Below, piece after piece: positions 1 to 64,000 of a DNA stretch of 64,000 bases. This stretch comes from Tropicimonas isoalkanivorans (GTDB lineage: Bacteria; Pseudomonadota; Alphaproteobacteria; Rhodobacterales; Rhodobacteraceae): NCBI RefSeq assembly GCF_900112335.1, contig NZ_FOLG01000015.1, forward strand, positions 1 through 64,000, written 5' to 3'. The notes under the pieces are model-generated. The model saw only the letters and a list, made by a program, of their open reading frames with translations, ran no database searches and was not told the origin of the DNA. The translations under genes were made by a program, and so were the position numbers. The stretch's first letter is position 1, and each line of letters opens with the position of its first letter.

Positions 1-1
1 C

Positions 2-40
2 AACGCGATCGGCACTGCCGAGGTCGTCCGCGTGGCCTGA
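2..40 (+). CDS. C-terminal end of an unidentified gene cut by the window edge
   Basis: Twelve in-frame codons (ending GTAEVVRVA) run into a TGA at 38-40. Nothing upstream is visible, so the product cannot be named. The frame is only one of several possible readings of so short a stretch. Confidence 0.25.
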   Translation, partial: NAIGTAEVVRVA

Positions 41-499
41 GCCTGAACGGGAAAGGGGCACTCACGCCTCGGGCCGCCTTTCTACAACAACGCCCTTCAG
101 AGGGGATAGTGACAAGAATGAAGAGCTTTTGTTCGACAAGTTCTTCGTCCTACAGGCCGAGTTCGGTCATTTTCTTTGGTAAGCCGACCTCTGATTTTCT
201 GAACTGAACGGCCACTTCGTTCGCTGACTGGGCCTTGGTCGGCGCAAGTCGAACGTCCGGTTATTTTCCACCTTGGTGGTTGGAGACAACGCATGGGTAG
301 AAATGCCGCGCGCGCAGAGAATGGCGACAAAGGCAATGTAACATCGCGGTTTGGCTGATCGCGCTAGTGCGAGTAATTCCCCGCACATTCATTAACAATC
401 TGCAAACGCGCCCCCGCAACCCCTTGAAATCCCAAACCCTGCCCCCTGTCCCACACACGGGACGGGCGGGAAGACCCCCGCCCGGACCCTTTCACGGAT
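41..499. other. Intergenic stretch, no gene recognised
   Basis: The short open frames here overlap each other in several frames, lack ribosome binding sites and have low-complexity basic translations, so none is called. The only structure noted is a GC-rich hairpin close to the clpB stop, listed separately. Confidence 0.5.
464..483 (-). terminator. GC-rich hairpin just downstream of clpB
   Basis: A 7-bp perfect stem (GGGCGGG/CCCGCCC) with a 6-nt loop lies 17 nt beyond the clpB stop on the minus strand. No U-run follows it, so intrinsic termination is uncertain; it could instead protect the mRNA 3' end. Confidence 0.3.
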
Positions 500-3115
500 T
501 CAGTGGACCACCGCATCCTGCGGCGGGTGCCGGTTGGTAGAGCCGATGTGGTCCCCCACGATGAGCCCCTCCGGCCCCGCCGAGACGGAGACCGTATCCC
601 CGTCCGCCACGTCGCCCGCGAGGATCATCTCGGCCAGCTCGTCCTGCAGCGCCTTCTGAATGACCCGCTTCAGCGGCCGCGCCCCGAACACCGGGTCGTA
701 GCCCTCGTCGCCCAGCCATTTCCGAGCCGACGGGTCGAGGTCCAGCGTGATACCGCGCCGCTCCAGTCTCCGGCCGAGCAGCCCGAGCTGGATGTCCACG
801 ATCCCGCTCATATCGTTCCGCGACAGCCGGTCGAAGATGATGATCTCGTCCAGCCGGTTCAGGAACTCCGGCCGGAAGTGCGCCTTCACCGCGTCCATCA
901 CGTCCCGCTTGGCCTCCGAGGCATCCGCCCCATCCGGCAGCTGGCTGAGCGCCTGCGCCCCGAGGTTGGAGGTCAGCACGATCAACGTCTGCTTGAAGTC
1001 CACCGTGCGGCCCTGCCCGTCCGTCAGCTGCCCGTCATCGAGAACCTGCAGGAGCACGTTGAAAACGTCCGGGTGCGCCTTCTCGACCTCGTCGAACAAC
1101 ACCACCTGATACGGTCGCCGCCGCACGGCTTCGGTCAGCTTGCCGCCCTCATCGTAGCCCACGTAGCCCGGAGGTGCCCCGATGAGGCGCGCCACCGAGT
1201 GTTTCTCCATGAACTCCGACATGTCGATGCGCACCATCGCCGAGTCGTCGTCGAACAGGAATTCGGCCAGCGCCTTGGTGAGCTCCGTCTTGCCGACGCC
1301 GGTCGGGCCGAGGAAAAGGAACGATCCGAGCGGCCGGCTCTCCTCGTTCAGCCCGGCACGGGCGCGGCGGACAGCGTTGGACACAGCCGTGACGGCCTGC
1401 CTCTGGCCGATCACCCGCCGGCCAATTTCCTCTTCCATCCGCAGGAGCTTGTCCCGTTCGCCTTCGAGCATCTTCGACGTCGGGATGCCGGTCCAGCGCT
1501 CGACGACCTCGGCGATCTGCTCCGGCCGCACGGCTTCCTCAACCATCAGCTCATCCTCGGCGCTTTCCGCCTCGGCAAGTTGCTTTTCAAGCTGCGGAAT
1601 GATGCCATAGGACAGCTCCCCGGCTTTCGCCAGATTGCCCTCACGCTTGGCGATGTCGAGCTCCGCCCGCGCCTGCTCGAGTTGCTCCTTGATGTTGCGA
1701 GCCGAGTCCAGCTTGTCCCGCTCGGACTGCCAGCGCGCCGTCATCTCGGCCGAGCGCTGCTGAAGGTTCGACAGCTCCTCTTCCAGCTTTTCCAACCGGT
1801 CCCTGGAGGCCTGGTCGTCTTCCTTCTTGAGAGCTTCCGCCTCGATCTGCTTCTGCAGGATCTCGCGGTCGAGTGCGTCGAGTTCTTCCGGCTTGGAATC
1901 GACTGCCATACGCAGCCGGGAAGCCGCTTCGTCCATCAGGTCGATGGCCTTGTCCGGCAGGAACCGGTCCGTGATGTAGCGATGGGAGAGGGTGGAGGCC
2001 GCAACCAACGCGCTGTCGGAAATCCGAACGCCGTGGTGCAGCTCGTACTTCTCCTTGATACCGCGCAGGATGGAAATCGTGTCCTCCACCGTCGGCTCTT
2101 CGACCATCACCGGCTGGAACCGGCGGGCGAGTGCGGCGTCTTTCTCCACATGCTTGCGGTACTCGTCGAGCGTCGTGGCGCCCACGCAGTGCAGTTCGCC
2201 CCGCGCCAGGGCGGGCTTGAGCAAGTTCGACGCATCCATCGCCCCGTCTGCCTTTCCCGCGCCCACCAGCGTGTGCATTTCGTCAATGAACAGGATGATG
2301 TTGCCGGCCGCCGCGGTGATCTCTGACAGGACAGCCTTCAGGCGCTCCTCGAATTCGCCACGATACTTCGCGCCAGCAATCAGCGCACCCATGTCGAGCG
2401 CCATCAGGGTCTTGTTGCGCAGGCTTTCGGGCACATCGCCGTTGATGATCCGCAGCGCCAGACCCTCGGCAATGGCCGTTTTGCCCACGCCGGGCTCACC
2501 GATCAGTACCGGGTTGTTCTTCGTCCGCCGGCTCAGCACCTGCATGGTGCGCCGGATCTCGTCGTCGCGGCCGATGATGGGGTCGATCTTGCCCTCGCGG
2601 GCGGCGGCCGTCAGGTCGCGCGCATATTTCTTGAGCGCGTCATAGCCTTCTTCCGCACTCGCCGTGTCGGCCGTGCGGCCCTTGCGCACGTCGTTGATCG
2701 CGGCATTCAGCCCCTGGGCCGTCACCGCGCCCGCCTCAAGCGCCTCCTTGGCGCCGGAACGGACCACCGCCAGGGCGGTCAAAAGCCGCTCCACAGGAAC
2801 AAAGCTGTCACCGGCTTTCTGGGCGATCTTTTGCGCCTCATCGAGGACGCGCCCCATTTTGGAATCGAGATACACCTGACCCGCGTCTCCGGACACCTTC
2901 GGCTGGCGCGCAAGCTGGGCCTCAACGGCCTCGCGCACCCGCTCGGGCGACCCGCCAGATTGCTTGATCAGGTTGCTTGCCAGACCCTCTTCATCGTCCA
3001 GCAAGGCTTTGAGCAGATGCTCCGGCACCAGACGCTGGTGCTCCTCGCGCATCGCAATCGTTTGTGCAGCCTGCAGGAATCCGCGCGACCGCTCCGTGAA
3101 CTTCTCCATGTCCAT
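500..3115 (-). CDS. clpB: ATP-dependent disaggregase ClpB
   Basis: ClpB is a cytoplasmic hexameric AAA+ chaperone that works with DnaK to pull polypeptides out of aggregates. The 871-aa product has full family length. It has an N-terminal Clp repeat domain (about 1-150), a first AAA module with Walker A GEPGVGKT at 206-213 and Walker B ILFIDEMH near 274-281, a coiled-coil middle domain (about 410-525) that sets ClpB apart from ClpA, and a second AAA module with GPTGVGKT at 603-610. The first ATG is chosen because AGGAG lies about 7 nt upstream. The gene is monocistronic here, and a candidate heat-shock promoter lies about 80 nt upstream. Confidence 0.97.
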
Positions 3116-3193
3116 CGGTATCTCCTATCAACAGCACCCGATTTTGCTCCGGCGCCCGCAAATCGGCACGCCCCGCCCGGGCCTTTGATCAGA

Positions 3194-3222
3194 AGATGGG
3201 AAAACGCCTTGTCCGAAACAAG
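3194..3222 (-). promoter_or_regulatory. Candidate RpoH (sigma-32) promoter of clpB
   Basis: Read on the minus strand, CTTGTT (3222-3217) is followed after 16 nt by CCCATCT (3200-3194). This resembles the CTTGAA / CCCATnT heat-shock promoter pattern expected for clpB. It lies about 80 nt upstream of the start codon. It is a visual match only. Confidence 0.4.
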
Positions 3223-3269
3223 ATGCGGGTGCCGGATTTTGTTGCGCCTTAGCAACAGTCCGCGTAGCC

Positions 3270-3527
3270 TCAGACGGCAACCATAAGCAGCACCACAGTG
3301 CACACGACCGCGACGAGGCCATACGTTCCCGCGAAGCCATTCACCGCGTTGGTGAGCGCGGTTCGGGGAAATCTATCGGGGCTGGTCGGCACGGCGAGGT
3401 CCGGCAAGAGATGGCTGTTCGAAACGCTGGACGCGCTTGCAACGGTGCTCGCCCGTTCGCTCGTATTTCGCGATGCCGTGTAAGGCCCGCTTTCGTATGC
3501 GTAGAAACTTCTTGCAGACTGCTCCAT
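3270..3527 (-). CDS. Small C-tail-anchored membrane protein of unknown function
   Basis: An 85-aa product with a Ser/Thr-rich, hydrophilic N-terminal two thirds and one hydrophobic helix at the extreme C-terminus (about 66-85, ending VVLLMVAV), so it is probably tail-anchored in the inner membrane. The start at 3527 is preferred over an upstream ATG because AAGGGG lies just before it and the homologous-looking composition begins there. It lies between clpB and the divergent pyrF. I do not recognise a family. Confidence 0.55.
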   Translation of the reverse strand: MEQSARSFYAYESGPYTASRNTSERASTVASASSVSNSHLLPDLAVPTSPDRFPRTALTNAVNGFAGTYGLVAVVCTVVLLMVAV

Positions 3528-3672
3528 GATACCCCTTTTCCCGGCCTGCTTCGTGCCGTTTGCCCCGTGGATCATGCTTTACAAACACCCGAAACGAGAT
3601 CCGGTTCCCGCGTTCACTGTTGACAGTTCACTTTCCATCGGCGCAAATCCGCCGACCGCAGGAGACCTCGCC

Positions 3673-4392
3673 ATGACGCAGCCCGCCCACGCCGATGATC
3701 GCCTGATCGTCGCTCTCGACGTTCCCGATGCCGTGTCGGGCTTGGAACTGGCCGGACGCATCGGGGATGCGGTGTCTTTCTACAAGATCGGGCTGGGAAT
3801 GCTCACTGGCGGGGGGTTGGCGCTTGCCAACGAACTGAAGGCGGAGCACGGCAAACGCATCTTCCTCGATATGAAGCTCTTCGACATCGGCGCGACCGTA
3901 GAGGCCGCCGTTCGCGGGCTGGCTCAGTTCGACCTGGATTTCCTGACTGTCCACGGCGACCCGCACGTGGTGCGCGCGGCGCAGGAGGGCAAAGGGGGGA
4001 CCGACCTGAAGATCCTGGCGGTCACGATCCTCACGTCGCTCGACCGCGCGGATCTGGACTCCTGTCTGGTGAAGCCGGGGCCGGTAGAAGATATCGTGCT
4101 GGAACGCGCGGCGAAGGCGCTTGGCGCGGGAGCCGATGGCCTCATCGCGTCGCCACACGAGGCCGCTGCCATCCGCGCGCTCCCCGAAGCCGCAGGCAAG
4201 CTGATCGTCACGCCGGGCGTGCGTCCCGCCGGGAGTGCGCTTGGGGACCAGAAACGCGTGGCGACCCCCGCCGAGGCGATCGGCAAGGGCGCGGATCATG
4301 TGGTGGTCGGCCGGCCCGTCTGGCAGGCCGAGGACCCGCGCGCCATAGCCCAAGCCATTTTGATGGAATTGCCGGCGCCCGCCGCGGGATAA
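3673..4392 (+). CDS. pyrF: Orotidine 5'-phosphate decarboxylase
   Basis: PyrF catalyses the last step of UMP synthesis (OMP to UMP plus CO2) in the cytoplasm as a TIM-barrel dimer. The 239-aa product has the signature catalytic tetrad: Asp16 in the first strand, Lys38 in YKIG, and the D66-x-K68-xx-D71 motif (DMKLFDIG). The phosphate-binding C-terminal GADHVVVGRP is intact. The ATG at 3673 has AGGAG 8 nt upstream and matches the family N-terminus, whereas a frame extension to 3526 adds unlike sequence. It stands alone and converges on the DUF1127 gene. Confidence 0.95.
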   Translation: MTQPAHADDRLIVALDVPDAVSGLELAGRIGDAVSFYKIGLGMLTGGGLALANELKAEHGKRIFLDMKLFDIGATVEAAVRGLAQFDLDFLTVHGDPHVVRAAQEGKGGTDLKILAVTILTSLDRADLDSCLVKPGPVEDIVLERAAKALGAGADGLIASPHEAAAIRALPEAAGKLIVTPGVRPAGSALGDQKRVATPAEAIGKGADHVVVGRPVWQAEDPRAIAQAILMELPAPAAG

Positions 4393-4404
4393 CCGGGCAC
4401 TCCG

Positions 4405-4644
4405 TTACTGGTAGGAGCGCGCCATGAGTTGTTGCAGCGCCTGGCGGCTGGCGTTGTCCATGCGATCTTCGCGGGCGTAGCCGATATCCTTCAGCATGTG
4501 GTCGTTCAAATGGCGAACGTCGCGCGGCCTCGGCGCGCGATGAACCGGCCCGGGGGCGCCCAACTGGACGGTCATGGCTGAACGAATGGCGCGGAACCCG
4601 GCGGCTATGGCACTGACGGGAGAGGACATAGTGAAAGCGGACAT
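4405..4644 (-). CDS. DUF1127 (YjiS-like) small protein
   Basis: A 79-aa protein whose C-terminal half (about 40-65) carries the short Arg-rich DUF1127 helix with the conserved core LNDHMLKDIGYAR. In alphaproteobacteria DUF1127 proteins include small RNA- or phosphate-stress-linked factors, but the role of this member is unknown. The start is supported by AGGAG about 8 nt upstream (TCAGGAGCAATGCC before ATG). It ends 12 nt from the pyrF stop, in convergent orientation. Confidence 0.8.
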   Translation of the reverse strand: MSAFTMSSPVSAIAAGFRAIRSAMTVQLGAPGPVHRAPRPRDVRHLNDHMLKDIGYAREDRMDNASRQALQQLMARSYQ

Positions 4645-4859
4645 GGCATTGCTCCTGATTTGGCGGTCGTTTGGGTGGAGAACCGGTGATCCCCGGCCCC
4701 TCCTTGCCGCTGTTGTGCCGTGTCTATGTTGCGGGGCGATGTCAGCGCCGCCGTGACCGTGTTTCGATTATTGCAGCGCCATGGCCCCGAAGGCGCCCGG
4801 GTCGCATTGCTCGGTGTCAGAAAGGGCGTAGGCTCGACCTAGGACTAAAGGAGCCAACC

Positions 4860-5183
4860 ATGCCCTTCCTCGCCTTTCTCGTGAATTGCCCGGACGCTGC
4901 GATTGCCGACAAGATCGCGGATACGTTGATCGCCCGCCGCCTGGTCGCTGTCGCGACGCGCAACCCGCCAACCCAATCGACCTTCCATTGGAAGGGCGAA
5001 GTCAAACATGCCCAGCAGCATCCGCTGGTGCTGAAAACGCGCCCGGAACTGCGGGATCTGGTGGAGGCGGAAATTGCGCGGATGCATCCTTACGAGGTTC
5101 CTCCCATCACCCGCGTGACGATGGAAGGCAGCGTCGAGTACCTCTCGTGGATAGCGAACGAGACCTCGGGCGGCGAACAGTGA
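4860..5183 (+). CDS. cutA: Divalent-cation tolerance protein CutA
   Basis: The 107-aa product has the CutA1 ferredoxin-like fold motifs: the N-terminal VNCPDAAIADKIADTL helix, the TFHWKGEV strand, LVLKT, and the near-terminal HPYEVP and EYLSWI signatures. CutA1 proteins form very stable trimers linked to copper and other divalent metal tolerance; the biochemical role is unsettled. The start follows AAAGGAG with good spacing; the same frame is open to 4671 but without family similarity. The usual active-region Cys in the CVNI segment is replaced (VAVATRN). Confidence 0.88.
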   Translation: MPFLAFLVNCPDAAIADKIADTLIARRLVAVATRNPPTQSTFHWKGEVKHAQQHPLVLKTRPELRDLVEAEIARMHPYEVPPITRVTMEGSVEYLSWIANETSGGEQ

Positions 5184-5216
5184 GCCTGTCGCCGCCCGAC
5201 CGGTCAGATCATCCGA

Positions 5217-5324
5217 TCAGATCATTGCCCAGTCGTTGAACTGCCACTTTTCGGAGCGCGTGCGCTCGTCCTGCCGGGGATTGGTCCGCGGGCTCGGCGG
5301 GCGGCGATGGCGTTTGTCGGTCAC
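5217..5324 (-). CDS. Predicted 35-aa basic small protein (GTG start)
   Basis: A short frame on the minus strand begins with GTG at 5324, preceded by AAGGAGAG about 6 nt upstream, and ends at TGA 5219-5217. The translation starts VTDKRHRRPPSPR and ends EKWQFNDWAMI. It is Arg/Pro-rich in its first half with an aromatic tail. It sits convergent to cutA and divergent from the cold-shock gene. The strong ribosome binding site and the non-random C-terminus are the reasons to call it. No family is recognised. Confidence 0.45.
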   Translation of the reverse strand: MTDKRHRRPPSPRTNPRQDERTRSEKWQFNDWAMI

Positions 5325-5628
5325 AGGACTCTCTCCTTGTGTCTGCATTTGGGGCTCAACGCAGCGGGGCGCAATTTTGTTTCATGATGCTGGCGTCACA
5401 CCGCACCATGATAACAAAATGACCTAGCGGCACCTTAATCGGGCGTCATGCGGATATTTGATGGAGAACTGCCTTGCCAGAACGCCGCTCGACCGTCATA
5501 CGGGTCGCCAGCGACCGTTACCGCATTTCGACAAACCGACTCCTTCGCCGGTGTCTTTCTCGACTGCAAGGGACTGACGCCGACGCTGTAGCAATCCTGC
5601 GTACAGCGAACATCTAAGGAGAGATCGG
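5325..5628. other. Leader/promoter region of the cold-shock gene
   Basis: About 300 nt without a convincing gene separate the 35-aa frame from the cold-shock gene. Part of it may be a long 5' untranslated leader, which is common for csp mRNAs because the leader folds differently in the cold. An AT-rich patch around 5375-5420 is the most promoter-like segment. No specific element could be assigned. Confidence 0.35.
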
Positions 5629-5835
5629 ATGGCCACTGGCACCGTGAAATGGTTCAACACCACCAAAGGCTACGGCTTCATTTCGCCCGAGGGCGGCAAG
5701 CGCGACGTGTTCGTGCACATTTCGGCCGTTGAGCGCGCCGGCCTGACCGGCCTGGCCGACGGCCAAAAAGTGTCGTTCGACATCGAGCCCGGCCGTGACG
5801 GCCGCGAATCGGCGACGAACCTCACCGCGCTCTGA
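5629..5835 (+). CDS. Cold-shock domain protein (CspA family)
   Basis: A single 68-aa cold-shock domain that binds single-stranded RNA and DNA and melts mRNA structure. Both ribonucleoprotein motifs are intact: RNP1 KGYGFISP and RNP2 VFVHIS. The N-terminal GTVKWFN is typical. The start is fixed by AAGGAGAGATCGG directly upstream. Length matches the CspA family. It is monocistronic with a long upstream gap. Confidence 0.95.
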
Positions 5836-6029
5836 CGTGCGGCGGTCCGCAGCCGCGGGCCAACGATTCCGGTTGCGGGGGGCCATTGTTGCCGCCCGCA
5901 GCCACGAGAGCGTGACCTGAAGGCGTCGTGATCGTCTGTTATCGCTCGGAAGTGCGCCGGAATGTTGATTAAACTCCGGACCGCATGCAGATTGTAAGAC
6001 AATCAATGGCATCCCCGGTTTTCAAACTC

Positions 6030-6623
6030 ATGTTCACTCGTCGTACTTTTCTCGCAGCTACCCTCGCCGCCAGCGCAGCCCCGGCTGTGGCACAGACCGT
6101 TGCTCCCTCCGCCCCCGAGACTCAGGCCGCCCAGCCTTTCATGCTCGACCCGAGGTTCCAGCCGCAAGTCGTGAGGATTAAACGGCAGTACCTTCCGGGG
6201 CAAATGCTCATCCTGCCGCGAAGCCACTACCTCTACTTCGTCACCGAACCGGGGCTTGCGCTCCGCTACGGCGTCGGCGTGGGGCGCGCCGGCCTCGAGT
6301 TCACGGGCACCGCGACCATCGACGTCAAGAAGGAGTGGCCCACCTGGCGCCCGACCGACGAAATGATCGAGCGGGACCCGGTGACGTACGCCAAGTTCGT
6401 GGACAACGACTACGTGATGCCCGGCGGCCCGGGCAATCCGCTGGGCGCGCGGGCGCTCTACCTGTTTCAGGACGGGCGGGACACGTTCTTCCGCATCCAT
6501 GGCACTACGGAGCCCACGTCAATCGGCCGCTCGGTGTCCAATGGCTGCATCCGGATGATCAACGACCACGTGATCGACCTTTACAACCGGGTGCCCGTCG
6601 GAACGATCGTGACGGTCCTCTAG
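6030..6623 (+). CDS. Secreted L,D-transpeptidase (YkuD domain)
   Basis: Periplasmic cell-wall enzyme that forms 3-3 peptidoglycan cross-links or attaches proteins to meso-diaminopimelate. The C-terminal half has the YkuD signature HGT...SIGRSVSNGCIRM with catalytic Cys and His. The N-terminus TRRTFLAATLAAS...AVAQ is a signal peptide with a twin-arginine look. The start at 6030 places that signal at the N-terminus; ATGs at 5985 and 6006 in the same frame are possible and none has a strong ribosome binding site. The stop overlaps the convergent lipid-kinase stop through a shared CTAG. Confidence 0.88.
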   Translation: MFTRRTFLAATLAASAAPAVAQTVAPSAPETQAAQPFMLDPRFQPQVVRIKRQYLPGQMLILPRSHYLYFVTEPGLALRYGVGVGRAGLEFTGTATIDVKKEWPTWRPTDEMIERDPVTYAKFVDNDYVMPGGPGNPLGARALYLFQDGRDTFFRIHGTTEPTSIGRSVSNGCIRMINDHVIDLYNRVPVGTIVTVL

Positions 6624-7507
6624 GCGTCGCGCACCACGCGCAGCGCCTTTGGTAGCACCGAAATCTCGAAGCGCCGACCGACCATCGGTTCTCCGTCGAG
6701 GTTCAGGTAGAAGTCTTCGTCCGTCTCCATCACGCCGTGTTCGAACGTGCGATAGATCGCGGCTTCCTTCTCTTCACCCTCTCTCCGGAAGAGTTCGCGC
6801 AGAAGGAACCCCGGCGCGCCCTGCCATTCGTCGCTAACGATCGACAGATCGAGCGCCCCGTCGTCCAGTTCCGCTTCCGGTGTCACCTTGAACCCGCCGC
6901 CGGCGAACCGGCCGTTGCCAACAGCCATGACGACGAGCGGCACCTCGCGCATTGCGCCCCCATCCATGGTGAAGCGGCAGATCTGCGGTTCGAACCCGCC
7001 GAGCTGTGACAAGCCGTGCAGGGTGTACGCGAATCCGCCCAAGCGCGCCTTCATGTCGTCCGGTGTCGTGGCGGTGACCTTCGCTCCGAAGCCGCCGGAT
7101 GCGACGTTCACGAAGTACTTCTTGTTGACCCGTCCGGCATCGGTGGGGCGCGCCTCGCCGGTAAGGGCCTTCAGGAGCGCACCACTCACATCCTCCTCCG
7201 GGACGCCACACACCTTGGCAAAATCGTTGGCCGTTCCAAGGGGAATCAATCCAACGGCGACGTCGGTGCCGATCCCGAGCCGCAGCACGGCGCTTACCAC
7301 GGAATTTATCGTTCCATCGCCACCGGCTGCGATGACACGTGTGCATCCGCCAGACGCCGCACGGTCGATATCGTGGCGCATCTGCTTTCGCGACCACGGA
7401 ATGCGCACATCCAGGTCGTGTTCCTTCTGCATGGCCTTCACGGCATCACGCAACTCGTCGTTAATCGCCGATTTCCGATTCACGATAAGCAGAGTTCTGT
7501 CTGACAT
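6620..7507 (-). CDS. yegS: YegS/DgkB-family lipid kinase
   Basis: A soluble diacylglycerol-kinase-fold enzyme expected to phosphorylate a lipid such as phosphatidylglycerol or diacylglycerol. The 295-aa product has the nucleotide-binding GGDGTINSV motif at 62-70, the GTANDFAK loop and the later strand-rich lipid-binding half with GNGRFAGGGF and DGALDL. These are the family's hallmark motifs at the usual spacing. GAGGAA lies upstream of the start. The physiological substrate cannot be deduced from sequence. Confidence 0.88.
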   Translation of the reverse strand: MSDRTLLIVNRKSAINDELRDAVKAMQKEHDLDVRIPWSRKQMRHDIDRAASGGCTRVIAAGGDGTINSVVSAVLRLGIGTDVAVGLIPLGTANDFAKVCGVPEEDVSGALLKALTGEARPTDAGRVNKKYFVNVASGGFGAKVTATTPDDMKARLGGFAYTLHGLSQLGGFEPQICRFTMDGGAMREVPLVVMAVGNGRFAGGGFKVTPEAELDDGALDLSIVSDEWQGAPGFLLRELFRREGEEKEAAIYRTFEHGVMETDEDFYLNLDGEPMVGRRFEISVLPKALRVVRDA

Positions 7508-7576
7508 CGCGGTTCCTCGCCTCCCCCGGAGGTGATTGCCGCCTCGGCACCACTCCCCGATGTGTAACGTAATCGG

Positions 7577-7963
7577 CTATTCCTTCGGGACCAGTCTCGG
7601 GCGGCCGTCGCCGTCAATGGCGACGAAGGTGAAGATCGCTTCCGTGACCTTTTCCCGCGCCGCTCCACCTCCACGGCGGACCCAGGCCTCGATGCCGATG
7701 CCCATGGAGGTGCGTCCGACCCGAACCACCTCGGTGTAGACGCACAGAACGTCGCCGATCTTGACCGGCCGAATGAACTGCATCGCATCGACGGCGACGG
7801 TCGTCACGCGCCCGAGGGCCCGGTCCCGCGCTGTGATGCCCGCGGCCATGTCCATTTGACTGAGCACCCAGCCCCCGAAGATGTCGCCGTTGGTGTTCAC
7901 ATCTGCTGGCATGGCGAGGGTGCGCAGGGTCAACTCGCCCTTCGGCGCATCGGTGTCGGGCAT
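7577..7963 (-). CDS. YciA-type acyl-CoA thioesterase
   Basis: A 128-aa single hotdog-fold thioesterase that hydrolyses acyl-CoA to free acid and CoA. The conserved NTNGDIFGGWVLSQMD helix (about 23-38) holds the catalytic Asn and Asp of the YciA/BACH group, and AVDAMQFIRPVKIGD and FVAID match the later strands. AGGAGG lies 5 nt before the ATG. It is probably the last gene of a short minus-strand set and is separated from the lipid kinase by about 70 nt. Confidence 0.88.
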   Translation of the reverse strand: MPDTDAPKGELTLRTLAMPADVNTNGDIFGGWVLSQMDMAAGITARDRALGRVTTVAVDAMQFIRPVKIGDVLCVYTEVVRVGRTSMGIGIEAWVRRGGGAAREKVTEAIFTFVAIDGDGRPRLVPKE

Positions 7964-8149
7964 ATCGCCTCCTGGTCTTGGCGCAGTTTCTCGGAACGTG
8001 TCGCGGCGTCAATGACAAAGATCGGCTTCAGGGGCATCGACACCAGCCACGCCCGACACCCGAAGTCACCCTTCAATCGCGTGGCCTCCGGGTATTATAT
8101 GGTGAGGCAATGAGTTCCGACAGGACACGCCCCACGGGATGGAGGCGAC

Positions 8150-8929
8150 GTGAGGCCCCAGATGATTCGCAAATTCCTGAACCGTCGCCCGATCAAGGAG
8201 GAGGGGCCGCCGAAACTGCCCGCTCCGAACGAGCGGCTTTATGTCGTTGGGGATGTGCACGGCCGTTTCGACCTGCTCAAGGCGCTGATGGCGAAACTTG
8301 CGGCAGATCACGACCGTATTCCGGAGGACGGGCGCAAGCCGCGGCTTGTGTTCCTGGGGGACTACGTGGATCGCGGGGACAGGTCCCGGGATGTGCTGGA
8401 GGCGATGACGCACTTCGCCGGAGACGCCGTCATCTTGAAGGGCAACCACGAAGCGGCGCTGCTGGATTTCCTCGAAGAGCCCGAGACCAATAGGTCGTGG
8501 CTCCGTTTCGGCGGCCTGCAAACGCTGGCGAGCTACAACGTGCCGATTCCGTCGCTCCACGAACCGCGGCACAAGCTGCGGGACACGGCCGCGGAACTTC
8601 GTGAAAAGATGGGACGGCATGTGGACTTCCTGCTGGGTCTGCCGCTGACGTTCCGGTCCGGGGATGTTGTCTGCGTCCACGCGGGCCTGGACCCGAACGA
8701 TCCGTCCGAGGAGAACGAGGCGGCGATGCTTTGGGGGCGGTCGGATTTCGTCGACAAGGGTGGTGTCGACGATCTGCTGGTGGTTCACGGCCATTACGAT
8801 GCGCCGGACCCTGTGGTCACCCCACGACGGGTCTGCCTCGACACGGGGGCCTATTACTCCGGCCGGCTGACGGCGGCGCGAATCGACGATGAGGTGACCA
8901 TCATATCGGCCGACGTCATGAAGCGCTAA
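8150..8929 (+). CDS. PPP-family metallophosphatase (serine/threonine phosphatase-like)
   Basis: A cytoplasmic two-metal phosphoesterase. The motifs are in order: GDVHGR (metal ligands), GDYVDRGDRS, KGNHEA, VHAGLDP and VHGHYD. These match bacterial PrpA/Apa-like protein phosphatases of about 220-260 aa. The GTG at 8150 is chosen because GGAGG lies 4 nt upstream; an in-frame ATG at 8162 is the alternative. Whether it acts on phosphoproteins or dinucleoside polyphosphates cannot be told apart here. An AATACCCGGAGGC-like motif lies upstream on the opposite strand near 8083-8096. Confidence 0.85.
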   Translation: MRPQMIRKFLNRRPIKEEGPPKLPAPNERLYVVGDVHGRFDLLKALMAKLAADHDRIPEDGRKPRLVFLGDYVDRGDRSRDVLEAMTHFAGDAVILKGNHEAALLDFLEEPETNRSWLRFGGLQTLASYNVPIPSLHEPRHKLRDTAAELREKMGRHVDFLLGLPLTFRSGDVVCVHAGLDPNDPSEENEAAMLWGRSDFVDKGGVDDLLVVHGHYDAPDPVVTPRRVCLDTGAYYSGRLTAARIDDEVTIISADVMKR

Positions 8930-8947
8930 GCGCGGCTTGTTGTCCTG

Positions 8948-9586
8948 TCATCCCCGCAGGATCGTGGTGATCTCCTCCGCCAGCGCCGCGATTTCCGCGG
9001 CGGCGGCGCCGGATCTCTGCCGCTCCGTCACGCCGAATCCTTGCCCCAACGCTTCGGCATAGATCACCCGGTTTCCCAGAATCGTCTCCGCCACGGGCGC
9101 GTCGAGGTCGTGCATTTGCGCCACCACGTCGCCGCTCAGCCGGGTGCCGGCACGGGCGCGGTTCAGGACCGTCAGGGCGGACTTGCGGGTCCGGTCGACC
9201 AGTTCCAGTACTGCTTCGGTCGCCCAGAGGTCGAGTTGGCTGGCAGATACGGGAACAACGACCAGATCGGCCTCCCGCAATGCGGGGCGCAGGTCGCTGT
9301 CGGCCTTGGGGGGCGTGTCCACGAGAACAAAATCGTTGGTCCGCTTGAGCTTGTCGCACTCGTAGCCGACGCCCCATGCGGATGCGGTCGAGAAATCCAG
9401 CCCGGGCGCGCCGCCCGTTGCCTCGTGCCGGGTCATGAACCACCGGCCCAGCGAGCCCTGCGGATCGGTGTCCAGAACGGCGACCGAGTGCCCCGCCGCC
9501 AGCAGATGCACGGCCAGGTTCACCGCCACGGTCGTCTTGCCGGAGCCGCCTTTCTGCTGCGCCACGGTAATCGTGTACCCGCCCAT
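8948..9586 (-). CDS. ParA/MinD-like ATPase, stand-alone
   Basis: A 212-aa deviant-Walker P-loop ATPase. The N-terminal [10 protein letters not shown] is the ParA signature with the extra Lys, [12 protein letters not shown] is motif A', and FVLVDTPP is Walker B. There is no HTH domain and no parB partner nearby, so it resembles the short chromosomal ParA proteins used for positioning cargo rather than a plasmid partition pair. The start at 9586 has GGGAGGG upstream; the same frame remains open for 300 codons further but that part lies over the start of tamA on the other strand. Confidence 0.85.
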
Positions 9587-9874
9587 TTCGCACTGCCCTC
9601 CCGCCCCGCGACTCTTCCAGATATCGTTGCGCACTTGTTGGCGATCCACAAGACTCTGTGGCGCGCATGGGGCAATAGAGCCCGAGCGGGGCGACGACAG
9701 CCGGCAGATACCCCTGCAATCGGCGTTGTGGCGCTGAAAAGAAGCGCCCAACTCAAGAAACAATTTGTGCGGTGGAAGCTTGTTGTATCGCTGTAACATG
9801 GGCCGGAGAAAGCCCGCTGGCGCCCGCATCGCCGCATTGGCGTTCAGCCGCGCGCAGGATAGGAAGTTGGGGAC

Positions 9875-11752
9875 ATGCAAAGCTCGTTCGCCTCTCATAT
9901 TCGTATCGGCACAGCGGCCTTGCTGTGGCTCTCCGCCTGCCCCGCGATTGCGCTCGACTCCGTGACGATCAACGTTGTCGGTTCGGAGAAAGGCCTGCAG
10001 GACAAACTCGAATCCGCTTCCATGCTGATGCGTCTGCTTGACGAGCAAGACGCCGGAAAGAACCGGCTCGGATGGCTGACGTTCTGGAAAAGGAACCAGC
10101 CGCCGCCGGAACCGGTCTCCTCGGCGGAAACGCTCGCCAATGCGCGCGCTGAGTACAGGCGGCTGCTGACCATTCTTTACGGCGAGGGCTACTACGGTGG
10201 CGTCATCAGCGTGAAGCTGGACGGGAAAGAAGCGGCGGACATCCCGCCTCTCTCCGCCCCCAGCACGATCTCCAACGCGGTCGTGACCGTCGATCCCGGC
10301 CCGGAGTTCACGTTTTCGGAGGCCAATATCCGCCCCCTCGCCCCCGAAACGGATCTTCCGAAAGGTTACGCACCCGGCGAGATCGCCAAATCCACCACCA
10401 TCAGCGAAGCGGCCCTGACGGCCACCGATGCCTGGCGCGACATTGGCCATGCCAAGGCCGACATCGCGAGCGAAGACATCACCGCCTACCATGCGCAGAC
10501 TCGACTGGCCTCACGACTGACCCTTGCGCCCGGCCCGAGACTTCGGTTCGGGCCGACCCGGGTAAGTGGCAACGAAGGCGTGCGGACCGAGCGGGTCGTC
10601 GCCATCGCCGGTATTCCCACCGGCGAGGTCTTCAGCCCGCAGGAAGTGCAGGATGCCGCGGAACGTCTCCGCCGGTCGCAGGCCTTCCGATCGGTCTCTC
10701 TCCGACCGGCCGAAGCCATCGGCCCAGGGGACCAGATCGCCATCGAGGCCGACGTGGTGGAGGAGAAGCGCCGCCGCATCGGCTTCGGCGCGGAGGTATC
10801 CACGCAGGAAGGCGGCCTGTTCAATGCCTACTGGATGCACCGCAACCTGCTGGGCGGGGCTGAAAACCTCCGTTTCGATCTCGACATCGCAAACATCGGG
10901 ACCAACGAGCCGAATAACGGCATGGACTATTCCCTCGGCGTGGTCCTGTCCCGGCCGGCGACGTTCCACCCGGACGTGGATGTCGAACTGCGCAGCAAGG
11001 TCTCCCACGTCGATGACCCGGGCTACGTTGCCGACACGTTCGAAGTCGGCGGCGGCGGCGTTTATCACTATTCGCCGACCCTCGAATTCGACGCCGGCCT
11101 GGACATTCGCTATTCCGAAGTCGAAGACGCTTTCGGTACCCGCGAATACTCGATGGTGAGCTTCCCCGTCGGGGCCACGTGGGACACCCGCGACAACGAG
11201 CTCGACGCGACCGAAGGCTTCTACCTCGACTCCGAACTGCGGCCGTTCGTCGGCATCGACAACATGGAAAACGGTGTCCGCCTGTTCCTCGACGGCCGGA
11301 CATACTGGGGCTTCGGCGATGAGAGAAATACCGTGCTGGCGGGGCGGATGCAGTACGGCAGTCTCGTCGGCCCGGAGATTTCCGGCGCGCCGCAAGACTA
11401 CCTCTTCTTCGCCGGCGGCGGCGGGTCGGTGCGCGGCCAGCCGTTCCAGTCCCTCGGGACGGGGGAGATCGACGACACGATCATCGGCGGGCGTTCCTAC
11501 GTCGCGCTGTCGGGCGAAGTGCGCAGCTACGTGCGCGGCAACATCGGCGTCGTGGGGTTTATCGACGCTGGCTATGTCGGGGCCGAGGAGTTCTATGACG
11601 ACGCCGGCGAGTGGATGACCGGCGGCGGTATCGGCATCCGTTACAAGACAGGCTTCGGGCCAATCCGCGCCGACATCGCCGTGCCTATCAGCGGCGGCCC
11701 GGACGACGCGGACCAGGTCCAGATCTACATCGGTATCGGGCAGGCATTCTGA
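9875..11752 (+). CDS. tamA: Outer-membrane translocation/assembly protein TamA
   Basis: TamA is an Omp85-family outer-membrane barrel that works with TamB in inserting outer-membrane proteins or moving lipids across the periplasm. The 625-aa product has a signal peptide (about 1-26), three POTRA-like domains (about 27-275, including [22 protein letters not shown]) and a C-terminal 16-strand barrel. The lid motif [12 protein letters not shown] and the terminal IGIGQAF strand are typical. The TGA overlaps the tamB ATG (TGATG), so the two genes are translationally coupled. Confidence 0.93.
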
Positions 11753-14700
11753 TGACACGGCTGTCCCTCGCCACCACGTCCGCCCTTGCCCTTTCGCTCG
11801 CCCTGCCCGCTCAGGCGCAGGAAGACGGCGGCGGAATGATCCAGCGTTTCCTGCAGGACAAGCTCTCGACGGCAGGCCGCGAGGTCTCTATCAGCGGATT
11901 CCAGGGGCTGTTGAGCGGCGAAGCGACGCTGAACGAACTGACCATCGCCGACGAGGAAGGCGTCTGGCTGATCCTCCGCGATGCACGGCTGGATTGGAGC
12001 CGGACGGCCCTGCTGCGCGGCAACCTTCGCGTGGAGGAGCTTTCGGCCGGTGAACTGATCGTGGTGAGAAAGCCCGTTCCCGGTCCCGATACCGCCGTGC
12101 CGGATGCGCCGGATGCGGAGGCCTCCGGCTTTTCGCTGCCGGAACTGCCCGTGGCAATCAAGATCGACAAGGTGGCGATCGAGCGGGCCGAGCTCGGCGA
12201 ACCGGTTTTGGGGCAAGAGGCGGTCCTGTCGCTCGACGGGTCGGTGCAACTGGCCGATGGCGAGGGAACCGTCGACATCCAGACCGAGCGTCTTGACCGG
12301 CAAGGCGACCGCATCTCTCTCGCTGGCAGTTTCGAGAACGAGAGCCGGGAGCTGACGCTCAACCTTGAGCTGCACGAGCAGGCGGGGGGCCTGGCCGCCA
12401 ATCTGCTGAACCTGCCCGGCGCGCCGTCCGTGGACCTGACGGTCAATGGAGCCGGCCAGCTCAGCGACTTCGATGCCGACATCGCCCTTCGCACGGACGA
12501 TCAGGATCGGGTTGCTGGCACCGTGAGGGCGACCGCGGCGGATGCCGGCGGCACGAACTTCTCCGCCGATATCGGTGGCGACGTGACGCCGCTTTTGCCC
12601 GCGGAGTATCATGAGTTCTTCGGCACGGACATTCGCCTCCTCGCGCGCGGCAACCGCGCCGAGGACGGCGCGATCGACCTGTCGGAACTGACCGTTTCGG
12701 CACAGAGCCTCGACCTTCAGGGGAACGCCCAGATTGGTGCGGACGGTCTGCCGCGCGCCTTCGACCTGACCGGCGAAATGGGGGCCGCCGATGGCGGGCC
12801 GCTGCGCCTGCCGGTTGCAGGCGCCGGCACGTTCGTAACCTCCATGACGCTCGACGCCGCATTTGACGCCGCGCAAAGTGACCGATGGACGCTCGACGCG
12901 GTCGTTGATGGCCTCGAGACCGAAACGGGACGTCTGGAGCAGGTGAGCCTCAACGGCGTCGGAACGATCAAGACGAACCCGCAGGCGGTGACCGCAGACG
13001 TGCTGTTCGACGCCTCCGGGATCGCGCTGGCCGATCCGGGCCTGGACCAGGCCGTAGGAGACGCGCTCAGCGGTGGCGCCTCCCTGTCGTGGGATGCCGA
13101 CGGTCCGCTCAATATCACGCGCCTTTATGTCGATGGCGAGGATTACGGCGCGTCGGTTCTGGGAGACGCTCGGATCGCCGGGCGCAGCCTGCAACTTTCC
13201 GGCGAGGGACGGGTGCACGCCGACGATCTCTCGCGATTCTCGACGATCTCGGGCCAGCAACTCACGGGGCAGGCCAGTGCAGACGTGACCGGCCAAGGTG
13301 ACGTCCTGGGCGGGCAGTTCGCCGTTTCTCTGGACCTTGCGGGCGACGGCCTGTCGATCGGGCAGGAAACTGTCGACCGCCTGCTGACCGAGCCGGTCAC
13401 GCTCTCCACCTCCGTTCGCCGCGACACCACGGGCACGACGCTGGACAGCTTCAATCTCAGCAGCCGCGCCATCACCGCGACCGCAAGCGGCAAGGTCGGC
13501 AGCGGCGAGTCCGACATCGGTTTCGAGGCCGCGCTGAGTGACATCGGCCTCGTCATGCCGGGACAGGAAGGCGCGGTCGAGGTCAAAGGTTCGGCGAAGG
13601 AATCCGCCCCCGACGACTGGCAGGTGGACGTAACCCTCGACGGGCCATGGGACCTGACGGGCGATGTCTCCGGCCGCGTCAAGCCGGGCGAAAGCGACCT
13701 GACGCTCGACGTGTCACTGCCCGACATAGCGCCGCTGGCGCCGGGCTACACCGGCGCGGTGAACATCCAGGGTCAGGCGGCGGAAACGGGAACCGAAGGG
13801 AACTGGAACCTCGATCTCGACGTGGCGGCGCCGTACGACCTGACAGCGCAAATCGAAGGCCTTTACGCGCCGGGCGCAACCGACGTCGACCTGAACCTAT
13901 CCCTGCCGGATATCTCGCCTCTGGCACCGGGGCTGGAGGGGGCGGTGGATCTCGCCGGCAACGCCGCCGAGACGGATGCGGGCGGCTGGCAATTCAACCT
14001 GAACGGCACGGGCCCGTACCAGGCTGCGCTCGACCTGGCTGGCACCATCACGCCGGATCAGCCGGACAAGATCACCTTCTCCGCGGGCCTGCCCGATATC
14101 TCGCCGCTCGTGCCGACCCTCTCCGGGCCGGTTCGCGCCGAGGGCACTGCGACCGACGCCGGCAGCGGGCTTTGGCAGGTCGATTTCGATGCGGCCGGAC
14201 CGCTGGATGCTCAGGCAACCGTGAACGGCGTTGTCGGCAACGGGCAGAGCGACCTCGAACTGGACGTCTCCATTCCGGACCTGTCGCCGCTGGTGCCGCA
14301 GGTCTCCGGCCCGATCTCTGCAAAGGGTACGGCGCAGGAAGCGGGCGACGGACGCTGGAACGTGGATTTCGACGTCGATGGCCCGCAGGGCGCGACCGCA
14401 GCTCTGACCGGCGCGGTCGGTGGAACCGGAACCGATGTGGACGTCACGGTGGATGTACCGAATGTGTCGGCCTTCGCGCCGGGGATTACCGGCCCGCTCC
14501 GGGCACAGGCCTCCGCCGCGCAGACCGATGCCGGCGGTTGGAACTTCGACGTGGATGCCAGCGGGCCTTACAGCAGCACAGTTACCGCAGGCGGAACCTA
14601 TGGCGGTGGCGCCACCGACCTGACGTTCCAGGCCGCGATGCCGAATGTGTCGTCCCTCGCCCCCGGCCTGTCCGGCCCGCTGTCGCTCAATGGAACGGCA

Positions 14701-16287
14701 AGAGAGGCGGAGGCCGGTGCCTGGACGGTCGCGGTAGACGCGAACGCCCCCTACAACGCCACGGCCAACGTCACCGGTACGGTCGGCGGTGCGGGCACGG
14801 CGCTCGATCTGTCCGTGCGCATCCCATCCGTCTCGCCCTTCGCGCCCGGTGTGACGGGCAGCATGAATGCAACGGGAACCGTGCGGCAGCAGGGCGATGG
14901 CTACGGCATCGAGCTTTCCACGAATGGCCCGGAAGGCGTTTCCAGCAATGTGAGCGGCACTGTCGCGGGCGACTTCGCGACGATGAACCTGTCCGCCACC
15001 GGCAGCGCGCCGCTCGCCGCGGCGAACCGCTTTATCAGCCCCGCGGCCGTCGCGGGCACGGCGCAGTTCGACCTTGCGGTCAACGGGGAGCCGTCGCTCC
15101 AGTCGCTCTCCGGCACCGTTTCCACGAGTGGCGCGCGGCTGGTGATACCCGGTGTGCTGGGCTCCCTCGAAGGCATCGGCGTCCGGCTCGATCTGCGCGG
15201 CGAAACGATGCAAATCGACGCCACCGCCAATGCCCCCGAAGGCGGCAGCGTCGGCGTAAACGGCACCGTGCAACTTACGGGTGCGTTCAACGGAGATCTG
15301 CGCGCAACCCTCAACGAGCTGGTCCTGTTCGATCCGCTTCTGTTCCGGACGTCCCTGAACGGCGGGCTCAATATCACCGGCCCGTTGACCGGCGGGGCGA
15401 CCATCGCAGGGCGGGTGAACGTCGGGCGCACGGAAATCCGTGTGCCGGACGGAGGGCTTGGATTCGGCGGCGCCATACCGGATGTGACCCACGTGAACGA
15501 GCCGTCCTACGTCTTCGTCACACGGCAACGCGCCGGCCTCATCGAAGCCAACAGCGATGGTAATGGATCGAGCGGCGGAGGCGGCGGGCCGGTCTATAAT
15601 CTTGACGTGCGGGTGAGCGTGCCGGACCGCCTCTTCATTCGCGGCCGCGGCCTCGATGTGGAAATGGGCGGCAACATGCTGATCACCGGCACCACGGCAG
15701 CGCCAAACCCTGTGGGCCAGGTCGAGGTCATTCGCGGCCGGCTCGAGATCCTCGGGCAGCGGCTGGACGTCGGGCGCGGCACCATCTCCCTCGCCGGGGG
15801 ACTGACGCCCTATATCGACATCAACGCGTTTTCCCAGCGGGAGGACTTCCAGTTCACCGCTCGGATCTTCGGCCCCGTCAACGATCCGGACTTCAACCTC
15901 AATTCAACGCCGAGCCTGCCCGAGGACGAGGTGCTGGCCCAGTTCCTGTTCGGCAAGGGCATCGCCGAGCTGTCGCCGCTGCAGGCGGTTCAACTTGCGA
16001 ATGCGCTCGCGACCCTGACTGGCCGGGGCGGCGTCGGCGTGCTGGGCAACCTTCGGTCGGGGCTTGGGCTCGACGATCTCGATCTCACGACAAATGCCGC
16101 CGGAGCCACCGAAGTGCGGGCCGGCAGGTACCTGTCGGAGAACGTCTATACGGAGTTCGTCGCCGACAGCGACGGCGAGACCGGGATCGACATCAACATC
16201 GACGTGTCGAGAAACTTCACGGTCCGGGGTTCCGCAGCCTCCGACGGGGACAGCTCCATCGGGGTCTACTGGGAACGCGACTACTAA
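11752..16287 (+). CDS. tamB: Translocation/assembly module TamB, repeat-expanded
   Basis: TamB is a long periplasm-spanning beta-taco protein anchored in the inner membrane. This 1511-aa protein has an N-terminal signal/anchor (about 1-20), a long beta-rich body and the conserved C-terminal TamB (DUF490) domain from about 1180 on, including LNGGLNITG, GRLEILGQRLDVGRG and a final VYWERDY. It is longer than the enterobacterial homologue. A run of eight imperfect 61-62-residue repeats occupies about residues 595-1083. Long open frames in two other phases over this gene are compositional shadows. Confidence 0.92.
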   Translation: MTRLSLATTSALALSLALPAQAQEDGGGMIQRFLQDKLSTAGREVSISGFQGLLSGEATLNELTIADEEGVWLILRDARLDWSRTALLRGNLRVEELSAGELIVVRKPVPGPDTAVPDAPDAEASGFSLPELPVAIKIDKVAIERAELGEPVLGQEAVLSLDGSVQLADGEGTVDIQTERLDRQGDRISLAGSFENESRELTLNLELHEQAGGLAANLLNLPGAPSVDLTVNGAGQLSDFDADIALRTDDQDRVAGTVRATAADAGGTNFSADIGGDVTPLLPAEYHEFFGTDIRLLARGNRAEDGAIDLSELTVSAQSLDLQGNAQIGADGLPRAFDLTGEMGAADGGPLRLPVAGAGTFVTSMTLDAAFDAAQSDRWTLDAVVDGLETETGRLEQVSLNGVGTIKTNPQAVTADVLFDASGIALADPGLDQAVGDALSGGASLSWDADGPLNITRLYVDGEDYGASVLGDARIAGRSLQLSGEGRVHADDLSRFSTISGQQLTGQASADVTGQGDVLGGQFAVSLDLAGDGLSIGQETVDRLLTEPVTLSTSVRRDTTGTTLDSFNLSSRAITATASGKVGSGESDIGFEAALSDIGLVMPGQEGAVEVKGSAKESAPDDWQVDVTLDGPWDLTGDVSGRVKPGESDLTLDVSLPDIAPLAPGYTGAVNIQGQAAETGTEGNWNLDLDVAAPYDLTAQIEGLYAPGATDVDLNLSLPDISPLAPGLEGAVDLAGNAAETDAGGWQFNLNGTGPYQAALDLAGTITPDQPDKITFSAGLPDISPLVPTLSGPVRAEGTATDAGSGLWQVDFDAAGPLDAQATVNGVVGNGQSDLELDVSIPDLSPLVPQVSGPISAKGTAQEAGDGRWNVDFDVDGPQGATAALTGAVGGTGTDVDVTVDVPNVSAFAPGITGPLRAQASAAQTDAGGWNFDVDASGPYSSTVTAGGTYGGGATDLTFQAAMPNVSSLAPGLSGPLSLNGTAREAEAGAWTVAVDANAPYNATANVTGTVGGAGTALDLSVRIPSVSPFAPGVTGSMNATGTVRQQGDGYGIELSTNGPEGVSSNVSGTVAGDFATMNLSATGSAPLAAANRFISPAAVAGTAQFDLAVNGEPSLQSLSGTVSTSGARLVIPGVLGSLEGIGVRLDLRGETMQIDATANAPEGGSVGVNGTVQLTGAFNGDLRATLNELVLFDPLLFRTSLNGGLNITGPLTGGATIAGRVNVGRTEIRVPDGGLGFGGAIPDVTHVNEPSYVFVTRQRAGLIEANSDGNGSSGGGGGPVYNLDVRVSVPDRLFIRGRGLDVEMGGNMLITGTTAAPNPVGQVEVIRGRLEILGQRLDVGRGTISLAGGLTPYIDINAFSQREDFQFTARIFGPVNDPDFNLNSTPSLPEDEVLAQFLFGKGIAELSPLQAVQLANALATLTGRGGVGVLGNLRSGLGLDDLDLTTNAAGATEVRAGRYLSENVYTEFVADSDGETGIDINIDVSRNFTVRGSAASDGDSSIGVYWERDY
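13534..15003 (+). repeat. Eight tandem 61-62-codon repeats inside tamB
   Basis: Units begin at 13534, 13717, 13903, 14089, 14272, 14455, 14638 and 14821, so the period is 183 or 186 nt. Each starts with a version of LPDISPLAPGLSGPL (for example LPDIAPLAPGYTGAV, IPDLSPLVPQVSGPI, VPNVSAFAPGITGPL, MPNVSSLAPGLSGPL), then G-rich, W-containing strand segments. The repeats have diverged in sequence but keep their length exactly, as expected for coding duplications. Confidence 0.85.
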
Positions 16288-16300
16288 GTCGCCCGCCCGG

Positions 16301-16654
16301 TCAGCTTCCCCTGTAGGTGGAGTACCCGTAGGGCGAGAGCAAAAGCGGCACGTGGTAATGCGCAGCCTCCGACATGCCGAACCGGATCGGCACGTCATCG
16401 AGGAACAGCGGGGTTCCACCTGCCTGCCCCGTGCGCCGCAGGTAGTCGCCTGCGTGGAAGACCAGTTCATACGTCCCGGTCTCGAATGTCTCCTTCGGCA
16501 GGATTGGCGCATCCGTTCGACCGTCGGCATTGGTCACGGCCTCCGCCAGCTTCTCCCGCTCCTCGCCCGTGATGCGGTAGAGCGTGATCCCAACGCCTTC
16601 GGCCGGTTGCCCGAGCGCAGTGTCGAGCACGTGGGTCGTCAGATAACCGGTCAT
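16301..16654 (-). CDS. uraH: 5-Hydroxyisourate hydrolase
   Basis: UraH (transthyretin-like) opens 5-hydroxyisourate to OHCU in urate degradation. The 117-aa product begins [20 protein letters not shown], has the His/Arg active-site residues of the family, and ends with the diagnostic YRGS tetrapeptide. The start is set by GGAGG upstream and the family N-terminus; the frame extends to 16756 over the divergent gene. It is divergent from the PuuE-UraD fusion, which carries the next step, so a shared promoter region of about 100 nt controls both. Confidence 0.94.
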
Positions 16655-16754
16655 GGCGGTCCTCCAGCTTGCGTCCGCGCCATGAAGGCGGGAAAGTATG
16701 CTCCGTGCAAGCCCTTGCCGGGCTTCAGAAACGAATATCTCGGAGAGACAGGAC

Positions 16755-18173
16755 ATGCACCGCTACCCCCGCGACATGCACGGTTATGGCGCCGAACCAC
16801 CCGTCGCCGACTGGCCGAACGGCGCACGGATCGCCGTGCAGATCGTGCTGAATTACGAGGAGGGCGGCGAGAATTGCGTTTTGCATGGCGACGCCGCTTC
16901 TGAAGCCTTCCTGTCCGAGATCGTTGGGGCCGCACCTTGGCCGGGCCAGCGGCATTGGAACATGGAGTCGATCTACGAATACGGCGCTCGGGCAGGTTTC
17001 TGGCGCCTGCACCGGTTGTTCACCGGGAGGGCCATCCCGATCACCGTCTACGGTGTCGCCACGGCGCTGGCCCGCTCCCCGGCCCAGGTGAAGGCGATGC
17101 AGACGGCCGGGTGGGAGATCGCCTCCCACGGACTGAAATGGATCGAGTACAAGGACTACGCGCCGCAGGATGAATGGGCCCATATGCAGGAGGCGATCCG
17201 GCTGCACCGAGAGGTGACCGGCGAGCGCCCCCTGGGGTGGTACACCGGCCGCTGCTCCGCACAGACAGTCGAACTCGCGGCTCGCGAGGGCGGGTTCCAC
17301 TACGTGGCGGACCTCTATGCCGACGACCTGCCCTATTGGGTGGAGGTCGATGGGAAGGACCAGCTACTCGTACCGTACACGCTCGACACCAACGACATGC
17401 GTTTTGCCACGCCGCAGGGCTTCAACTCCGGCGACCAGTTTTTCGCCTATCTCAGGGACAGTTTCGATTGCCTCTATGCCGAAGGCGCGTCTGGGGCGCC
17501 GAAGATGCTCTCGATCGGCCTGCACTGCCGGCTGGTCGGCCGCCCGGGCCGGATCATGGCGTTGCAGCGGTTTCTGGACTACGCAGCCGGGCACGAGGGC
17601 GTCTGGTTTGCGCGCCGGATCGACGTTGCTCGCCACTGGGCCGAGCGGCATCCGCCGCGGAGGTACCTGCGGCCGAGCGAAATGGACGGGGCGGCGTTCG
17701 TCGACCACTTCGGTGGCGTCTTCGAGCACTCGCCCTGGATCGCGGAACGTGCCTTTGCACTGGAACTCGGGCCTGCGCACGACACGGCCGTAGGCGTCCA
17801 TTCTGCCCTCACGCGTGTCTTCCGCGCCGCGAGCGAGGAGGAGCGCCTTGACGTACTGCGCGCCCACCCGGACCTTGCGGGCAAGCTTGCCGAAGCGAAG
17901 CGCCTGACCGCCGACAGCACCGCCGAGCAGGCCAGTGCCGGGCTCGACGCCCTGACTGACGACGAACGCGTGACCTTCACGACGCTCAACACAGAGTATG
18001 TCGAGAAATTCGGTTTTCCGTTCATCATTGCCGTGCGGGACCATGACAAGGCCGGCATCCTCGCCGCATTCCGCCACCGCGTGGAGAACGACAGTGAGGC
18101 TGAATTTGCGGAAGCCTGCCGGCAGGTCGAGCGGATCGCGGAGTTGCGCCTTCTCGCAATGGACCTGCGATGA
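16755..18173 (+). CDS. puuE: Fused allantoinase (PuuE) and OHCU decarboxylase (UraD)
   Basis: Residues about 1-305 form a PuuE-type polysaccharide-deacetylase-fold allantoinase ([35 protein letters not shown]). Residues about 312-472 form OHCU decarboxylase UraD ([37 protein letters not shown]). One protein would thus decarboxylate OHCU to (S)-allantoin and hydrolyse it to allantoate. ATG 16755 fits the family N-terminus with a weak GGAGAGA upstream. The stop overlaps allA by four bases (ATGA). The fused order places the later enzyme N-terminal. Confidence 0.93.
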
Positions 18174-18661
18174 CGACCCTCTGCCCGGAGCCGCTCACAG
18201 ACGCAGCTTTCGCCCCCTTCGGCGACGTGCTGGAGGCCACGGGGGAGGCCGACAAGCTGATCAACGCGGGTCTCTGCCGCCGCTTCCACGACCGTGCAAA
18301 GCTGGACTTCGGCGACGGGCGCGCAGGGATAAGCCTGTTTCAAGCCGAACCCCGCAGCCTGCCCTATAACTTCAACCTCGTCGAACGCCACCCAGAGGGC
18401 AGTCAGGCGTTCGTACCGATGGCGCTGGTCTCCTTCCTTGTCATCGCCGCGCCGGACGAGAACGGCACACCCGGACATCCGCGGGCCTTTCTCACCCGCC
18501 CGGGGCAGGCGATCAACTTCCACCGGGGCACGTGGCACGGGGTGCTGACCCCACTCCACGCCCCCGGGCTCTTCGCCGTGATCGACCGGATTGGCGGTGG
18601 GGCGAACCTGGAGGAGTTCACCTATAACATGGCTTGGACGGTAGAGCGCCCGACGGATTGA
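18170..18661 (+). CDS. allA: Ureidoglycolate lyase
   Basis: AllA splits (S)-ureidoglycolate into glyoxylate and urea at the end of ureide breakdown. The 163-aa cupin-like product matches the family through FAPFGDVLE, the HPEGSQAFVPM stretch, GQAINFHRGTWHGVLTPL and the C-terminal NMAW. It overlaps the upstream fusion gene by ATGA, so it is co-translated. The enzymes that make ureidoglycolate from allantoate are not in the window. Confidence 0.92.
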   Translation: MTTLCPEPLTDAAFAPFGDVLEATGEADKLINAGLCRRFHDRAKLDFGDGRAGISLFQAEPRSLPYNFNLVERHPEGSQAFVPMALVSFLVIAAPDENGTPGHPRAFLTRPGQAINFHRGTWHGVLTPLHAPGLFAVIDRIGGGANLEEFTYNMAWTVERPTD

Positions 18662-18733
18662 TCCCCGCTGTCGCGCGGGCCTTCAGTTGCATCAGCACCC
18701 CGCTCAGTATGACGGTCGGGTGTCAGACGGGTG

Positions 18734-18853
18734 TCAGACGCTCCGCTTCGGCCAACGCCAGAACAGCAGAAAGCCCTTCATGCTCCCGAACATGACGCGC
18801 GCCCGGTGGCGCCGCACGCCGTTCAGCATTTGATATCCATGGTTTGGGTGCAT
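18734..18853 (-). CDS. Possible 39-aa small basic protein
   Basis: A minus-strand frame starts at ATG 18853, preceded by GAGG about 8 nt upstream, and ends at 18734. The translation begins MHPNHGYQMLNGVRRHRAR and ends with the aromatic/basic GFLLFWRWPKRSV, so it could be a small membrane-associated peptide. Evidence is limited to the binding site and composition. A plus-strand frame across the same bases has no binding site. Confidence 0.3.
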   Translation of the reverse strand: MHPNHGYQMLNGVRRHRARVMFGSMKGFLLFWRWPKRSV

Positions 18854-19037
18854 CGACCTATCCTCAATTCATTTTCTGTATGCGCTCATCATAGTACCTC
18901 GGCGACCCACATTCAAACCATGAGAGAGATTTGTTATACGCTCCGTATCACAACCTGAGCCTAGAAGTCCTTTTGTTGCTCAGAGCCGCTCCTCTCACAG
19001 GGCTTGCGGCTCGAATTAATTCCATTATTCATGAATT
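18854..19037. other. AT-rich promoter region before the arsenic operon
   Basis: With the small frame at 18734-18853 this makes a 376-nt gap between allA and the ars genes. The part after 18880 is clearly AT-richer than its surroundings and holds the presumed promoter. No other gene is visible in it. Confidence 0.4.
19027..19036 (+). promoter_or_regulatory. ATTCATGAAT palindrome abutting the arsR-arsC start
   Basis: A perfect 10-bp palindrome ends 1 nt before the start codon at 19038. ArsR-family repressors bind short AT-rich dyads near their own promoter, so this is a candidate autoregulatory site. No Shine-Dalgarno sequence precedes the ATG, so the transcript may be leaderless. Confidence 0.35.
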
Positions 19038-19895
19038 ATGGAAAAGGTTCAGGCAACATCGGCGTTCTTCGCCCTCTCTCAGACCCTGCGGCTGGATATC
19101 TTTCGCTTGTTGATCCAGTCAGGCGAGCACGGCAGGCTGCCCGGTGATATAGCAAACGCTTTGGGCATCCGGCAGAACACGCTGTCCAACAACCTCGCCG
19201 TGCTGCTGAATGCCGGCCTCATTCAACGCGTCCGCGAGGGGCGTAATCTGCGGTACACGGCAAACACAGCCGAAGTGCGGGAAATGCTGTCGTTCCTCTT
19301 GGAGGGCTGCTGCAACGCGCGGCCTGACCTCTGCCATCCCCTGCTCGAGCGCGCGGTCAAGCGGATGGAAGCGCCAGTCTTCAAGCCTCCCTACACTGTC
19401 CTGTTCCTTTGCAATGGCAACTCGGCACGGTCCCTGATCGCGGAGGCCATCATGAATGCCGAAGGAAAGGGCGCCTTTCGCGCCTTTTCCGCGGGCGCCA
19501 ACCCATCCGATACCGGCCCGCACCCCTATACCCTGGACCTGCTCCGCAACCTCAAGCACGACGCGTCCGCCGTCCGCACGAAGTGTTGGGACGAGTTTGC
19601 CGGCGACGGTGCGCCGGAGCTCGATTTCGTGTTCACGGTTTGCGACAAGGCCGCGGCCGAGATCTGCCCGGTCTGGCCCGGCCAGCCGATGAGCGCGCAT
19701 TGGGGCGTTCCCGATCCCGTTGCGGCGGAAGGGAACGAGGCTGAGAGACGCCTCGCCTTCGCGGAGGCCTACCGGATGCTGCGCAATCGCATCACAACTT
19801 TCATGAGCCTGCCGATAGCAACGCTCGATCAGTTTGCCCTGCAAAAGCGGCTCGACCAGATCGGTCAGATTTCCGAATTGGCCGAAGACGTCTGA
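19038..19895 (+). CDS. ArsR repressor fused to thioredoxin-type arsenate reductase
   Basis: Residues about 5-110 are a winged-helix ArsR regulator (LPGDIANALGIRQNTLSNNLAVL as the recognition helix region, with Cys91, Cys92 and Cys99 as likely As(III) ligands). Residues about 118-270 are a low-molecular-weight phosphatase-fold ArsC: P-loop CNGNSARS with nucleophile Cys125 and Arg131, Cys202 and Cys210 as the redox relay pair, and DP at 226-227. The fusion couples sensing to reduction of arsenate. It heads an operon with an ArsJ-type GAPDH and ArsJ. No arsenite efflux gene is seen in the window. Confidence 0.9.
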   Translation: MEKVQATSAFFALSQTLRLDIFRLLIQSGEHGRLPGDIANALGIRQNTLSNNLAVLLNAGLIQRVREGRNLRYTANTAEVREMLSFLLEGCCNARPDLCHPLLERAVKRMEAPVFKPPYTVLFLCNGNSARSLIAEAIMNAEGKGAFRAFSAGANPSDTGPHPYTLDLLRNLKHDASAVRTKCWDEFAGDGAPELDFVFTVCDKAAAEICPVWPGQPMSAHWGVPDPVAAEGNEAERRLAFAEAYRMLRNRITTFMSLPIATLDQFALQKRLDQIGQISELAEDV

Positions 19896-19946
19896 CGGCT
19901 GCGCCATTTCCAACGCTGCAAACCGAGAGATCCCACGGAGACGATC

Positions 19947-20960
19947 ATGACGAAAATCGCAATCAATGGCCTGGGCCGGATGGGGAAGCTGGCGCTGCGC
20001 TCATTCTTCGATCTTGGCTTGAACGGCGAGATCGTCCTGCTGAACGATGCCGAAGGGGATCCAGCGCAGCATGCGCTGCTGTTGGAATTCGACACGATCC
20101 ACGGCCGATGGCCCGCCGAGATCACCCACGGGCCGGACAGCCTGACCATCAACAGTCACACCATGCGTCTGACGCGCGAACGCCGGATCGAGGACCTGCC
20201 GCTGGCGGACCTCGGCATCGACGTGGTGGTCGAATGCACTGGCGTCTTCAAGACCGGCGACAAGCTGGCCCCCTACTTCGCCGCCGGGGTGAAAAAAGTG
20301 GTGGTCTCGGCCCCGGTGAAGGACGGCGGCGCGGTGAATATCGTCTCTGGAGTCAACCACGACATCTACGAGCCCGACACGCATCGCCTTGTCACGGCGG
20401 CAAGTTGCACGACGAACTGCCTCGCCCCCATCGTGAAGGTCATCCACGAGGGAATCGGCATACGCCATGGTTCTATGACAACGATCCACGACGTGACGAA
20501 CACCCAGACCATCGTCGACCGCCCCGCAAAGGATATGCGCCGCGCCCGCTCCACGCTGAATTCGCTGATCCCCACTACCACGGGCTCGGCGACGGCGATC
20601 ACGCTCATCTATCCCGAGTTGAAGGGCCGGCTGAACGGCCACGCAGTTCGGGTGCCGCTGCTTAACGCCTCGCTCACCGACTGCGTCTTCGAGGTGGAGC
20701 GGGCGACCAGCGTCGAGGAGGTGAATGCCCTGTTCAAAGCGGCGGCCGAAGGCCCGATGAGCGGCATTCTCGGCTACGAGGAGCGCCCGCTGGTGTCCGC
20801 CGATTATGTGAACGACGAACGCTCCTCCATCGTCGATGCGCTGTCGACCATGGTGGTGAACGGTACCCAGGTGAAAATCTACGCGTGGTACGACAATGAG
20901 TATGGCTATGCGTTCCGGCTGGCCGACGTGACCCGCATGGTCGTGGATAGCCTGAAATGA
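19947..20960 (+). CDS. gap: ArsJ-associated glyceraldehyde-3-phosphate dehydrogenase
   Basis: A type I NAD-dependent GAPDH of 337 aa: GLGRMG nucleotide fold at about 8-13, catalytic SCTTNC with Cys154, and C-terminal [11 protein letters not shown]. Next to ArsJ such enzymes use arsenate in place of phosphate to make 1-arseno-3-phosphoglycerate, which ArsJ exports and which then falls apart outside. Position between the arsenate sensor/reductase and arsJ, with a 4-nt overlap to arsJ, supports this role over glycolysis. Several canonical positions differ from housekeeping Gap (INGLGRMG for INGFGRIG). Confidence 0.92.
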
Positions 20961-22261
20961 CCGGTGCAGAGCGCCCGCAGGGCCTGACCGCCTATATCGC
21001 GGTGACGGCCGCCTACTGGACGTTCATGCTGACCGATGGCGCGTTGCGGATGCTGGTTTTGTTGCACTTCCACACGCTCGGCTTCTCGCCCATCCAGCTC
21101 GCCTATCTGTTTCTGCTGTACGAATTCATGGGCATGGTCACGAACCTCTCGGCGGGCTGGATTGCCGCGCGCTTCGGGCTGACCTCCACGCTCTATGCCG
21201 GGCTCGGCTTGCAGATCGCTGCGTTGATCGCGCTGGCCAATCTGGACCCAGGGTGGGCGCTCGCAGCCTCCGTCGCCTACGTGATGGTGGTGCAAGGTGT
21301 CTCCGGCATCGCAAAGGACCTTGCAAAGATGTCCTCCAAGAGCGCCGTGAAACTGCTCGCGCCGTCGGGGGACGGGTTGTTCCGCTGGGTGGCCTACCTC
21401 ACTGGATCGAAGAATGCGGTGAAAGGCGCGGGCTTTTTGATTGGCACGGTCTTGCTGGGCACACTCGGCTTCACGGCGTCGGTGATGGCCATGGCTGCGG
21501 TGCTCGCCGCCATCCTTGTCGCCACCGTGCTTTTCATGCCCGGCGGCCTTCCCCGTGGCCGCAAGGGCGCCAAGTTCCGCGAGGTGTTCTCAACCGACCG
21601 CAACGTCAACCTTCTCTCGCTCGCGCGGATCTTCCTCTTCGGCGCGCGGGACGTCTGGTTTGTGGTGGGCATCCCCATCTACTTCTATGCCGTCCTCTCC
21701 GACGGCACGGAGGCCGGCAACCGCATGGCCTTCTTCCAGATTGGCACCTTCATGGCGCTCTGGATCATCGCCTACGGCGCGATCCAGGCTTGGGCGCCGG
21801 GGCTGCTGAAGGCGAAGGAGAAGACCACCGATGAGATCGTCGCGTTGGCAGTTCGGTGGGTGGGAGCGCTGGCCCTGATCCCTGCCGCACTTGCCTTGTG
21901 CGCGCTTTTCGCGGGCGGACCAGCCGCATGGTTGACGGTCACTTTGGTGGCTGGGCTAATGGGTTTCGGCTTCGTCTTCGCCATCAACTCGTCGGTCCAC
22001 TCCTACCTGATCCTCGCCTTCACACAGCACGACCGGGTCACGATGGACGTGGGCTTCTACTACATGTCCAACGCCGCCGGACGGTTGATCGGGACGCTGC
22101 TGTCGGGTCTGAGCTTCCAGGTCGGAGGGTTGTCGCTGACACTCGCCACCGCGGCCATCATGGCGGCCCTGTCGTGGCTCGCCGCTCGACGGCTCCGTGC
22201 CAGCGGGACACAGGATCAGGTCAGCGACACGAGCGAATCGCACACCCTTCGCGGATCATAA
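20957..22261 (+). CDS. arsJ: Organoarsenical exporter ArsJ (MFS)
   Basis: A 434-aa major-facilitator permease with about 11-12 hydrophobic helices, matching ArsJ in the stretches [36 protein letters not shown] and [10 protein letters not shown]. ArsJ exports 1-arseno-3-phosphoglycerate from the cytoplasm. It overlaps the GAPDH gene by ATGA. Its last 46 nt overlap the end of the convergent CofD-like gene. Confidence 0.92.
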
Positions 22262-23403
22262 CGGGTCGGATTGGCTTCGGACGCGAGCGTCTGGGCCATG
22301 CAGACAATCCCATGCCGGCGGCCCAGCTCACGCGCATCCGCGGCGGCAAAGCTGTCGCCGTCGCAAAGCACAAACTGGAGGAGCCTGTCTGCCGGGCAGT
22401 CGCCGCCTGCATCGCGCCTGAGCTGCTCCAAGAGCGCCTCGACCTGATCGACGAGCCCAAGCCCCGGGCATTCCGGGTCCGGGCCGAGGCTCGGGAGATA
22501 AACCTTGGGCACCGTCCGACGTGCAATGGCGGCCCCCACGCCGAGTGGCAGCAGATTTGCGATGACGCTGGAATACAGGCTGCCCGGCGGGTAACAGATC
22601 AGGTCCGCCGTTTCGATGAGCCGCAGGTTTCGCTCCGGCAGCTTCACCCGCTCCGGCGTCACCTCTGCATCGCCCTCGGCAAGGAACAGCCGGCGGATGG
22701 ATTGCGTGAGTGGGGGCATCTCCTTGCCCGTCAGTTTGCTCTGCCCGATGATGATCGTGCCGTCCGCGAGTTCCGCACCGATCTGCAGGTTGGCGTCCAC
22801 GATCGACCGCACAGTCCCCTGCACTGCCACCATCTTCGACATCAGAAACAGAACCGGCTCCAGCGCTCGGTCGTTGGCCAGATACCCCCCGGCCAGAATG
22901 AGGTTTCCGACGCTCGCCTTCCGAAAATCGAAGTCCGCCGGCATGGCTTCGGCAAAACTGCGAAGCTGCGTCTGGATCAGTTGCCGCATCGGCTGCGACA
23001 CCGCGCAAATCAACGGATGCTCTCCGGTAAGAATGGCCCGAGCCTCCGCGCGCAGCACCGCAGCCTCGGCATTTGCCGGCAAGCGATGGGTGAACAGTCG
23101 AAAGATGTCCGGCTGTCCCAGATCGCTTTCGTCAGCCAGCGCCATCAGCCGGCTCCGCAAGTCCCCCACCGCCGGCATGTTGAACGCAGCGCGCAGCACC
23201 TGCGAACTGCCGCCGCTGTCGAAGGGCGTAATGAGGTGACGCGAGTTGTGGGTGTATCCCTTCAGGCTGTGCGCAATGTCGTTGAGCGCGCTCCCGCCCG
23301 AAAAGAAGAGCAGTCGCGGGCCGAGATTTGGCAGGCTTCTGCATCGTGCGATGCGCAAGGCATCCGGGATCTCCGCAAGCCGCGAGACGGTAAGGCCAGA
23401 CAC
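22216..23403 (-). CDS. CofD-related protein of the GAK-system type
   Basis: A 395-aa member of the CofD/YvcK superfamily. The diagnostic parts are FFSGGSALNDI (about 33-43), THNSRHLITPFDSGGSS (51-67) and GDLRSRLMALAD, then ICYPPGSLYSSVIANLLP near the C-terminal third. These match the CofD-like members of GAK systems, whose reaction is unknown. The GTG at 23403 is chosen because AAGGGGAGGGAGATC precedes it; the frame stays open to 23610. No GAK partner (ATP-grasp or XXXCH protein) is visible. It converges on arsJ with a 46-nt overlap. Confidence 0.8.
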   Translation of the reverse strand: MSGLTVSRLAEIPDALRIARCRSLPNLGPRLLFFSGGSALNDIAHSLKGYTHNSRHLITPFDSGGSSQVLRAAFNMPAVGDLRSRLMALADESDLGQPDIFRLFTHRLPANAEAAVLRAEARAILTGEHPLICAVSQPMRQLIQTQLRSFAEAMPADFDFRKASVGNLILAGGYLANDRALEPVLFLMSKMVAVQGTVRSIVDANLQIGAELADGTIIIGQSKLTGKEMPPLTQSIRRLFLAEGDAEVTPERVKLPERNLRLIETADLICYPPGSLYSSVIANLLPLGVGAAIARRTVPKVYLPSLGPDPECPGLGLVDQVEALLEQLRRDAGGDCPADRLLQFVLCDGDSFAAADARELGRRHGIVCMAQTLASEANPTRYDPRRVCDSLVSLT

Positions 23404-23676
23404 GATCTCCCTCCCCTTGCGCCCTCGACGTGGCCGCATCGTACCGTCATGTATAGGACGCACGCACGGTAGCCCGAAACCCTTTCTTGCCCTTTCGGGG
23501 CCGGGAACAGGACGGCAACGCGCCATACGCAACGCCGGTTCAAAGTTGGCGGATCGATCACAATTTGCCCACTTGCCTCCACACTCTAGTCCCAATTCCT
23601 TGGTTTCCAAATCGAAACGCTATCGACGTCTCACCACCGCAAACACAAGCGGTGGAACGATCGGTCAAAGCTCTCC

Positions 23677-25107
23677 ATGAGGGGTAGTCACGAGGTGGAG
23701 ATTCGGCGAAATCACACTGTTGCGCTCGTGATCCTGGCTATAGCCTTTGCGTTTCCATATTTCACGGTCGATAGGCCCTCAGAGGACCTCCTGGCGATGT
23801 GGTTGGCGGGCCATTTCATTGCCGAGGGCCAACCGGATCTGGTCTACGCATCCTCCAGCCAGATCTTTACCATGTTGCCGCCGTCTGACGACTGGCTGAG
23901 GGCGGCCGCGGAGATCGGACACGAGAGTCAGGTTTTTCCCTATCTGTACCCTCCCCTCTGGGCCGCACTAATTGCCCCCGTTACACGCTGGCTCTCCTTC
24001 GGGGCGTTCGAAGCCGGTATCACTGCGGCCAATGGTGTGTTCTTGTTCGCGACGAGCTGGCTGGCCTGGCGCGCGCTACGGAGCCCAATGCCGGCTATCG
24101 CCTTTGCGCTCCTAGGTCAGATCCTCTTGTATGGCACCACGATCGGCGGCCTTGCGGTCCTGCAGAACCAGCCGCAGATATTCGTAGCATTCCTAACGGT
24201 GCTCGCAATCGAACGGGGACGAGCGGGCGCGCAGATTACCGCGGGAAGCGCACTGGCCCTGGCAGCCGCAATCAAGCTCTTACCCCTGATCTTCCTCCCG
24301 ATCTTCATGGCTCGCGGACAGTGGCGGGCCGCAGCGGCGTTCATCGTAGTTGGCGCCTCGCTGGCGGGCACCTCCATCGCTCTTACCGGCTGGCCGCTTC
24401 ACATGGATTTTCTTGCTTCTGTGCAAGCGATCGGTGCGACTATTATCAGGCTGTCCCCCGCCGTCGGCTTCGAAAATGCCATCGCGAGCCTATTGCCTGA
24501 ATCCGCTCTAACGACGATCCGGGCCGCGAGCCTCGATCCAACGTTCGGGGGCGCCTGGTTCGTCATGGAACGGCCCGCCGTGTGGATGCTCGCGAGCCGT
24601 ACCGCAACATTGGCGACCTTGGCAGTTTTAGTATTTTGGGCGCATAGGACGCCTGAAGACGAACTCTACTCCCGGGTGTGGCCAACCGCACTCATACTGC
24701 TGCTCCTGTTGCAGCCATTAAGTTGGTGCTACTATTTCATCGCTCCCCTAGTTTTCGCACCAGCGATTCTCACGAGTTACGGCGGTCGCCTCGGATTGAC
24801 TATCCTGATGGTGATCACGCTCCCGGTGTCGATGTTCGTTTTGCGCCTCTATCGGTCCTTCATTGGCCCCCTCGATGCCGAAGTCATTTCGGCTCTTGGG
24901 TTGCTGTCGGTCATCTGCCTGCTTGCAGCAATGTCCCTCGCTCCACGGCGAGGTGACCGAACCAAACAGGAGCCGCGGCAAGCAGCTCGGGTCGATGGCA
25001 AAGTTCGAGAACAGACCGGAGAGGCGCTGCCCCGCGCAGATGCAACTTCTTTGCGGGCCGGACGTATCAAGCCGCCGATGTTATCGTCGCCGCATCACGT
25101 GGCTTAG
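23677..25107 (+). CDS. GT87 (DUF2029) polyprenol-dependent glycosyltransferase-like membrane protein
   Basis: A 476-aa polytopic membrane protein with about ten hydrophobic helices. The loop after the first helix carries the acidic DRPSEDLLAMW and the following VFPYLYPPLWAALIAP, and the middle AAIKLLPLIFLPI segment is typical of GT87/DUF2029 enzymes, which use polyprenyl-phosphate sugars outside the inner membrane. The C-terminal 50 residues are hydrophilic. Codon use is AT-richer than the neighbours, with TTA and CTA codons, which hints at lateral acquisition. No strong ribosome binding site precedes 23677; a downstream start is possible. Confidence 0.75.
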   Translation: MRGSHEVEIRRNHTVALVILAIAFAFPYFTVDRPSEDLLAMWLAGHFIAEGQPDLVYASSSQIFTMLPPSDDWLRAAAEIGHESQVFPYLYPPLWAALIAPVTRWLSFGAFEAGITAANGVFLFATSWLAWRALRSPMPAIAFALLGQILLYGTTIGGLAVLQNQPQIFVAFLTVLAIERGRAGAQITAGSALALAAAIKLLPLIFLPIFMARGQWRAAAAFIVVGASLAGTSIALTGWPLHMDFLASVQAIGATIIRLSPAVGFENAIASLLPESALTTIRAASLDPTFGGAWFVMERPAVWMLASRTATLATLAVLVFWAHRTPEDELYSRVWPTALILLLLLQPLSWCYYFIAPLVFAPAILTSYGGRLGLTILMVITLPVSMFVLRLYRSFIGPLDAEVISALGLLSVICLLAAMSLAPRRGDRTKQEPRQAARVDGKVREQTGEALPRADATSLRAGRIKPPMLSSPHHVA

Positions 25108-25172
25108 TAGGCGACTGCCCTCATGCCGCCTTCAGGGCGACGTTCGCGGAGTTGTCGCTTTGTGCTGATTTC

Positions 25173-25201
25173 GATTGCAGCGGTTGGTCCGCACTGCAAT
25201 C
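25173..25201. terminator. Hairpin between convergent GT87 gene and tRNA-Ala
   Basis: GATTGCA and TGCAATC form a perfect 7-bp outer stem, a 2-nt bulge follows, and GCGG/CCGC closes a 5-nt loop. It lies midway between the GT87 stop and the tRNA 3' end, where a bidirectional terminator is expected. There is no U-tract on either strand. Confidence 0.4.
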
Positions 25202-25229
25202 AACGCATTGATCTAGCAGACCTTTGAAG

Positions 25230-25305
25230 TGGTGGAGCCGATCGGGATCGAACCGACGACCTCATCATTGCGAACGATGCGCTCTCCCAACTGAGCTACG
25301 GCCCC
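25230..25305 (-). tRNA. tRNA-Ala (anticodon CGC)
   Basis: A full 76-nt cloverleaf on the minus strand: acceptor GGGGCCG pairing with CGGCTCC (one G-U), D arm GCTC/GAGC, anticodon stem CATCG/TGATG with loop TTCGCAA, T arm GTCGG TTCGATC CCGAT, and an encoded CCA. Anticodon CGC reads the Ala codon GCG. Confidence 0.96.
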
Positions 25306-25340
25306 ACGGAGGCTCCCAATCGCGCAAAGGTTGGGGGATG

Positions 25341-25787
25341 TCAAGCGGGAAGCGCCACGTTCTCGCGGACAAAAGCCTCGATTTGCGATGCGGGCCGTGC
25401 CCCGGAGAGTCGTGCGACTTCGCGCCCGCGGTCGAACAATAACAGTTGCGGGATACCGCGAATATTGTAGCGAACGGTCGCGTCCGGATGGCTCTGCGTA
25501 TCCACTTTCACGAACCGCGCCTTGCCCCGCAGCGCCTCCGCAGCCCGGGCGGATTCGGGCGCCATAGCCCGGCAGGGACCGCACCAGGGCGCCCAGAAGT
25601 CGACCAGCAGGGGCAGGTCATCCACCTTGGCAGCTTTCTCTGCGTCGCGGAACGACAGGTCGTGCACCTTGCCGTCCACAAGCCGCGCGCCACAGGTGCC
25701 GCATTTGGGCCCGGCGCCTAGCTTGTCGGCCGGAACGCGGTTGGTCACGCCACAGTCATGGCAGGTCAGTTTCAGGCTGTGGCTCAT
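25341..25787 (-). CDS. trxC: Thioredoxin 2 (zinc-containing TrxC)
   Basis: A 148-aa thioredoxin with the N-terminal zinc ribbon that defines TrxC (Cys9-x2-Cys12 and Cys29-x2-Cys32) ahead of the thioredoxin fold with the redox centre WCGPC at 68-72 and the cis-Pro loop GIPQLLLF. It reduces cytoplasmic disulfides, especially under oxidative stress. ATG 25787 follows AAGGAG at about 9 nt; the frame is open upstream to 25859 but without family match. It lies next to tRNA-Ala and is divergent from a globin gene. Confidence 0.94.
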
Positions 25788-26013
25788 CGCCGTGGCTCCT
25801 TCACATTCATGTTCAGGAATAGATAGGAAGCGCCATCGGAGTTCCAAGCCCCTCGCCATGGTACGTCCGGCGCTGCATTTTTGGACGAACGCATCTGAGG
25901 GCGACCGAAATGCGTCGTTGAAGTCGCAGTTTGCGATGAATCAATTCCGGGCGTCATGAATCCGTGACAGGTTCGCGACAGGAAAGGCGCCGAATAGCAT
26001 CAGGGAGTCCGAA

Positions 26014-26433
26014 ATGCCGCCGTCGCAACAGGAACTTGCGCGCGTGAAGCAGAGCTTCGAAGATCTGCGTCCGCATCATGAACCCACATCTTACGACTTC
26101 TACGAGGAACTGTTCGCAAGGGCCCCCGAACTGCGCCAGCTGTTCCGTGATGACCTGAAGGGTCAGGGGATGCGTTTCATGAACACGCTCGGCCTGGTCC
26201 TCGACGACATGACCAATCCGAACGGAACGACGGTCGACTACGCGGAGCTCGGTCACCTGCATACGACCCTGGGCGTGCGGCAGGCTCATTTCGAGCCGAT
26301 GGAAGACGCGCTCATGGCCTCCCTCGGCAAGAAGCTCGGCAACGAATTCACAGCGGACCTGGAAGAGGCATGGCGTAACGCGTTCCGGGCTTTCAGCAAG
26401 AAACTGATCGAGGCGGGCGACATCCCCGCGTAG
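26014..26433 (+). CDS. Single-domain bacterial globin
   Basis: A 139-aa globin of the Vitreoscilla/flavohaemoglobin type without a reductase domain. The CD1 Phe is Phe44 (RQLFRD) and the proximal His is His83 in HLHTTLGV. Such proteins bind oxygen or nitric oxide in the cytoplasm and are often involved in NO detoxification or low-oxygen physiology. No partner reductase is adjacent. No clear ribosome binding site other than GGGAG about 10 nt upstream. It ends convergent to ileS. Confidence 0.85.
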   Translation: MPPSQQELARVKQSFEDLRPHHEPTSYDFYEELFARAPELRQLFRDDLKGQGMRFMNTLGLVLDDMTNPNGTTVDYAELGHLHTTLGVRQAHFEPMEDALMASLGKKLGNEFTADLEEAWRNAFRAFSKKLIEAGDIPA

Positions 26434-26505
26434 GTAAGCGCCCGCGAGACATCGCCGTAAGAGGGGCCGCCGCTCCAGCCCCTCCCATTTTCGAGGGCAG
26501 CGACG

Positions 26506-29433
26506 TCAGCCGAGCGCGTCGTTGCACCGCTGGCACGTACCGGGATGCGCATGCGTGCCCACATCCGGCAGGATCTTCCAGCACCGCTGACACTTCTCGC
26601 CTTCAGCTTCCGCGAAAACGACACCGACGCCCGGCACGTCATCCAGCGTGAAGGCCCCCTCCGGCACAGGCTCCGACGTCAGGGTGATGCCCGAAGTGAT
26701 GCACAGATCGGCAAAGGCGGCCGGGTTGATCATCGCCTCCACCTCTTCCGGCAGATGGACGATCGGCGCCGCTTCGAGCGAGGAGCCGATCACCTTGTCC
26801 CGCCGGGCCACTTCCAGCGCGCCCGTCACAACGCGGCGCACGTCGCGAACCCGGTTCGACTGTTCGGCCAGCTCCGGGTTCCGCCACTCCTGCGGCGTCT
26901 CCGGGAAGTCCTGCAGGTGCACCGAACTGTCATCGCCCGGGAAGCGTTCCAGCCACACCTCCTCCATCGTGAAGACGAGGATCGGGGCAAGCCAGGTCGT
27001 CAGGCGGTGGAACAGGATATCCAGCACGGTCAGCGCTGCGAGGCGCCGGGGGCTATCGTCGGCATCGCAATAGAGCGCGTCCTTGCGCACGTCGAGGTAG
27101 TAGGATGACAGCGTCAGTGTGGCGAAGTTGAAGAGCGTCTGGAACACGCCCTGGAAGTCGAACCGCGCGTACCCTTCGCGCACTACGTCGTCGAGTTCCG
27201 CCAGCCGGTGGAGGACGACCTTTTCGAGGTCCGGCATGTCCGCGTAGGCGACGCGCTTGCTCTCCTCGAAGTCGGGCAGCGAGCCGAGGATGAACCGCAT
27301 CGTGTTGCGCAACCGCCGGTATCCGTCGGCGACGCCCTTGAGGATCTCCGGCCCGATCCGTTGGTCGGCGGTATAGTCGGATTGGGCCACCCACAGCCGC
27401 AGGATGTCGGCGCCGTACTGCTTGATGATGTCCTGCGGCGCCACGGTGTTGCCGAGCGACTTGGACATCTTGTTGCCCTTCTCGTCCAGCGTGAACCCGT
27501 GGGTCACCACGTTGCGGTAGGGCGCCCGGCCTACGGTGCCGCAGGCTTGCAGTAGCGAGGAATGGAACCAGCCGCGGTGCTGGTCGGTGCCCTCCATGTA
27601 GACGTCCGCAATGCCGTCCGGCGTTCCGTCCGCGCGATCCCGCAGAACGAAGGCGTGCGTGGACCCGGAGTCGAACCAGACGTCGAGGATGTCGAAGATC
27701 TGGTCGTACTGGTCGGGATCGTAGTCGTTGCCAAGGAACCGCGCCTTGGCGCCGTCCTTGTACCAGGCATCCGCGCCCTCCTCCTCGAAGGCGGCGACGA
27801 TACGCGCGTTCACGGCCGGGTCCCGCAGAAGAAAATTCGGATCGTCGGGCTTGGCGCCTTTCTTCACGAAACAGGTCAGCGGCACACCCCAGGCGCGCTG
27901 GCGGGACAGCACCCAGTCCGGACGCGTTTCGATCATGGCGTGCAGGCGGTTGCGCCCGGCAGGCGGCGTCCACTGGACGAGTTCGTCGATGGAGCGAAGC
28001 GCACGCTGCCGGATCGTCTTGCCATAGGTGTCATGCCCGTCGCCGACCTCGCGGTCGATGGCAGCGAACCATTGCGGCGTATTGCGGAAGATCAGCGGTG
28101 CCTTGGAGCGCCAGGAATGCGGGTAGGAGTGCTTGATCCGGCCCCGCGCGATGAGCGCCCCGCAGTCTGCCAGCGCCTCGATAACCCGCTTGTTGGCGTC
28201 CTTCTCCTTGCCCTTGTGGTCGAAGATGAGCGCTCCGCCAAAGAGCGGCAGGTCGGCGCGGAAGGAGCCGTCCTCCAGCACGTTGTAGGTCATCGGAAGG
28301 CCGTGCTTCACGCCGAGGATGTAATCGTCCGCACCGTGGCTCGGTGCAGTATGGACGAACCCCGTACCAGCCTCGTCCGTCACGTGGCCACCCGGCAGCA
28401 TCGGCACGTCGTAGTCCCATTCGCCCGCGGCGCCCTCGACCCCGCGCAGCGGATGGGCGCAGACCATCAGGTCCAGCTGTTCGGCAGTCACGTCCTGCTT
28501 GCGCTCCCAGGCGTCGACGCGCGCCGCCTTCATCACGTCCTCGGCCAGGTTGTCGGCCAGCAGGTACTGCTCGCCCACCTTGGCCCAATTGTCCTCCGGC
28601 GCAGCGGTGACCGTGTAAAGGCCGTAGGACAGGTCCGGGTTAAACGCCACGGCGCGGTTTTGCGGGATGGTCCAGGGGGTGGTCGTCCAGATCACCACGT
28701 TGACCCCGCGCAGGCTTTGCCGGGCCCCAGTGGCGTCGACCGATCGGATGACGGGGAATTTGACCCAAATGGTGTGGCTCTGGTGTTCGTGGTATTCCAC
28801 CTCCGCCTCGGCCAGCGCGGTTTTTTCCACCACCGACCACATCACCGGCTTGGACCCCTGGTAGAGCGTGCCGTTCATCAGGAACTTCAGGAACTCCCCG
28901 GCGATCACCGCCTCGGCGTGGTAGTCCATCGTCAGGTAGGGGTCTTCCCATTTACCGGTCACGCCAAGCCGCTTGAACTCCTCGCGCTGGACGTCGATCC
29001 AGGCCTCGGCGAAAGCGCGGCACTCCTGGCGGAGCTCCAGCACCGGAACCTCGTCCTTGTTCTTGCCCTTCTGGCGGTACTGCTCCTCGATCTTCCACTC
29101 GATCGGCAGGCCGTGGCAGTCCCACCCGGGCACGTAGCGGGAATCGTTGCCCATCATCTGATGGGACCGCACGATCATGTCCTTGATAACCTTGTTCAGC
29201 GCGTGTCCGATATGCAGATGGCCGTTGGCGTACGGGGGGCCGTCATGGAGCACGAAAGACGGGCGGTCGCCGGCGGTCTCCCGCAGGCGGTCATAGACGC
29301 CAATCCGCTCCCACCGCTCCAGCCAGCCGGGCTCGCGCTTCGGCAGGCCCGCGCGCATCGGAAAGTCGGTACGCGGCAGGTTGAGGGTGTTCTTGTAGTC
29401 GGGGGCGATCGTATCGGTGGTATCGGCGCACAT
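26506..29433 (-). CDS. ileS: Isoleucyl-tRNA synthetase
   Basis: A class Ia aminoacyl-tRNA synthetase that charges tRNA-Ile. The 975-aa product has the signature HLHIGH at 72-77 within PPYANGHLHIGH, the CP1 editing insertion, the KMSKS loop (NKMSKSLGN), an anticodon-binding domain and a C-terminal zinc finger with the Cys pairs CQRC and CQRC. Length fits the bacterial type. AAGGA precedes the ATG by about 8 nt. A 650-codon open frame antisense to it is a shadow. Confidence 0.97.
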   Translation of the reverse strand: MCADTTDTIAPDYKNTLNLPRTDFPMRAGLPKREPGWLERWERIGVYDRLRETAGDRPSFVLHDGPPYANGHLHIGHALNKVIKDMIVRSHQMMGNDSRYVPGWDCHGLPIEWKIEEQYRQKGKNKDEVPVLELRQECRAFAEAWIDVQREEFKRLGVTGKWEDPYLTMDYHAEAVIAGEFLKFLMNGTLYQGSKPVMWSVVEKTALAEAEVEYHEHQSHTIWVKFPVIRSVDATGARQSLRGVNVVIWTTTPWTIPQNRAVAFNPDLSYGLYTVTAAPEDNWAKVGEQYLLADNLAEDVMKAARVDAWERKQDVTAEQLDLMVCAHPLRGVEGAAGEWDYDVPMLPGGHVTDEAGTGFVHTAPSHGADDYILGVKHGLPMTYNVLEDGSFRADLPLFGGALIFDHKGKEKDANKRVIEALADCGALIARGRIKHSYPHSWRSKAPLIFRNTPQWFAAIDREVGDGHDTYGKTIRQRALRSIDELVQWTPPAGRNRLHAMIETRPDWVLSRQRAWGVPLTCFVKKGAKPDDPNFLLRDPAVNARIVAAFEEEGADAWYKDGAKARFLGNDYDPDQYDQIFDILDVWFDSGSTHAFVLRDRADGTPDGIADVYMEGTDQHRGWFHSSLLQACGTVGRAPYRNVVTHGFTLDEKGNKMSKSLGNTVAPQDIIKQYGADILRLWVAQSDYTADQRIGPEILKGVADGYRRLRNTMRFILGSLPDFEESKRVAYADMPDLEKVVLHRLAELDDVVREGYARFDFQGVFQTLFNFATLTLSSYYLDVRKDALYCDADDSPRRLAALTVLDILFHRLTTWLAPILVFTMEEVWLERFPGDDSSVHLQDFPETPQEWRNPELAEQSNRVRDVRRVVTGALEVARRDKVIGSSLEAAPIVHLPEEVEAMINPAAFADLCITSGITLTSEPVPEGAFTLDDVPGVGVVFAEAEGEKCQRCWKILPDVGTHAHPGTCQRCNDALG

Positions 29434-29752
29434 GGGTTGCGTCCTTCGGGTATGTCATCTGGGAGGATGTGGGTCGGCGCGGTCTTCCATACGCCTCGTC
29501 CCGGCGACTCGTGATCAGAGCGCCGGGCTGCTAATTCGAATGATGATCGACCGTATCAGCATCTTGAGGACGCCTATACCGCCCCACCCGAGCGCGGTCC
29601 AGTGCCGCCGGCTGTCGCACTGCCGACGGCGCGCCAATCGGGCTTGATGCGCAAGCGTGTCAGGCTCCCATCAGCTTGAAGTACTATCGGCAAAATCCCC
29701 CAAAAGTCTGACCCGGACCCACGTGGTGGATACCGTCCCAAGCACCGGATCG
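29434..29752. other. Intergenic region upstream of ileS, no gene recognised
   Basis: The 319 nt between the LysE-type gene and ileS should hold the ileS promoter. Short minus-strand frames exist (one ends near 29574, another encodes about 15 residues rich in Ile) but none has a convincing start signal. No T-box-like or other leader element was recognised. Confidence 0.4.
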
Positions 29753-30349
29753 TCAGGCCACCAGCATCCAGACAGCAACCGCTGAAAGAATGATCGCGAA
29801 GGTGAGGTTGAGCATCCGCGCCGACTCCGGGCTGCGCCATTTCACAGTCATTCCATCGCCCAAGGCAGCATAAAGCGAGAACGCGACGGCGTTGTTGAGC
29901 GTGAATAGCAGCGCCACCCACAGGACGAAGGCGGTATGGGTCATATCGGTTGCGCCCGTGAACTGTGTGAACATGAGCGCGATAATCAGATAGGCCTTAG
30001 GGTTCAGCAGAAGCACCACCGCGCCATCGACAACACCGGCAGGCCGCGCTTCGGAGTCGTCAGCCAAAACGCCGGCCCGAGCCAGACCGAACGCGAGATA
30101 TAGGATATAAGCCGCGCCAGCGTACCGCGTGATGGTCAGGAACAACGGCGCCGCGCGCGATATCCAGTCGAAACCGAGGCCAATGGCAATCGTTAGCAAT
30201 ACCGTGGCCAGGTGATAGCCGACATTCGCCGGAACGGTCGCCCGAAATCCAAATCGGGCGCCATTGGCTGCGAAGAACATGTTTCCCGGACCAGGCGAGT
30301 AGGCGAGCGGGGCCAGAAACAGCAAGAGGGCGATTGTGATCTCGGTCAT
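29753..30349 (-). CDS. LysE-family exporter
   Basis: A 198-aa inner-membrane protein with about six helices and the LysE/RhtB hallmark SPGPGNMFFAANGARFG near the N-terminus (about 19-35), followed by LNPKAYLIIALMF. The family exports amino acids or similar small metabolites; the substrate is not predictable. The start at 30349 gives the usual family N-terminus; the frame is open to 30520 with unlike basic sequence. The ribosome binding site is weak. Confidence 0.83.
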   Translation of the reverse strand: MTEITIALLLFLAPLAYSPGPGNMFFAANGARFGFRATVPANVGYHLATVLLTIAIGLGFDWISRAAPLFLTITRYAGAAYILYLAFGLARAGVLADDSEARPAGVVDGAVVLLLNPKAYLIIALMFTQFTGATDMTHTAFVLWVALLFTLNNAVAFSLYAALGDGMTVKWRSPESARMLNLTFAIILSAVAVWMLVA

Positions 30350-30531
30350 CCCGCGTTTCAAACACGGAGCGCCCCGCATCACGACCCGGATCATGATGAT
30401 TCGGCATCGGGCCCGCCGGAGCGGCCATCTCTCGGTCATTTCATGCAATCCGGGACAGCGGGCTGACCGGGCAGCCAAGTATGCTGCCCGTCCGACCCGC
30501 ATCGAAATCCGGCGGGGCAAGGAAAATTCCG

Positions 30532-31902
30532 TCAGGCCTCGAAAGTGCGGATGATGCCAGTGACCTCGTCGGTCTTCCGCTTCAGAAGGTCCCGGTCGCC
30601 CCGGGTTTCGACGTTGAGGCGCAGAACCGGCTCCGTCGCGGACCGGCGCAGGTTCAGACGCCAGTCGTCGAAGGCGAGGCCGAGCCCGTCCATGCGGTCC
30701 ACCTCCGGGGACTGGTCGGCCAGCGCAGCCTCCACTGCACGCATCGCCGCGTCCGGATCGGTGACGCGGAAGTTGATCTCGCCCGACGACGGATAGGCCT
30801 CCCGGCGCTCCCCGATCAGTTCCGACAGCGGCTGCCCGGTGCGGCAGATGTGCTCTGCAATGAGCAGCCAGGGGATCATACCACTGTCGCAGTACATGAA
30901 GTCCCTAAAATAGTGGTGCGCGGACATTTCCCCGCCGTAAACCGCATCGACTTGGCGCATCGCACTCTTCACGTGGACATGACCCGTGAGCGACGCCACG
31001 GCCTCGCCACCCGCCTCGGCCACCAGTTCCTGCGTGTTCCACATGATGCGCGGGTCGTGGACGATCTTCGCGCCGGGAACCTTCAGCAGGAACGCCTGGG
31101 CCAGAAGGCCGACCAGATATTCGCCATCCACGAAGGCGCCTGTCTCGTCGAACAGGAAGCAACGGTCGAAATCGCCGTCCCAAGCGACGCCGAAGTCGGC
31201 GCCCACCGTCTTCACCGCCTCCGCGGTAGCGGGGCGGTTCTCCGGCAGCAGCGGGTTGGGAATGCCGTTCGGGAATTTGCCGTCTGGCTGATGGTGCAGG
31301 CGCTCGAAGGTGATGTTCGCGCCCCTTTCGGCCAACGCCGCCGCAATGGCGTCGAACGTGGGGCCAGCGCATCCGTTGCCAGGGTTGACGAGAATATGAA
31401 GCCCCTGCAGCACCGTGGGGTCGATGAAAGACAGCACGCGGTCGACATAGGCCGCCCGGGGACTGTCGTGGCGGAGCACCCCATGCGGCCCGTTTGGCGC
31501 TTCAGAGCCGGCAGCCACGTGATCGTGCATTTCCTGAAACCCGCCGTCCGGCGGAATCGGCTTCGCGCCGCGGCCCACCAGCTTGATGCCGTTATAGTGG
31601 ATTGGGTTGTGCGACGCGGTAACCATCAGCCCACCGCCAGCACCATAATGAGCGGTGGCGAAATAGACCTCCTCCGTGCCGCAAAGGCCGATGTCGATCA
31701 CGTCCGTCCCACTCTCCAGCAGGCCCTCGGCGAGGGCTGCGGCGAATTCCTTTGAGGTGGCCCGCACGTCGCGACCGATAACCGCGGTGCGGGGTTGCAT
31801 GACCATGGAAAAGGCGCGGCCGATGGCCCGGCAGGTGTCGGCGGTCAGCTCCTCACCGACACGGCCGCGTATGTCGTATCCCTTGAAACAGGCAAGTCGC
31901 AT
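30532..31902 (-). CDS. Phosphomannomutase/phosphoglucomutase
   Basis: A 456-aa alpha-D-phosphohexomutase of the ManB/AlgC type that interconverts hexose 1- and 6-phosphates for polysaccharide precursors. All four functional loops are present: active Ser in TASHNP, the metal-binding DGDFDRC, the sugar-binding GGEMSAHHYF and the phosphate-binding RRSATEPVLR. GAGGAG lies upstream of the ATG. Mannose versus glucose preference cannot be fixed, but GEMSAHHYF is the dual-specificity type. Confidence 0.93.
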   Translation of the reverse strand: MRLACFKGYDIRGRVGEELTADTCRAIGRAFSMVMQPRTAVIGRDVRATSKEFAAALAEGLLESGTDVIDIGLCGTEEVYFATAHYGAGGGLMVTASHNPIHYNGIKLVGRGAKPIPPDGGFQEMHDHVAAGSEAPNGPHGVLRHDSPRAAYVDRVLSFIDPTVLQGLHILVNPGNGCAGPTFDAIAAALAERGANITFERLHHQPDGKFPNGIPNPLLPENRPATAEAVKTVGADFGVAWDGDFDRCFLFDETGAFVDGEYLVGLLAQAFLLKVPGAKIVHDPRIMWNTQELVAEAGGEAVASLTGHVHVKSAMRQVDAVYGGEMSAHHYFRDFMYCDSGMIPWLLIAEHICRTGQPLSELIGERREAYPSSGEINFRVTDPDAAMRAVEAALADQSPEVDRMDGLGLAFDDWRLNLRRSATEPVLRLNVETRGDRDLLKRKTDEVTGIIRTFEA

Positions 31903-32073
31903 TGGTGTCTCCTCGTCCGGTTTGGATCAAAGGATAGTGCCTCCGTCGCGCACTGCCACCCCGCCGCCGCTGCGCCTCTTGGTCCCAAGGCGCAGTCGCG
32001 CTTTTCGCCTGCACTGGCTATGGCGCGCGATTGGGTGCATGGTCACGACCCCGAAAGGACGATCGGAGACCTC

Positions 32074-32739
32074 ATGAACGGCCCCGCCGCATGGATAGAA
32101 TTCGCAGCCGCCTTTGCGGTTTTCCTGGTGAGCCACTCGCTGCCCGTGCGGCCGGGGGTCAAGGCCCGTTTGGTGGCGAGAATGGGCGCGCGCGGGTTTA
32201 CCCTGGCCTATTCCTTAGTCTCGCTCGCAGCGCTCGCCTGGTTGATCTCGGCGGCAGTGCGGGCACCGGTCATTCCGCTCTGGGACTGGGCCCTGTGGCA
32301 GAACCAAACGACCGCCGCGGCCATGTTCCTGGCCTGCATCATCGCGGCATTGGCACTCGGCCGGCCCAACCCGCTCTCCTTCGGCGGCGCGCGGAACGCG
32401 TCGTTCGATCGCCAGAACCCGGGCATCGTCGGGTGGGTCCGCCACCCTCTCCTTGTGGCGCTGGCGCTCTGGTCGCTCTCCCACCTGCTTGCAAACGGAA
32501 CGCTGGCCCTCGTTCTGCTGTTCGGCACGTTCGCGCTGTTCTCACTCCTGGGTATGCGCATGATCGACGCTCGCAAAAGGCGCGAAATGGGGGCGGCAGA
32601 ATGGCGGGAGCTGACGGACCTGCCGCGCGAAATCAGGTTGACCCGCAACGGCCTTTTGCGGGTTCTGACGGGCGCTGTCGCGTTCGCTATCCTGTTGGAG
32701 CTTCACGGGCCGGTGATTGGGGTGCAGCCGGCACTCTGA
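32074..32739 (+). CDS. NnrU-family membrane protein
   Basis: A 221-aa polytopic membrane protein with about six helices and the NnrU domain motifs VSHSLPVRPGVKARLVARMGARGF at the start (about 16-39) and GWVRHPLLVALALWSLSHLLANG in the middle. NnrU was first linked to nitrogen-oxide reduction loci and shares its fold with zeta-carotene isomerase; the role here is unknown. ATG 32074 has GGAGA upstream; the frame extends to 31795 over the divergent mutase gene. No denitrification genes are nearby. Confidence 0.82.
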   Translation: MNGPAAWIEFAAAFAVFLVSHSLPVRPGVKARLVARMGARGFTLAYSLVSLAALAWLISAAVRAPVIPLWDWALWQNQTTAAAMFLACIIAALALGRPNPLSFGGARNASFDRQNPGIVGWVRHPLLVALALWSLSHLLANGTLALVLLFGTFALFSLLGMRMIDARKRREMGAAEWRELTDLPREIRLTRNGLLRVLTGAVAFAILLELHGPVIGVQPAL

Positions 32740-32847
32740 CACGGCCCCTTGCGCGGGAGGGCGTTTGCCGCAAGACTCCCATCAGCCAAGTGACAGGCTC
32801 GCCCCGCCAGCCGTTCACATTGCCCGACCCAACTCCCGGAGCCTTTC

Positions 32848-33873
32848 ATGACGCGCCTCTCGCCCGCCCTTTTGTGCCTCGTCGCTTTGCTGCCCCCCCT
32901 GCCCGCCCCGGCGGCGGAGGTGGACCATGCACAGATCAGGGACGGCGCGCTGGAGGTCCTGGTGCGACAGGTCGGGGCGTTCCGTTCGGCAACTGCCTCT
33001 CTGAACAACGTGGCTGAGGACGTCTGCGCGGAGCGGGCGGCGCCGGAAACGTTAGCTCTCGCGGTCGGCGACGCTTGGCGCGCGTGGGCACCGTTGGACA
33101 GCTACCAGTTCGGTCCGGTGGAACAGGCGGGGGCGGCGCTCTCGATCAACTTTTGGCCTGACAAGAAAGACTTCGTCGGCCGCGGGCTGGACGCGCTTCA
33201 GGCGTTGCCGGAGGACGTACAGGCCCGCGCCGACGGCGTGGCCAGCGTCTCCGCCGCCGCGCAGGGGCTGCCCGCGCTGGAGCGTCTGCTCACCTCCGAC
33301 CGGCCGGTCTGCCCCGCCGCCCTGGGCATCGCCGCGCACGTTCAGGCCGTGGCCGATGCGCTTTACGAAGGGTGGTTCTCATCCGACGGATGGGCGCAGC
33401 TGATGCGCACCGCAGGGCCGGCAAACCCGGTGTACCTGTCCGATGAAGAGGTCACGCGGACATTTTTCACGGCCGCGGATTTCGGCCTGGAGCGCGTGGC
33501 GGAGTACAGGCTGGGGCGCCCGCTCGGCGACTACGACCGTGCCTTTCCGCGCCGGGCGGAGGCTTGGCGGCTCGGCCTCTCCGCGTCGATTGCCGACGCC
33601 CAGTTGGAGGGGGTTGCGGAGTTGGTCGAAGGCGCCTTCGCCCCGGCGGCACCGGAGGAAACGGTGGACCGTTACTTCACCGTCTCGAAGGCCGCCCGCG
33701 AGCGCCTTGCCGCCATCAAGCCCCCATTGCACGAGGCAGTGGACGATCAGATGGGGCACTTGCGGGTCGAAGCCGTCCAAACCCGCGTGCAAGAACTCCG
33801 CACCATCCTTGCCGACGACATGGGGCCGGTGCTGGGGGTGGAGACGGGGTTCAGCGCCGCGGACGGGGACTGA
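32848..33873 (+). CDS. Imelysin-family periplasmic protein
   Basis: A 341-aa protein with a Sec signal peptide (about 1-23, cleavage after APA) and the all-helical imelysin fold: AWRAWAPLDSYQFGPVEQAG, FWPDKKDFVGRG and GLPALERLL. Members are linked to iron uptake and periplasmic metal handling. GGAG lies 7 nt before the ATG. The usual partners in alphaproteobacteria (di-haem peroxidase, DUF1513 protein) are absent, so it stands alone about 2.3 kb from the feo operon. Confidence 0.82.
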   Translation: MTRLSPALLCLVALLPPLPAPAAEVDHAQIRDGALEVLVRQVGAFRSATASLNNVAEDVCAERAAPETLALAVGDAWRAWAPLDSYQFGPVEQAGAALSINFWPDKKDFVGRGLDALQALPEDVQARADGVASVSAAAQGLPALERLLTSDRPVCPAALGIAAHVQAVADALYEGWFSSDGWAQLMRTAGPANPVYLSDEEVTRTFFTAADFGLERVAEYRLGRPLGDYDRAFPRRAEAWRLGLSASIADAQLEGVAELVEGAFAPAAPEETVDRYFTVSKAARERLAAIKPPLHEAVDDQMGHLRVEAVQTRVQELRTILADDMGPVLGVETGFSAADGD

Positions 33874-33983
33874 GCGCCCTACCCGGGACTGGTTCGAAGT
33901 TTCCCTTGCGACACTTCGTGAAAGGTATGGCGTCTTCGGCACTTCTCCTACGTAAGGTCAAGGAGTAGCATGGGGCCACTGAT

Positions 33984-34850
33984 ATGACCGGACACGTTCC
34001 AACTCCACTGATCGGCATTGACGGCGGCGGGTCTTCCTGCCGGGTGGCCGTCTTGGTGGGGGACGTCCGGCACGAGGTGCTGCACGGTCCCGCCAACGTC
34101 TCCACCGACTTCGAAGGCGCGATGACGACCGTGCGTATTGCATTGGCCGAGGCCGGTGCGGCGGCCGGGCTGAGCATGCAGGCCCTTTCGCTGGGCACGG
34201 CCTATGTGGGGCTTGCCGGTGTCATGAGCCCCGCGATCGCGCGACGCGTCGCCGTCCTCCTGCCCATGCGCCGTATCGCCGTGACCGACGACAGACCCAC
34301 GACAATTGCCGGCGCCCTGGGCGAGTCGGACGGCGCTGTCGCGGCGATCGGAACCGGATCTTTCGTGGGTCGGCAAGTCGACGGCCGCATCGCGGGTGTG
34401 GGCGGATGGGGGTTCCACATCGGCGATCAGGCGTCCGGCGCGTGGCTTGTACGGCGGGCGCTGGAGGATCTGATGCTGGCCGTGGACGGATTGGCACCGA
34501 TGACCGCGCTCGGCCGCACCCTTCTCGCCGAATATGACGGGGACACGGCCGCAATCGTCGAATTCTCGCTGCGGGCGAAACCGGCAGAGTTTTCGCAGCT
34601 CGCCGTGGAACTCGTCGCCGCCGCCGAGACCGGCGATCCGCTCGCCGCCCGACTGATGCGGGAAGGGGCGGATTACGTCCGGCGCGCCTTGGAACGGTTG
34701 GGGTGGGAGCCGTCCGAACCGCTCTGCCTGACCGGCGGGCTCGGGCCGGCCTACGCGCGCTGGCTTCGGCTCGACACGGTGCCGCCCTGCGGCTCGGCTC
34801 TCGACGGCGCACTGACGCTGGCGCGAAGGCTGGAGAGGCAGCAGGCATGA
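33984..34850 (+). CDS. N-acetylglucosamine kinase (BadF/BadG/BcrA/BcrD ATPase family)
   Basis: A 288-aa ASKHA-fold kinase with phosphate 1 loop IGIDGGGSSCR (about 10-20), phosphate 2 loop AIGTGSF and adenosine motif GGLGPAYARW. This family includes GlcNAc and GlcN kinases. The next gene, 42 nt on, encodes a type-II glucosamine-6-phosphate deaminase, which supports an amino-sugar substrate. No deacetylase (nagA) is adjacent. Confidence 0.82.
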   Translation: MTGHVPTPLIGIDGGGSSCRVAVLVGDVRHEVLHGPANVSTDFEGAMTTVRIALAEAGAAAGLSMQALSLGTAYVGLAGVMSPAIARRVAVLLPMRRIAVTDDRPTTIAGALGESDGAVAAIGTGSFVGRQVDGRIAGVGGWGFHIGDQASGAWLVRRALEDLMLAVDGLAPMTALGRTLLAEYDGDTAAIVEFSLRAKPAEFSQLAVELVAAAETGDPLAARLMREGADYVRRALERLGWEPSEPLCLTGGLGPAYARWLRLDTVPPCGSALDGALTLARRLERQQA

Positions 34851-34892
34851 GGACGGGGCCGAAAGCTCCAAATCGAGCAGATAGGACAGAGC

Positions 34893-35924
34893 ATGGAACA
34901 CCATGAAACACAGATGCGGCGCGAGATCCGGGAGATTCCGGCCGCAGTGGAACGTCTGCTGTCCCGCGGCAGACTTCCCATCGAGGATGCCGCGCGCGCT
35001 GCCGCGGCCCGCGACCCCGCCTTTGCCATCACAATCGCCCGGGGCTCCTCGGACCACGTTTGCACCTACCTGAAATACGTGAGCGAACTGCTCCTCGGCC
35101 TGCCGGTGGCCTCCGTCGGCCCCTCCATCGCCTCCATCTACGGCGCGCATCTGCGGCTGCAAAAGAGCCTCTGCATCGCCGTCTCGCAATCCGGCAAGAG
35201 CCCAGACATCGTCGAACTGGCTCGCGCCGCCCGGTTCGACGGTGCTCTCTCGCTCGCGATCACCAACAACCGCCACTCTCCGCTCGCCGAGAGCTGCTCG
35301 CACACGCTGGAGATCTGTGCCGGTCCAGAGCGGTCCGTGGCTGCGACGAAGACCTTCGTCACCTCCATCGTCGCCGGGCTGCTGCTGCTGGCGGAATGGA
35401 AGAAGGACGCAGACTTGCGAAAGGCGCTGGAACACCTGCCGGACCTGCTCGATGGTGCGGCGGCAATCGATTGGCCGGAGGTCCGCGCGAACCTCGACGG
35501 GCGCCATTCGCTCTTCACCCTCGGCCGTGGACCCGCCTGGGCGATTTCCAACGAGGCGGCGCTGAAGTTCAAGGAGACCTGCCAGCTCCACGCGGAAAGC
35601 TACTCCTCCGCCGAAGTGCTGCACGGGCCGGTTTCGATCGTGGGCGAGGGTTTCCCCGTCATCTGCTTCGCCGCCGAGGACGCGGCCGAAAAGGCGGTGA
35701 ACGAGATCGCGGACCAGATCGCGGCAAAGGGTGCGCGGGTCTTCGTGACCTCGCCCAAGGTCTCCAAGGCCACCGCCGTCGACCATGTCCGCACCGGGCA
35801 TCCGCTGACGGACCCGATCAGCCTTATCGTCTCGTTCTACTCCATGGTGGAACGGTTCGCTGTGGACCACGGGATCGACCCCGACACCCCGCGACACCTG
35901 AAGAAGGTGACGGAGACGATCTGA
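34893..35924 (+). CDS. Glucosamine-6-phosphate deaminase type II (SIS-domain NagB-II)
   Basis: A 343-aa protein with two SIS domains (about 45-175 and 200-335) homologous to the isomerase half of GlmS but without a glutaminase domain. Motifs include RGSSDHVCTYLKY, AVSQSGKSPD and the C-terminal ETCQLHAESYSSAEVLHGP, which match NagB-II deaminases that turn glucosamine 6-phosphate into fructose 6-phosphate plus ammonia. It is cotranscribed with the kinase gene. A GlmS-like or AgaS-like reading is the alternative. Confidence 0.87.
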   Translation: MEHHETQMRREIREIPAAVERLLSRGRLPIEDAARAAAARDPAFAITIARGSSDHVCTYLKYVSELLLGLPVASVGPSIASIYGAHLRLQKSLCIAVSQSGKSPDIVELARAARFDGALSLAITNNRHSPLAESCSHTLEICAGPERSVAATKTFVTSIVAGLLLLAEWKKDADLRKALEHLPDLLDGAAAIDWPEVRANLDGRHSLFTLGRGPAWAISNEAALKFKETCQLHAESYSSAEVLHGPVSIVGEGFPVICFAAEDAAEKAVNEIADQIAAKGARVFVTSPKVSKATAVDHVRTGHPLTDPISLIVSFYSMVERFAVDHGIDPDTPRHLKKVTETI

Positions 35925-36040
35925 CCCGGCGCGACAGTACCCCGCAAAAGGGGCGTCTCTTCGAGCATCATAGCCGCCCACCGCCCAAATACGCGGCATC
36001 GGGTTCCTGCGAACCTTGCGACCGCCTGACGCGCGGGCGG

Positions 36041-36061
36041 GTACTTGATAAAAATACTCGG
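36041..36061 (+). promoter_or_regulatory. AT-rich element upstream of feoA
   Basis: The segment GTACTTGATAAAAATACTCG is an AT-rich island in the 253-nt gap before feoA, about 120 nt from the start. TTGATA could serve as a -35 box, and GTAcTT...AAaTAC is a partial dyad, so an iron- or oxygen-responsive site is possible. It also resembles the recurrent AAATAyCCC motif of the window. Confidence 0.3.
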
Positions 36062-36177
36062 AATGGTAAGAGAAGGCTGTCTCCGGAGGATGTCGGAAAG
36101 ACAGGCCAGCCGGAGCGGGCGCATCGATGCGCCGTGGACCCGGCCGTCGAGGGCCGGCATAGAGTGACGAGGCAGCC

Positions 36178-36498
36178 ATGAAGCAGGTATTTTTCCAGGC
36201 CATCGGATGGACGAAGGGAAAAGACGCTCCATGCTCTGCCGGACGTTGTTGCGGTGGCGAGGGAACCTGCCACTGCTGCCTCGACGCGATCTCGCCGGGG
36301 AACACCTGCACGATCCGTTGCCTGCGCGGCTGCGGCCCGGTGCGCCAGCGCCTGCTGGACCTTGGCTTTCAGCCAGGACGCGAGATCAGGGTCGTGCGCA
36401 ATGCCCCGCTGCGCGACCCGATAGAGCTGCAACTCGGCGACACCTTCATCGTCCTGCGCCGGCACGAAGCAGCGCAGATCGAGGTGCAGCATGGCTGA
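36178..36498 (+). CDS. feoA: FeoA with a cysteine-rich N-terminal extension
   Basis: FeoA is a small SH3-fold cytoplasmic partner of the FeoB ferrous-iron transporter. Residues about 36-106 are a normal FeoA domain (LRGCGPVRQRLLDLGFQPG, then RNAPLRDPIELQLG). Ahead of it is a 34-residue extension with six Cys (19, 24, 25, 31, 33, 34), and three more Cys fall in the domain (44, 48, 52). That could bind a metal or an iron-sulfur cluster. GAGG precedes the ATG by about 6 nt. It overlaps feoB by 8 nt. Confidence 0.9.
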   Translation: MKQVFFQAIGWTKGKDAPCSAGRCCGGEGTCHCCLDAISPGNTCTIRCLRGCGPVRQRLLDLGFQPGREIRVVRNAPLRDPIELQLGDTFIVLRRHEAAQIEVQHG

Positions 36499-39001
36499 GA
36501 CCGGTGGCTCCGTTCTGGTCGCGCTTGCCGGTCAGCAGAATGCGGGCAAGTCGACGCTCTTCAACATGCTCACCGGGCTGCAGCAGCACATCGCGAACTA
36601 TCCCGGCGTCACGGTCGACAAGAAATCCGGCACCTACATCGCTCATGGACGCACCTTCGAGGTCGTCGACCTGCCCGGCGCCTACAGCCTGTCGCCCTAT
36701 TCGCTAGAGGAACGGGTGGCACGCACATTCTTGCTCGACGAGATGCCCGACGTGGTAGTGAACGTGCTCGACGCAACCAACCTGCGCCGCTCCCTGCCGC
36801 TCACGTTCCAACTCCTCGAAATGGGGTTCCGGGTGGTGGTCGCGTTGAACATGATGGACGCAGCCGCCCGGCGCGGGCTTCAGATCGACGTCGCCGCGTT
36901 GCAACGCCGGCTCTGCGTTCCGGTGGTGCCGGTGGTCGGTCGCAAGGGACAGGGCGACGCCGAACTGCGGGACGCCATCGCGCGTGTCGCCGCAACGGAG
37001 CAGGTCGTGCCGGCAACGCTCAACTATGGCTCGTTGGAAGACGATGTCGCCCGGTTCCAGGGCGCGCTGGCCGCCGAACCGCGCCTGCGGGGGCTCCCGG
37101 CGCGGTGGTTGGCTGTCAAACTGCTGGAGACGAGCGACGAGGCCGAGGCGCTGCTGTCGACCCGTCTCGAGAACCCTCATTCACTGCTCGACGCCCTGTT
37201 TCGCACCCGCCAGGAGTTCGAAGCGGACAGCGGCGTCGCCACTGGCGATCACATCAGCGCCTGCCGCGACCGGAAGGCCACCGAAATCCTCGCCGCCTGC
37301 GTGACCGACACCCGAGCGGGCGAAGTGCCGATGTCGGAGCATATCGACCGGGTGCTGCTCAACCGTTTCCTCGCCCCGGTCTTCCTGGTGGCAACCGTCT
37401 GGGCGATCTACCAACTCTCCATCGTCCAGGGCTATGCGCTGACCGATGTCACCTGGCCGCTCCTCGCGGGCTTCAGGGATCTCGTCGCGATCGTCCTGCC
37501 CGATGCCGGGTTCCTGCACGACCCGCAGATCCGGTCCATCGGACTCTGGGCCGTGGATTCGATGAACACGCTGCTGAACTATGTGCCGATCTTCCTGATA
37601 CTGTTCGGGCTTATCGCGATCCTGGAGGATTCCGGCTACATGGCGCGGATCGCCTTCATCCTGGACCGCGTCCTGCACCGTTTCGGCCTGCACGGGCAAT
37701 CCACGTTACCCTTCATCCTCAGCGGCGTCTTCGCAGGCGGCTGCGCGGTGCCGGGCGTGATGGCCACAAAGGGCATCCCCGATGCCCGCGCACGGTTGGC
37801 GACCATCCTGACCGCGCCGTTCATGAACTGCCTGGCCAAGATCCCGCTGTATACCCTGCTGATCAACATCTGGTTCCCCGAGACCAAAGGGCTGATGTTG
37901 TTCTACCTGTCTACGCTCACGGTTATGGTCGCCCTGCTCGTGGCGAAGCTGCTGACCTCCTCCGTCCTGCGCAATGAGGAGACCGCACCTTTTGTCATGG
38001 AACTGCCAAGCTACCATCTCCCTTCGCCGATGGGTGTGTTGCGGCGGGCCGTGGGGCGAACGTGGGTCTATGTCCGCAAGGTTGCCTCGGTGGTTCTGGC
38101 GGTTGCGACGGTGATCTATGTGCTTTTGCAATTCCCAGGCGTGCCGGCCGATCGGCAGGTCGCCTACCAGGCCGAGGCCGAAGCCGCCATCGCCCGGTTC
38201 TACGACACGCTGCAGGGCAATCCGCTGAGAGCCGAGGTGGCGGACCCGACGCGCCTGATGACGCTGGTCAACCTTCAATCCGAACACGCCGCACAGATCG
38301 AGGCGGCGGAGACCCCGTCGGAACGTCAGGCATTGGACGGCACCCTGAAACGCCGACACCCCGACCTGGCGCCGTTCCTGCTCGGCGGGGCCACCGCTGA
38401 GACTCAGGAAGCCGCTTCGGCGCTCGATGCCTTGGCGACCACCCGGGCCGACCTGCGGCGCACCCTCCGCCGCGACCGGCTGGAAAGCAGCTTCCTCGGC
38501 TACCTCGGCCGCGGGCTGGAGCCAGTCACGCAATTCGCCGGCTTCGACTGGAAGATCAACATCGCGCTCCTCACCTCCTTCGCCGCCCGCGAGAACTCCG
38601 TGGCGACCCTCGGCGTCCTCTTCGACCAGGACGACGGCCAGAACCTGTCGCTGGAGCAACGCATGGGCGCCCAGCAGAAAGCCGAGGGGCGCGCGGCCGT
38701 TTCGGCAGTGGCGCTGATGCTCTTCTTCGCCTTGTATCCGCCCTGCCTAGCCACCGTCATCATGGTCCGGCTGCAAACCCGCAGCCGCAAATGGACTGCC
38801 TTCTCCGTGATCTTTCCGACCATTCTTGGCCTGGCTGTCGCCTCGGCGGTCCATACCGTCGGCACGTCCCTGGGTCTCAGCGGGTTGCAGACGATGAGCG
38901 CCGTATACGCCCTCACCGCCGGGCTGCTCTTTGTAGTGGCCCTGCCGAAGCCGTGGCTGCACGGGCATGACGGTCCAGCACTCGGGGAGCCGGCGAAATG
39001 A
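36491..39001 (+). CDS. feoB: Ferrous iron transporter FeoB
   Basis: An 836-aa inner-membrane Fe(II) importer with an N-terminal G domain: G1 GQQNAGKS at 14-21, G2 in PGVTVDKKSG, G3 DLPGAYSLSPYSLEE, G4 NMMD. The Gate motif region FAGGCAVPGVMATKG lies in the permease domain, and a soluble loop of about 120 residues follows VIYVLLQFPGVP. G1 differs from the usual GNPNSGKT. The start overlaps feoA and the stop overlaps the next small gene by ATGA, giving one coupled feo operon. Confidence 0.95.
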   Translation: MAETGGSVLVALAGQQNAGKSTLFNMLTGLQQHIANYPGVTVDKKSGTYIAHGRTFEVVDLPGAYSLSPYSLEERVARTFLLDEMPDVVVNVLDATNLRRSLPLTFQLLEMGFRVVVALNMMDAAARRGLQIDVAALQRRLCVPVVPVVGRKGQGDAELRDAIARVAATEQVVPATLNYGSLEDDVARFQGALAAEPRLRGLPARWLAVKLLETSDEAEALLSTRLENPHSLLDALFRTRQEFEADSGVATGDHISACRDRKATEILAACVTDTRAGEVPMSEHIDRVLLNRFLAPVFLVATVWAIYQLSIVQGYALTDVTWPLLAGFRDLVAIVLPDAGFLHDPQIRSIGLWAVDSMNTLLNYVPIFLILFGLIAILEDSGYMARIAFILDRVLHRFGLHGQSTLPFILSGVFAGGCAVPGVMATKGIPDARARLATILTAPFMNCLAKIPLYTLLINIWFPETKGLMLFYLSTLTVMVALLVAKLLTSSVLRNEETAPFVMELPSYHLPSPMGVLRRAVGRTWVYVRKVASVVLAVATVIYVLLQFPGVPADRQVAYQAEAEAAIARFYDTLQGNPLRAEVADPTRLMTLVNLQSEHAAQIEAAETPSERQALDGTLKRRHPDLAPFLLGGATAETQEAASALDALATTRADLRRTLRRDRLESSFLGYLGRGLEPVTQFAGFDWKINIALLTSFAARENSVATLGVLFDQDDGQNLSLEQRMGAQQKAEGRAAVSAVALMLFFALYPPCLATVIMVRLQTRSRKWTAFSVIFPTILGLAVASAVHTVGTSLGLSGLQTMSAVYALTAGLLFVVALPKPWLHGHDGPALGEPAK

Positions 39002-39246
39002 ACCAGACACTCCAGCCGGCGATCGACCTCGGCGCCGAAGCGGGTATCGCCCCGCTGGAATATCTGCTGGTCGCCACCCTCGCCGGACTGGCCCTGGCCT
39101 ACCTCCTGCGCGGTTTCCTGAAACGGCGCGCGAAGGCCGCCTCCGGCGAGGGCTGCACCGGATGCCCCGGCTGTTCGTCGACAGGCGGCTGCCCAAGCGT
39201 GACACAGTTCAAGTTCGACACGAGCGACGGCCGGCGCGCGCCCTGA
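38998..39246 (+). CDS. Small Cys-rich Feo-associated membrane protein
   Basis: An 82-aa protein with one membrane helix (about 20-40), a basic stop-transfer KRRAK, and a C-terminal tail with Cys53, Cys56, Cys59 and Cys65 (GCTGCPGCSSTGGCP). This is the layout of FeoB-associated Cys-rich proteins, a possible FeoC substitute. It overlaps feoB by ATGA. No HTH domain is present, so it is not the enterobacterial FeoC. Confidence 0.8.
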   Translation: MNQTLQPAIDLGAEAGIAPLEYLLVATLAGLALAYLLRGFLKRRAKAASGEGCTGCPGCSSTGGCPSVTQFKFDTSDGRRAP

Positions 39247-39401
39247 CAGGCACCCGGCATTCGCCCGGCGGGACGCTGGGTTGAGGCATTTCTGCTCGAC
39301 TTTGCCCCCTCCCTGCGAGACATACGGCCGCGCGCGAGACGGACCGGACCGATGCCCGATCTGTCACATCGCGTTTTCCCGTCTTGCCAAGGACCGACCG
39401 A

Positions 39402-40259
39402 ATGCACCAAGACAGCTTCGACGCCCTCCTTCCCGCCGACATGGCCCGCAAGGCCGAGAACCTTGGGGTCACCAAGGCGACCAAGGCGCCGCTTTCAGCC
39501 TTCATCCTCGCCGTCACGGCCGGCGCCTTCATCGGCATCGCTTTCGTCTTCTACACCGTCGTCACCACCGGCAACGACGCCCTCGGCTGGGGGCTCAACC
39601 GGCTCATCGGGGGCATCGCCTTCAGCCTCGGGCTGATGCTGGTGGTGGTGAACGGCGGCGAGCTGTTTACCAGCACTGTGCTGACGGTCGTCGCGCGCGC
39701 CAGCCGCAAGATCACCTCGGCGCAGCTCGCCCGCAACTGGGCCCTGGTCTACGCCGGCAACTTCGTCGGCGCACTTGGACTGGTGCTGATCATGCAAGCC
39801 GCCCGCCACTATACGCTCGGCGGCGGCCAACTGGGCATCAGCTACATGTCCATCGCCCAGCACAAGCTGCATCATACCTTCACGCAGGCGGTGGCCCTGG
39901 GGGTCATGTGCAACGTGATGGTCTGCCTGGGCGTGTGGATGACGTTTTCCGCCCGCTCGGTCACGGACAAACTGCTGGCGGTGGTCCTGCCGGTCGCCAT
40001 GTTCGTTGCCGCCGGCTTCGAACACTGCGTCGCGAACATGTTCCAGATCCCCATGGCGATCCTGACGGTAAACGCCGCTGACGCAACCTTCTGGGCCGAA
40101 ACCGGCAAGACCGCAGCGGACTTCGCGGACCTCACCTGGGGCAACTTCCTGCTGCACAACCTGCTGCCCGTCACCATCGGCAACATCATCGGCGGCGGTC
40201 TCCTGGTCGGGCTGCTTTACTGGTTCATCTACCTTCGCCCCTTGGAAAAGCAGGCGTAG
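39402..40259 (+). CDS. focA: Formate/nitrite transporter FocA-like channel
   Basis: A 285-aa pentameric FNT channel with six helices. Motifs include GGIAFSLGLMLVVVNGGELFTS, NWALVYAGNFVGA, GVMCNVMVCLGVWMTFSARS and GFEHCVANMFQIP, with the pore His in FEHCVANM. It would export formate made by pyruvate formate-lyase, whose genes lie convergent just downstream. ATG 39402 has AAGGA 8 nt upstream; a TTG at 39384 is a less likely start. Confidence 0.9.
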   Translation: MHQDSFDALLPADMARKAENLGVTKATKAPLSAFILAVTAGAFIGIAFVFYTVVTTGNDALGWGLNRLIGGIAFSLGLMLVVVNGGELFTSTVLTVVARASRKITSAQLARNWALVYAGNFVGALGLVLIMQAARHYTLGGGQLGISYMSIAQHKLHHTFTQAVALGVMCNVMVCLGVWMTFSARSVTDKLLAVVLPVAMFVAAGFEHCVANMFQIPMAILTVNAADATFWAETGKTAADFADLTWGNFLLHNLLPVTIGNIIGGGLLVGLLYWFIYLRPLEKQA

Positions 40260-40321
40260 AAGCCGCGCGCCAAGGCCGGCCAGAAGATCTAACGCCGCTC
40301 AGATCGGCGCGCGCCCTTCGT

Positions 40322-40346
40322 CTTCTTGTGCCCTGAAAATATCCCC
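40322..40346 (+). repeat. Intergenic CTTCTTGT-N7-AAATATCCCC motif
   Basis: CTTCTTGT (40322-40329) is followed after 7 nt by AAATATCCCC (40337-40346), then GCCGGAGGC. The same half-motifs occur in the hairpin at 43916-43938. It lies in the 155-nt convergent gap between focA and pflA. Confidence 0.4.
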
Positions 40347-40414
40347 GCCGGAGGCACCTTCCAACGGAAGATCGTTTTCGCCCGCCGCCATTCGGGGTCA
40401 CGCTGTTCGAAAGG

Positions 40415-41194
40415 TCAGGAAACGATAAGTCCGCGCGACCGGAACACCTCGCGCGCCGCGTCCGCCTCGTCGCGGCTCGGCGTGGGCGTGTCTCGGAGCT
40501 TGTACTCCAAACCCAGCTTGTCCCATTTAGACGTCCCAAGCTGGTGAAAGGGCAGCACTTCGACCTGCTCCACCGAAGGGCCATAGCTGGCCACCAGATC
40601 GGCCATGCGCGCCACTTCGTCCGGCGCGTCGGTCCAGCCGGGAACCAGCACGTAGCGGATTCGCATCTGCTTGCCCAACCGCACAAGACGGTCGGCGCAC
40701 TCCAGCGTCGGCTGGAGCGGTTGCGCGGTGAGCGCGCGGTACTTCGCAGGGTCGGCATGCTTGATGTCGAGCATCACGAGGTCGATCGGGTCGAACCAGT
40801 CGTCCGTGACGTTGCCATGCAGAAAGCCCTGCGTGTCCAGCGCGATATGCAGCCCGTAGCGCGCCTTGATCGCGCGGGCCGCCGCCCCGACGAAGGGCGC
40901 TTGCATCAGCGGCTCCCCGCCTGAAAACGTTACCCCCCCGGCGAATTTCAAGAATCCGGCGAGCGAGTCGATTTCGGAGAGGATGTCCCCCACCTCCACC
41001 CGTCGGCCGTTGTGCAGCTTCCAGGTGTCCGGGTTGTGGCAATAGAGGCAGCGGAACATGCACCCGGCCATGAAGAAAACGTAACGCATGCCCGGCCCAT
41101 CCACCGCCGCCCCGGATTCCACCGAATGGAGGAAGCCATGACACGCTGCCTGGTGCGGGCCGTCGAAGGTCTCACTGGGAAGTGCGATTGTCAT
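40415..41194 (-). CDS. pflA: Pyruvate formate-lyase activating enzyme
   Basis: A 259-aa radical-SAM glycyl-radical activase. The cluster motif Cys45-x3-Cys49-x2-Cys52 (CMFRCLYC) and GGVTFSGGEPLMQ are intact. It uses SAM and a 4Fe-4S cluster to install the glycyl radical on PflB under low oxygen. It lies 22 nt after the pflB stop in the same operon. The start is the first in-frame ATG, with GGAG about 12 nt upstream. Confidence 0.95.
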   Translation of the reverse strand: MTIALPSETFDGPHQAACHGFLHSVESGAAVDGPGMRYVFFMAGCMFRCLYCHNPDTWKLHNGRRVEVGDILSEIDSLAGFLKFAGGVTFSGGEPLMQAPFVGAAARAIKARYGLHIALDTQGFLHGNVTDDWFDPIDLVMLDIKHADPAKYRALTAQPLQPTLECADRLVRLGKQMRIRYVLVPGWTDAPDEVARMADLVASYGPSVEQVEVLPFHQLGTSKWDKLGLEYKLRDTPTPSRDEADAAREVFRSRGLIVS

Positions 41195-41216
41195 GGCTTG
41201 GCTCCTTTCTCGGAGG

Positions 41217-43472
41217 TTACATGCCGGCGTGGAAGGTGCGGCCGATCACGTCGAGCTGCTGTTCCCGGGTCAACTTGACGAAGTTCACCGCGTAACCGGA
41301 CACCCGGACAGTCAGCTGCGGGTATTTCTCCGGATGGTCCATCGCATCCATGAGCGTCTCGCGGCTGAGCATGTTGACGTTCACGTGGAAGCCGCCCGCC
41401 TGGGTGAACCCGTCGAGGCAGTTGGCAAGGTTGCGCACCTGTTCGTCCTCGGTGTGGCCCATGGAGTCCGGCGTGGCCGACGCCGTCCAGGAGATCCCGT
41501 CCTGCGCGTGCTCGTAAGGCAGCTTGGCGACGGAGGCACCTGCAGCGACGAACCCCTTCTTGTCCCGCCCATTCATCGGGTTGGCGCCCGGCGCGAACGG
41601 CTCACCCGCCCGGCGCCCGCATGGGGTGCAACCCGTTTTCTTGCCATAGACGACGTTCGACGTGATCGTCAGGATCGACTGCGTTGGCATGGAGTTGCGA
41701 TAGAACACCGGCTGCGCCTTCACCTTGCTCATGAAGACCTCGGTCAACCAGGCGGCGATCTCGTCCACGCGGTCGTCGTTGTTGCCGAAGGCCGGATAGT
41801 CGCCCTCGATCTCATAATCGACTGCCAGCCCGGCATCGTTGCGGATCACCTTCACCTTCGCGTGCTTGATCGCGGAGAGGGAATCCGCCGCGATGGACAG
41901 TCCGGCAATGCCGCAGGCCATGGTCCGCAAGACATCGCGGTCATGCAGCGCCATCTCGATCCGCTCGTAGGCGTACTTGTCGTGCATGTAGTGGATGCAG
42001 TTCAGCGCCTTGACGTATGTCTTTGCGAGCCAGTCCATCGTCTTGTCGAACCGCGCCATCACAGTGTCGTAATCGAGCACATTGTCCAGGATCGGTTCAA
42101 AGCCGGGCGCGACCACTTTGCCGCTCTTTTCGTCCACGCCGCCGTTGATGGCGTAGAGCAGAGCCTTGGCCAGGTTCGCGCGGGCACCGAAGAACTGCAT
42201 CTGCTTGCCGATGGCCATGGCGGAGACACAGCAGGCGATACCATAGTCGTCGCCCCACTTCGGCCGCATCAGGTCGTCGTTCTCATACTGGATGGCGGAC
42301 GTATCCTTCGACACCTTGGCGCAGAAATCCTTGAACCCGCGCGGGAGCTGAGCGCTCCACAGGACGGTCAGGTTGGGCTCTGGCGCCGGTCCTAGGTTGT
42401 AAAGCGTATGCAGGACGCGCATGGAGGTCTTGGTCACCAGCGTCCGGCCGTCGAGCCCCATCCCGCCGATGGCCTCCGTCACCCAGGTGGGGTCGCCGGA
42501 AAACAGCTCGTCGTATTCAGGCGTCCGCAAGAACCGGACGAGCCGCAGTTTGATGACCATGTCGTCGATCAGTTCCTGCGCTGCGCTTTCGGTCAGCGTG
42601 CCGCGCTCCATATCGCGCTGGATGTAGACGTCGAGGAAGCTCGACACCCGACCAATCGACATCGCGGCGCCGTTCTGTTCCTTCACCGCGGCAAGATAGC
42701 CGAGATATGTGAACTGGATCGCCTCCCGCGCGGTCATCGCCGGCCGGGACATGTCCACCCCGTACTTCAGCCCCATCTCGCGCAGCTCGCCCAGGGCGCG
42801 ATACTGCTCGGACAGCTCTTCCCGCAGGCGCAGGGTGTGTTCATCGAAGACCGCGTCGTCGAGTTCGGCCTTCTCCTCGAGCTTGCGTGCTTGCAGCGCG
42901 TCGATGCCGTAAAGCGCGATACGGCGGTAGTCGCCGATGATCCGGCCCCGGCCGTAAGCGTCGGGAAGGCCGGTGATGACGCCGGACTTGCGACAGGCCA
43001 CGATGTCGGGCGAGTAGACGTCGAACACGCCCTGGTTATGGCTCTTGCGATACTTGGTCCAGATCTCATGCACGGTCGCATCCGGCGTGAAGCCGAAGGA
43101 TGTCAGGCCGTTCTCGACCATCCGGAGGCCGCCGTTGGGCATGATCGCACGTTTCAGCGGCGCATCCGTCTGAAGGCCGACGATCAGTTCACGCTCCTTG
43201 TCGATGTAGCCGGCGTCATGCGCGGTGATCGAGGAGGGCGTATCGGCGGAGACGTCCAGAACGCCCTTTTCGCGTTCCTGCTTCAGAAGAAAACCCAGGT
43301 CCTGCCAGATCTGCTCGGTCCGCTCGGTCGGCCCCGCCAGGAAGGACGCATCGCCCTCATAGGGGGTATAGTTCTCCTGTATGAAGCCTCGAACGTCGAT
43401 CGACTTGCGCCATGCGCCATCGGTGAAACCAACCCAGGGGTCTCTAAGGTCTGCGGACGTCATCACGTTCAT
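41217..43472 (-). CDS. pflB: Pyruvate formate-lyase
   Basis: A 751-aa glycyl-radical enzyme that converts pyruvate and CoA to formate and acetyl-CoA. The catalytic pair Cys414-Cys415 ([11 protein letters not shown]) and the radical Gly726 in [10 protein letters not shown] are present at the expected places, and length is canonical. With pflA and focA it forms a fermentative block. The start codon is preceded by AGGAG (about 8 nt). Upstream is an AT-rich 500-nt region with an FNR-like box. Confidence 0.97.
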
Positions 43473-43665
43473 TTACGGCTCCTGCACATGCAGTGGGAGA
43501 GCGGGGCCGCTGCCCCGTCGATCTCGGATTGTCATTTCGGTGGACGGCGCCAGGGAGGGGGAGCGCCGACCGGTCGCCGGCACCACGATGGCGCCCCTGA
43601 CCAGATAACGCAAACATAGGGTCTTCACTGCCGGTGAGGCAACCCGTTGGAACCAATGTGGATTT

Positions 43666-43679
43666 TTGATATATACAAA
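43666..43679 (-). promoter_or_regulatory. FNR/FnrL-like box upstream of pflB
   Basis: TTGATATATACAAA matches 8 of 10 positions of the FNR consensus TTGAT-N4-ATCAA. It lies about 195 nt upstream of pflB within an AT-rich island, so a long leader is implied. Oxygen control is expected for pfl genes, but this is a visual match. Confidence 0.35.
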
Positions 43680-43826
43680 TATTTCAACAGGTTATTGCAG
43701 GGCATATTGCGGGGTTGCACCTGCCGCATATAGGGTTGCGCATGTAAATTCCACCTACGGAGCCCGGCTGGAAGCATAGTTGCGCACCCAATTTTCGGGC
43801 TGCGTGGTGCGACCCGGGACCGCTAA

Positions 43827-43850
43827 CGGTTGGCCGCGCGCAGCCAACCG
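43827..43850. terminator. Perfect 8-bp hairpin in the pflB-dehydrogenase gap
   Basis: CGGTTGGC pairs perfectly with GCCAACCG around an 8-nt loop. It is the second hairpin beyond the acyl-CoA dehydrogenase stop. It may help end the aromatic operon transcript or block read-through into pflB; no U-run follows. Confidence 0.35.
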
Positions 43851-43881
43851 AATGGCCGTTCTAAGTGCGCCGGAGGGATCT

Positions 43882-43937
43882 GGGTATTTTTGCCAACAAG
43901 AAGACCTGGCTTCGGCTTCTTGTTGGTTCAAATACCC
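43882..43937 (-). terminator. Long imperfect hairpin beyond the acyl-CoA dehydrogenase gene
   Basis: Two 22-nt arms (43882-43903 and 43916-43937) pair except for a 3-nt internal mismatch: GGGTATTT...CCAACAAGAAG with CTTCTTGTTGG...AAATACCC, around a 12-nt loop. It starts 52 nt past the dehydrogenase stop. It is likely an operon-end structure and contains the AAATACCC motif seen elsewhere in the window. Confidence 0.5.
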
Positions 43938-43988
43938 CATTCTAAGCCTGCCACGGGCGGAACGTTCGTAGTCGCTGCGCCGGATGTC

Positions 43989-45569
43989 TCAGGCAATGAG
44001 AGCGGCGTATGCCTGCGCGAAAGCGCTGCCTCGCGCACGGGCACGGCGGGCGACCCGCCGAATGCGGTCCGGTTCAGGGTGACAGGTGGCGGCGGCCTCC
44101 ATACGAACCCAGAGACAGCGCAGCAACGTCTCCGCAGTCAAGCGCATGAAGTCGTCGGCGAGGGGCGTCGGGTCTTCCGCTCCCGCAACAGTCGCCCGCG
44201 CCCTTGTCCAAAGCACATAGCATTCCGCGATTTCCGGGTGCGTCGCGGCTTCGGTCGCGACAAACGCGTCAAAAGCCTCCGCGGCGGGTGAAGACAGGAG
44301 CCGGGTCGCAAGGGCCCGAGCATGGATGCCGTTCGCCCCCTCGTAGATCGCCGTGATGCGGGCATCCCGATACGTCTGCTCCAGCCTGTACTCCCGCAGG
44401 TACCCATACCCGCCAAGCACCTGCATGCCGAGGTCGGCCGCGCGGATGCCCGCCTCGGTGCCGTGGTATTTCGCGACAGGCGTCAAAAACTCCACGAGCC
44501 CCGGGTTCGCGCCGCTTTCCAGCGCCACGGAGGCCAGATAGGCGATGGCGCGGGCGCCGAGGGCGAGCGCGTCGATCTCGTCCAGCATTCTGCGAATATC
44601 GGCGTGGGCATCGAGCGTCACGGGAGCCCCGTCTGGCCCGCGCCCCTGGACCCGTTCCGCCGCATACGCCCGCGCAACGTCGTGGGCGCGAGCGGCGTGG
44701 GCGGCGCCTTGGAGGGCGACGTCGATGCGGGCGTGGTTCATCATCGTGAACATCGCCTTGAGTCCCTGCCCCTCCGCGCCGATCAACTCCGCCTCGGCTT
44801 CGTCAAAGGCCAGTTGGCAGGTGGGCGAGGCGTGCAGTCCCATCTTTTCCTCGATCCGGGTGACCGTGACGGCGTTGCGCGTGCCGTCGGCCCGCGTGCA
44901 GGGGCAGACGAAGAGCGACAGCCCCTTGATCCCGTCGGCGGAGGTCCTTGCGAGAACCAGATGGAGGATGCGGTCGCTCATGTCCTGATCGCCGCCGGAG
45001 ATGAATATCTTTTCACCGGTTATCGCCCAACCATCGCCGGCGCGCTCCGCCTTGCACCGGACGCGGCTGAGGTCCGATCCTGCGCCGGCCTCGGTCAGGC
45101 ACATGGTTGCAAGGGTTTCTCCGCTGGCCAGCGGCGGGATGTGGCGCGCTTTCTGTTCGTCGGTTCCAAAATGCAGCAGCGTTCGCACGGCACCTGGAAC
45201 CAGACCGGTCACCATCTGAAGCGCGTGGTTGGCGCCGGTGAAGATTTCGGACGTGATCGCCAGCATCGTGCCGTCGAGCCCTTGGCCGCCGTACGCCTCA
45301 GGGACCGTCAGGCCGGGCCAGCCCTGGTCGGCATAACTCGCATAGAGCGCCGCGAAGCCGTCGGGCATGCGGACGCGCCCGTTTTCCAGGCGGCAGCCCT
45401 GCTGGTCCCCCGGCTCGTCGAGTGGCGCGATCTCGGCCTCGGCGAAGGCGGCGAAATGGCCGGCGATCTCACCGGTGAGGTCGGCGTCGAAGTGCTCCAG
45501 CGCCGTCGCACCGGCCACGTGGGTCATGGTGAAAAGAATATCGTCGAGCGGGGCCACGAAGGGTTTCAT
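43989..45569 (-). CDS. Acyl-CoA dehydrogenase of the phenylpropanoid (phd-like) cluster
   Basis: A 526-aa FAD-dependent acyl-CoA dehydrogenase of the longer type with a C-terminal extension. Motifs include CLTEAGAGSDLS, EEKMGLHASPTCQL, VLGGYGYLREYRLEQTYRD and IYEGANGIHARAL, the last carrying the usual catalytic Glu. In this operon it would oxidise a dihydro-phenylpropanoyl-CoA to the cinnamoyl-CoA, as PhdC is proposed to do. ATG 45569 begins one base after the amidohydrolase stop, so they are coupled. It is the last gene of the run. Confidence 0.88.
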   Translation of the reverse strand: MKPFVAPLDDILFTMTHVAGATALEHFDADLTGEIAGHFAAFAEAEIAPLDEPGDQQGCRLENGRVRMPDGFAALYASYADQGWPGLTVPEAYGGQGLDGTMLAITSEIFTGANHALQMVTGLVPGAVRTLLHFGTDEQKARHIPPLASGETLATMCLTEAGAGSDLSRVRCKAERAGDGWAITGEKIFISGGDQDMSDRILHLVLARTSADGIKGLSLFVCPCTRADGTRNAVTVTRIEEKMGLHASPTCQLAFDEAEAELIGAEGQGLKAMFTMMNHARIDVALQGAAHAARAHDVARAYAAERVQGRGPDGAPVTLDAHADIRRMLDEIDALALGARAIAYLASVALESGANPGLVEFLTPVAKYHGTEAGIRAADLGMQVLGGYGYLREYRLEQTYRDARITAIYEGANGIHARALATRLLSSPAAEAFDAFVATEAATHPEIAECYVLWTRARATVAGAEDPTPLADDFMRLTAETLLRCLWVRMEAAATCHPEPDRIRRVARRARARGSAFAQAYAALIA

Positions 45570-45570
45570 C

Positions 45571-46443
45571 TCAGGCAAGCCCCAGCAGGCGGGCGGCATT
45601 GCCCTTGATGATGTCCGGGCGCAGCTCGTCCTTGATTGCGATCTTCTCGAAGTCGGCCAGCCAGCGCTCCGGTGCGATCATGGGCCAGTCAGAGCCGAAG
45701 AGGACCTTCTTGCGCAGGATCGAGTTGCAGTACTTCACGAGGATCTCGGGGAAGTACTTCGGCGACCAGCCGGAGAGGTCGATATAGACGTTGGGCTTGT
45801 GCTGGGCCACCGCCAGCGCCTCCTCCTGCCAGGGGAAGGACGGGTGGGCGAGGATGATCTGCATCTCGGGGAAGTCGACCGCCACGTCGTCCAAGTACAT
45901 CGGGTTGGAGTACTTCAGCCGCATCCCGTTGCCGCCGGGCATGCCCGATCCGACGCCCGTCTGGCCGGTGTGGAAGAGAGCGATGGCACCCGCCTCGGCA
46001 ATGGCCTCGTACAGGCCGTAAGCCATGCGGTCGTTCGGATAGAAGCCCTGCATCGTCGGGTGGAATTTGAATCCCTTGATGCCGAACTCCTCGATCAGCC
46101 GCCTTGCCTCCCGCGCGCCCATCTTGCCCTTGTGGGGGTCAATGGAGGCGAAGGGGATCAACACGTCGTCGTTCTCGGCGGCGAGTTCGGCCACCTCCTC
46201 GTTGCGGTAGCGGCGGTAGCCCGTCTCCCGCTCGGAATCGACCGGGAAGATGACCGCGGCGATGTTCTGCTCCCGGTAATGCTGCGCGGTTTCCGGCACG
46301 GTGGGCGGATGCGTCCAGGGAGCGCGAAAGTACTTGGCCATGGTTGCCTGCAGATCGTCATAGCCGTCGTCGGCATGGCAGCCGCAGGGCTCCTCGGCGT
46401 GGGTATGGATGTCGATTGCGCGGACCTTGGAAATGTCGACCAT
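45571..46443 (-). CDS. Amidohydrolase-family protein, candidate 3-oxoacyl-CoA hydrolase (PhdB-like)
   Basis: A 290-aa amidohydrolase-2 (ACMSD-like) TIM barrel. Metal ligands are the N-terminal D-x-HTH (His13, His15), then LFHTGQTG, LAHPSFPW and FGSDWP with the catalytic Asp. In phenylpropanoid beta-oxidation clusters a protein of this family is proposed to split the aryl 3-oxopropanoyl-CoA into the benzoic acid and acetyl-CoA instead of a thiolase, and no thiolase gene occurs here. The start at 46443 follows AAGGA. A decarboxylase role is the alternative. Confidence 0.82.
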   Translation of the reverse strand: MVDISKVRAIDIHTHAEEPCGCHADDGYDDLQATMAKYFRAPWTHPPTVPETAQHYREQNIAAVIFPVDSERETGYRRYRNEEVAELAAENDDVLIPFASIDPHKGKMGAREARRLIEEFGIKGFKFHPTMQGFYPNDRMAYGLYEAIAEAGAIALFHTGQTGVGSGMPGGNGMRLKYSNPMYLDDVAVDFPEMQIILAHPSFPWQEEALAVAQHKPNVYIDLSGWSPKYFPEILVKYCNSILRKKVLFGSDWPMIAPERWLADFEKIAIKDELRPDIIKGNAARLLGLA

Positions 46444-46533
46444 GAGACTGTCCTTCGGAAAAAACGGTGGGGTTGAATGCTGTCGTGCAGCGGTCATCCG
46501 GGCTTTGGCCGGGAGCGCCGTCAGGCGCCCGGA

Positions 46534-48351
46534 TCATGCCAGCGTCACCGCCGGGTCGGCGTCGTCGTAGAGACGCTCCAACAGATCCTTGCGCCGTGTC
46601 AGGACCTTGCGGAAATTGAGGTTGCCCTTTGCGGTTATCTCGCCCTCTCCCATCGACGGCGGCTCGGCGAGCACGATTGCACGGGAGACGAGCGTGGAGC
46701 TGCCGGCGATCTCTCGCGCACGTTGCGCCAGGCGACGGTGGATCTCGCCCTGCAAGAGCTTGCAGGTCAGCGCGCCGCCGTCCTCGTGCAACTCGAACCC
46801 CTCTCGCTGCAACTCGGCGACATCGGGAAAGATCATCACGCCGATCTCGTTGCGATCCGCTCCCGTGATTACGAGCTCGGAGGCGAGCGGCGCAAGGTGG
46901 GCCAGCATGTCGAGCCGCAACTGGCCGGCGCGCACCCAGGTGCCGGTCTGAAGCTTGAAGTCGTCGGAGATCCGTCCGTCGAACCGCATGCCCTGGTTCG
47001 GGTCGTCCTTGTCGATGAAGACCATCGCGTCGCCGGTGATGAAGTAGCCTTCCTCGTCGAAGGCGGCGGCGGTTCGTTCGCGATCCTCGAAATAGCCCTC
47101 CATGATGTTCGGCCCCTTCACCCGCACCTCGCAGCGCAGATCGTCGTCGGGCAGGAGTTTCACCTCCACGCCGGTCAGCGGCACGCCGACGATGCCGGAG
47201 CGCTCGGTCGGTTCCTGCTGCATCATGGTGGCGGGTGCGGTCTCAGTCAGGCCCCAGGACGAGGTCATCAGCGGCACCTCGCCCTTCACCTCCATCGCCA
47301 TCTCCTCGAAGCCGGTCCAGACTTCCTGCGGCAGGGACGCCCCGGCGTAAAAAATAAGGTCCAAATCCTCGAAGAAGCGCCGCCGGAGGTCTGAATCTTT
47401 CTTCAGCGCCCCGAGCAGCATTCCGAAGCCGAGCGGCACGTTGAAGGCGAGCGTGCCGGTCTGGAGCGAGAGGTTCTCCAGCGTGCGGTCGAACAGCCCT
47501 TTCACTGGCTTTCCGTCGTCGATGTAGAGCGACCCGCCGTTGGCGAGCATCATGTTGAAGTTGTGAGAGCCGCCGAAAACGTGGTTCCAGGGCAGCCAGT
47601 CGACGATCACCGGCGGACGGTCGCGCAGGAAGGGTAGCGCGTCGGCGAGTTGCGTTTGGTTCACGCACATCATCCGGTGCGTGGTCAGCACCCCCTTCGG
47701 GCTGGAGGTGGAGCCGCTGGTCATCAGGATCTTTCCCACCGTTTCCGGGGTGATCCGGGCGAAGGCGGCGTCCACATCGACACCGTCATCGCCTTTCAGC
47801 AAGTCATCGAACGACGTGGTGATCGTGGAATGACCGGGCCGGCTCGCAACGACCTCGATGCCCTCCAGCGCGTCCAGCGCCAGCGCTTCGGCGTAGTGGC
47901 CGGCATCGGACACGTAGGCCATCCGCGGCCGGATCAGCCCGATTGCGCCGCGCAGCCGCCCGTGGGCGCCGTGGATCAGGGAATACTGTTCCGCAACGGG
48001 CGCCGTCGGCACGCCGACATATTGCGCGGCCAGCGCAAGAAGCCCGTGATCGATGCCATTGCCCGACATGACGAGGATCGGCGTCTCCGGCCCCATGCCG
48101 CGCCCGAGCAGCGCCGCACCAATCGCCCGCACCTTCTGAAGGGTCGATGCAAAGGTCTCCGTCCGCCAGCCGGCCCCGCTTCGCTCGGCGAGAAAAACGC
48201 GGTCGGGGGCGGCATCCGCCCACTGATGGAGCCAGTCGCCGGTCCGCCCGGCCACCGGGCCGAGCGGATGGTTGGACCGCAGAAGGATGGTGCCATCCTC
48301 CCGATCTTCGCGGGTGACGGAGTGGCGCCGAAATCGATCGGTGCGTTTCAT
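46534..48351 (-). CDS. Feruloyl/hydroxycinnamoyl-CoA ligase-like AMP-forming enzyme
   Basis: A 605-aa ANL-superfamily acyl-CoA synthetase. The P-loop is TSGSTSSPKG at 211-220; then DWLPWNHVFGGSHNF, the SSWGLTETAPA adenine motif, YFITGDA and the C-terminal K-containing GNLNFRKV. The DWLPWNH motif and length fit feruloyl-CoA synthases. It would activate ferulate, p-coumarate or related acids. ATG 48351 has GGAGG upstream; the frame extends into the MarR gene. It lies 90 nt upstream of the amidohydrolase gene. Confidence 0.9.
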   Translation of the reverse strand: MKRTDRFRRHSVTREDREDGTILLRSNHPLGPVAGRTGDWLHQWADAAPDRVFLAERSGAGWRTETFASTLQKVRAIGAALLGRGMGPETPILVMSGNGIDHGLLALAAQYVGVPTAPVAEQYSLIHGAHGRLRGAIGLIRPRMAYVSDAGHYAEALALDALEGIEVVASRPGHSTITTSFDDLLKGDDGVDVDAAFARITPETVGKILMTSGSTSSPKGVLTTHRMMCVNQTQLADALPFLRDRPPVIVDWLPWNHVFGGSHNFNMMLANGGSLYIDDGKPVKGLFDRTLENLSLQTGTLAFNVPLGFGMLLGALKKDSDLRRRFFEDLDLIFYAGASLPQEVWTGFEEMAMEVKGEVPLMTSSWGLTETAPATMMQQEPTERSGIVGVPLTGVEVKLLPDDDLRCEVRVKGPNIMEGYFEDRERTAAAFDEEGYFITGDAMVFIDKDDPNQGMRFDGRISDDFKLQTGTWVRAGQLRLDMLAHLAPLASELVITGADRNEIGVMIFPDVAELQREGFELHEDGGALTCKLLQGEIHRRLAQRAREIAGSSTLVSRAIVLAEPPSMGEGEITAKGNLNFRKVLTRRKDLLERLYDDADPAVTLA

Positions 48352-48374
48352 CGGTCTGTCCTCCCTGGTGCGCA

Positions 48375-48857
48375 TCAGCCCGGTGGCCGACGCCGTTCGA
48401 TCTTGTTCAATGCATCTTCCGCCGCCGCCCTCAGGTCTGGCGACACGCCCCGCAGCAGGGCCGCCTCGTGCGCCTTTACCGCCGCCACCGCCCGCGCACA
48501 CAGCTCCCGGCCCTCCGCCGTGGCGACGAGCGCATACGCGCGGCGGTCGTTCGGCATCCGGTCCCGCCGGATCAGGCCGCGGCGTTCAAGCTCGTCGACC
48601 AGCACCACGAGGTTCGGCCGCTCCATGTCCATCGCGTCGGCGAGTTGAGCCTGGCGCAGCCCGGGGTTTTCCACGATCAGCACCAGCGCGGTGCAAGTAA
48701 GCATCCGCAGCTCGAACGGCTTGAGCGTCCGGGCAAGGTCCGCCTGCACCACGTTGAACGCGCGCTTCATGCGATAGCCGAAGAACTCTCGCATAGTGGC
48801 ATCGCTTACCTTCGTCACCGGCTCGAGCGCTTGGGAATCCGGGCCGGGTGTCTTCAT
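48375..48857 (-). CDS. MarR-family regulator of the phenylpropanoid cluster (PhdR-like)
   Basis: A 160-aa winged-helix dimer regulator: LRQAQLADAMDMERPNLVVLVDELERRGLI is the HTH region (about 65-95) and DRRAYALVATAEGREL is the wing. MarR proteins with CoA-thioester ligands (CouR, FerC, PhdR) control such operons. The start at 48857 is chosen from domain position; the binding site is weak and Met21 is possible. It is embedded between the hydratase and ligase genes, so it is likely autoregulated with them. Its targets may be the two palindromes at 50516 and 53656. Confidence 0.86.
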   Translation of the reverse strand: MKTPGPDSQALEPVTKVSDATMREFFGYRMKRAFNVVQADLARTLKPFELRMLTCTALVLIVENPGLRQAQLADAMDMERPNLVVLVDELERRGLIRRDRMPNDRRAYALVATAEGRELCARAVAAVKAHEAALLRGVSPDLRAAAEDALNKIERRRPPG

Positions 48858-48942
48858 GGCGCACCCGCCCGGTCCGAGGGCAGCCGGCTCCCCGGCCGCG
48901 CTGGTGCCGCGCGCTCTCCCGGGGACGGAGGGGCCACTCGCA

Positions 48943-49710
48943 TCACCGGAACCTCGGCGCGCGCTTTTCGAGGAACGCCGCCAGCCCTTCCACCGCATCC
49001 GGGCTGGTCTGGGTCAGCGCGGCGCAGAGGCTTTCGGTAAAAAGTCCGTCGGCCTTCGCCATGTCCTCGATCCGGGACAGCGCCTGGATCATGATGTAGT
49101 TCGACAGCGGCGCGTTCTTCGCGATCTTCCGGGCAAGATCCTGCGCCATCGGTAGCGCCTCGCCCTCCCCGACGCTGTAATGCGTGAGGCCGAGCCCCAG
49201 CCCCTCCTCAGCGGAATACTTCCGCCCGGTCAGCATCATCTCGATCATCCGGTCGGCCCCAAGGATGCGCCCGACCCGGACCGATGCCCCGCCGCCGACG
49301 AAGATGCCCCGACGCCCCTCCGGAAGCTGGAAGATCGTTGAGGGCTCCGCGATACGCACGTGAGTCGCCGTGGCCAATTCCAACCCGCCGCCGATCACCG
49401 CACCGAACATCGCGGAGACAACCGGCAGGCCACCGTACTGGATGCGGTCCATCACCTGGTGCCAGCCGCGCGAATGGCGCATGGTGCCCTCCGCATCGCG
49501 GGCGACATGCTCGCTCAGGTCCAGCCCGGAGCAGAAGTGCCCCGCCGTCCCGGTGAGCACCACGACCTTCACGCCCTCCGGCGGCGCGGAGAAGAAGCCG
49601 TCGATGGCCTCCAGCAGCTCGTCGCACATCGCGTTGCGCTTGGCGGGGCGGTTCATGGTGAGCGTCGCGATGGCATCCGCCACCTCGATCTTGAGAATGG
49701 GCTCGCTCAT
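48943..49710 (-). CDS. Enoyl-CoA hydratase (crotonase family)
   Basis: A 255-aa crotonase. The oxyanion-hole motifs are present: HFCSGLDLSEH (first Gly pair) and AVIGGGLELATATHVRIAE (second), followed by FQLPEGRRGIFVGGG. In context it would hydrate the hydroxycinnamoyl-CoA double bond. The conserved second Glu of classic hydratases appears replaced by Gly/Val in the GIFVGGGA segment, so hydratase versus lyase activity is uncertain. GAGGAG lies upstream of the ATG. It follows the SDR gene by 10 nt. Confidence 0.88.
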   Translation of the reverse strand: MSEPILKIEVADAIATLTMNRPAKRNAMCDELLEAIDGFFSAPPEGVKVVVLTGTAGHFCSGLDLSEHVARDAEGTMRHSRGWHQVMDRIQYGGLPVVSAMFGAVIGGGLELATATHVRIAEPSTIFQLPEGRRGIFVGGGASVRVGRILGADRMIEMMLTGRKYSAEEGLGLGLTHYSVGEGEALPMAQDLARKIAKNAPLSNYIMIQALSRIEDMAKADGLFTESLCAALTQTSPDAVEGLAAFLEKRAPRFR

Positions 49711-49720
49711 GGATGTCTCC

Positions 49721-50485
49721 TCAGCGTGGCGGCAGGCGCACGGCGCCGTCGAGCCGGATGGTGGTCCCGTTCAGAAACGGGTTGGTGATGATCTGTTCGG
49801 CCAGCAGGGCGTATTCGCGCGGCTCTCCGAGACGCGCGGGAAAGGGGATGTCGGCGGTGATTTTTTCCGTCACCTCCGGCGGCAGCCCCTCCATCATCGG
49901 CGTATGGAAAAGGCCCGGCGCAATCGCGACGACCCGGATTCCGTGGCGGGCGAATTCCCGCGCCGCGGGCAGGCACATAGAGGCGATGGCGCCCTTTGAG
50001 GCCGCATAAGCTGCCTGCCCCACCTGCCCGTCCTGATAGGCGACGGAAGCCGTGTTGACGATCACCCCGCGCTCGGTCGTCTCCAGCGGGTCCAACTCCG
50101 CCATACGGCGGGCGGCATGGCTCATCACGTTGTAGGTGCCGAAAAGGTTCACCCGCAGCGTCCGTTCAAAGACGTCGAATGAGAGCTTCCCCTCCCGCCC
50201 CACGATCCGTGCCGCAAGCCCCACCCCGGCGCAGTTGACGGCGATCCGCGGCACCCGGCCGAGCCTCTCGCAAGCGGCATCGACGGCCGCACCCACGGCA
50301 TCCGCGTCGGACACGTCGACCTGCACCGCGACGCCGCCGATTTCTTCCGCCACGGTGTTGGCTCCGGCCGCGTCGAAATCCAGCACGGCCACCTTGCCCC
50401 CCTGCGCCGCCAGGTGGCGCGCCGTCGCCGCCCCGAGGCCGCTGGCGGCTCCGGTGACGATGGCTGCCTCTCCCGCGACCTTCAT
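49721..50485 (-). CDS. Short-chain dehydrogenase, candidate 3-hydroxyacyl-CoA dehydrogenase
   Basis: A 254-aa SDR with the NAD fold TGAASGLG at about 11-18, NCAG, and the catalytic S-Y-K set (TASVAYQDGQVGQAAYAASKGA). IAPGLFHTPMMEG and NGTTIRLDGAVRL are as in type-II 3-hydroxyacyl-CoA dehydrogenases. In context it oxidises the 3-hydroxy-3-arylpropanoyl-CoA. GGAG lies before the ATG. It is the first gene after a candidate operator/promoter and heads the beta-oxidation sub-operon. Confidence 0.88.
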   Translation of the reverse strand: MKVAGEAAIVTGAASGLGAATARHLAAQGGKVAVLDFDAAGANTVAEEIGGVAVQVDVSDADAVGAAVDAACERLGRVPRIAVNCAGVGLAARIVGREGKLSFDVFERTLRVNLFGTYNVMSHAARRMAELDPLETTERGVIVNTASVAYQDGQVGQAAYAASKGAIASMCLPAAREFARHGIRVVAIAPGLFHTPMMEGLPPEVTEKITADIPFPARLGEPREYALLAEQIITNPFLNGTTIRLDGAVRLPPR

Positions 50486-50515
50486 GGCGCCGCTCCAGTT
50501 TCGTTGTCATTAATC

Positions 50516-50535
50516 ATTGTTATGCCTCATATCTA
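50516..50535 (-). promoter_or_regulatory. Operator-like palindrome, site 1 (before the SDR gene)
   Basis: CATTGTTATGCCTCATATCT shares a 9-mer CATTGTTAT and the following nCnnCATAnCT pattern with site 2 at 53656. The core GTTAT-N5-ATATC is a near-perfect dyad. It lies in the 92-nt AT-rich gap between dctM and the SDR gene and is flanked by TCATTA...TAATGA. It is a candidate binding site for the cluster's MarR protein. Confidence 0.5.
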
Positions 50536-50577
50536 ATGAATGCTGACTGGTCTGCCGAGTCCCCGTTCGGGGGGCCA

Positions 50578-51888
50578 TCAGTCAGGCAGCAAGAACAGTG
50601 TTATGGCCGGGAACAGGACCAGGATCGCGACGCGGATGATGTCCGAACTGACGAACCAGATCACCGCCTTGTAGGTATCCTTCATGGCCGTCTGCCGGTC
50701 CATCGCGTTGATGATGAACAGGTTCATCCCCACCGGCGGCGTGATCAGGCCGACCTCCACGACGATCAGCACCAGGATGCCGAACCAAATTGCCATGTGC
50801 TCCGGGCTCATGCCGTAGTCCATCGCGCTGACCACCGGGAAGAAGATTGGGATCGTCAACAGGATCATGCTGAGCGAATCCATCAGGCAGCCGAAGACGA
50901 GGTAGAAGACGAGGATCAACGTCAGCACCGTCCAGGGGCTGAACCCCTGTCCGACCACCCAGCTCGACAGCTCCTGGGGCACCTGGCTCAGTGCCAGGAA
51001 GCTGTTGTAGAAGCCCGCCCCGAGAACGATGAAGAAGATCATCGCCGTGCTCATGGCCGTGTGAATGATGGCCTCCATGAAGACCCGCCAACCAAGGTTG
51101 CCGGAAACCAGCGCGATCAGCCCGGTTCCCGCCGCGCCGACGGCCGCGCCCTCGGTCGGGGTGAACCAACCTACGTAGATGCCGCCGACCACGAGCGCGA
51201 AGACGAGCAGCACGGGCCAAACGTCGATCAGGGCACGGACGCGCTCGGGGTATGTAACCGGCTCTCGGGTTCCCGCGGCGGCGGGGAACACACGGACATA
51301 GAGCGAGATGGTGATGACGTAGCCGAGCGCGGCCAGAAGCCCGGGCACGAAGGCCGCAAGGAACAGCTTGGCAATGTTCTGCTCCGTCAGGATGGCATAG
51401 ATCACCAGGATGACGGAGGGCGGGATGAGAATGCCCAGCGTGCCGCCTGCGGCCAGCGTTGCGGTGGAGAAGCCCCCCGAGTAGCCATAGCGGCGCAATT
51501 CCGGCAGAGCCACGCGGCCCATCGTGGCCGCCGTCGCGAGCGAGGAGCCGCAGATCGCACCGAAGCCGGCACAAGCCCCCACGGCGGCCATCGCGACCCC
51601 GCCCTTGCGGTGCCCCAGCCAGCTTTCGGCGGCCTTGAAGAGTGCCGAGGACATGCCCGACAGCGTCGCGAACTGGCCCATGAGCAGAAACATCGGGATG
51701 ATGGACAGCGAATAGCTCGAGAAGGTCGAATAGGTCTCGCTCTTGAGCTTGCTGAGGAACATGTTGGGCCCGCCCATGGCGAAGTAGAGCCCGCCGAGGC
51801 CGCAGATCATCATTGCCAATCCGATCGGGGCCCGCAGGAAGATCAGGAGAAGAAGGACCGGGAAGGACCAGTATCCAAGCTCGAGCAT
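50578..51888 (-). CDS. dctM: TRAP transporter large permease DctM
   Basis: A 436-aa inner-membrane protein with about 12-13 helices and the DctM signatures FLRAPIGLAMMICG, GGTLGILIPPSVILVIYAILTEQ, TPTEGAAVGA and GLITPPVGMNLFIIN. It forms the sodium-driven channel of a tripartite transporter. The start follows the dctQ stop by 2 nt. With no C4-dicarboxylate genes around and an aromatic operon on both sides, an aromatic or phenylpropanoid acid is the likely substrate. Confidence 0.93.
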   Translation of the reverse strand: MLELGYWSFPVLLLLIFLRAPIGLAMMICGLGGLYFAMGGPNMFLSKLKSETYSTFSSYSLSIIPMFLLMGQFATLSGMSSALFKAAESWLGHRKGGVAMAAVGACAGFGAICGSSLATAATMGRVALPELRRYGYSGGFSTATLAAGGTLGILIPPSVILVIYAILTEQNIAKLFLAAFVPGLLAALGYVITISLYVRVFPAAAGTREPVTYPERVRALIDVWPVLLVFALVVGGIYVGWFTPTEGAAVGAAGTGLIALVSGNLGWRVFMEAIIHTAMSTAMIFFIVLGAGFYNSFLALSQVPQELSSWVVGQGFSPWTVLTLILVFYLVFGCLMDSLSMILLTIPIFFPVVSAMDYGMSPEHMAIWFGILVLIVVEVGLITPPVGMNLFIINAMDRQTAMKDTYKAVIWFVSSDIIRVAILVLFPAITLFLLPD

Positions 51889-51890
51889 GC

Positions 51891-52478
51891 TCAATGGAGC
51901 GCTCCTTCCGAATAGGGCATGTAGCTGCGGCCGGTGAAGAACTCGATCACCCGAGCAACGGCGCAGTAGATCGCGACGACCGAGGCCGCGAGGGCGGCAA
52001 CGAAGCTCGCCCCATAGGCCCACCACACCGGGAACTGCAGAAGGAAGGTCGTCTCACCATAACGCAGCTTGTCTTCCATACCGACAAACAGACGCCAGGT
52101 GATGAGCAGGATCACGGCACTCAGCGCGACTTCCCAGAGCGTGACCAGCAGGCGGTTCAACCAGCGCGGATACTTCGCCGCGAAAATGTCCACCGTGGCG
52201 TGACCGCCGTGGAGCTGGCAGATCGGCAGGAAGGCGAAAATGGCAAAGGCGACGCCGGCTTCGACCAGTTCGAAATCGCCAGCGACCGGTCCCACGCCCG
52301 TGGCGAGCAGTGCCCGCGACGCGCCTTCGGACATGGAGGTGAGGAAGGCGGAATGGGCGAGCGTGTTCAGACCGCGGCCTAGCACGCTGATGCAGGTCAG
52401 AAGCACGAGCGCCGTCAGCACAAGACCGCCAAGGATCGCCATGAGACGCCCGAGGCGTTCCATGAGGGTGAGCAACAT
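51891..52478 (-). CDS. dctQ: TRAP transporter small permease DctQ
   Basis: A 195-aa four-helix membrane protein that joins the large permease. The first helix (about 10-32) ends in CISVLGRGLN, and the central CQLHGGHATVDIF is the usual DctQ mid-protein motif. It lies between dctP and dctM in the standard P-Q-M order. GGGAGA precedes the ATG. Length is at the upper end for the family. Confidence 0.9.
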   Translation of the reverse strand: MLLTLMERLGRLMAILGGLVLTALVLLTCISVLGRGLNTLAHSAFLTSMSEGASRALLATGVGPVAGDFELVEAGVAFAIFAFLPICQLHGGHATVDIFAAKYPRWLNRLLVTLWEVALSAVILLITWRLFVGMEDKLRYGETTFLLQFPVWWAYGASFVAALAASVVAIYCAVARVIEFFTGRSYMPYSEGALH

Positions 52479-52552
52479 GGGAAATCTCCCGAAGGAAGAC
52501 GGAATGGATCAAGGGCTTCCGGGCGGGCAGCGCCCGCCCGGAGGTCGCGGAC

Positions 52553-53596
52553 TTACATGGAGGAGGTGTTTTCCTCGATCAGCTCCAGCGCGCGCTGGCG
52601 CAAACCGGTGCCGTCGATCCCCTTCTGGTCCATTTCCTCGATCCAGGAGTCGATGGTTGGCTGGGCCGCGGTTTTCCATTCTTCGACTTGCTCCGGCGTC
52701 AGCTCGATGACGGTCGCGCCATCGGCGATCGCGGCATCCCGCGGGCCGGCATCGTCGGCCTGCATCTGCTTTCCGGCGAAGGCGGAGAATTCGAGACCGG
52801 AGTTGGCGTCAATCACGGCCTTCAGGTCGTCGGGCAGCGACTCGTACTTGTCCTTGTTCATCGCGAAGACAAAGGTCGCGGTGTAGAGCGTGTCGTCGCC
52901 GAACGTGGTGTGGTTTTTCACCAGTTCATTAATTTTCAACGCACCGGTAATTTCCCACGGAATGACGGTGGCGTCGATCACCCCCTTGGAGAGCGCTTCC
53001 GGGACGGCCGGGATCGGCATGCCCACCGGGGTCGCCCCAAAGTTGGCGAACATCTGATTGGTCACGCGGGTCGGCGCCCGAAGTTTCACGCCGTTGAGGT
53101 CAGCCAGCGATCCGATCGGCTCCTTGGAATGGATGATACCCGGCCCGTGAACCCAGAGGCCGAGGACCTTCACATCCTTGAAATCCTCGTCGAACATCGT
53201 CTCTTCGGCCAGCGCCCAGTAGGCGCGCGACACCGCTTCGGCGTTGGTCATGGTAAAGGGAAGCTCGAAAACCTCGGTGCGGGGGAAGCGGCCGGGCGTG
53301 TAGCCGGGCAAAGTCCACACGATATCGGCGACGCCGTCGATCACTTGGTCGATCAGTTCAGGCGGCTTTCCACCAAGCTGCATGGCCGGAAAGTGCTGGA
53401 TCTCGATCCGTCCACCCGATTCGGCCTCGATCTTTTCCGCCCAGGGCACAAGGATGTTCGTCGGCGGGTTTGCTTGCGCCGGCAGGAACTGGTGCATGCG
53501 CAGGGTCACCTCCGCCGCAAGTCCACCGGTGGCAGTGAAACCGAGTGCGAGCGCGGCAGCGACTCCGGCGACTCGGATGAATGAACGATTGATCAT
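52553..53596 (-). CDS. dctP: TRAP transporter substrate-binding protein DctP
   Basis: A 347-aa periplasmic binding protein with a Sec signal peptide (about 1-28, ending GLAA) and the DctP fold: MHQFLPAQANP at the mature start, PWAEKIEAESGGRIEIQ, the selectivity-filter region GVKLRAPTRVTNQMFANFGATPVGMP with the conserved Arg, and ALSKGVIDATVIPWE. The Arg binds the carboxylate of the substrate. ATG 53596 follows AGGGAGGACATC. It begins about 64 nt after operator-like site 2. Confidence 0.93.
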   Translation of the reverse strand: MINRSFIRVAGVAAALALGFTATGGLAAEVTLRMHQFLPAQANPPTNILVPWAEKIEAESGGRIEIQHFPAMQLGGKPPELIDQVIDGVADIVWTLPGYTPGRFPRTEVFELPFTMTNAEAVSRAYWALAEETMFDEDFKDVKVLGLWVHGPGIIHSKEPIGSLADLNGVKLRAPTRVTNQMFANFGATPVGMPIPAVPEALSKGVIDATVIPWEITGALKINELVKNHTTFGDDTLYTATFVFAMNKDKYESLPDDLKAVIDANSGLEFSAFAGKQMQADDAGPRDAAIADGATVIELTPEQVEEWKTAAQPTIDSWIEEMDQKGIDGTGLRQRALELIEENTSSM

Positions 53597-53655
53597 GATG
53601 TCCTCCCTTTGGATCATCTTTTCCGCCTAACCGGCGGCAGAAGGTGATACGCCAA

Positions 53656-53675
53656 CATTGTTATACTACATAACT
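53656..53675 (-). promoter_or_regulatory. Operator-like palindrome, site 2 (before dctP)
   Basis: CATTGTTATACTACATAACT contains a perfect dyad GTTAT-ACTAC-ATAAC at 53660-53674 and repeats the pattern of site 1 (same CATTGTTAT, then CATAnCT). It lies in the 87-nt gap between pcaB and dctP, 9 nt from the pcaB stop. It is a candidate MarR-type operator for a promoter inside the supercluster. Confidence 0.55.
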
Positions 53676-53683
53676 GTATTTGT

Positions 53684-54985
53684 CTATCGCCTCGTCGCCC
53701 AGATACGCTCGGCTTCGGCGTGGCTCGCGGGCACGACGCTCGCCGGATCGAGGACACTGTCCCAATCGACGGCGGGGACCTTTTCTGCAAGCGCAGCTGC
53801 AAACCCCTCCGGCGCGGACAGAGCCGCGCGAACGAGGGCCTTCGCCTCGCTCCGGGAGCACTCCCGCGCCAGCGCGAAACTGGCCGCTTCCGCCATGGAG
53901 CCGGGTTGCGCGTCGAGTGTACGGCGCATGGCTTCCGGGTTGGGGATCAGGCTGTCAGCGAGCGCGCGAGCGTGGCGCAGAGCCGCGCCGCAGGCGAGCA
54001 GAAGTTGCGGCAGCAGGATCCATTCGAGCGCCCATGCCGCCCCGTCCCGCTCCTCGGCCGGCGCCGCCGCAGCAAGAAGGCCCCCGTGTAAGGAGGTGGC
54101 CAGCCGACCAAGCGTGAAGACGGCCTCCGCCGCCACCGGATTTGCCTTTTGCGGCATGGTGGAGGAGCCACCACCGTCTCCGGCGCGAACCTCGCCAATT
54201 TCGGAACGGCCGAGCAGGATCAGGTCGGAACCGAATTTCGACAGGCCCGCAACAACAGAGGCCAACCAACCAGCCGCCTCCAGTATGCCGCCACGGGCAG
54301 TGTGCCAAGGCGGGCTGTCGGCAAGGTCGAGCTCCGCCGCGAGCGTCTCGGAAATGGACGGACCGTAGGGGGCAATAGCCGTGTTCGCCCCCGCCGCGCC
54401 GCCAAACTGCACGCGAAGCGCATGCACCCGGACCGCCGGCAGAGCGGCTTCGGCGTCTATCAGGGGCTGCGCCCAGCGGGCAAGCTTTAGCCCGAAGGTG
54501 ATCGGTGTCGCCACTTGCCCCCGCGTTCGCGCGGCCATCACAAGATCCTCGTGCGTGTGCGACTTAGCTTTCAGATCGTCGATCACCCCAGCAAGGCGAC
54601 CCTCCAACAGGTCGAGACACGCGCGAAGCTGCAGCACCATCGCGGTATCTGCGATGTCCTGACTGGTCGCGCCCCAATGCAGCCAGTCGGCGGCGTCTTC
54701 GGGAATGCACGCGCGGACAATATCCAGAAGCGCGGGAACCGGCACGCCGTCCGCCGCAGTGCGCTGGCGCAGATCCTCGGGCTCGAGATCGATGCAAGCC
54801 AGATGTTCGTCGATCCCTTCCGCCGCTGCCTCCGGGATCACGCCGAGCCTTCCCTGCACCCGCGCCAAGGCCCGTTCGACCTCCAGCATCGCGCCGATCT
54901 CGCTCTTGCCGTCGAGCAAGGCGGCAAGTTCCGGGTCACCGAACAGGCCCTCGTAGGTTGCACTCGTCGTGAGGTTCACCAGCAT
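53684..54985 (-). CDS. pcaB: 3-Carboxy-cis,cis-muconate cycloisomerase
   Basis: A 433-aa member of the fumarase/aspartase superfamily that lactonises the ring-cleavage product of protocatechuate. Signatures are WLHWGATSQDIADTAMV, FGGAAGANTAIAPYG and the catalytic loop GGGSSTMPQKANPV. ATG 54985 starts 7 nt after the BKACE stop; there is no strong binding site, so coupling to the upstream gene is likely. Confidence 0.94.
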   Translation of the reverse strand: MLVNLTTSATYEGLFGDPELAALLDGKSEIGAMLEVERALARVQGRLGVIPEAAAEGIDEHLACIDLEPEDLRQRTAADGVPVPALLDIVRACIPEDAADWLHWGATSQDIADTAMVLQLRACLDLLEGRLAGVIDDLKAKSHTHEDLVMAARTRGQVATPITFGLKLARWAQPLIDAEAALPAVRVHALRVQFGGAAGANTAIAPYGPSISETLAAELDLADSPPWHTARGGILEAAGWLASVVAGLSKFGSDLILLGRSEIGEVRAGDGGGSSTMPQKANPVAAEAVFTLGRLATSLHGGLLAAAAPAEERDGAAWALEWILLPQLLLACGAALRHARALADSLIPNPEAMRRTLDAQPGSMAEAASFALARECSRSEAKALVRAALSAPEGFAAALAEKVPAVDWDSVLDPASVVPASHAEAERIWATRR

Positions 54986-54992
54986 CGGCACG

Positions 54993-55826
54993 TCATCCCG
55001 GCAAGCGCAGGCCCAAAATCTCGCGTGCCTGCTGCCACGACGCCACCGGGCGCTCGTATTTCTCGCAGAGCTCCGCAGCCCGCCGAACCAGCGCCGCGTT
55101 GGAAGGGGCCAGGGTGTCGCGGTCCAGCCTGACGTTGTCTTCGAGGCCCGTGCGAGTGTGACCGCCGGCAGCAATGCTCCACTCGTTCAGCGTGATCTGA
55201 TGGCGCCCGATCCCGGCGGCGCACCATTCCGCCTCCGGCGCCAGCCGCTCTACCGTCTTGATGTAGAAATCGAAGACCTCCCGATCCACCGGCATCGCAT
55301 TCTTCACACCCATGACGAACTGGACATAGAGCTTGCCCGGAACGCGCCCGTCGCGGTTCATCGCGACCGCCTGGAAGATGTGCGACAGGTCGAAGGCCTC
55401 GACCTCCGGCTTGACGCCATAGGTGCGCATCTCGCTGGCGAGCCAGTCCACCAGATCGGGCGGGTTTTCGTAGACGCGGGTGGGGAAATTGTTGGAGCCG
55501 ACCGACAGCGACGCCATGTCCGGCCGAAGCGGCAGCATCCCGCCCCTGGCCCGCCCCGCCCCCGAGCGGCCACCGGTGGAGAACTGGATGATGATGCCGG
55601 GGCAATGCGCCTCCAGCCCTTCCTTCAGCCGCGCAAACTTCTCCGGGTCCGAACTCGGGGTGCCGTCGTCATTGCGCACATGGCAGTGGGCGATGGTCGC
55701 GCCGGCCTCGAAGGCCTCGTGCACGCTCTCCACCTGCTCCGCCACGGTGATCGGCACCGCCGGATTGTTGTCCTTCGTGGCAACCGAGCCGGTAATGGCA
55801 ACGCAGATGATACAGGGTTTCGTCAT
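54993..55826 (-). CDS. Beta-keto acid cleavage enzyme (BKACE, DUF849)
   Basis: A 277-aa zinc-dependent TIM-barrel enzyme that exchanges a beta-keto acid and acetyl-CoA for acetoacetate and a new acyl-CoA. Family motifs: AITGSVATK at the start, AGATIAHCHVRNDDG with the HxH zinc ligands, IQFSTGG and the later WCAAGIGRHQ and GGHTRTGLEDN. Its place between pcaG and pcaB, with pcaIJ and pcaF missing, suggests beta-ketoadipate as substrate, giving succinyl-CoA and acetoacetate. That is an inference. The ribosome binding site is weak. Confidence 0.88.
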   Translation of the reverse strand: MTKPCIICVAITGSVATKDNNPAVPITVAEQVESVHEAFEAGATIAHCHVRNDDGTPSSDPEKFARLKEGLEAHCPGIIIQFSTGGRSGAGRARGGMLPLRPDMASLSVGSNNFPTRVYENPPDLVDWLASEMRTYGVKPEVEAFDLSHIFQAVAMNRDGRVPGKLYVQFVMGVKNAMPVDREVFDFYIKTVERLAPEAEWCAAGIGRHQITLNEWSIAAGGHTRTGLEDNVRLDRDTLAPSNAALVRRAAELCEKYERPVASWQQAREILGLRLPG

Positions 55827-55875
55827 GGGGTGTGTCCCGGGTCTCTCGTTTCGACCGGCCCTTGGCCGGACCAGG

Positions 55876-56568
55876 TCAGATGTCGAAGAAGACGGTCTCG
55901 TCCTCGCCCTGCAGCTTGATGTCGAAACGGTAGACCGGCAAGCCATCACGCAGCGTACGGGTGGCAATCAGGGTTTTGCGCCGGCGTTCCCATTCGATCA
56001 GGTTCATCACCGGATCCTCGGCGTTCGCCTCCGCCTCATCCTCGAAGTAGATCCGCGTGTTGAGCCCGATGTTGATGCCGCGCGCCACGATCCAGAGGTT
56101 AATGTGTGGCGCCATCTGGCGCAGTCCGGCGTGGCCACGTCCGTAGGCGTCTTGCAATTCTTCGTCGGCGGCCGGGCGAACTTCGCCCCCCATGGCGGCG
56201 CGAGCGGCCACCGGCCCCGGCTTGATCGTGTCGAAACCCCATTCGCCAGTCTCGAAGTCGGTGATGACGCGGCCCCAGCCGCGGAACCCCTCCTCCACCT
56301 CGCCCGGGCTCTCGGGATGCGCGTAGACGCCTTCGGAATTGGCCTGCCAGGCCTCCAGCATCACGTCCTTGACGGGCGAGCCGGTCGCGTCGATCACGAT
56401 CCCCTCCACGCGGATACGCTCGCCCTTGGCATTCGGTCCTGCGATATCCCAGCCCAGTTCCTGCTGGTAGATGTCGAACCCCGCCGCGCCCGGCGCAAGG
56501 CCGATGTGGACGTAGGGGCCGGCGGTCTGGGAGGGGGTCTCTTTCAAATAGTCGAGTTTCTGCACCAT
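55876..56568 (-). CDS. pcaG: Protocatechuate 3,4-dioxygenase alpha subunit
   Basis: The 230-aa alpha subunit of the intradiol dioxygenase. Motifs are ETPSQTAGPYVHIG, VEGIVIDATGSPVKDVMLEAWQAN (first 20 residues cited: GIVIDATGSPVKDVMLEAWQ), GWGRVITD and APHINLWIVARGI. It lacks the full iron-ligand set, as alpha subunits do. AGGAG lies 9 nt before the ATG at 56568; the frame is open to 56643, overlapping pcaH. It pairs with the pcaH product 64 nt upstream. Confidence 0.94.
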   Translation of the reverse strand: MVQKLDYLKETPSQTAGPYVHIGLAPGAAGFDIYQQELGWDIAGPNAKGERIRVEGIVIDATGSPVKDVMLEAWQANSEGVYAHPESPGEVEEGFRGWGRVITDFETGEWGFDTIKPGPVAARAAMGGEVRPAADEELQDAYGRGHAGLRQMAPHINLWIVARGINIGLNTRIYFEDEAEANAEDPVMNLIEWERRRKTLIATRTLRDGLPVYRFDIKLQGEDETVFFDI

Positions 56569-56632
56569 GATGGAATCTCCTATGTCACGTTTCCGCACCG
56601 CCAAGGCGGCACCGACTTCGCCCGGAAACGTG

Positions 56633-57361
56633 TCAGTTCCCATCCAGACGGTTCTCGAACATCGTCGAGCGGCGGCCGCGCAGCACGATGTCGAACTTGT
56701 AGGCGATGGTATCGAGCGGGATCGTCGCGTTCATGTCGAGCGCCGCGACGAGCTGGCCCTGCGCGGCCATGTCGGGGATCGTATTCACGATCGGGCAGCG
56801 CTCGATCAGCGGGTCGCCCTCGAAATAGCACTGCGTGATAAGTCGCTGGCAAAAGGCGGTGCCGAAGATCGACATGTGGATATGCGCCGGCCGCCACGAA
56901 TTCACGTAGTTCCGCCACGGATAGGCGCCGGGCTTCACCGTGCGGAAGTAGTAATGGCCGTTCTCGTCCGTCAGCGTGCGCCCGCAGCCGCCGAAATTGG
57001 GGTCGATGGGAGCGAGGTAGGTGTCCTTCTTGTGCCGGTAGCGCCCGCCGGCATTGGCCTGCCAGATCTCTACCAGCGTGTTCGGGATCGGGCGGGCGTT
57101 CTCGTCCAGCACCCTGCCGTGAAGGATGATCCGCTCGCCGATCGCGCTGCCGCCGTCCTTCGCGTAGTTGTGGATCAGGTCGCGGTCGAGCGGGTCGATG
57201 TCGGTGTGGCCGAAGGTCGGGCCGGTGATCTCGCTCACCGATTGCTGCAGGCTCAGGAGGGCGTATTGGGGCGAGCGGGTGACGCTGGTCTTGTAGATCG
57301 GCGTCTGCGCCGGCGGGTGCCAGGCGCGGTCGCGTTCATAGAACTCGGCGGGCGTCGTCAT
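56633..57361 (-). CDS. pcaH: Protocatechuate 3,4-dioxygenase beta subunit
   Basis: The 242-aa iron-binding beta subunit, which opens protocatechuate to 3-carboxy-cis,cis-muconate. The Fe(III) site is in [20 protein letters not shown]: Tyr, then His-x-His, with the other Tyr in [11 protein letters not shown]. It begins with the family's [17 protein letters not shown] precedes the ATG. It is followed by pcaG in the standard H-G order. Confidence 0.96.
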
Positions 57362-57397
57362 GTGGGTCTCCTCCTCGGGTGGGCTGCGGCGCCCCGG

Positions 57398-57775
57398 TCA
57401 CTCTTCGTCCATCTCGGCGTAGGTCTGTTTCGCGAGCTTCAGTGCGTGGTTGGCGCGCGGCACACCGGCATAGATCGCCACATGCTGGAACGCCTCGACC
57501 ACGTCCTCCCGACTGGCACCCGTGCGGACCGTGGCGCGAATGTGCATGGGAATCTCGTCGAAGTTCCCCGTCGCCGCCAGCAGCGCCAGCGTCAGCATGG
57601 AGCGCTCGCGCAGGGTAATGCCATTCCCTGCCCAGACGGTGCCCCAGGCGCCCTCTGTGATGAGTTGCTGGAACGGGGCGTCGAATTCGGTCTTGGCGGC
57701 CTCGGCACGATCCACGTGCGCGTCGCCCAGAACCTTGCGTCGAACGGACATGCCCGCTTCGTAGCGTTCAGACAT
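57398..57775 (-). CDS. pcaC: 4-Carboxymuconolactone decarboxylase
   Basis: A 125-aa AhpD-like fold enzyme that decarboxylates gamma-carboxymuconolactone to beta-ketoadipate enol-lactone. Motifs: RYEAGMSVRRKVLGDAHVDR, EFDAPFQQLITEGAWGTVW and the HIRATVRTGASREDVVEAF segment. The ATG overlaps the end of the 69-aa upstream gene (ATGTCTGA). It is a separate gene and not fused to a PcaD domain. Confidence 0.95.
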   Translation of the reverse strand: MSERYEAGMSVRRKVLGDAHVDRAEAAKTEFDAPFQQLITEGAWGTVWAGNGITLRERSMLTLALLAATGNFDEIPMHIRATVRTGASREDVVEAFQHVAIYAGVPRANHALKLAKQTYAEMDEE

Positions 57776-57977
57776 GCCGGTTCTCGGGCAGCAGGTTCGC
57801 CGGATTGGCGCGAATTGCCATGAACGCGTGCCACGCCCGGTCCGGGTCACGCCCGAGGGTCTTTTCGTCCGCTTCAGGCGGTTCGTACTGGGTTGCAAGA
57901 CCACGTCCGGGCCCAGCCCCATTCGCCGGAGCCGGCGTCAGAACGCCATTCGTTCCAAAAGACGGTATCATCCACAT
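57768..57977 (-). CDS. 69-aa conserved-looking small protein, coupled between pobA and pcaC
   Basis: The ATG overlaps the pobA stop (TGATG at 57979-57975) and the stop overlaps the pcaC start by 8 nt, so this frame exactly fills the gap between two pathway genes. The product begins MWMIPSFGTNGVLTPAPANG and ends with DPDRAWHAFMAIRANPANLL and PENRHV. It has no signal peptide or membrane helix. I do not recognise a family. Translational coupling at both ends argues for a real protein made with PobA and PcaC. Confidence 0.7.
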   Translation of the reverse strand: MWMIPSFGTNGVLTPAPANGAGPGRGLATQYEPPEADEKTLGRDPDRAWHAFMAIRANPANLLPENRHV

Positions 57978-59146
57978 CAGTAAGGGAGCCCCACATAGTT
58001 CTGTGCAAAGACTTTCTGTGCCGCCTCGCTGTCCCGCAGGAAGGCGATATCGGCCCGTTGCATCTTCAGGTCGAAGTCCGACTGGTCGGGATAGCGGTGC
58101 AGCAGGTTGGTCGTGGCCCAGCTGAACCGCTCCGCTTTCCAGATTCGCGCCAGCGCGCGTTCGGAGTAGCGGTCGATCCCCTCGCTGTCCTTCTCCTCGT
58201 AGAACTGCGCGAGGCCGTGATACAGGTAATGGACATCCGAGGCCGCCGTGTTCAGCCCTTTCGCCCCTGTCGGCGGCACGATGTGCGCCGCATCCCCGCA
58301 CAGAAACAGCCGGCCCCACCGCATCGGTTCGGTCACGAAGCTGCGGAGCGGCGCAATGGATTTTTCGATGGAGGGACCGGTCACCAGCTTTTCGGCCGCC
58401 TCCGACGGGATGCGCCGCTTCAGCTCCTCCCAGAAGTTCTCGTCGCTCCAATCTTCCGGGCTGTCCGACAGTGAGCATTGGATGTAGTAGCGGCTCAGGT
58501 TTGCGTTGCGCATGGAGCAGAGCGCGAAGCCGCGTTCCGACCACGAATAGATCAGTTCTTCGTGGACCGGCGGTGTCTCCGACAGGATGCCGAGCCAGCC
58601 GAAGGGGTAGACCTTCTCGTATTCGCGCCGAACCGTCAGCGGGATCGTCTGGCGGCTGACGCCGTGGAAGCCGTCGCAGCCGGCGACGAAATCGCAGTCG
58701 ATCCGCTCCTGACGGCCGTCCTGCTCAAAGGTGACGAAAGGCGCATCCGTGTCGGCCCCGTTGATGACGACGTTGTCGACATCGAACAGGATCGTGCCGC
58801 CCGCCGCCTCCCGCGCGTCGTAAAGGTCCCGGGTGAGTTCCGTCTGACCGTAAACGATGACGTCTGTCCCGGTGTGCTCCTGGAAGCTGACGTGGAACAT
58901 CTCGTCGCCGTAGGCGATCACCGTTCCCTCGTGCACGAAGCTCTCGCGGTCCATCCGGTCAGCCACGCCGGCCTCCCGCATCAGGTTGACGAACCCCACC
59001 TCAAGAATCCCGGCCCGGATCCGGCTCAGGACGTGCTCGCGGGTCCTCCGCTCCAGCACGACCGTATCGATGCCTCTCCGGTGCAACAATTGCGACAACA
59101 GCAGCCCGGAGGGCCCACCGCCGATGATGCAGACCTGTGTGCGCAT
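57977..59146 (-). CDS. pobA: 4-Hydroxybenzoate 3-monooxygenase
   Basis: A 389-aa class A flavoprotein hydroxylase that makes protocatechuate from 4-hydroxybenzoate with NADPH and oxygen. The FAD motif GGGPSGLLLSQLLHRRG is at about 10-26, the CDGFHGVSR motif follows, and LFLCGDAAHIVPPTGAKGLN binds the ribityl and substrate side. Length fits PobA. GGGAGG precedes the ATG. It opens the minus-strand pob-pca run and is divergent from pcaQ. Confidence 0.96.
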   Translation of the reverse strand: MRTQVCIIGGGPSGLLLSQLLHRRGIDTVVLERRTREHVLSRIRAGILEVGFVNLMREAGVADRMDRESFVHEGTVIAYGDEMFHVSFQEHTGTDVIVYGQTELTRDLYDAREAAGGTILFDVDNVVINGADTDAPFVTFEQDGRQERIDCDFVAGCDGFHGVSRQTIPLTVRREYEKVYPFGWLGILSETPPVHEELIYSWSERGFALCSMRNANLSRYYIQCSLSDSPEDWSDENFWEELKRRIPSEAAEKLVTGPSIEKSIAPLRSFVTEPMRWGRLFLCGDAAHIVPPTGAKGLNTAASDVHYLYHGLAQFYEEKDSEGIDRYSERALARIWKAERFSWATTNLLHRYPDQSDFDLKMQRADIAFLRDSEAAQKVFAQNYVGLPY

Positions 59147-59190
59147 GTCGTTCCTCCCGGGATGAACGATGACTTGTTGATAGGGCGATG

Positions 59191-59207
59191 TAAAATGAGA
59201 TATTTTA
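59191..59207. promoter_or_regulatory. Perfect palindrome TAAAAT-N5-ATTTTA between pobA and pcaQ
   Basis: A 17-bp dyad with T-N15-A symmetry lies in the 92-nt intergenic region; TTTCC-N6-GGAAA at 59216-59231 is a second, shorter dyad beside the pcaQ start. LysR-type regulators bind such sites in divergent promoters, so this is the candidate PcaQ site. It does not match the ATAACC-N4-GGTTAA PcaQ box described in other species. Confidence 0.5.
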
Positions 59208-59238
59208 CGAGATAGTTTCCGAAATTGGAAAGTTTCTG

Positions 59239-60153
59239 ATGATCGACCGTCGAATCAAGGTCCGCCATATCCAGTGTTTCGTGGAGATCGTCCGGCAAAA
59301 GAGCCTCAAGCGCGCCGCTGAGCGGCTCTCGCTCACCCAACCGGCGATCTCCAAGACGTTGAAGGAGTTGGAGGAAATCCTCGGCACGGCGCTCCTGATC
59401 CGCAACCGCGCGGGCGTGGCGCTGACCCGGCAGGGCGAGGTCTTCCTGCACTTCGCCGAGATGAGCGTTGCAGCGCTCCAACAAGGGCTGGACGGGGTGG
59501 AGCAGATCGGCAGCCGGGGAAGCATCACGCTTTCCATCGGCGCGCTTCCGAGCGTCGCCGCCCGCCTGATGCCGGAGGTCGTGCGCAGCTTCCGAACCCT
59601 CGCGCCCGAAATTACCCTGCGCATCACCGATGGCCCGCACGGCTACCTGATTGACCTGCTGCGACAGGGACGGTTGGACCTCGTGATCGGCCGGCTGGGA
59701 CAGACCGACACGATGCAGGGCATTTCCTTCACGCAGCTCTACAACGAATACGTCGAATTCGTCGTCCGCCCCGGCCATCCCCTCCTCGCTGATCCGGACA
59801 TGCGGCGCCTAAGCGAATGGCCGGTGATCTTTCCGCCGGAGGCCTCCGCGATCCGGCCGCTGATCGAACGGGTGCTGGTGGCGCATGGCGTGGGTGAGAT
59901 CCCGGATCGCATCGAAACGGTGTCGGGGGCCTTCGGGCGGAACTTCACCGCCGCCACGGATGCCGTCTGGATCATCTCGGCCGGTGTCGTCGCCAAGGAG
60001 ATTGCCGATGGACGGCTGGTACGCCTGCCGTTCGAGACGGCGCTTACCGTCGGGCCGGTGGGCCTGATGTCCCGCCCCGACGCGCAGCCGACACCGGCCG
60101 AACAGATGTTCCGCAAGGCCGTCAACGTGGCGGTGGAGGACCTGTCCGTGTAA
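59239..60153 (+). CDS. pcaQ: LysR-type pca operon activator PcaQ
   Basis: A 304-aa LysR regulator. The winged HTH (about 5-65, QKSLKRAAERLSLTQPAISK) and the effector domain match PcaQ, which activates pca genes with beta-carboxy-cis,cis-muconate as co-inducer. The N-terminal DRRIKVRHIQCFVEIVRQ is characteristic. It is divergent from pobA. Start at the ATG with GGAAAG about 7 nt upstream. Confidence 0.92.
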   Translation: MIDRRIKVRHIQCFVEIVRQKSLKRAAERLSLTQPAISKTLKELEEILGTALLIRNRAGVALTRQGEVFLHFAEMSVAALQQGLDGVEQIGSRGSITLSIGALPSVAARLMPEVVRSFRTLAPEITLRITDGPHGYLIDLLRQGRLDLVIGRLGQTDTMQGISFTQLYNEYVEFVVRPGHPLLADPDMRRLSEWPVIFPPEASAIRPLIERVLVAHGVGEIPDRIETVSGAFGRNFTAATDAVWIISAGVVAKEIADGRLVRLPFETALTVGPVGLMSRPDAQPTPAEQMFRKAVNVAVEDLSV

Positions 60154-60278
60154 GGCGGCGCCCCGGAGATCATGGTTTCCCCAGTCGAAACGGGAACGCC
60201 GAGGATCGCGATTGCCACTCTGCCCACCGCGGCGTACCGATGATCCGCCACATGTACGCGCCAGGAGAGCCCGCCCCC

Positions 60279-61244
60279 ATGTCAGACAGCAGCAGCGTCA
60301 CCCCGGTCGCCGGAGACCTCGCCTTCACCCGCGACGACCTTCGTGGAACGATCCCGGAGGCCGCCTACGCGGGCGCGCTTAGCTTCATGCGCCGCCGCTT
60401 CACCCGCGACCTGACCAACGCGGACGTTGCCATCCTAGGTGTGCCGTACGATCTGGCGCTCTCCGGCCGGTCGGGAACGCGGTTCGGCCCGCGTGGCGTT
60501 CGTACGGCCTCGGCCAACATCGCCTGGTCCGGCCCCTGGCCATGGGAGACGGACCCTTACGAGCAACTCGCCATCGTCGATTACGGGGACTGCGAGTTCG
60601 ACCCGGGCAAGCCCGCGGATATTCCCGGCACCATCGCGGCAACGGCCCGGAAGATTCTGGCCACGGAGACCGCGCTCCTGTCGATTGGCGGAGATCACTT
60701 CATCACTTATCCCCTGCTACAAGCCCACGCTGAAAAGCATGGCCCGCTGCACGTCATCCAATTCGACGCCCACACCGACACGTGGGCCGACGAGCCCGAC
60801 CGGATCGACCACGGGACGATGCTCTGGCACGGGGTGCGGGAGGGGCTGGTCGTTCCGGAGCGCTCGGTGCAGGTGGGGATCCGCACCCACAACCCGGACC
60901 CGTTGGGGTTCAACGTGATCTCCTCGCGGGAGGTCCATCAACAGGGGCCAGCCGAGATCGCCCGCCGCATTCGGGAGATCGTTGGCGACGGCCCCTGCTA
61001 CCTGACCTTCGACATCGACGCGCTGGACCCGTCCGCCGCCCCCGGCACCGGCACCCCGGTCATCGGGGGGCTTACCACCTATCAGGCGCAAGAGATGCTC
61101 TACGGCTTGGCCGGTATCGACCTCAGAGGAATGGACCTGGTCGAAGTCTCTCCGCCCTACGACGTTTCGGAGATTACCGCCCTGGCGGCGGCGACGCTCA
61201 TCAGCGACATGCTGGCGGTCTACGCTGCCCGCCCCGGCGCCTGA
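60279..61244 (+). CDS. speB: Agmatinase
   Basis: A 321-aa ureohydrolase with the Mn-binding motifs GGDHFITYP, QFDAHTDTW and FDIDALDPSAAPGTG. It hydrolyses agmatine (or a related guanidino compound) to putrescine and urea. ATG 60279 follows AGGAGA at 10 nt; an in-frame ATG at 60240 is the alternative. It follows pcaQ by about 125 nt and is probably not part of the aromatic regulon. Guanidinobutyrase or similar activity cannot be excluded. Confidence 0.88.
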   Translation: MSDSSSVTPVAGDLAFTRDDLRGTIPEAAYAGALSFMRRRFTRDLTNADVAILGVPYDLALSGRSGTRFGPRGVRTASANIAWSGPWPWETDPYEQLAIVDYGDCEFDPGKPADIPGTIAATARKILATETALLSIGGDHFITYPLLQAHAEKHGPLHVIQFDAHTDTWADEPDRIDHGTMLWHGVREGLVVPERSVQVGIRTHNPDPLGFNVISSREVHQQGPAEIARRIREIVGDGPCYLTFDIDALDPSAAPGTGTPVIGGLTTYQAQEMLYGLAGIDLRGMDLVEVSPPYDVSEITALAAATLISDMLAVYAARPGA

Positions 61245-61288
61245 CGTTCCCTCTGGCCGAGAAGCCCGGCCGGAAGAAGTCAAATCAA

Positions 61289-61309
61289 CGGGACCGTCCC
61301 TCGGTCCCG
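61289..61309. terminator. Perfect 8-bp hairpin between agmatinase gene and tRNA-Trp
   Basis: CGGGACCG and CGGTCCCG pair perfectly around a 5-nt loop. It lies 45 nt after the plus-strand agmatinase stop and about 90 nt beyond the minus-strand tRNA-Trp. On the minus strand it is followed by the T-rich TTGATTTGACTTCTT, so it may be a bidirectional terminator. Confidence 0.45.
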
Positions 61310-61397
61310 CCCAAAGGAAAGGCGGCTGTCCCATGCCAACGGCTTACCAAACGACAGCAGGTTCGGCAGTGCGCAGTGACAGTCAATTTCCGGAGAT

Positions 61398-61473
61398 TGG
61401 CAGGGGCAGCAGGGCTCGAACCCGCGACCTACGGTTTTGGAGACCGTCGCTCTACCAGCTGAGCTATACCCCT
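61398..61473 (-). tRNA. tRNA-Trp (anticodon CCA)
   Basis: A 76-nt cloverleaf on the minus strand: acceptor AGGGGTA with TGCCCCT, D arm GCTC/GAGC, anticodon stem ACGGT/ACCGT with loop CTCCAAA, T arm CGCGGG TTCGAG CCCTG, discriminator G and encoded CCA. Anticodon CCA reads the UGG codon. Confidence 0.95.
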
Positions 61474-61602
61474 ACGGCCCGCGCTTCTTAGGTTTTCCAC
61501 CCGAAAGCGTCAAGCGGTTATAAATGTTCATAGGGCATCCTTTGCGCATCGACCCGGCTTGAACCATCCCGCACGTGATGGCCATTCAATGGCCGCCCCG
61601 GA

Positions 61603-62266
61603 GTGATGGAAGAGGCAATCCTTAGACGGGTCGATGCGATGCAAGACGGTTTCCGAGCAGACCTGCCCCACGCCGCATTCGCCTCGCGGCCTTGGACCCG
61701 ACTGCACGATAAGTCACTGGGTGGGGCGCGGCGGGTTCCAACGATGCTCAAGCCGCAGGAACGGCGGATCCAAGGCTGGTTCAAAGCCATCTGGGTGAAG
61801 TGCGCGGGGGATGTCATGGATCTGGGCCGCTTCGCCGGAGGCGCGACGGCACGGCTCGCCGAAGGGATGGCGGTGGCCGGCTCGACGCGACAGGTGCACG
61901 CCTACGACCGCTATTCTGAACCGTTGGGATCTCACGCCATTCGACAGCTCTGACATTCTTCCATTGGCGAAATGCCTGTTGGCCGGATGGAAGCATCACG
62001 TCATCCTGCACCAATTCAAGATCCACCGCGCTCGCTGGGGCAGCGACCCTAATGACCGGCTGGTCAGGGATGCCTCCAACACCGCCCAAACGATGGACCG
62101 GATGAACGAGAGGTTCATGACCCACCTCATCATCCCCGGGCGCTCCCTCCCGGTTCATTAGGACGTCCTGCATTGGGACCACCACTTGGATCCCGCGCAG
62201 ATAGAAGTACTGTCCGATCACTTCGTCCCGGTCGTCCATGTGCCGCGCTCTGTCGCCGTTATATCG
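61603..62266 (+). pseudogene. Decayed class I SAM methyltransferase (TylF/macrocin-like)
   Basis: Frame 1 (61603 to about 61925) encodes a Rossmann start: AGDVMDLGRFAGGATARLAEG, read in pieces as VMDLGRFAGGATARLAEG, then VHAYDRY. The rest continues in another frame from about 61930, with FMTHLIIPGRSLPVH, then a TAG at 62159, then DVLHWDHH and DHFVPVVHVPRSVAV. The stop sits where the family has Gln in HQDYLHW, so it is best explained as CAG changed to TAG. One frameshift plus one nonsense codon mean it is probably dead. It lies beside tRNA-Trp. Confidence 0.6.
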
Positions 62267-62518
62267 CCGCACCCCGGCACCGGGCGGCGTCGCTGCGGCG
62301 CGGGCCAGCGCGCTGACCGATACGCAGCTTTTGGGCCACCACGCGGCAGCACAAAACCGACACGTAACCCTCGGGATGCCGGACCTGCGTAAGGATACGA
62401 TCTGCGCGTTCTCCGCCAATGGCGGGACAGGGGCGGCTTATCGGTTCCGGCGCCCTTGACGAGAATTATCAGGTCGACGCCCGAGATGCGTATCCGTCCC
62501 AACCGCAAGCCTCCCGCC
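62267..62518. other. Intergenic region beyond fliL, nothing recognised
   Basis: About 250 nt between the methyltransferase remnant and fliL. Frames here are short and overlapping, with no binding sites. Part may be further 3' remnant of the pseudogene. Confidence 0.4.
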
Positions 62519-63058
62519 TCAGCTATCCTGGCGCGCTATGTCGGTCACCAGCACGTCCAGAACGGAGTCGCCGACGATCTGTCGAGCCTCCTCCCGAAGC
62601 GCCGTCCGCAGATGATCCAGCGCTCGCGTGGAGGTGTAGGTGCCGTCGAACCCACCGGCATTGGCGTAGTCGAACATTACTTGAAGCAACGCATCCCGGA
62701 TCCGTGGCTCTTTCGCGAAGACGTCCTCCCGGCTTCCGACCATCGTTTCAAGTGAAAGCGACAGAACGACCATCGACGTCATCCGACCGCCCTTCAGAAT
62801 CGGGACGACGAAACGGTTGCTGAGATCCACGAACTCCGTGCCGGACACCGCCCCATGCGGCGCCTCGCCATGCGCCGACGTTTGGCCGTGAGGATCGGTT
62901 GCCAAATCAGGGTCCTGCGCATGGTCGGACAAATTCTGGGTCCCATGCTCGTGAACTGCGGTTTCTGCGGCGACTTCGGCGGGCTTCAGGATATGGCCTG
63001 CCGTGAGGCCCGCGCCGGCCCCCGCGAGGGCCAGAATTCCGGGTAAAAGCAGTCGCAT
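62519..63058 (-). CDS. fliL: FliL-family flagellar basal-body protein
   Basis: A 179-aa inner-membrane protein with a single N-terminal helix (about 1-22), a His/Asp-rich periplasmic linker (about 30-70) and a FliL-type domain (FVVPILKGGRMTSMVVLSLSLE, cited as VVPILKGGRM, then IRDALLQVMFDYANAGGF). FliL surrounds the stator and affects torque. It follows flgH by about 10 nt in the same direction. The low overall conservation typical of FliL makes this a domain-plus-context call. Confidence 0.82.
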   Translation of the reverse strand: MRLLLPGILALAGAGAGLTAGHILKPAEVAAETAVHEHGTQNLSDHAQDPDLATDPHGQTSAHGEAPHGAVSGTEFVDLSNRFVVPILKGGRMTSMVVLSLSLETMVGSREDVFAKEPRIRDALLQVMFDYANAGGFDGTYTSTRALDHLRTALREEARQIVGDSVLDVLVTDIARQDS

Positions 63059-63068
63059 GCGTGCCTCC

Positions 63069-63797
63069 TCAGAACGGCAGGATGATGTCGGCGATCTGCT
63101 GACCGTAGCGGGGTTGCTGAACGTCCGAGAGCTGGCCCCGCCCGCCGTAGGAGATCCGGGCCGAGGCGATCTTGTCGTAAGTCACCTCATTCATCCGGGT
63201 GATATCTTCGGGACGCACATAGCCGGAAACGAGCAGTTCGCGGATCTCGAAATTCACCCGCACTTCCTGACTCCCTTTGATCTGAAGAACACCGTTCTGA
63301 AGCACCTCGACCACGGTTGCAGCCACGCGGAGCGTCAGCTTCTCGCGCCGTTTGACAGACCCGTCGCCCTCGGAGGAACTGTTCGAATGCGCCTTGACGG
63401 CGGGGTCCATCGACGATCCCGCAGGCATATTCTCGTTGATCCTCTGCGGAAGGCCGAAAAGATCGCTGACCCCCATCTGTTCGCCCGAACTGCGCGAGCG
63501 CGCGGTGGTGTTCGACATCTCCGCCTTGTCGTCGATCTCGATCACCACCGTCAGGATGTCGCCCCGCTTGCTGGCTCGACGGTCCCCGAGGAGCGATTGC
63601 CGGTCCTTGCTCCACAGAGAGGCCGTATCGGACTTGCGGAAAGGCTCCGTGGTTTCTGGCAGCGGTATCACCGACATCGCGCGGTGTTCGTAGGTGTTGG
63701 AGTTCGGGGTGAACGCCGGCCGCTTGCCGACCTCGGTGACGCGCGCGCATCCGGCGAGCGTCAGTGTCAGCAACAGGAGAGTGGCAACAAATCGCAT
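63069..63797 (-). CDS. flgH: Flagellar L-ring protein FlgH
   Basis: A 242-aa outer-membrane lipoprotein of the flagellar L-ring. The signal peptide ends in lipobox LAGC with Cys17. Family motifs are SLWSKDRQSLLGDRRASKRGDILTV (cited as LLGDRRASKRGDILTV), GSQEVRVNFEIRELLVSGYVRPEDI (cited as VRVNFEIRELLVSG) and the C-terminal YDKIASARISYGGRG. It lies between flgA and fliL on the minus strand. Confidence 0.95.
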   Translation of the reverse strand: MRFVATLLLLTLTLAGCARVTEVGKRPAFTPNSNTYEHRAMSVIPLPETTEPFRKSDTASLWSKDRQSLLGDRRASKRGDILTVVIEIDDKAEMSNTTARSRSSGEQMGVSDLFGLPQRINENMPAGSSMDPAVKAHSNSSSEGDGSVKRREKLTLRVAATVVEVLQNGVLQIKGSQEVRVNFEIRELLVSGYVRPEDITRMNEVTYDKIASARISYGGRGQLSDVQQPRYGQQIADIILPF

Positions 63798-63824
63798 GGG
63801 AGTGGTTCCGGTTTTCTCAATGTG

Positions 63825-64000
63825 TCAGGGACGCCGATTGGCGGCGTCGACGAAGATCTGCCCGCTGGCGTCGACCATACCGGTGACCGTGGCGCGGGAT
63901 TCCAGGTTCATCGCGCGGACCGTCTCGCCGGCGGCCGCACGGGCAAGGGATCTCCCCTCCGCCGTGATCGTGAGACCGCCAAAACGGTAGAGCAGCGTCA
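63825..64000 (-). CDS. flgA: Flagellar P-ring assembly chaperone FlgA, C-terminal part
   Basis: The last 57 codons of a gene that runs off the window edge. The translation has the FlgA SAF-domain ending: TAEGRSLARAAAGETVRAMN, then LESRATVTGMVDASGQIFVD. FlgA guides P-ring assembly in the periplasm. It ends 28 nt before the flgH start, the usual flgA-flgH order of alphaproteobacteria. Confidence 0.85.
   Translation of the reverse strand, partial: TLLYRFGGLTITAEGRSLARAAAGETVRAMNLESRATVTGMVDASGQIFVDAANRRP

Follow-up and report, generated by a model that had tools for sequence, protein, structure and literature searches.

The window, as we call the whole stretch of 64,000 nucleotides of Tropicimonas isoalkanivorans DNA analysed here, carries on its minus strand a gene cluster in the order pobA-pcaC-pcaH-pcaG-BKACE-pcaB, a palindromic box, dctP-dctQ-dctM, a second box, and a run of genes led by an SDR dehydrogenase. 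A LysR gene, identified as PcaQ by NCBIfam, is divergent from this cluster. Both boxes, hereafter candidate operators 1 and 2, were found just upstream of a sub-operon, as the initial annotation had proposed, operator 1 in the 66-bp gap between pcaB and dctP and operator 2 in the 92-bp gap between dctM and the SDR gene. The genes between them, all on the minus strand, encode a TRAP solute-binding protein (dctP, 52553..53617; Pfam DctP, NCBIfam TRAP_S1), the small permease (dctQ, 51891..52478; Pfam DctQ) and the large permease (dctM, 50578..51888, start codon uncertain; its Pfam DctM match was made with the longer open frame, 50578-52026).

The minus-strand run behind operator 2 starts with the SDR gene (49721..50485; Pfam adh_short), followed by the genes for enoyl-CoA hydratase (ECH; 48943..49710; Pfam ECH_1), a CouR-like MarR protein of 160 amino acids (48375..48857; Pfam MarR), an AMP-forming CoA ligase (46534..48351; Pfam AMP-binding), an amidohydrolase_2 protein (45571..46497; Pfam Amidohydro_2) and, at the end, an acyl-CoA dehydrogenase (43989..45599, start codon uncertain; Pfam Acyl-CoA_dh). 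The marR gene is, as described before, embedded in this second sub-operon; it lies between ECH and ligase. The ligase matched the NCBIfam acyl-CoA synthetase subfamily PRK12582 with 635 bits, under the cut-off of 777; since its place in the cluster of Phaeobacter sp. G2 is taken by a gene annotated as feruloyl-CoA synthase, it probably acts on hydroxycinnamates. The SDR protein is, by analogy with the Atu1415 step of A. fabrum, a probable 3-hydroxyacyl-CoA dehydrogenase; the amidohydrolase_2 protein, for which no NCBIfam match was obtained, is a probable 3-oxoacyl-CoA ketohydrolase.

Two exact copies of the 20-mer CATTGTTATnCnnCATAnCT were detected on the plus strand of the window, at 50515-50534 and 53656-53675, and no further copy at up to 3 mismatches, against 0.04 expected from dinucleotide shuffles, confirming the matching pair of palindromes first noticed. 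Within operator 1 (53656..53675), the core dyad GTTAT-N5-ATAAC is perfect at 53660-53674, as initially placed. The one-mismatch dyad of operator 2 (50515..50534) has the form GTTAT-N5-ATATC (GTTATGCCTCATATC) and is located at 50519-50533, one base to the left of the earlier position 50520-50534. The consensus first drawn is present exactly in both copies, but its one-sided CATTG departs from a fuller symmetric operator, approximately AATAGTTAT-N5-ATAACTATT, of which both copies are parts and which makes a candidate dyad of 21-23 bp. Operator 1 is situated in the dctP promoter region, where a minus-strand promoter-like pair with 9 of 12 matches flanks and overlaps it; the first hexamer, TAGACA, starts at 53686, and the second ends at 53657. 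The centre of operator 2 is 41 nt from the SDR start codon, and the promoter scan called no such pair there. Many unrelated genomic matches would have spoken against a specific operator. In the 4.98-Mb genome, only four matches were found at up to 3 mismatches, namely the window pair with none and two with 3, and thus no further match with fewer than 3; the reversed-pattern control gave six. Outside the cluster, this genome contains no further site of operator form except one match to the degenerate pattern.

The MarR protein carries a MarR winged helix (Pfam PF01047, E 4.2e-12) with the recognition helix MERPNLVVLVDELE. Its nearest solved structure is 6c28, named CouR (E 3.9e-18), whose sequence stretch matches Rhodopseudomonas with identities of up to 94%; the second is 5cyv (E 2.9e-13), which the available part of PMC5487221 names as CouR with coumaroyl-CoA. 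The MarR was found in 98 of the 394 sampled genomes of the family. The order ECH-marR-ligase of the window is consecutive in 41 of 61 loci carrying a close relative of it (group A).

Conservation of the box, which the initial annotation had named as a check in related genomes, was then found by matrix scan at a threshold of 18. By leave-one-locus-out scanning, a box was detected in 51 of the 61 group A loci, and 68 of 70 boxes stand no more than 250 nt upstream of an annotated cluster gene; core-dyad sites numbered 54, in 42 of these 61 loci, versus 0-3 in 20 block shuffles. Among 39 held-out loci with weaker MarRs (group B), 19 were boxed, 17 of them with a box in such a position. In Phaeobacter sp. 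G2, with the order SDR-ECH-MarR-feruloyl-CoA synthase-amidohydrolase, the box (score 24.9) is 74 nt before SDR. Not every member of the MarR lineage has the box, since the scan gave none in 10 of 61 loci of group A and in 20 of 39 of group B. The exact 17-mer AGTTATNNNNNATAACT was identified in 13 of the 394 genomes of the family. Eight of these are among the 98 with MarR, from which the 17-mer is in each case no more than about 6 kb away, and five are among the 296 without it. As controls, 20 ligase loci lacking such a MarR were chosen, and the matrix scan detected the box in none. These controls are imperfect: 15 have TRAP genes, and most may serve another pathway, since only 3 have ECH at 70% identity or above; one of them (L223) carries a 31% identical MarR and three are from genomes with MarR elsewhere. 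No replacement regulator was found among 10 ORFs from 7 of these 20 control loci, which comprised six of other enzyme families, one ECH and three without Pfam match. When plasmids were searched with the gap before SDR, the matches listed (5 of 495) included only SDR coding sequence. The operator is thus conserved and associated with the MarR lineage, which supports the proposal of one repressor for uptake and side-chain genes.

The box also goes with the recognition helix of MarR. Boxes were present in 66 of 74 loci with Asn in this helix and in 4 of 26 with another residue. MarRs with Gly or Ser in place of Asn mostly lack the box, and half of the non-Asn loci carry instead ATTGTT-N9-AACAAT, found at up to 1 mismatch in 13 of these 26 loci but in only 3 of the 74 with Asn and in none of the 20 controls. 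Allowing up to 2 mismatches raised the non-Asn count to 22 of 26, but this setting was dropped as it also gave sites in 9 of 20 control and 43 of 74 Asn loci. The link between helix and box rests on few independent events, as the weakly resolved MarR tree shows only 3 changes of the helix residue.

In the Rhodopseudomonas/Bradyrhizobium group, a box just before couR was detected in all 80 loci inspected (the best 80 of 175 relatives), with a second box more than 7 kb upstream in 48 of them and ATTGTT-N9-AACAAT, at up to 1 mismatch, in four. The far box is about 58-66 nt before the aligned ECH-ligase start in all seven loci that cover it (nine annotated). Matrix scanning in both directions recovered in the window the same operator form as in these couR promoters. 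A matrix made from the group's sites ranked the two window sites first and second with 24.8 and 19.5, the next score being 4.4, its sites having been picked by a matrix from 52 sites that included both window sites. We tentatively suggest, with chances close to balanced, both that the operator-repressor pair has been kept between the window family and this group despite changed gene order and pathway make-up, and that in side lineages an Asn-to-Gly change in the helix replaced the operator AGTTAT-N5-ATAACT by ATTGTT-N9-AACAAT. If so, nature would have provided, in the side lineages, a series of changes in MarR specificity. The paired repressor/operator variants could be used for MarR specificity studies or p-coumaroyl-CoA sensors.

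Taken together, the palindromes are very probably operators of a CouR-type MarR that would repress dctPQM and its own unit, predicted to be SDR-ECH-marR-ligase-amidohydrolase and perhaps acyl-CoA dehydrogenase, until released by hydroxycinnamoyl-CoA. Binding by MarR and its CoA-ester ligand are proposed from homology to CouR. A MarR dimer would sit on AATAGTTAT-N5-ATAACTATT and so cover the dctPQM promoter and that of the SDR-led unit, blocking RNA polymerase and repressing its own gene as well. p-Coumarate or ferulate would enter via the TRAP system and be converted by the ligase into the CoA ester, which would release MarR so that both units are induced. This reading links uptake by the TRAP system with oxidation of the side chain, and provides a testable predicted operator for a hydroxycinnamate regulon in the family, in which the MarR occurs as widely as noted above.

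It is unlikely, though worth weighing, that MarR binds the sites but responds to another acyl-CoA or a free aromatic acid: the acyl-CoA dehydrogenase hints that dihydro substrates may also be used, but in the available parts of the papers a response to CoA esters is reported for FerC, for HcaR of A. fabrum and for CouR of both R. palustris and R. jostii. Some MarR-bearing loci are boxless and five MarR-negative genomes carry the exact 17-mer, which would fit a regulator encoded elsewhere in the genome that binds the sites, with MarR as a passenger. This is improbable, however, as in different genera and orders the box follows the MarR lineage, as it is linked to the recognition helix, and as it has only the one degenerate match outside the cluster in the own genome.

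Still less probable is that the sites are LysR-type sites of PcaQ, by which the pca activator would control transport and side-chain genes as well. The LysR-type motif T-N11-A fits the window dyad by symmetry, pcaQ is in the same window, and dctP comes directly after pcaB. The divergent pcaQ-pobA gap is boxless, however, and of the 51 group A loci with a box the window alone has a PcaQ homologue annotated nearby, so that PcaQ was judged an unlikely binder. The PcaQ consensus is ATAACC-N4-GGTTAA, which at up to 3 mismatches has 23 matches in the window versus 10.2 expected, none in the box gaps and none in the pcaQ-pobA gap either, so that these matches weigh little for or against PcaQ. The independence from PcaQ claimed at first has partial support: the pob/pca promoter lacks the box, but transcription of the pca operon may continue into dctPQM, given the 66-bp gap with no minus-strand terminator-like site between pcaB and dctP. 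Chance likeness of two AT-rich promoter elements, to which the AT-rich gaps and the overlap of operator 1 with a possible -10 might point, was rejected as next to impossible in view of the shuffle expectation of 0.04, the conservation across loci, and the boxes in the couR promoters of another order, from which a matrix was made that finds the window sites again.

The CouR-type MarR control proposed here resembles known systems. As in the window, the CouR regulon of R. palustris (couAB, CouPSTU, TarPQM) combines a MarR repressor, a ligase and an enoyl-CoA hydratase, and, in the available part of PMC3610893, TRAP uptake (TarPQM). The operator form of the window recurs in the predicted couR and ECH-ligase promoters of Rhodopseudomonas loci. 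Unlike the window, R. palustris also has an ABC transporter, and its couR is apart from couAB, whereas marR is between ECH and ligase in the window. In nine Rhodopseudomonas/Bradyrhizobium-group loci, the MarRs are 35-39% identical to the window MarR, and ECH homologues (45-51% identical) occupy the place of couA. The R. palustris route is described as non-beta-oxidative in the available part of PMC3610893 and as beta-oxidative in that of PMC10458429. In A. fabrum, according to the available part of PMC7797058, the MarR repressor HcaR controls feruloyl-CoA synthase, hydratase, hydroxyacyl-CoA dehydrogenase and the enzyme step that follows in side-chain breakdown; the SpG8-1b region there has eight genes (six enzymes, two regulators), its vanillate part under a GntR regulator, and has no TRAP genes, unlike the window. 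CouR of R. jostii RHA1 is likewise a MarR protein, with p-coumaroyl-CoA as ligand and a 5-N5-5 inverted repeat over its promoters as in the window dyads (available part of PMC4737184). Its operator is ATTGA-N5-TCAAT, a form absent from both window boxes (GTTAT-N5-ATAAC and GTTAT-N5-ATATC), and the recognition helix is DPSQIVGL in 5cyv, of the R. jostii CouR type, and ERPNLVVL in the window MarR. Among the matches listed in the open-licence literature, no title concerned a Rhodobacteraceae CouR operator, and the available part of the regulon paper PMC5343134 has no passage on coumarate or hydroxycinnamate. The design, a CouR-type regulon, is already known, and the newer element is an operator common to two bacterial orders.

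On the minus strand, the genes are arranged in the order pobA, pcaC, pcaH, pcaG, a beta-keto acid cleavage enzyme gene, pcaB and dctPQM, followed by genes for SDR, enoyl-CoA hydratase, MarR (48375-48857), AMP ligase, amidohydrolase and acyl-CoA dehydrogenase; pcaQ is divergent from this pobA-led run. The beta-keto acid cleavage enzyme (54993-55967, minus strand), encoded inside the pca operon, was identified above cut-off by the NCBIfam model for 3-oxoadipate:acetyl-CoA acetyltransferase, and is possibly the replacement for PcaIJ/PcaF. A PFL-like glycyl-radical enzyme carrying a Gly_radical domain is encoded immediately outside the aromatic cluster, at 41217-43472.

The initial annotation proposed two matching GTTAT-N5-ATAAC-type palindromes bracketing the TRAP genes. 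Both 20-mers were confirmed as exact copies, at 53656-53675 before dctP and at 50515-50534 before the SDR gene; the one-mismatch dyad also exists, but at 50519-50533, one base away from the position first assigned. With up to three mismatches, no other copy of the 20-mer was detected in the window (0.04 expected). The genome scan suggested as a check for many unrelated matches gave, in 4.98 Mb and at the same stringency, the two exact window sites and otherwise only two 3-mismatch sites, with six matches for a reversed-pattern control. A looser symmetric pattern yielded genome-wide the same two sites and one more on another contig.

Of 394 family genomes, 98 contain relatives of MarR at E<=1e-15, the genome of the window counted. 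As part of all these matches, we analyzed group A (60 loci fetched around the best MarR matches, plus the window) and group B (39 loci around weaker matches). Search for a 19-bp symmetric core gave 54 sites in 42 of the 61 group A loci (0-3 in 20 block shuffles), of which 52 lay upstream of SDR, ECH, dctP, dctQ or marR at no more than 250 nt; median box distances were 41 nt for the 13 sites before SDR, 44 nt for the 14 before ECH and 91.5 nt for the 20 before dctP. The scoring matrix built from these 52 sites, two of them from the window, indicated an operator consensus near AATAGTTAT-N5-ATAACTATT. The CATTG part of the consensus proposed initially is thus a one-sided departure from this symmetric operator. 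At the threshold of 18, the box was called in 51/61 group A loci (leave-one-locus-out) and 19/39 group B loci, with no match in one block-shuffled copy per group. An annotated cluster gene begins no more than 250 nt downstream of 68 of the 70 group A boxes (in 50 loci) and of 23 of the 28 group B boxes (in 17 loci), and the expected conservation in orthologous gaps was therefore observed in most of the group A loci and in about half of the group B loci. For instance, the plasmid-borne SDR-ECH-MarR-feruloyl-CoA synthase-amidohydrolase cluster of Phaeobacter sp. G2 carries a box before SDR.

Three lines of evidence point to MarR as the putative binder of the boxes. By the matrix scan at 18, the box was detected in none of 20 control loci (L215-L234) with a good ligase match but without such a MarR in the stretch, a chosen set with TRAP genes in 15 and a close ECH in three, including one locus with a 31% identical MarR and three from genomes carrying MarR elsewhere. 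Given this composition, most of the controls may belong to another, related acyl-CoA pathway that is controlled differently; a search of 10 of their ORFs found no regulator. The exact 17-mer AGTTATNNNNNATAACT was present in 13 of the 394 genomes (8/98 MarR-positive and 5/296 others), and all eight MarR-positive copies were within about 6 kb of MarR. In groups A and B together, the box was present in 66/74 loci with Asn in the recognition helix versus 4/26 without (16/21 versus 3/18 in group B alone), a trait with only three changes on a weakly resolved tree, for which an independent-pairs test is unable to reach significance. With one mismatch at most, ATTGTT-N9-AACAAT was found in 13/26 non-Asn loci versus 3/74 Asn loci, in 0/20 controls, and in 4/80 loci of the Rhodopseudomonas/Bradyrhizobium group.

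The closest solved structure to the window MarR is 6c28, named CouR; its stretch matches Rhodopseudomonas with identity up to 94%, and we take it to be the R. palustris protein. The best 80 of 175 relatives were fetched, from Rhodopseudomonas, Bradyrhizobium and near kin, some of them only as MAGs. Among these best 80, the box (threshold 18) was located directly before couR in every locus, and a second box more than 7 kb upstream in 48. Of nine loci annotated, all seven whose stretches reach this far box have an ECH-ligase pair, in the place of couA-couB, whose aligned start follows the box by about 58-66 nt; the other two stretches start within the ECH gene. In L143, the couR gap is common to a divergent open frame resembling an ABC permease (putative). 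A reverse matrix from 86 distinct sites of this group ranked the two operator sites first and second across the entire window (24.8 and 19.5; third, 4.4), with mild circularity, as its sites were picked with the matrix holding 2/52 window sites. A second overlapping operator-like dyad, 16 bp from the first, was observed in L145 (9838, 9854) and L116 (8814, 8830); such overlaps in some couR/marR promoters suggest tandem dimers.

No MarR box was detected in the pcaQ-pobA gap, and a PcaQ homologue annotated in the stretch was absent from 50 of 51 boxed group A loci, indicating that the pca genes are probably outside the box regulon. The gap contains a perfect 7-bp dyad, GTAAAAT-GAGAT-ATTTTAC (59190-59208), unlike the MarR box and a candidate site for PcaQ or another regulator. 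The gap between pcaB and dctP is 66 bp long and contains no terminator-like site on the strand of these genes, and dctPQM could thus also receive pca transcription. The proposed independence from PcaQ is accordingly supported only in part, by the box-free pca promoter, and is qualified for dctPQM. Within the group A sample, this adjacency is peculiar to the genome of the window, as pcaB was directly before dctP in none of the 60 other loci (L043 and L072 have weaker pcaB matches at other places).

For dctP, a promoter-like pair was called that overlaps the first box; at the second, before SDR, no such pair was called. The overlap agrees with repression by occlusion, and the location of marR within the unit predicted to be repressed agrees with autorepression. 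Release by hydroxycinnamoyl-CoA would be expected by analogy with CouR, FerC and A. fabrum HcaR. The initial annotation, which envisaged one CoA-ester-responsive repressor, was right in substance; the box pair, its conservation and its association with the MarR lineage were observed, with binding predicted. The embedded MarR is very probably a CouR-type repressor of dctPQM and its own unit, presumably released by a hydroxycinnamoyl-CoA. That the operator-repressor pair is kept across orders, with a change of the helix Asn switching the operator in side lineages, is a tentative reading to which we give slightly less than an even chance.

In Agrobacterium fabrum, the hydroxycinnamate route is described as comprising a ligase, a hydratase, a dehydrogenase and a beta-keto step (PMC7797058); the window cluster would resemble it in all four, with roles and substrate presumed. 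R. palustris CouR is reported to control the TRAP system TarPQM and couAB (PMC3610893), and the window would share this control logic of TRAP uptake together with couAB-type genes. The CouR-type design is already known; what is newer, and worth a bench test, is the operator shared across orders together with the apparent switch of helix and operator.
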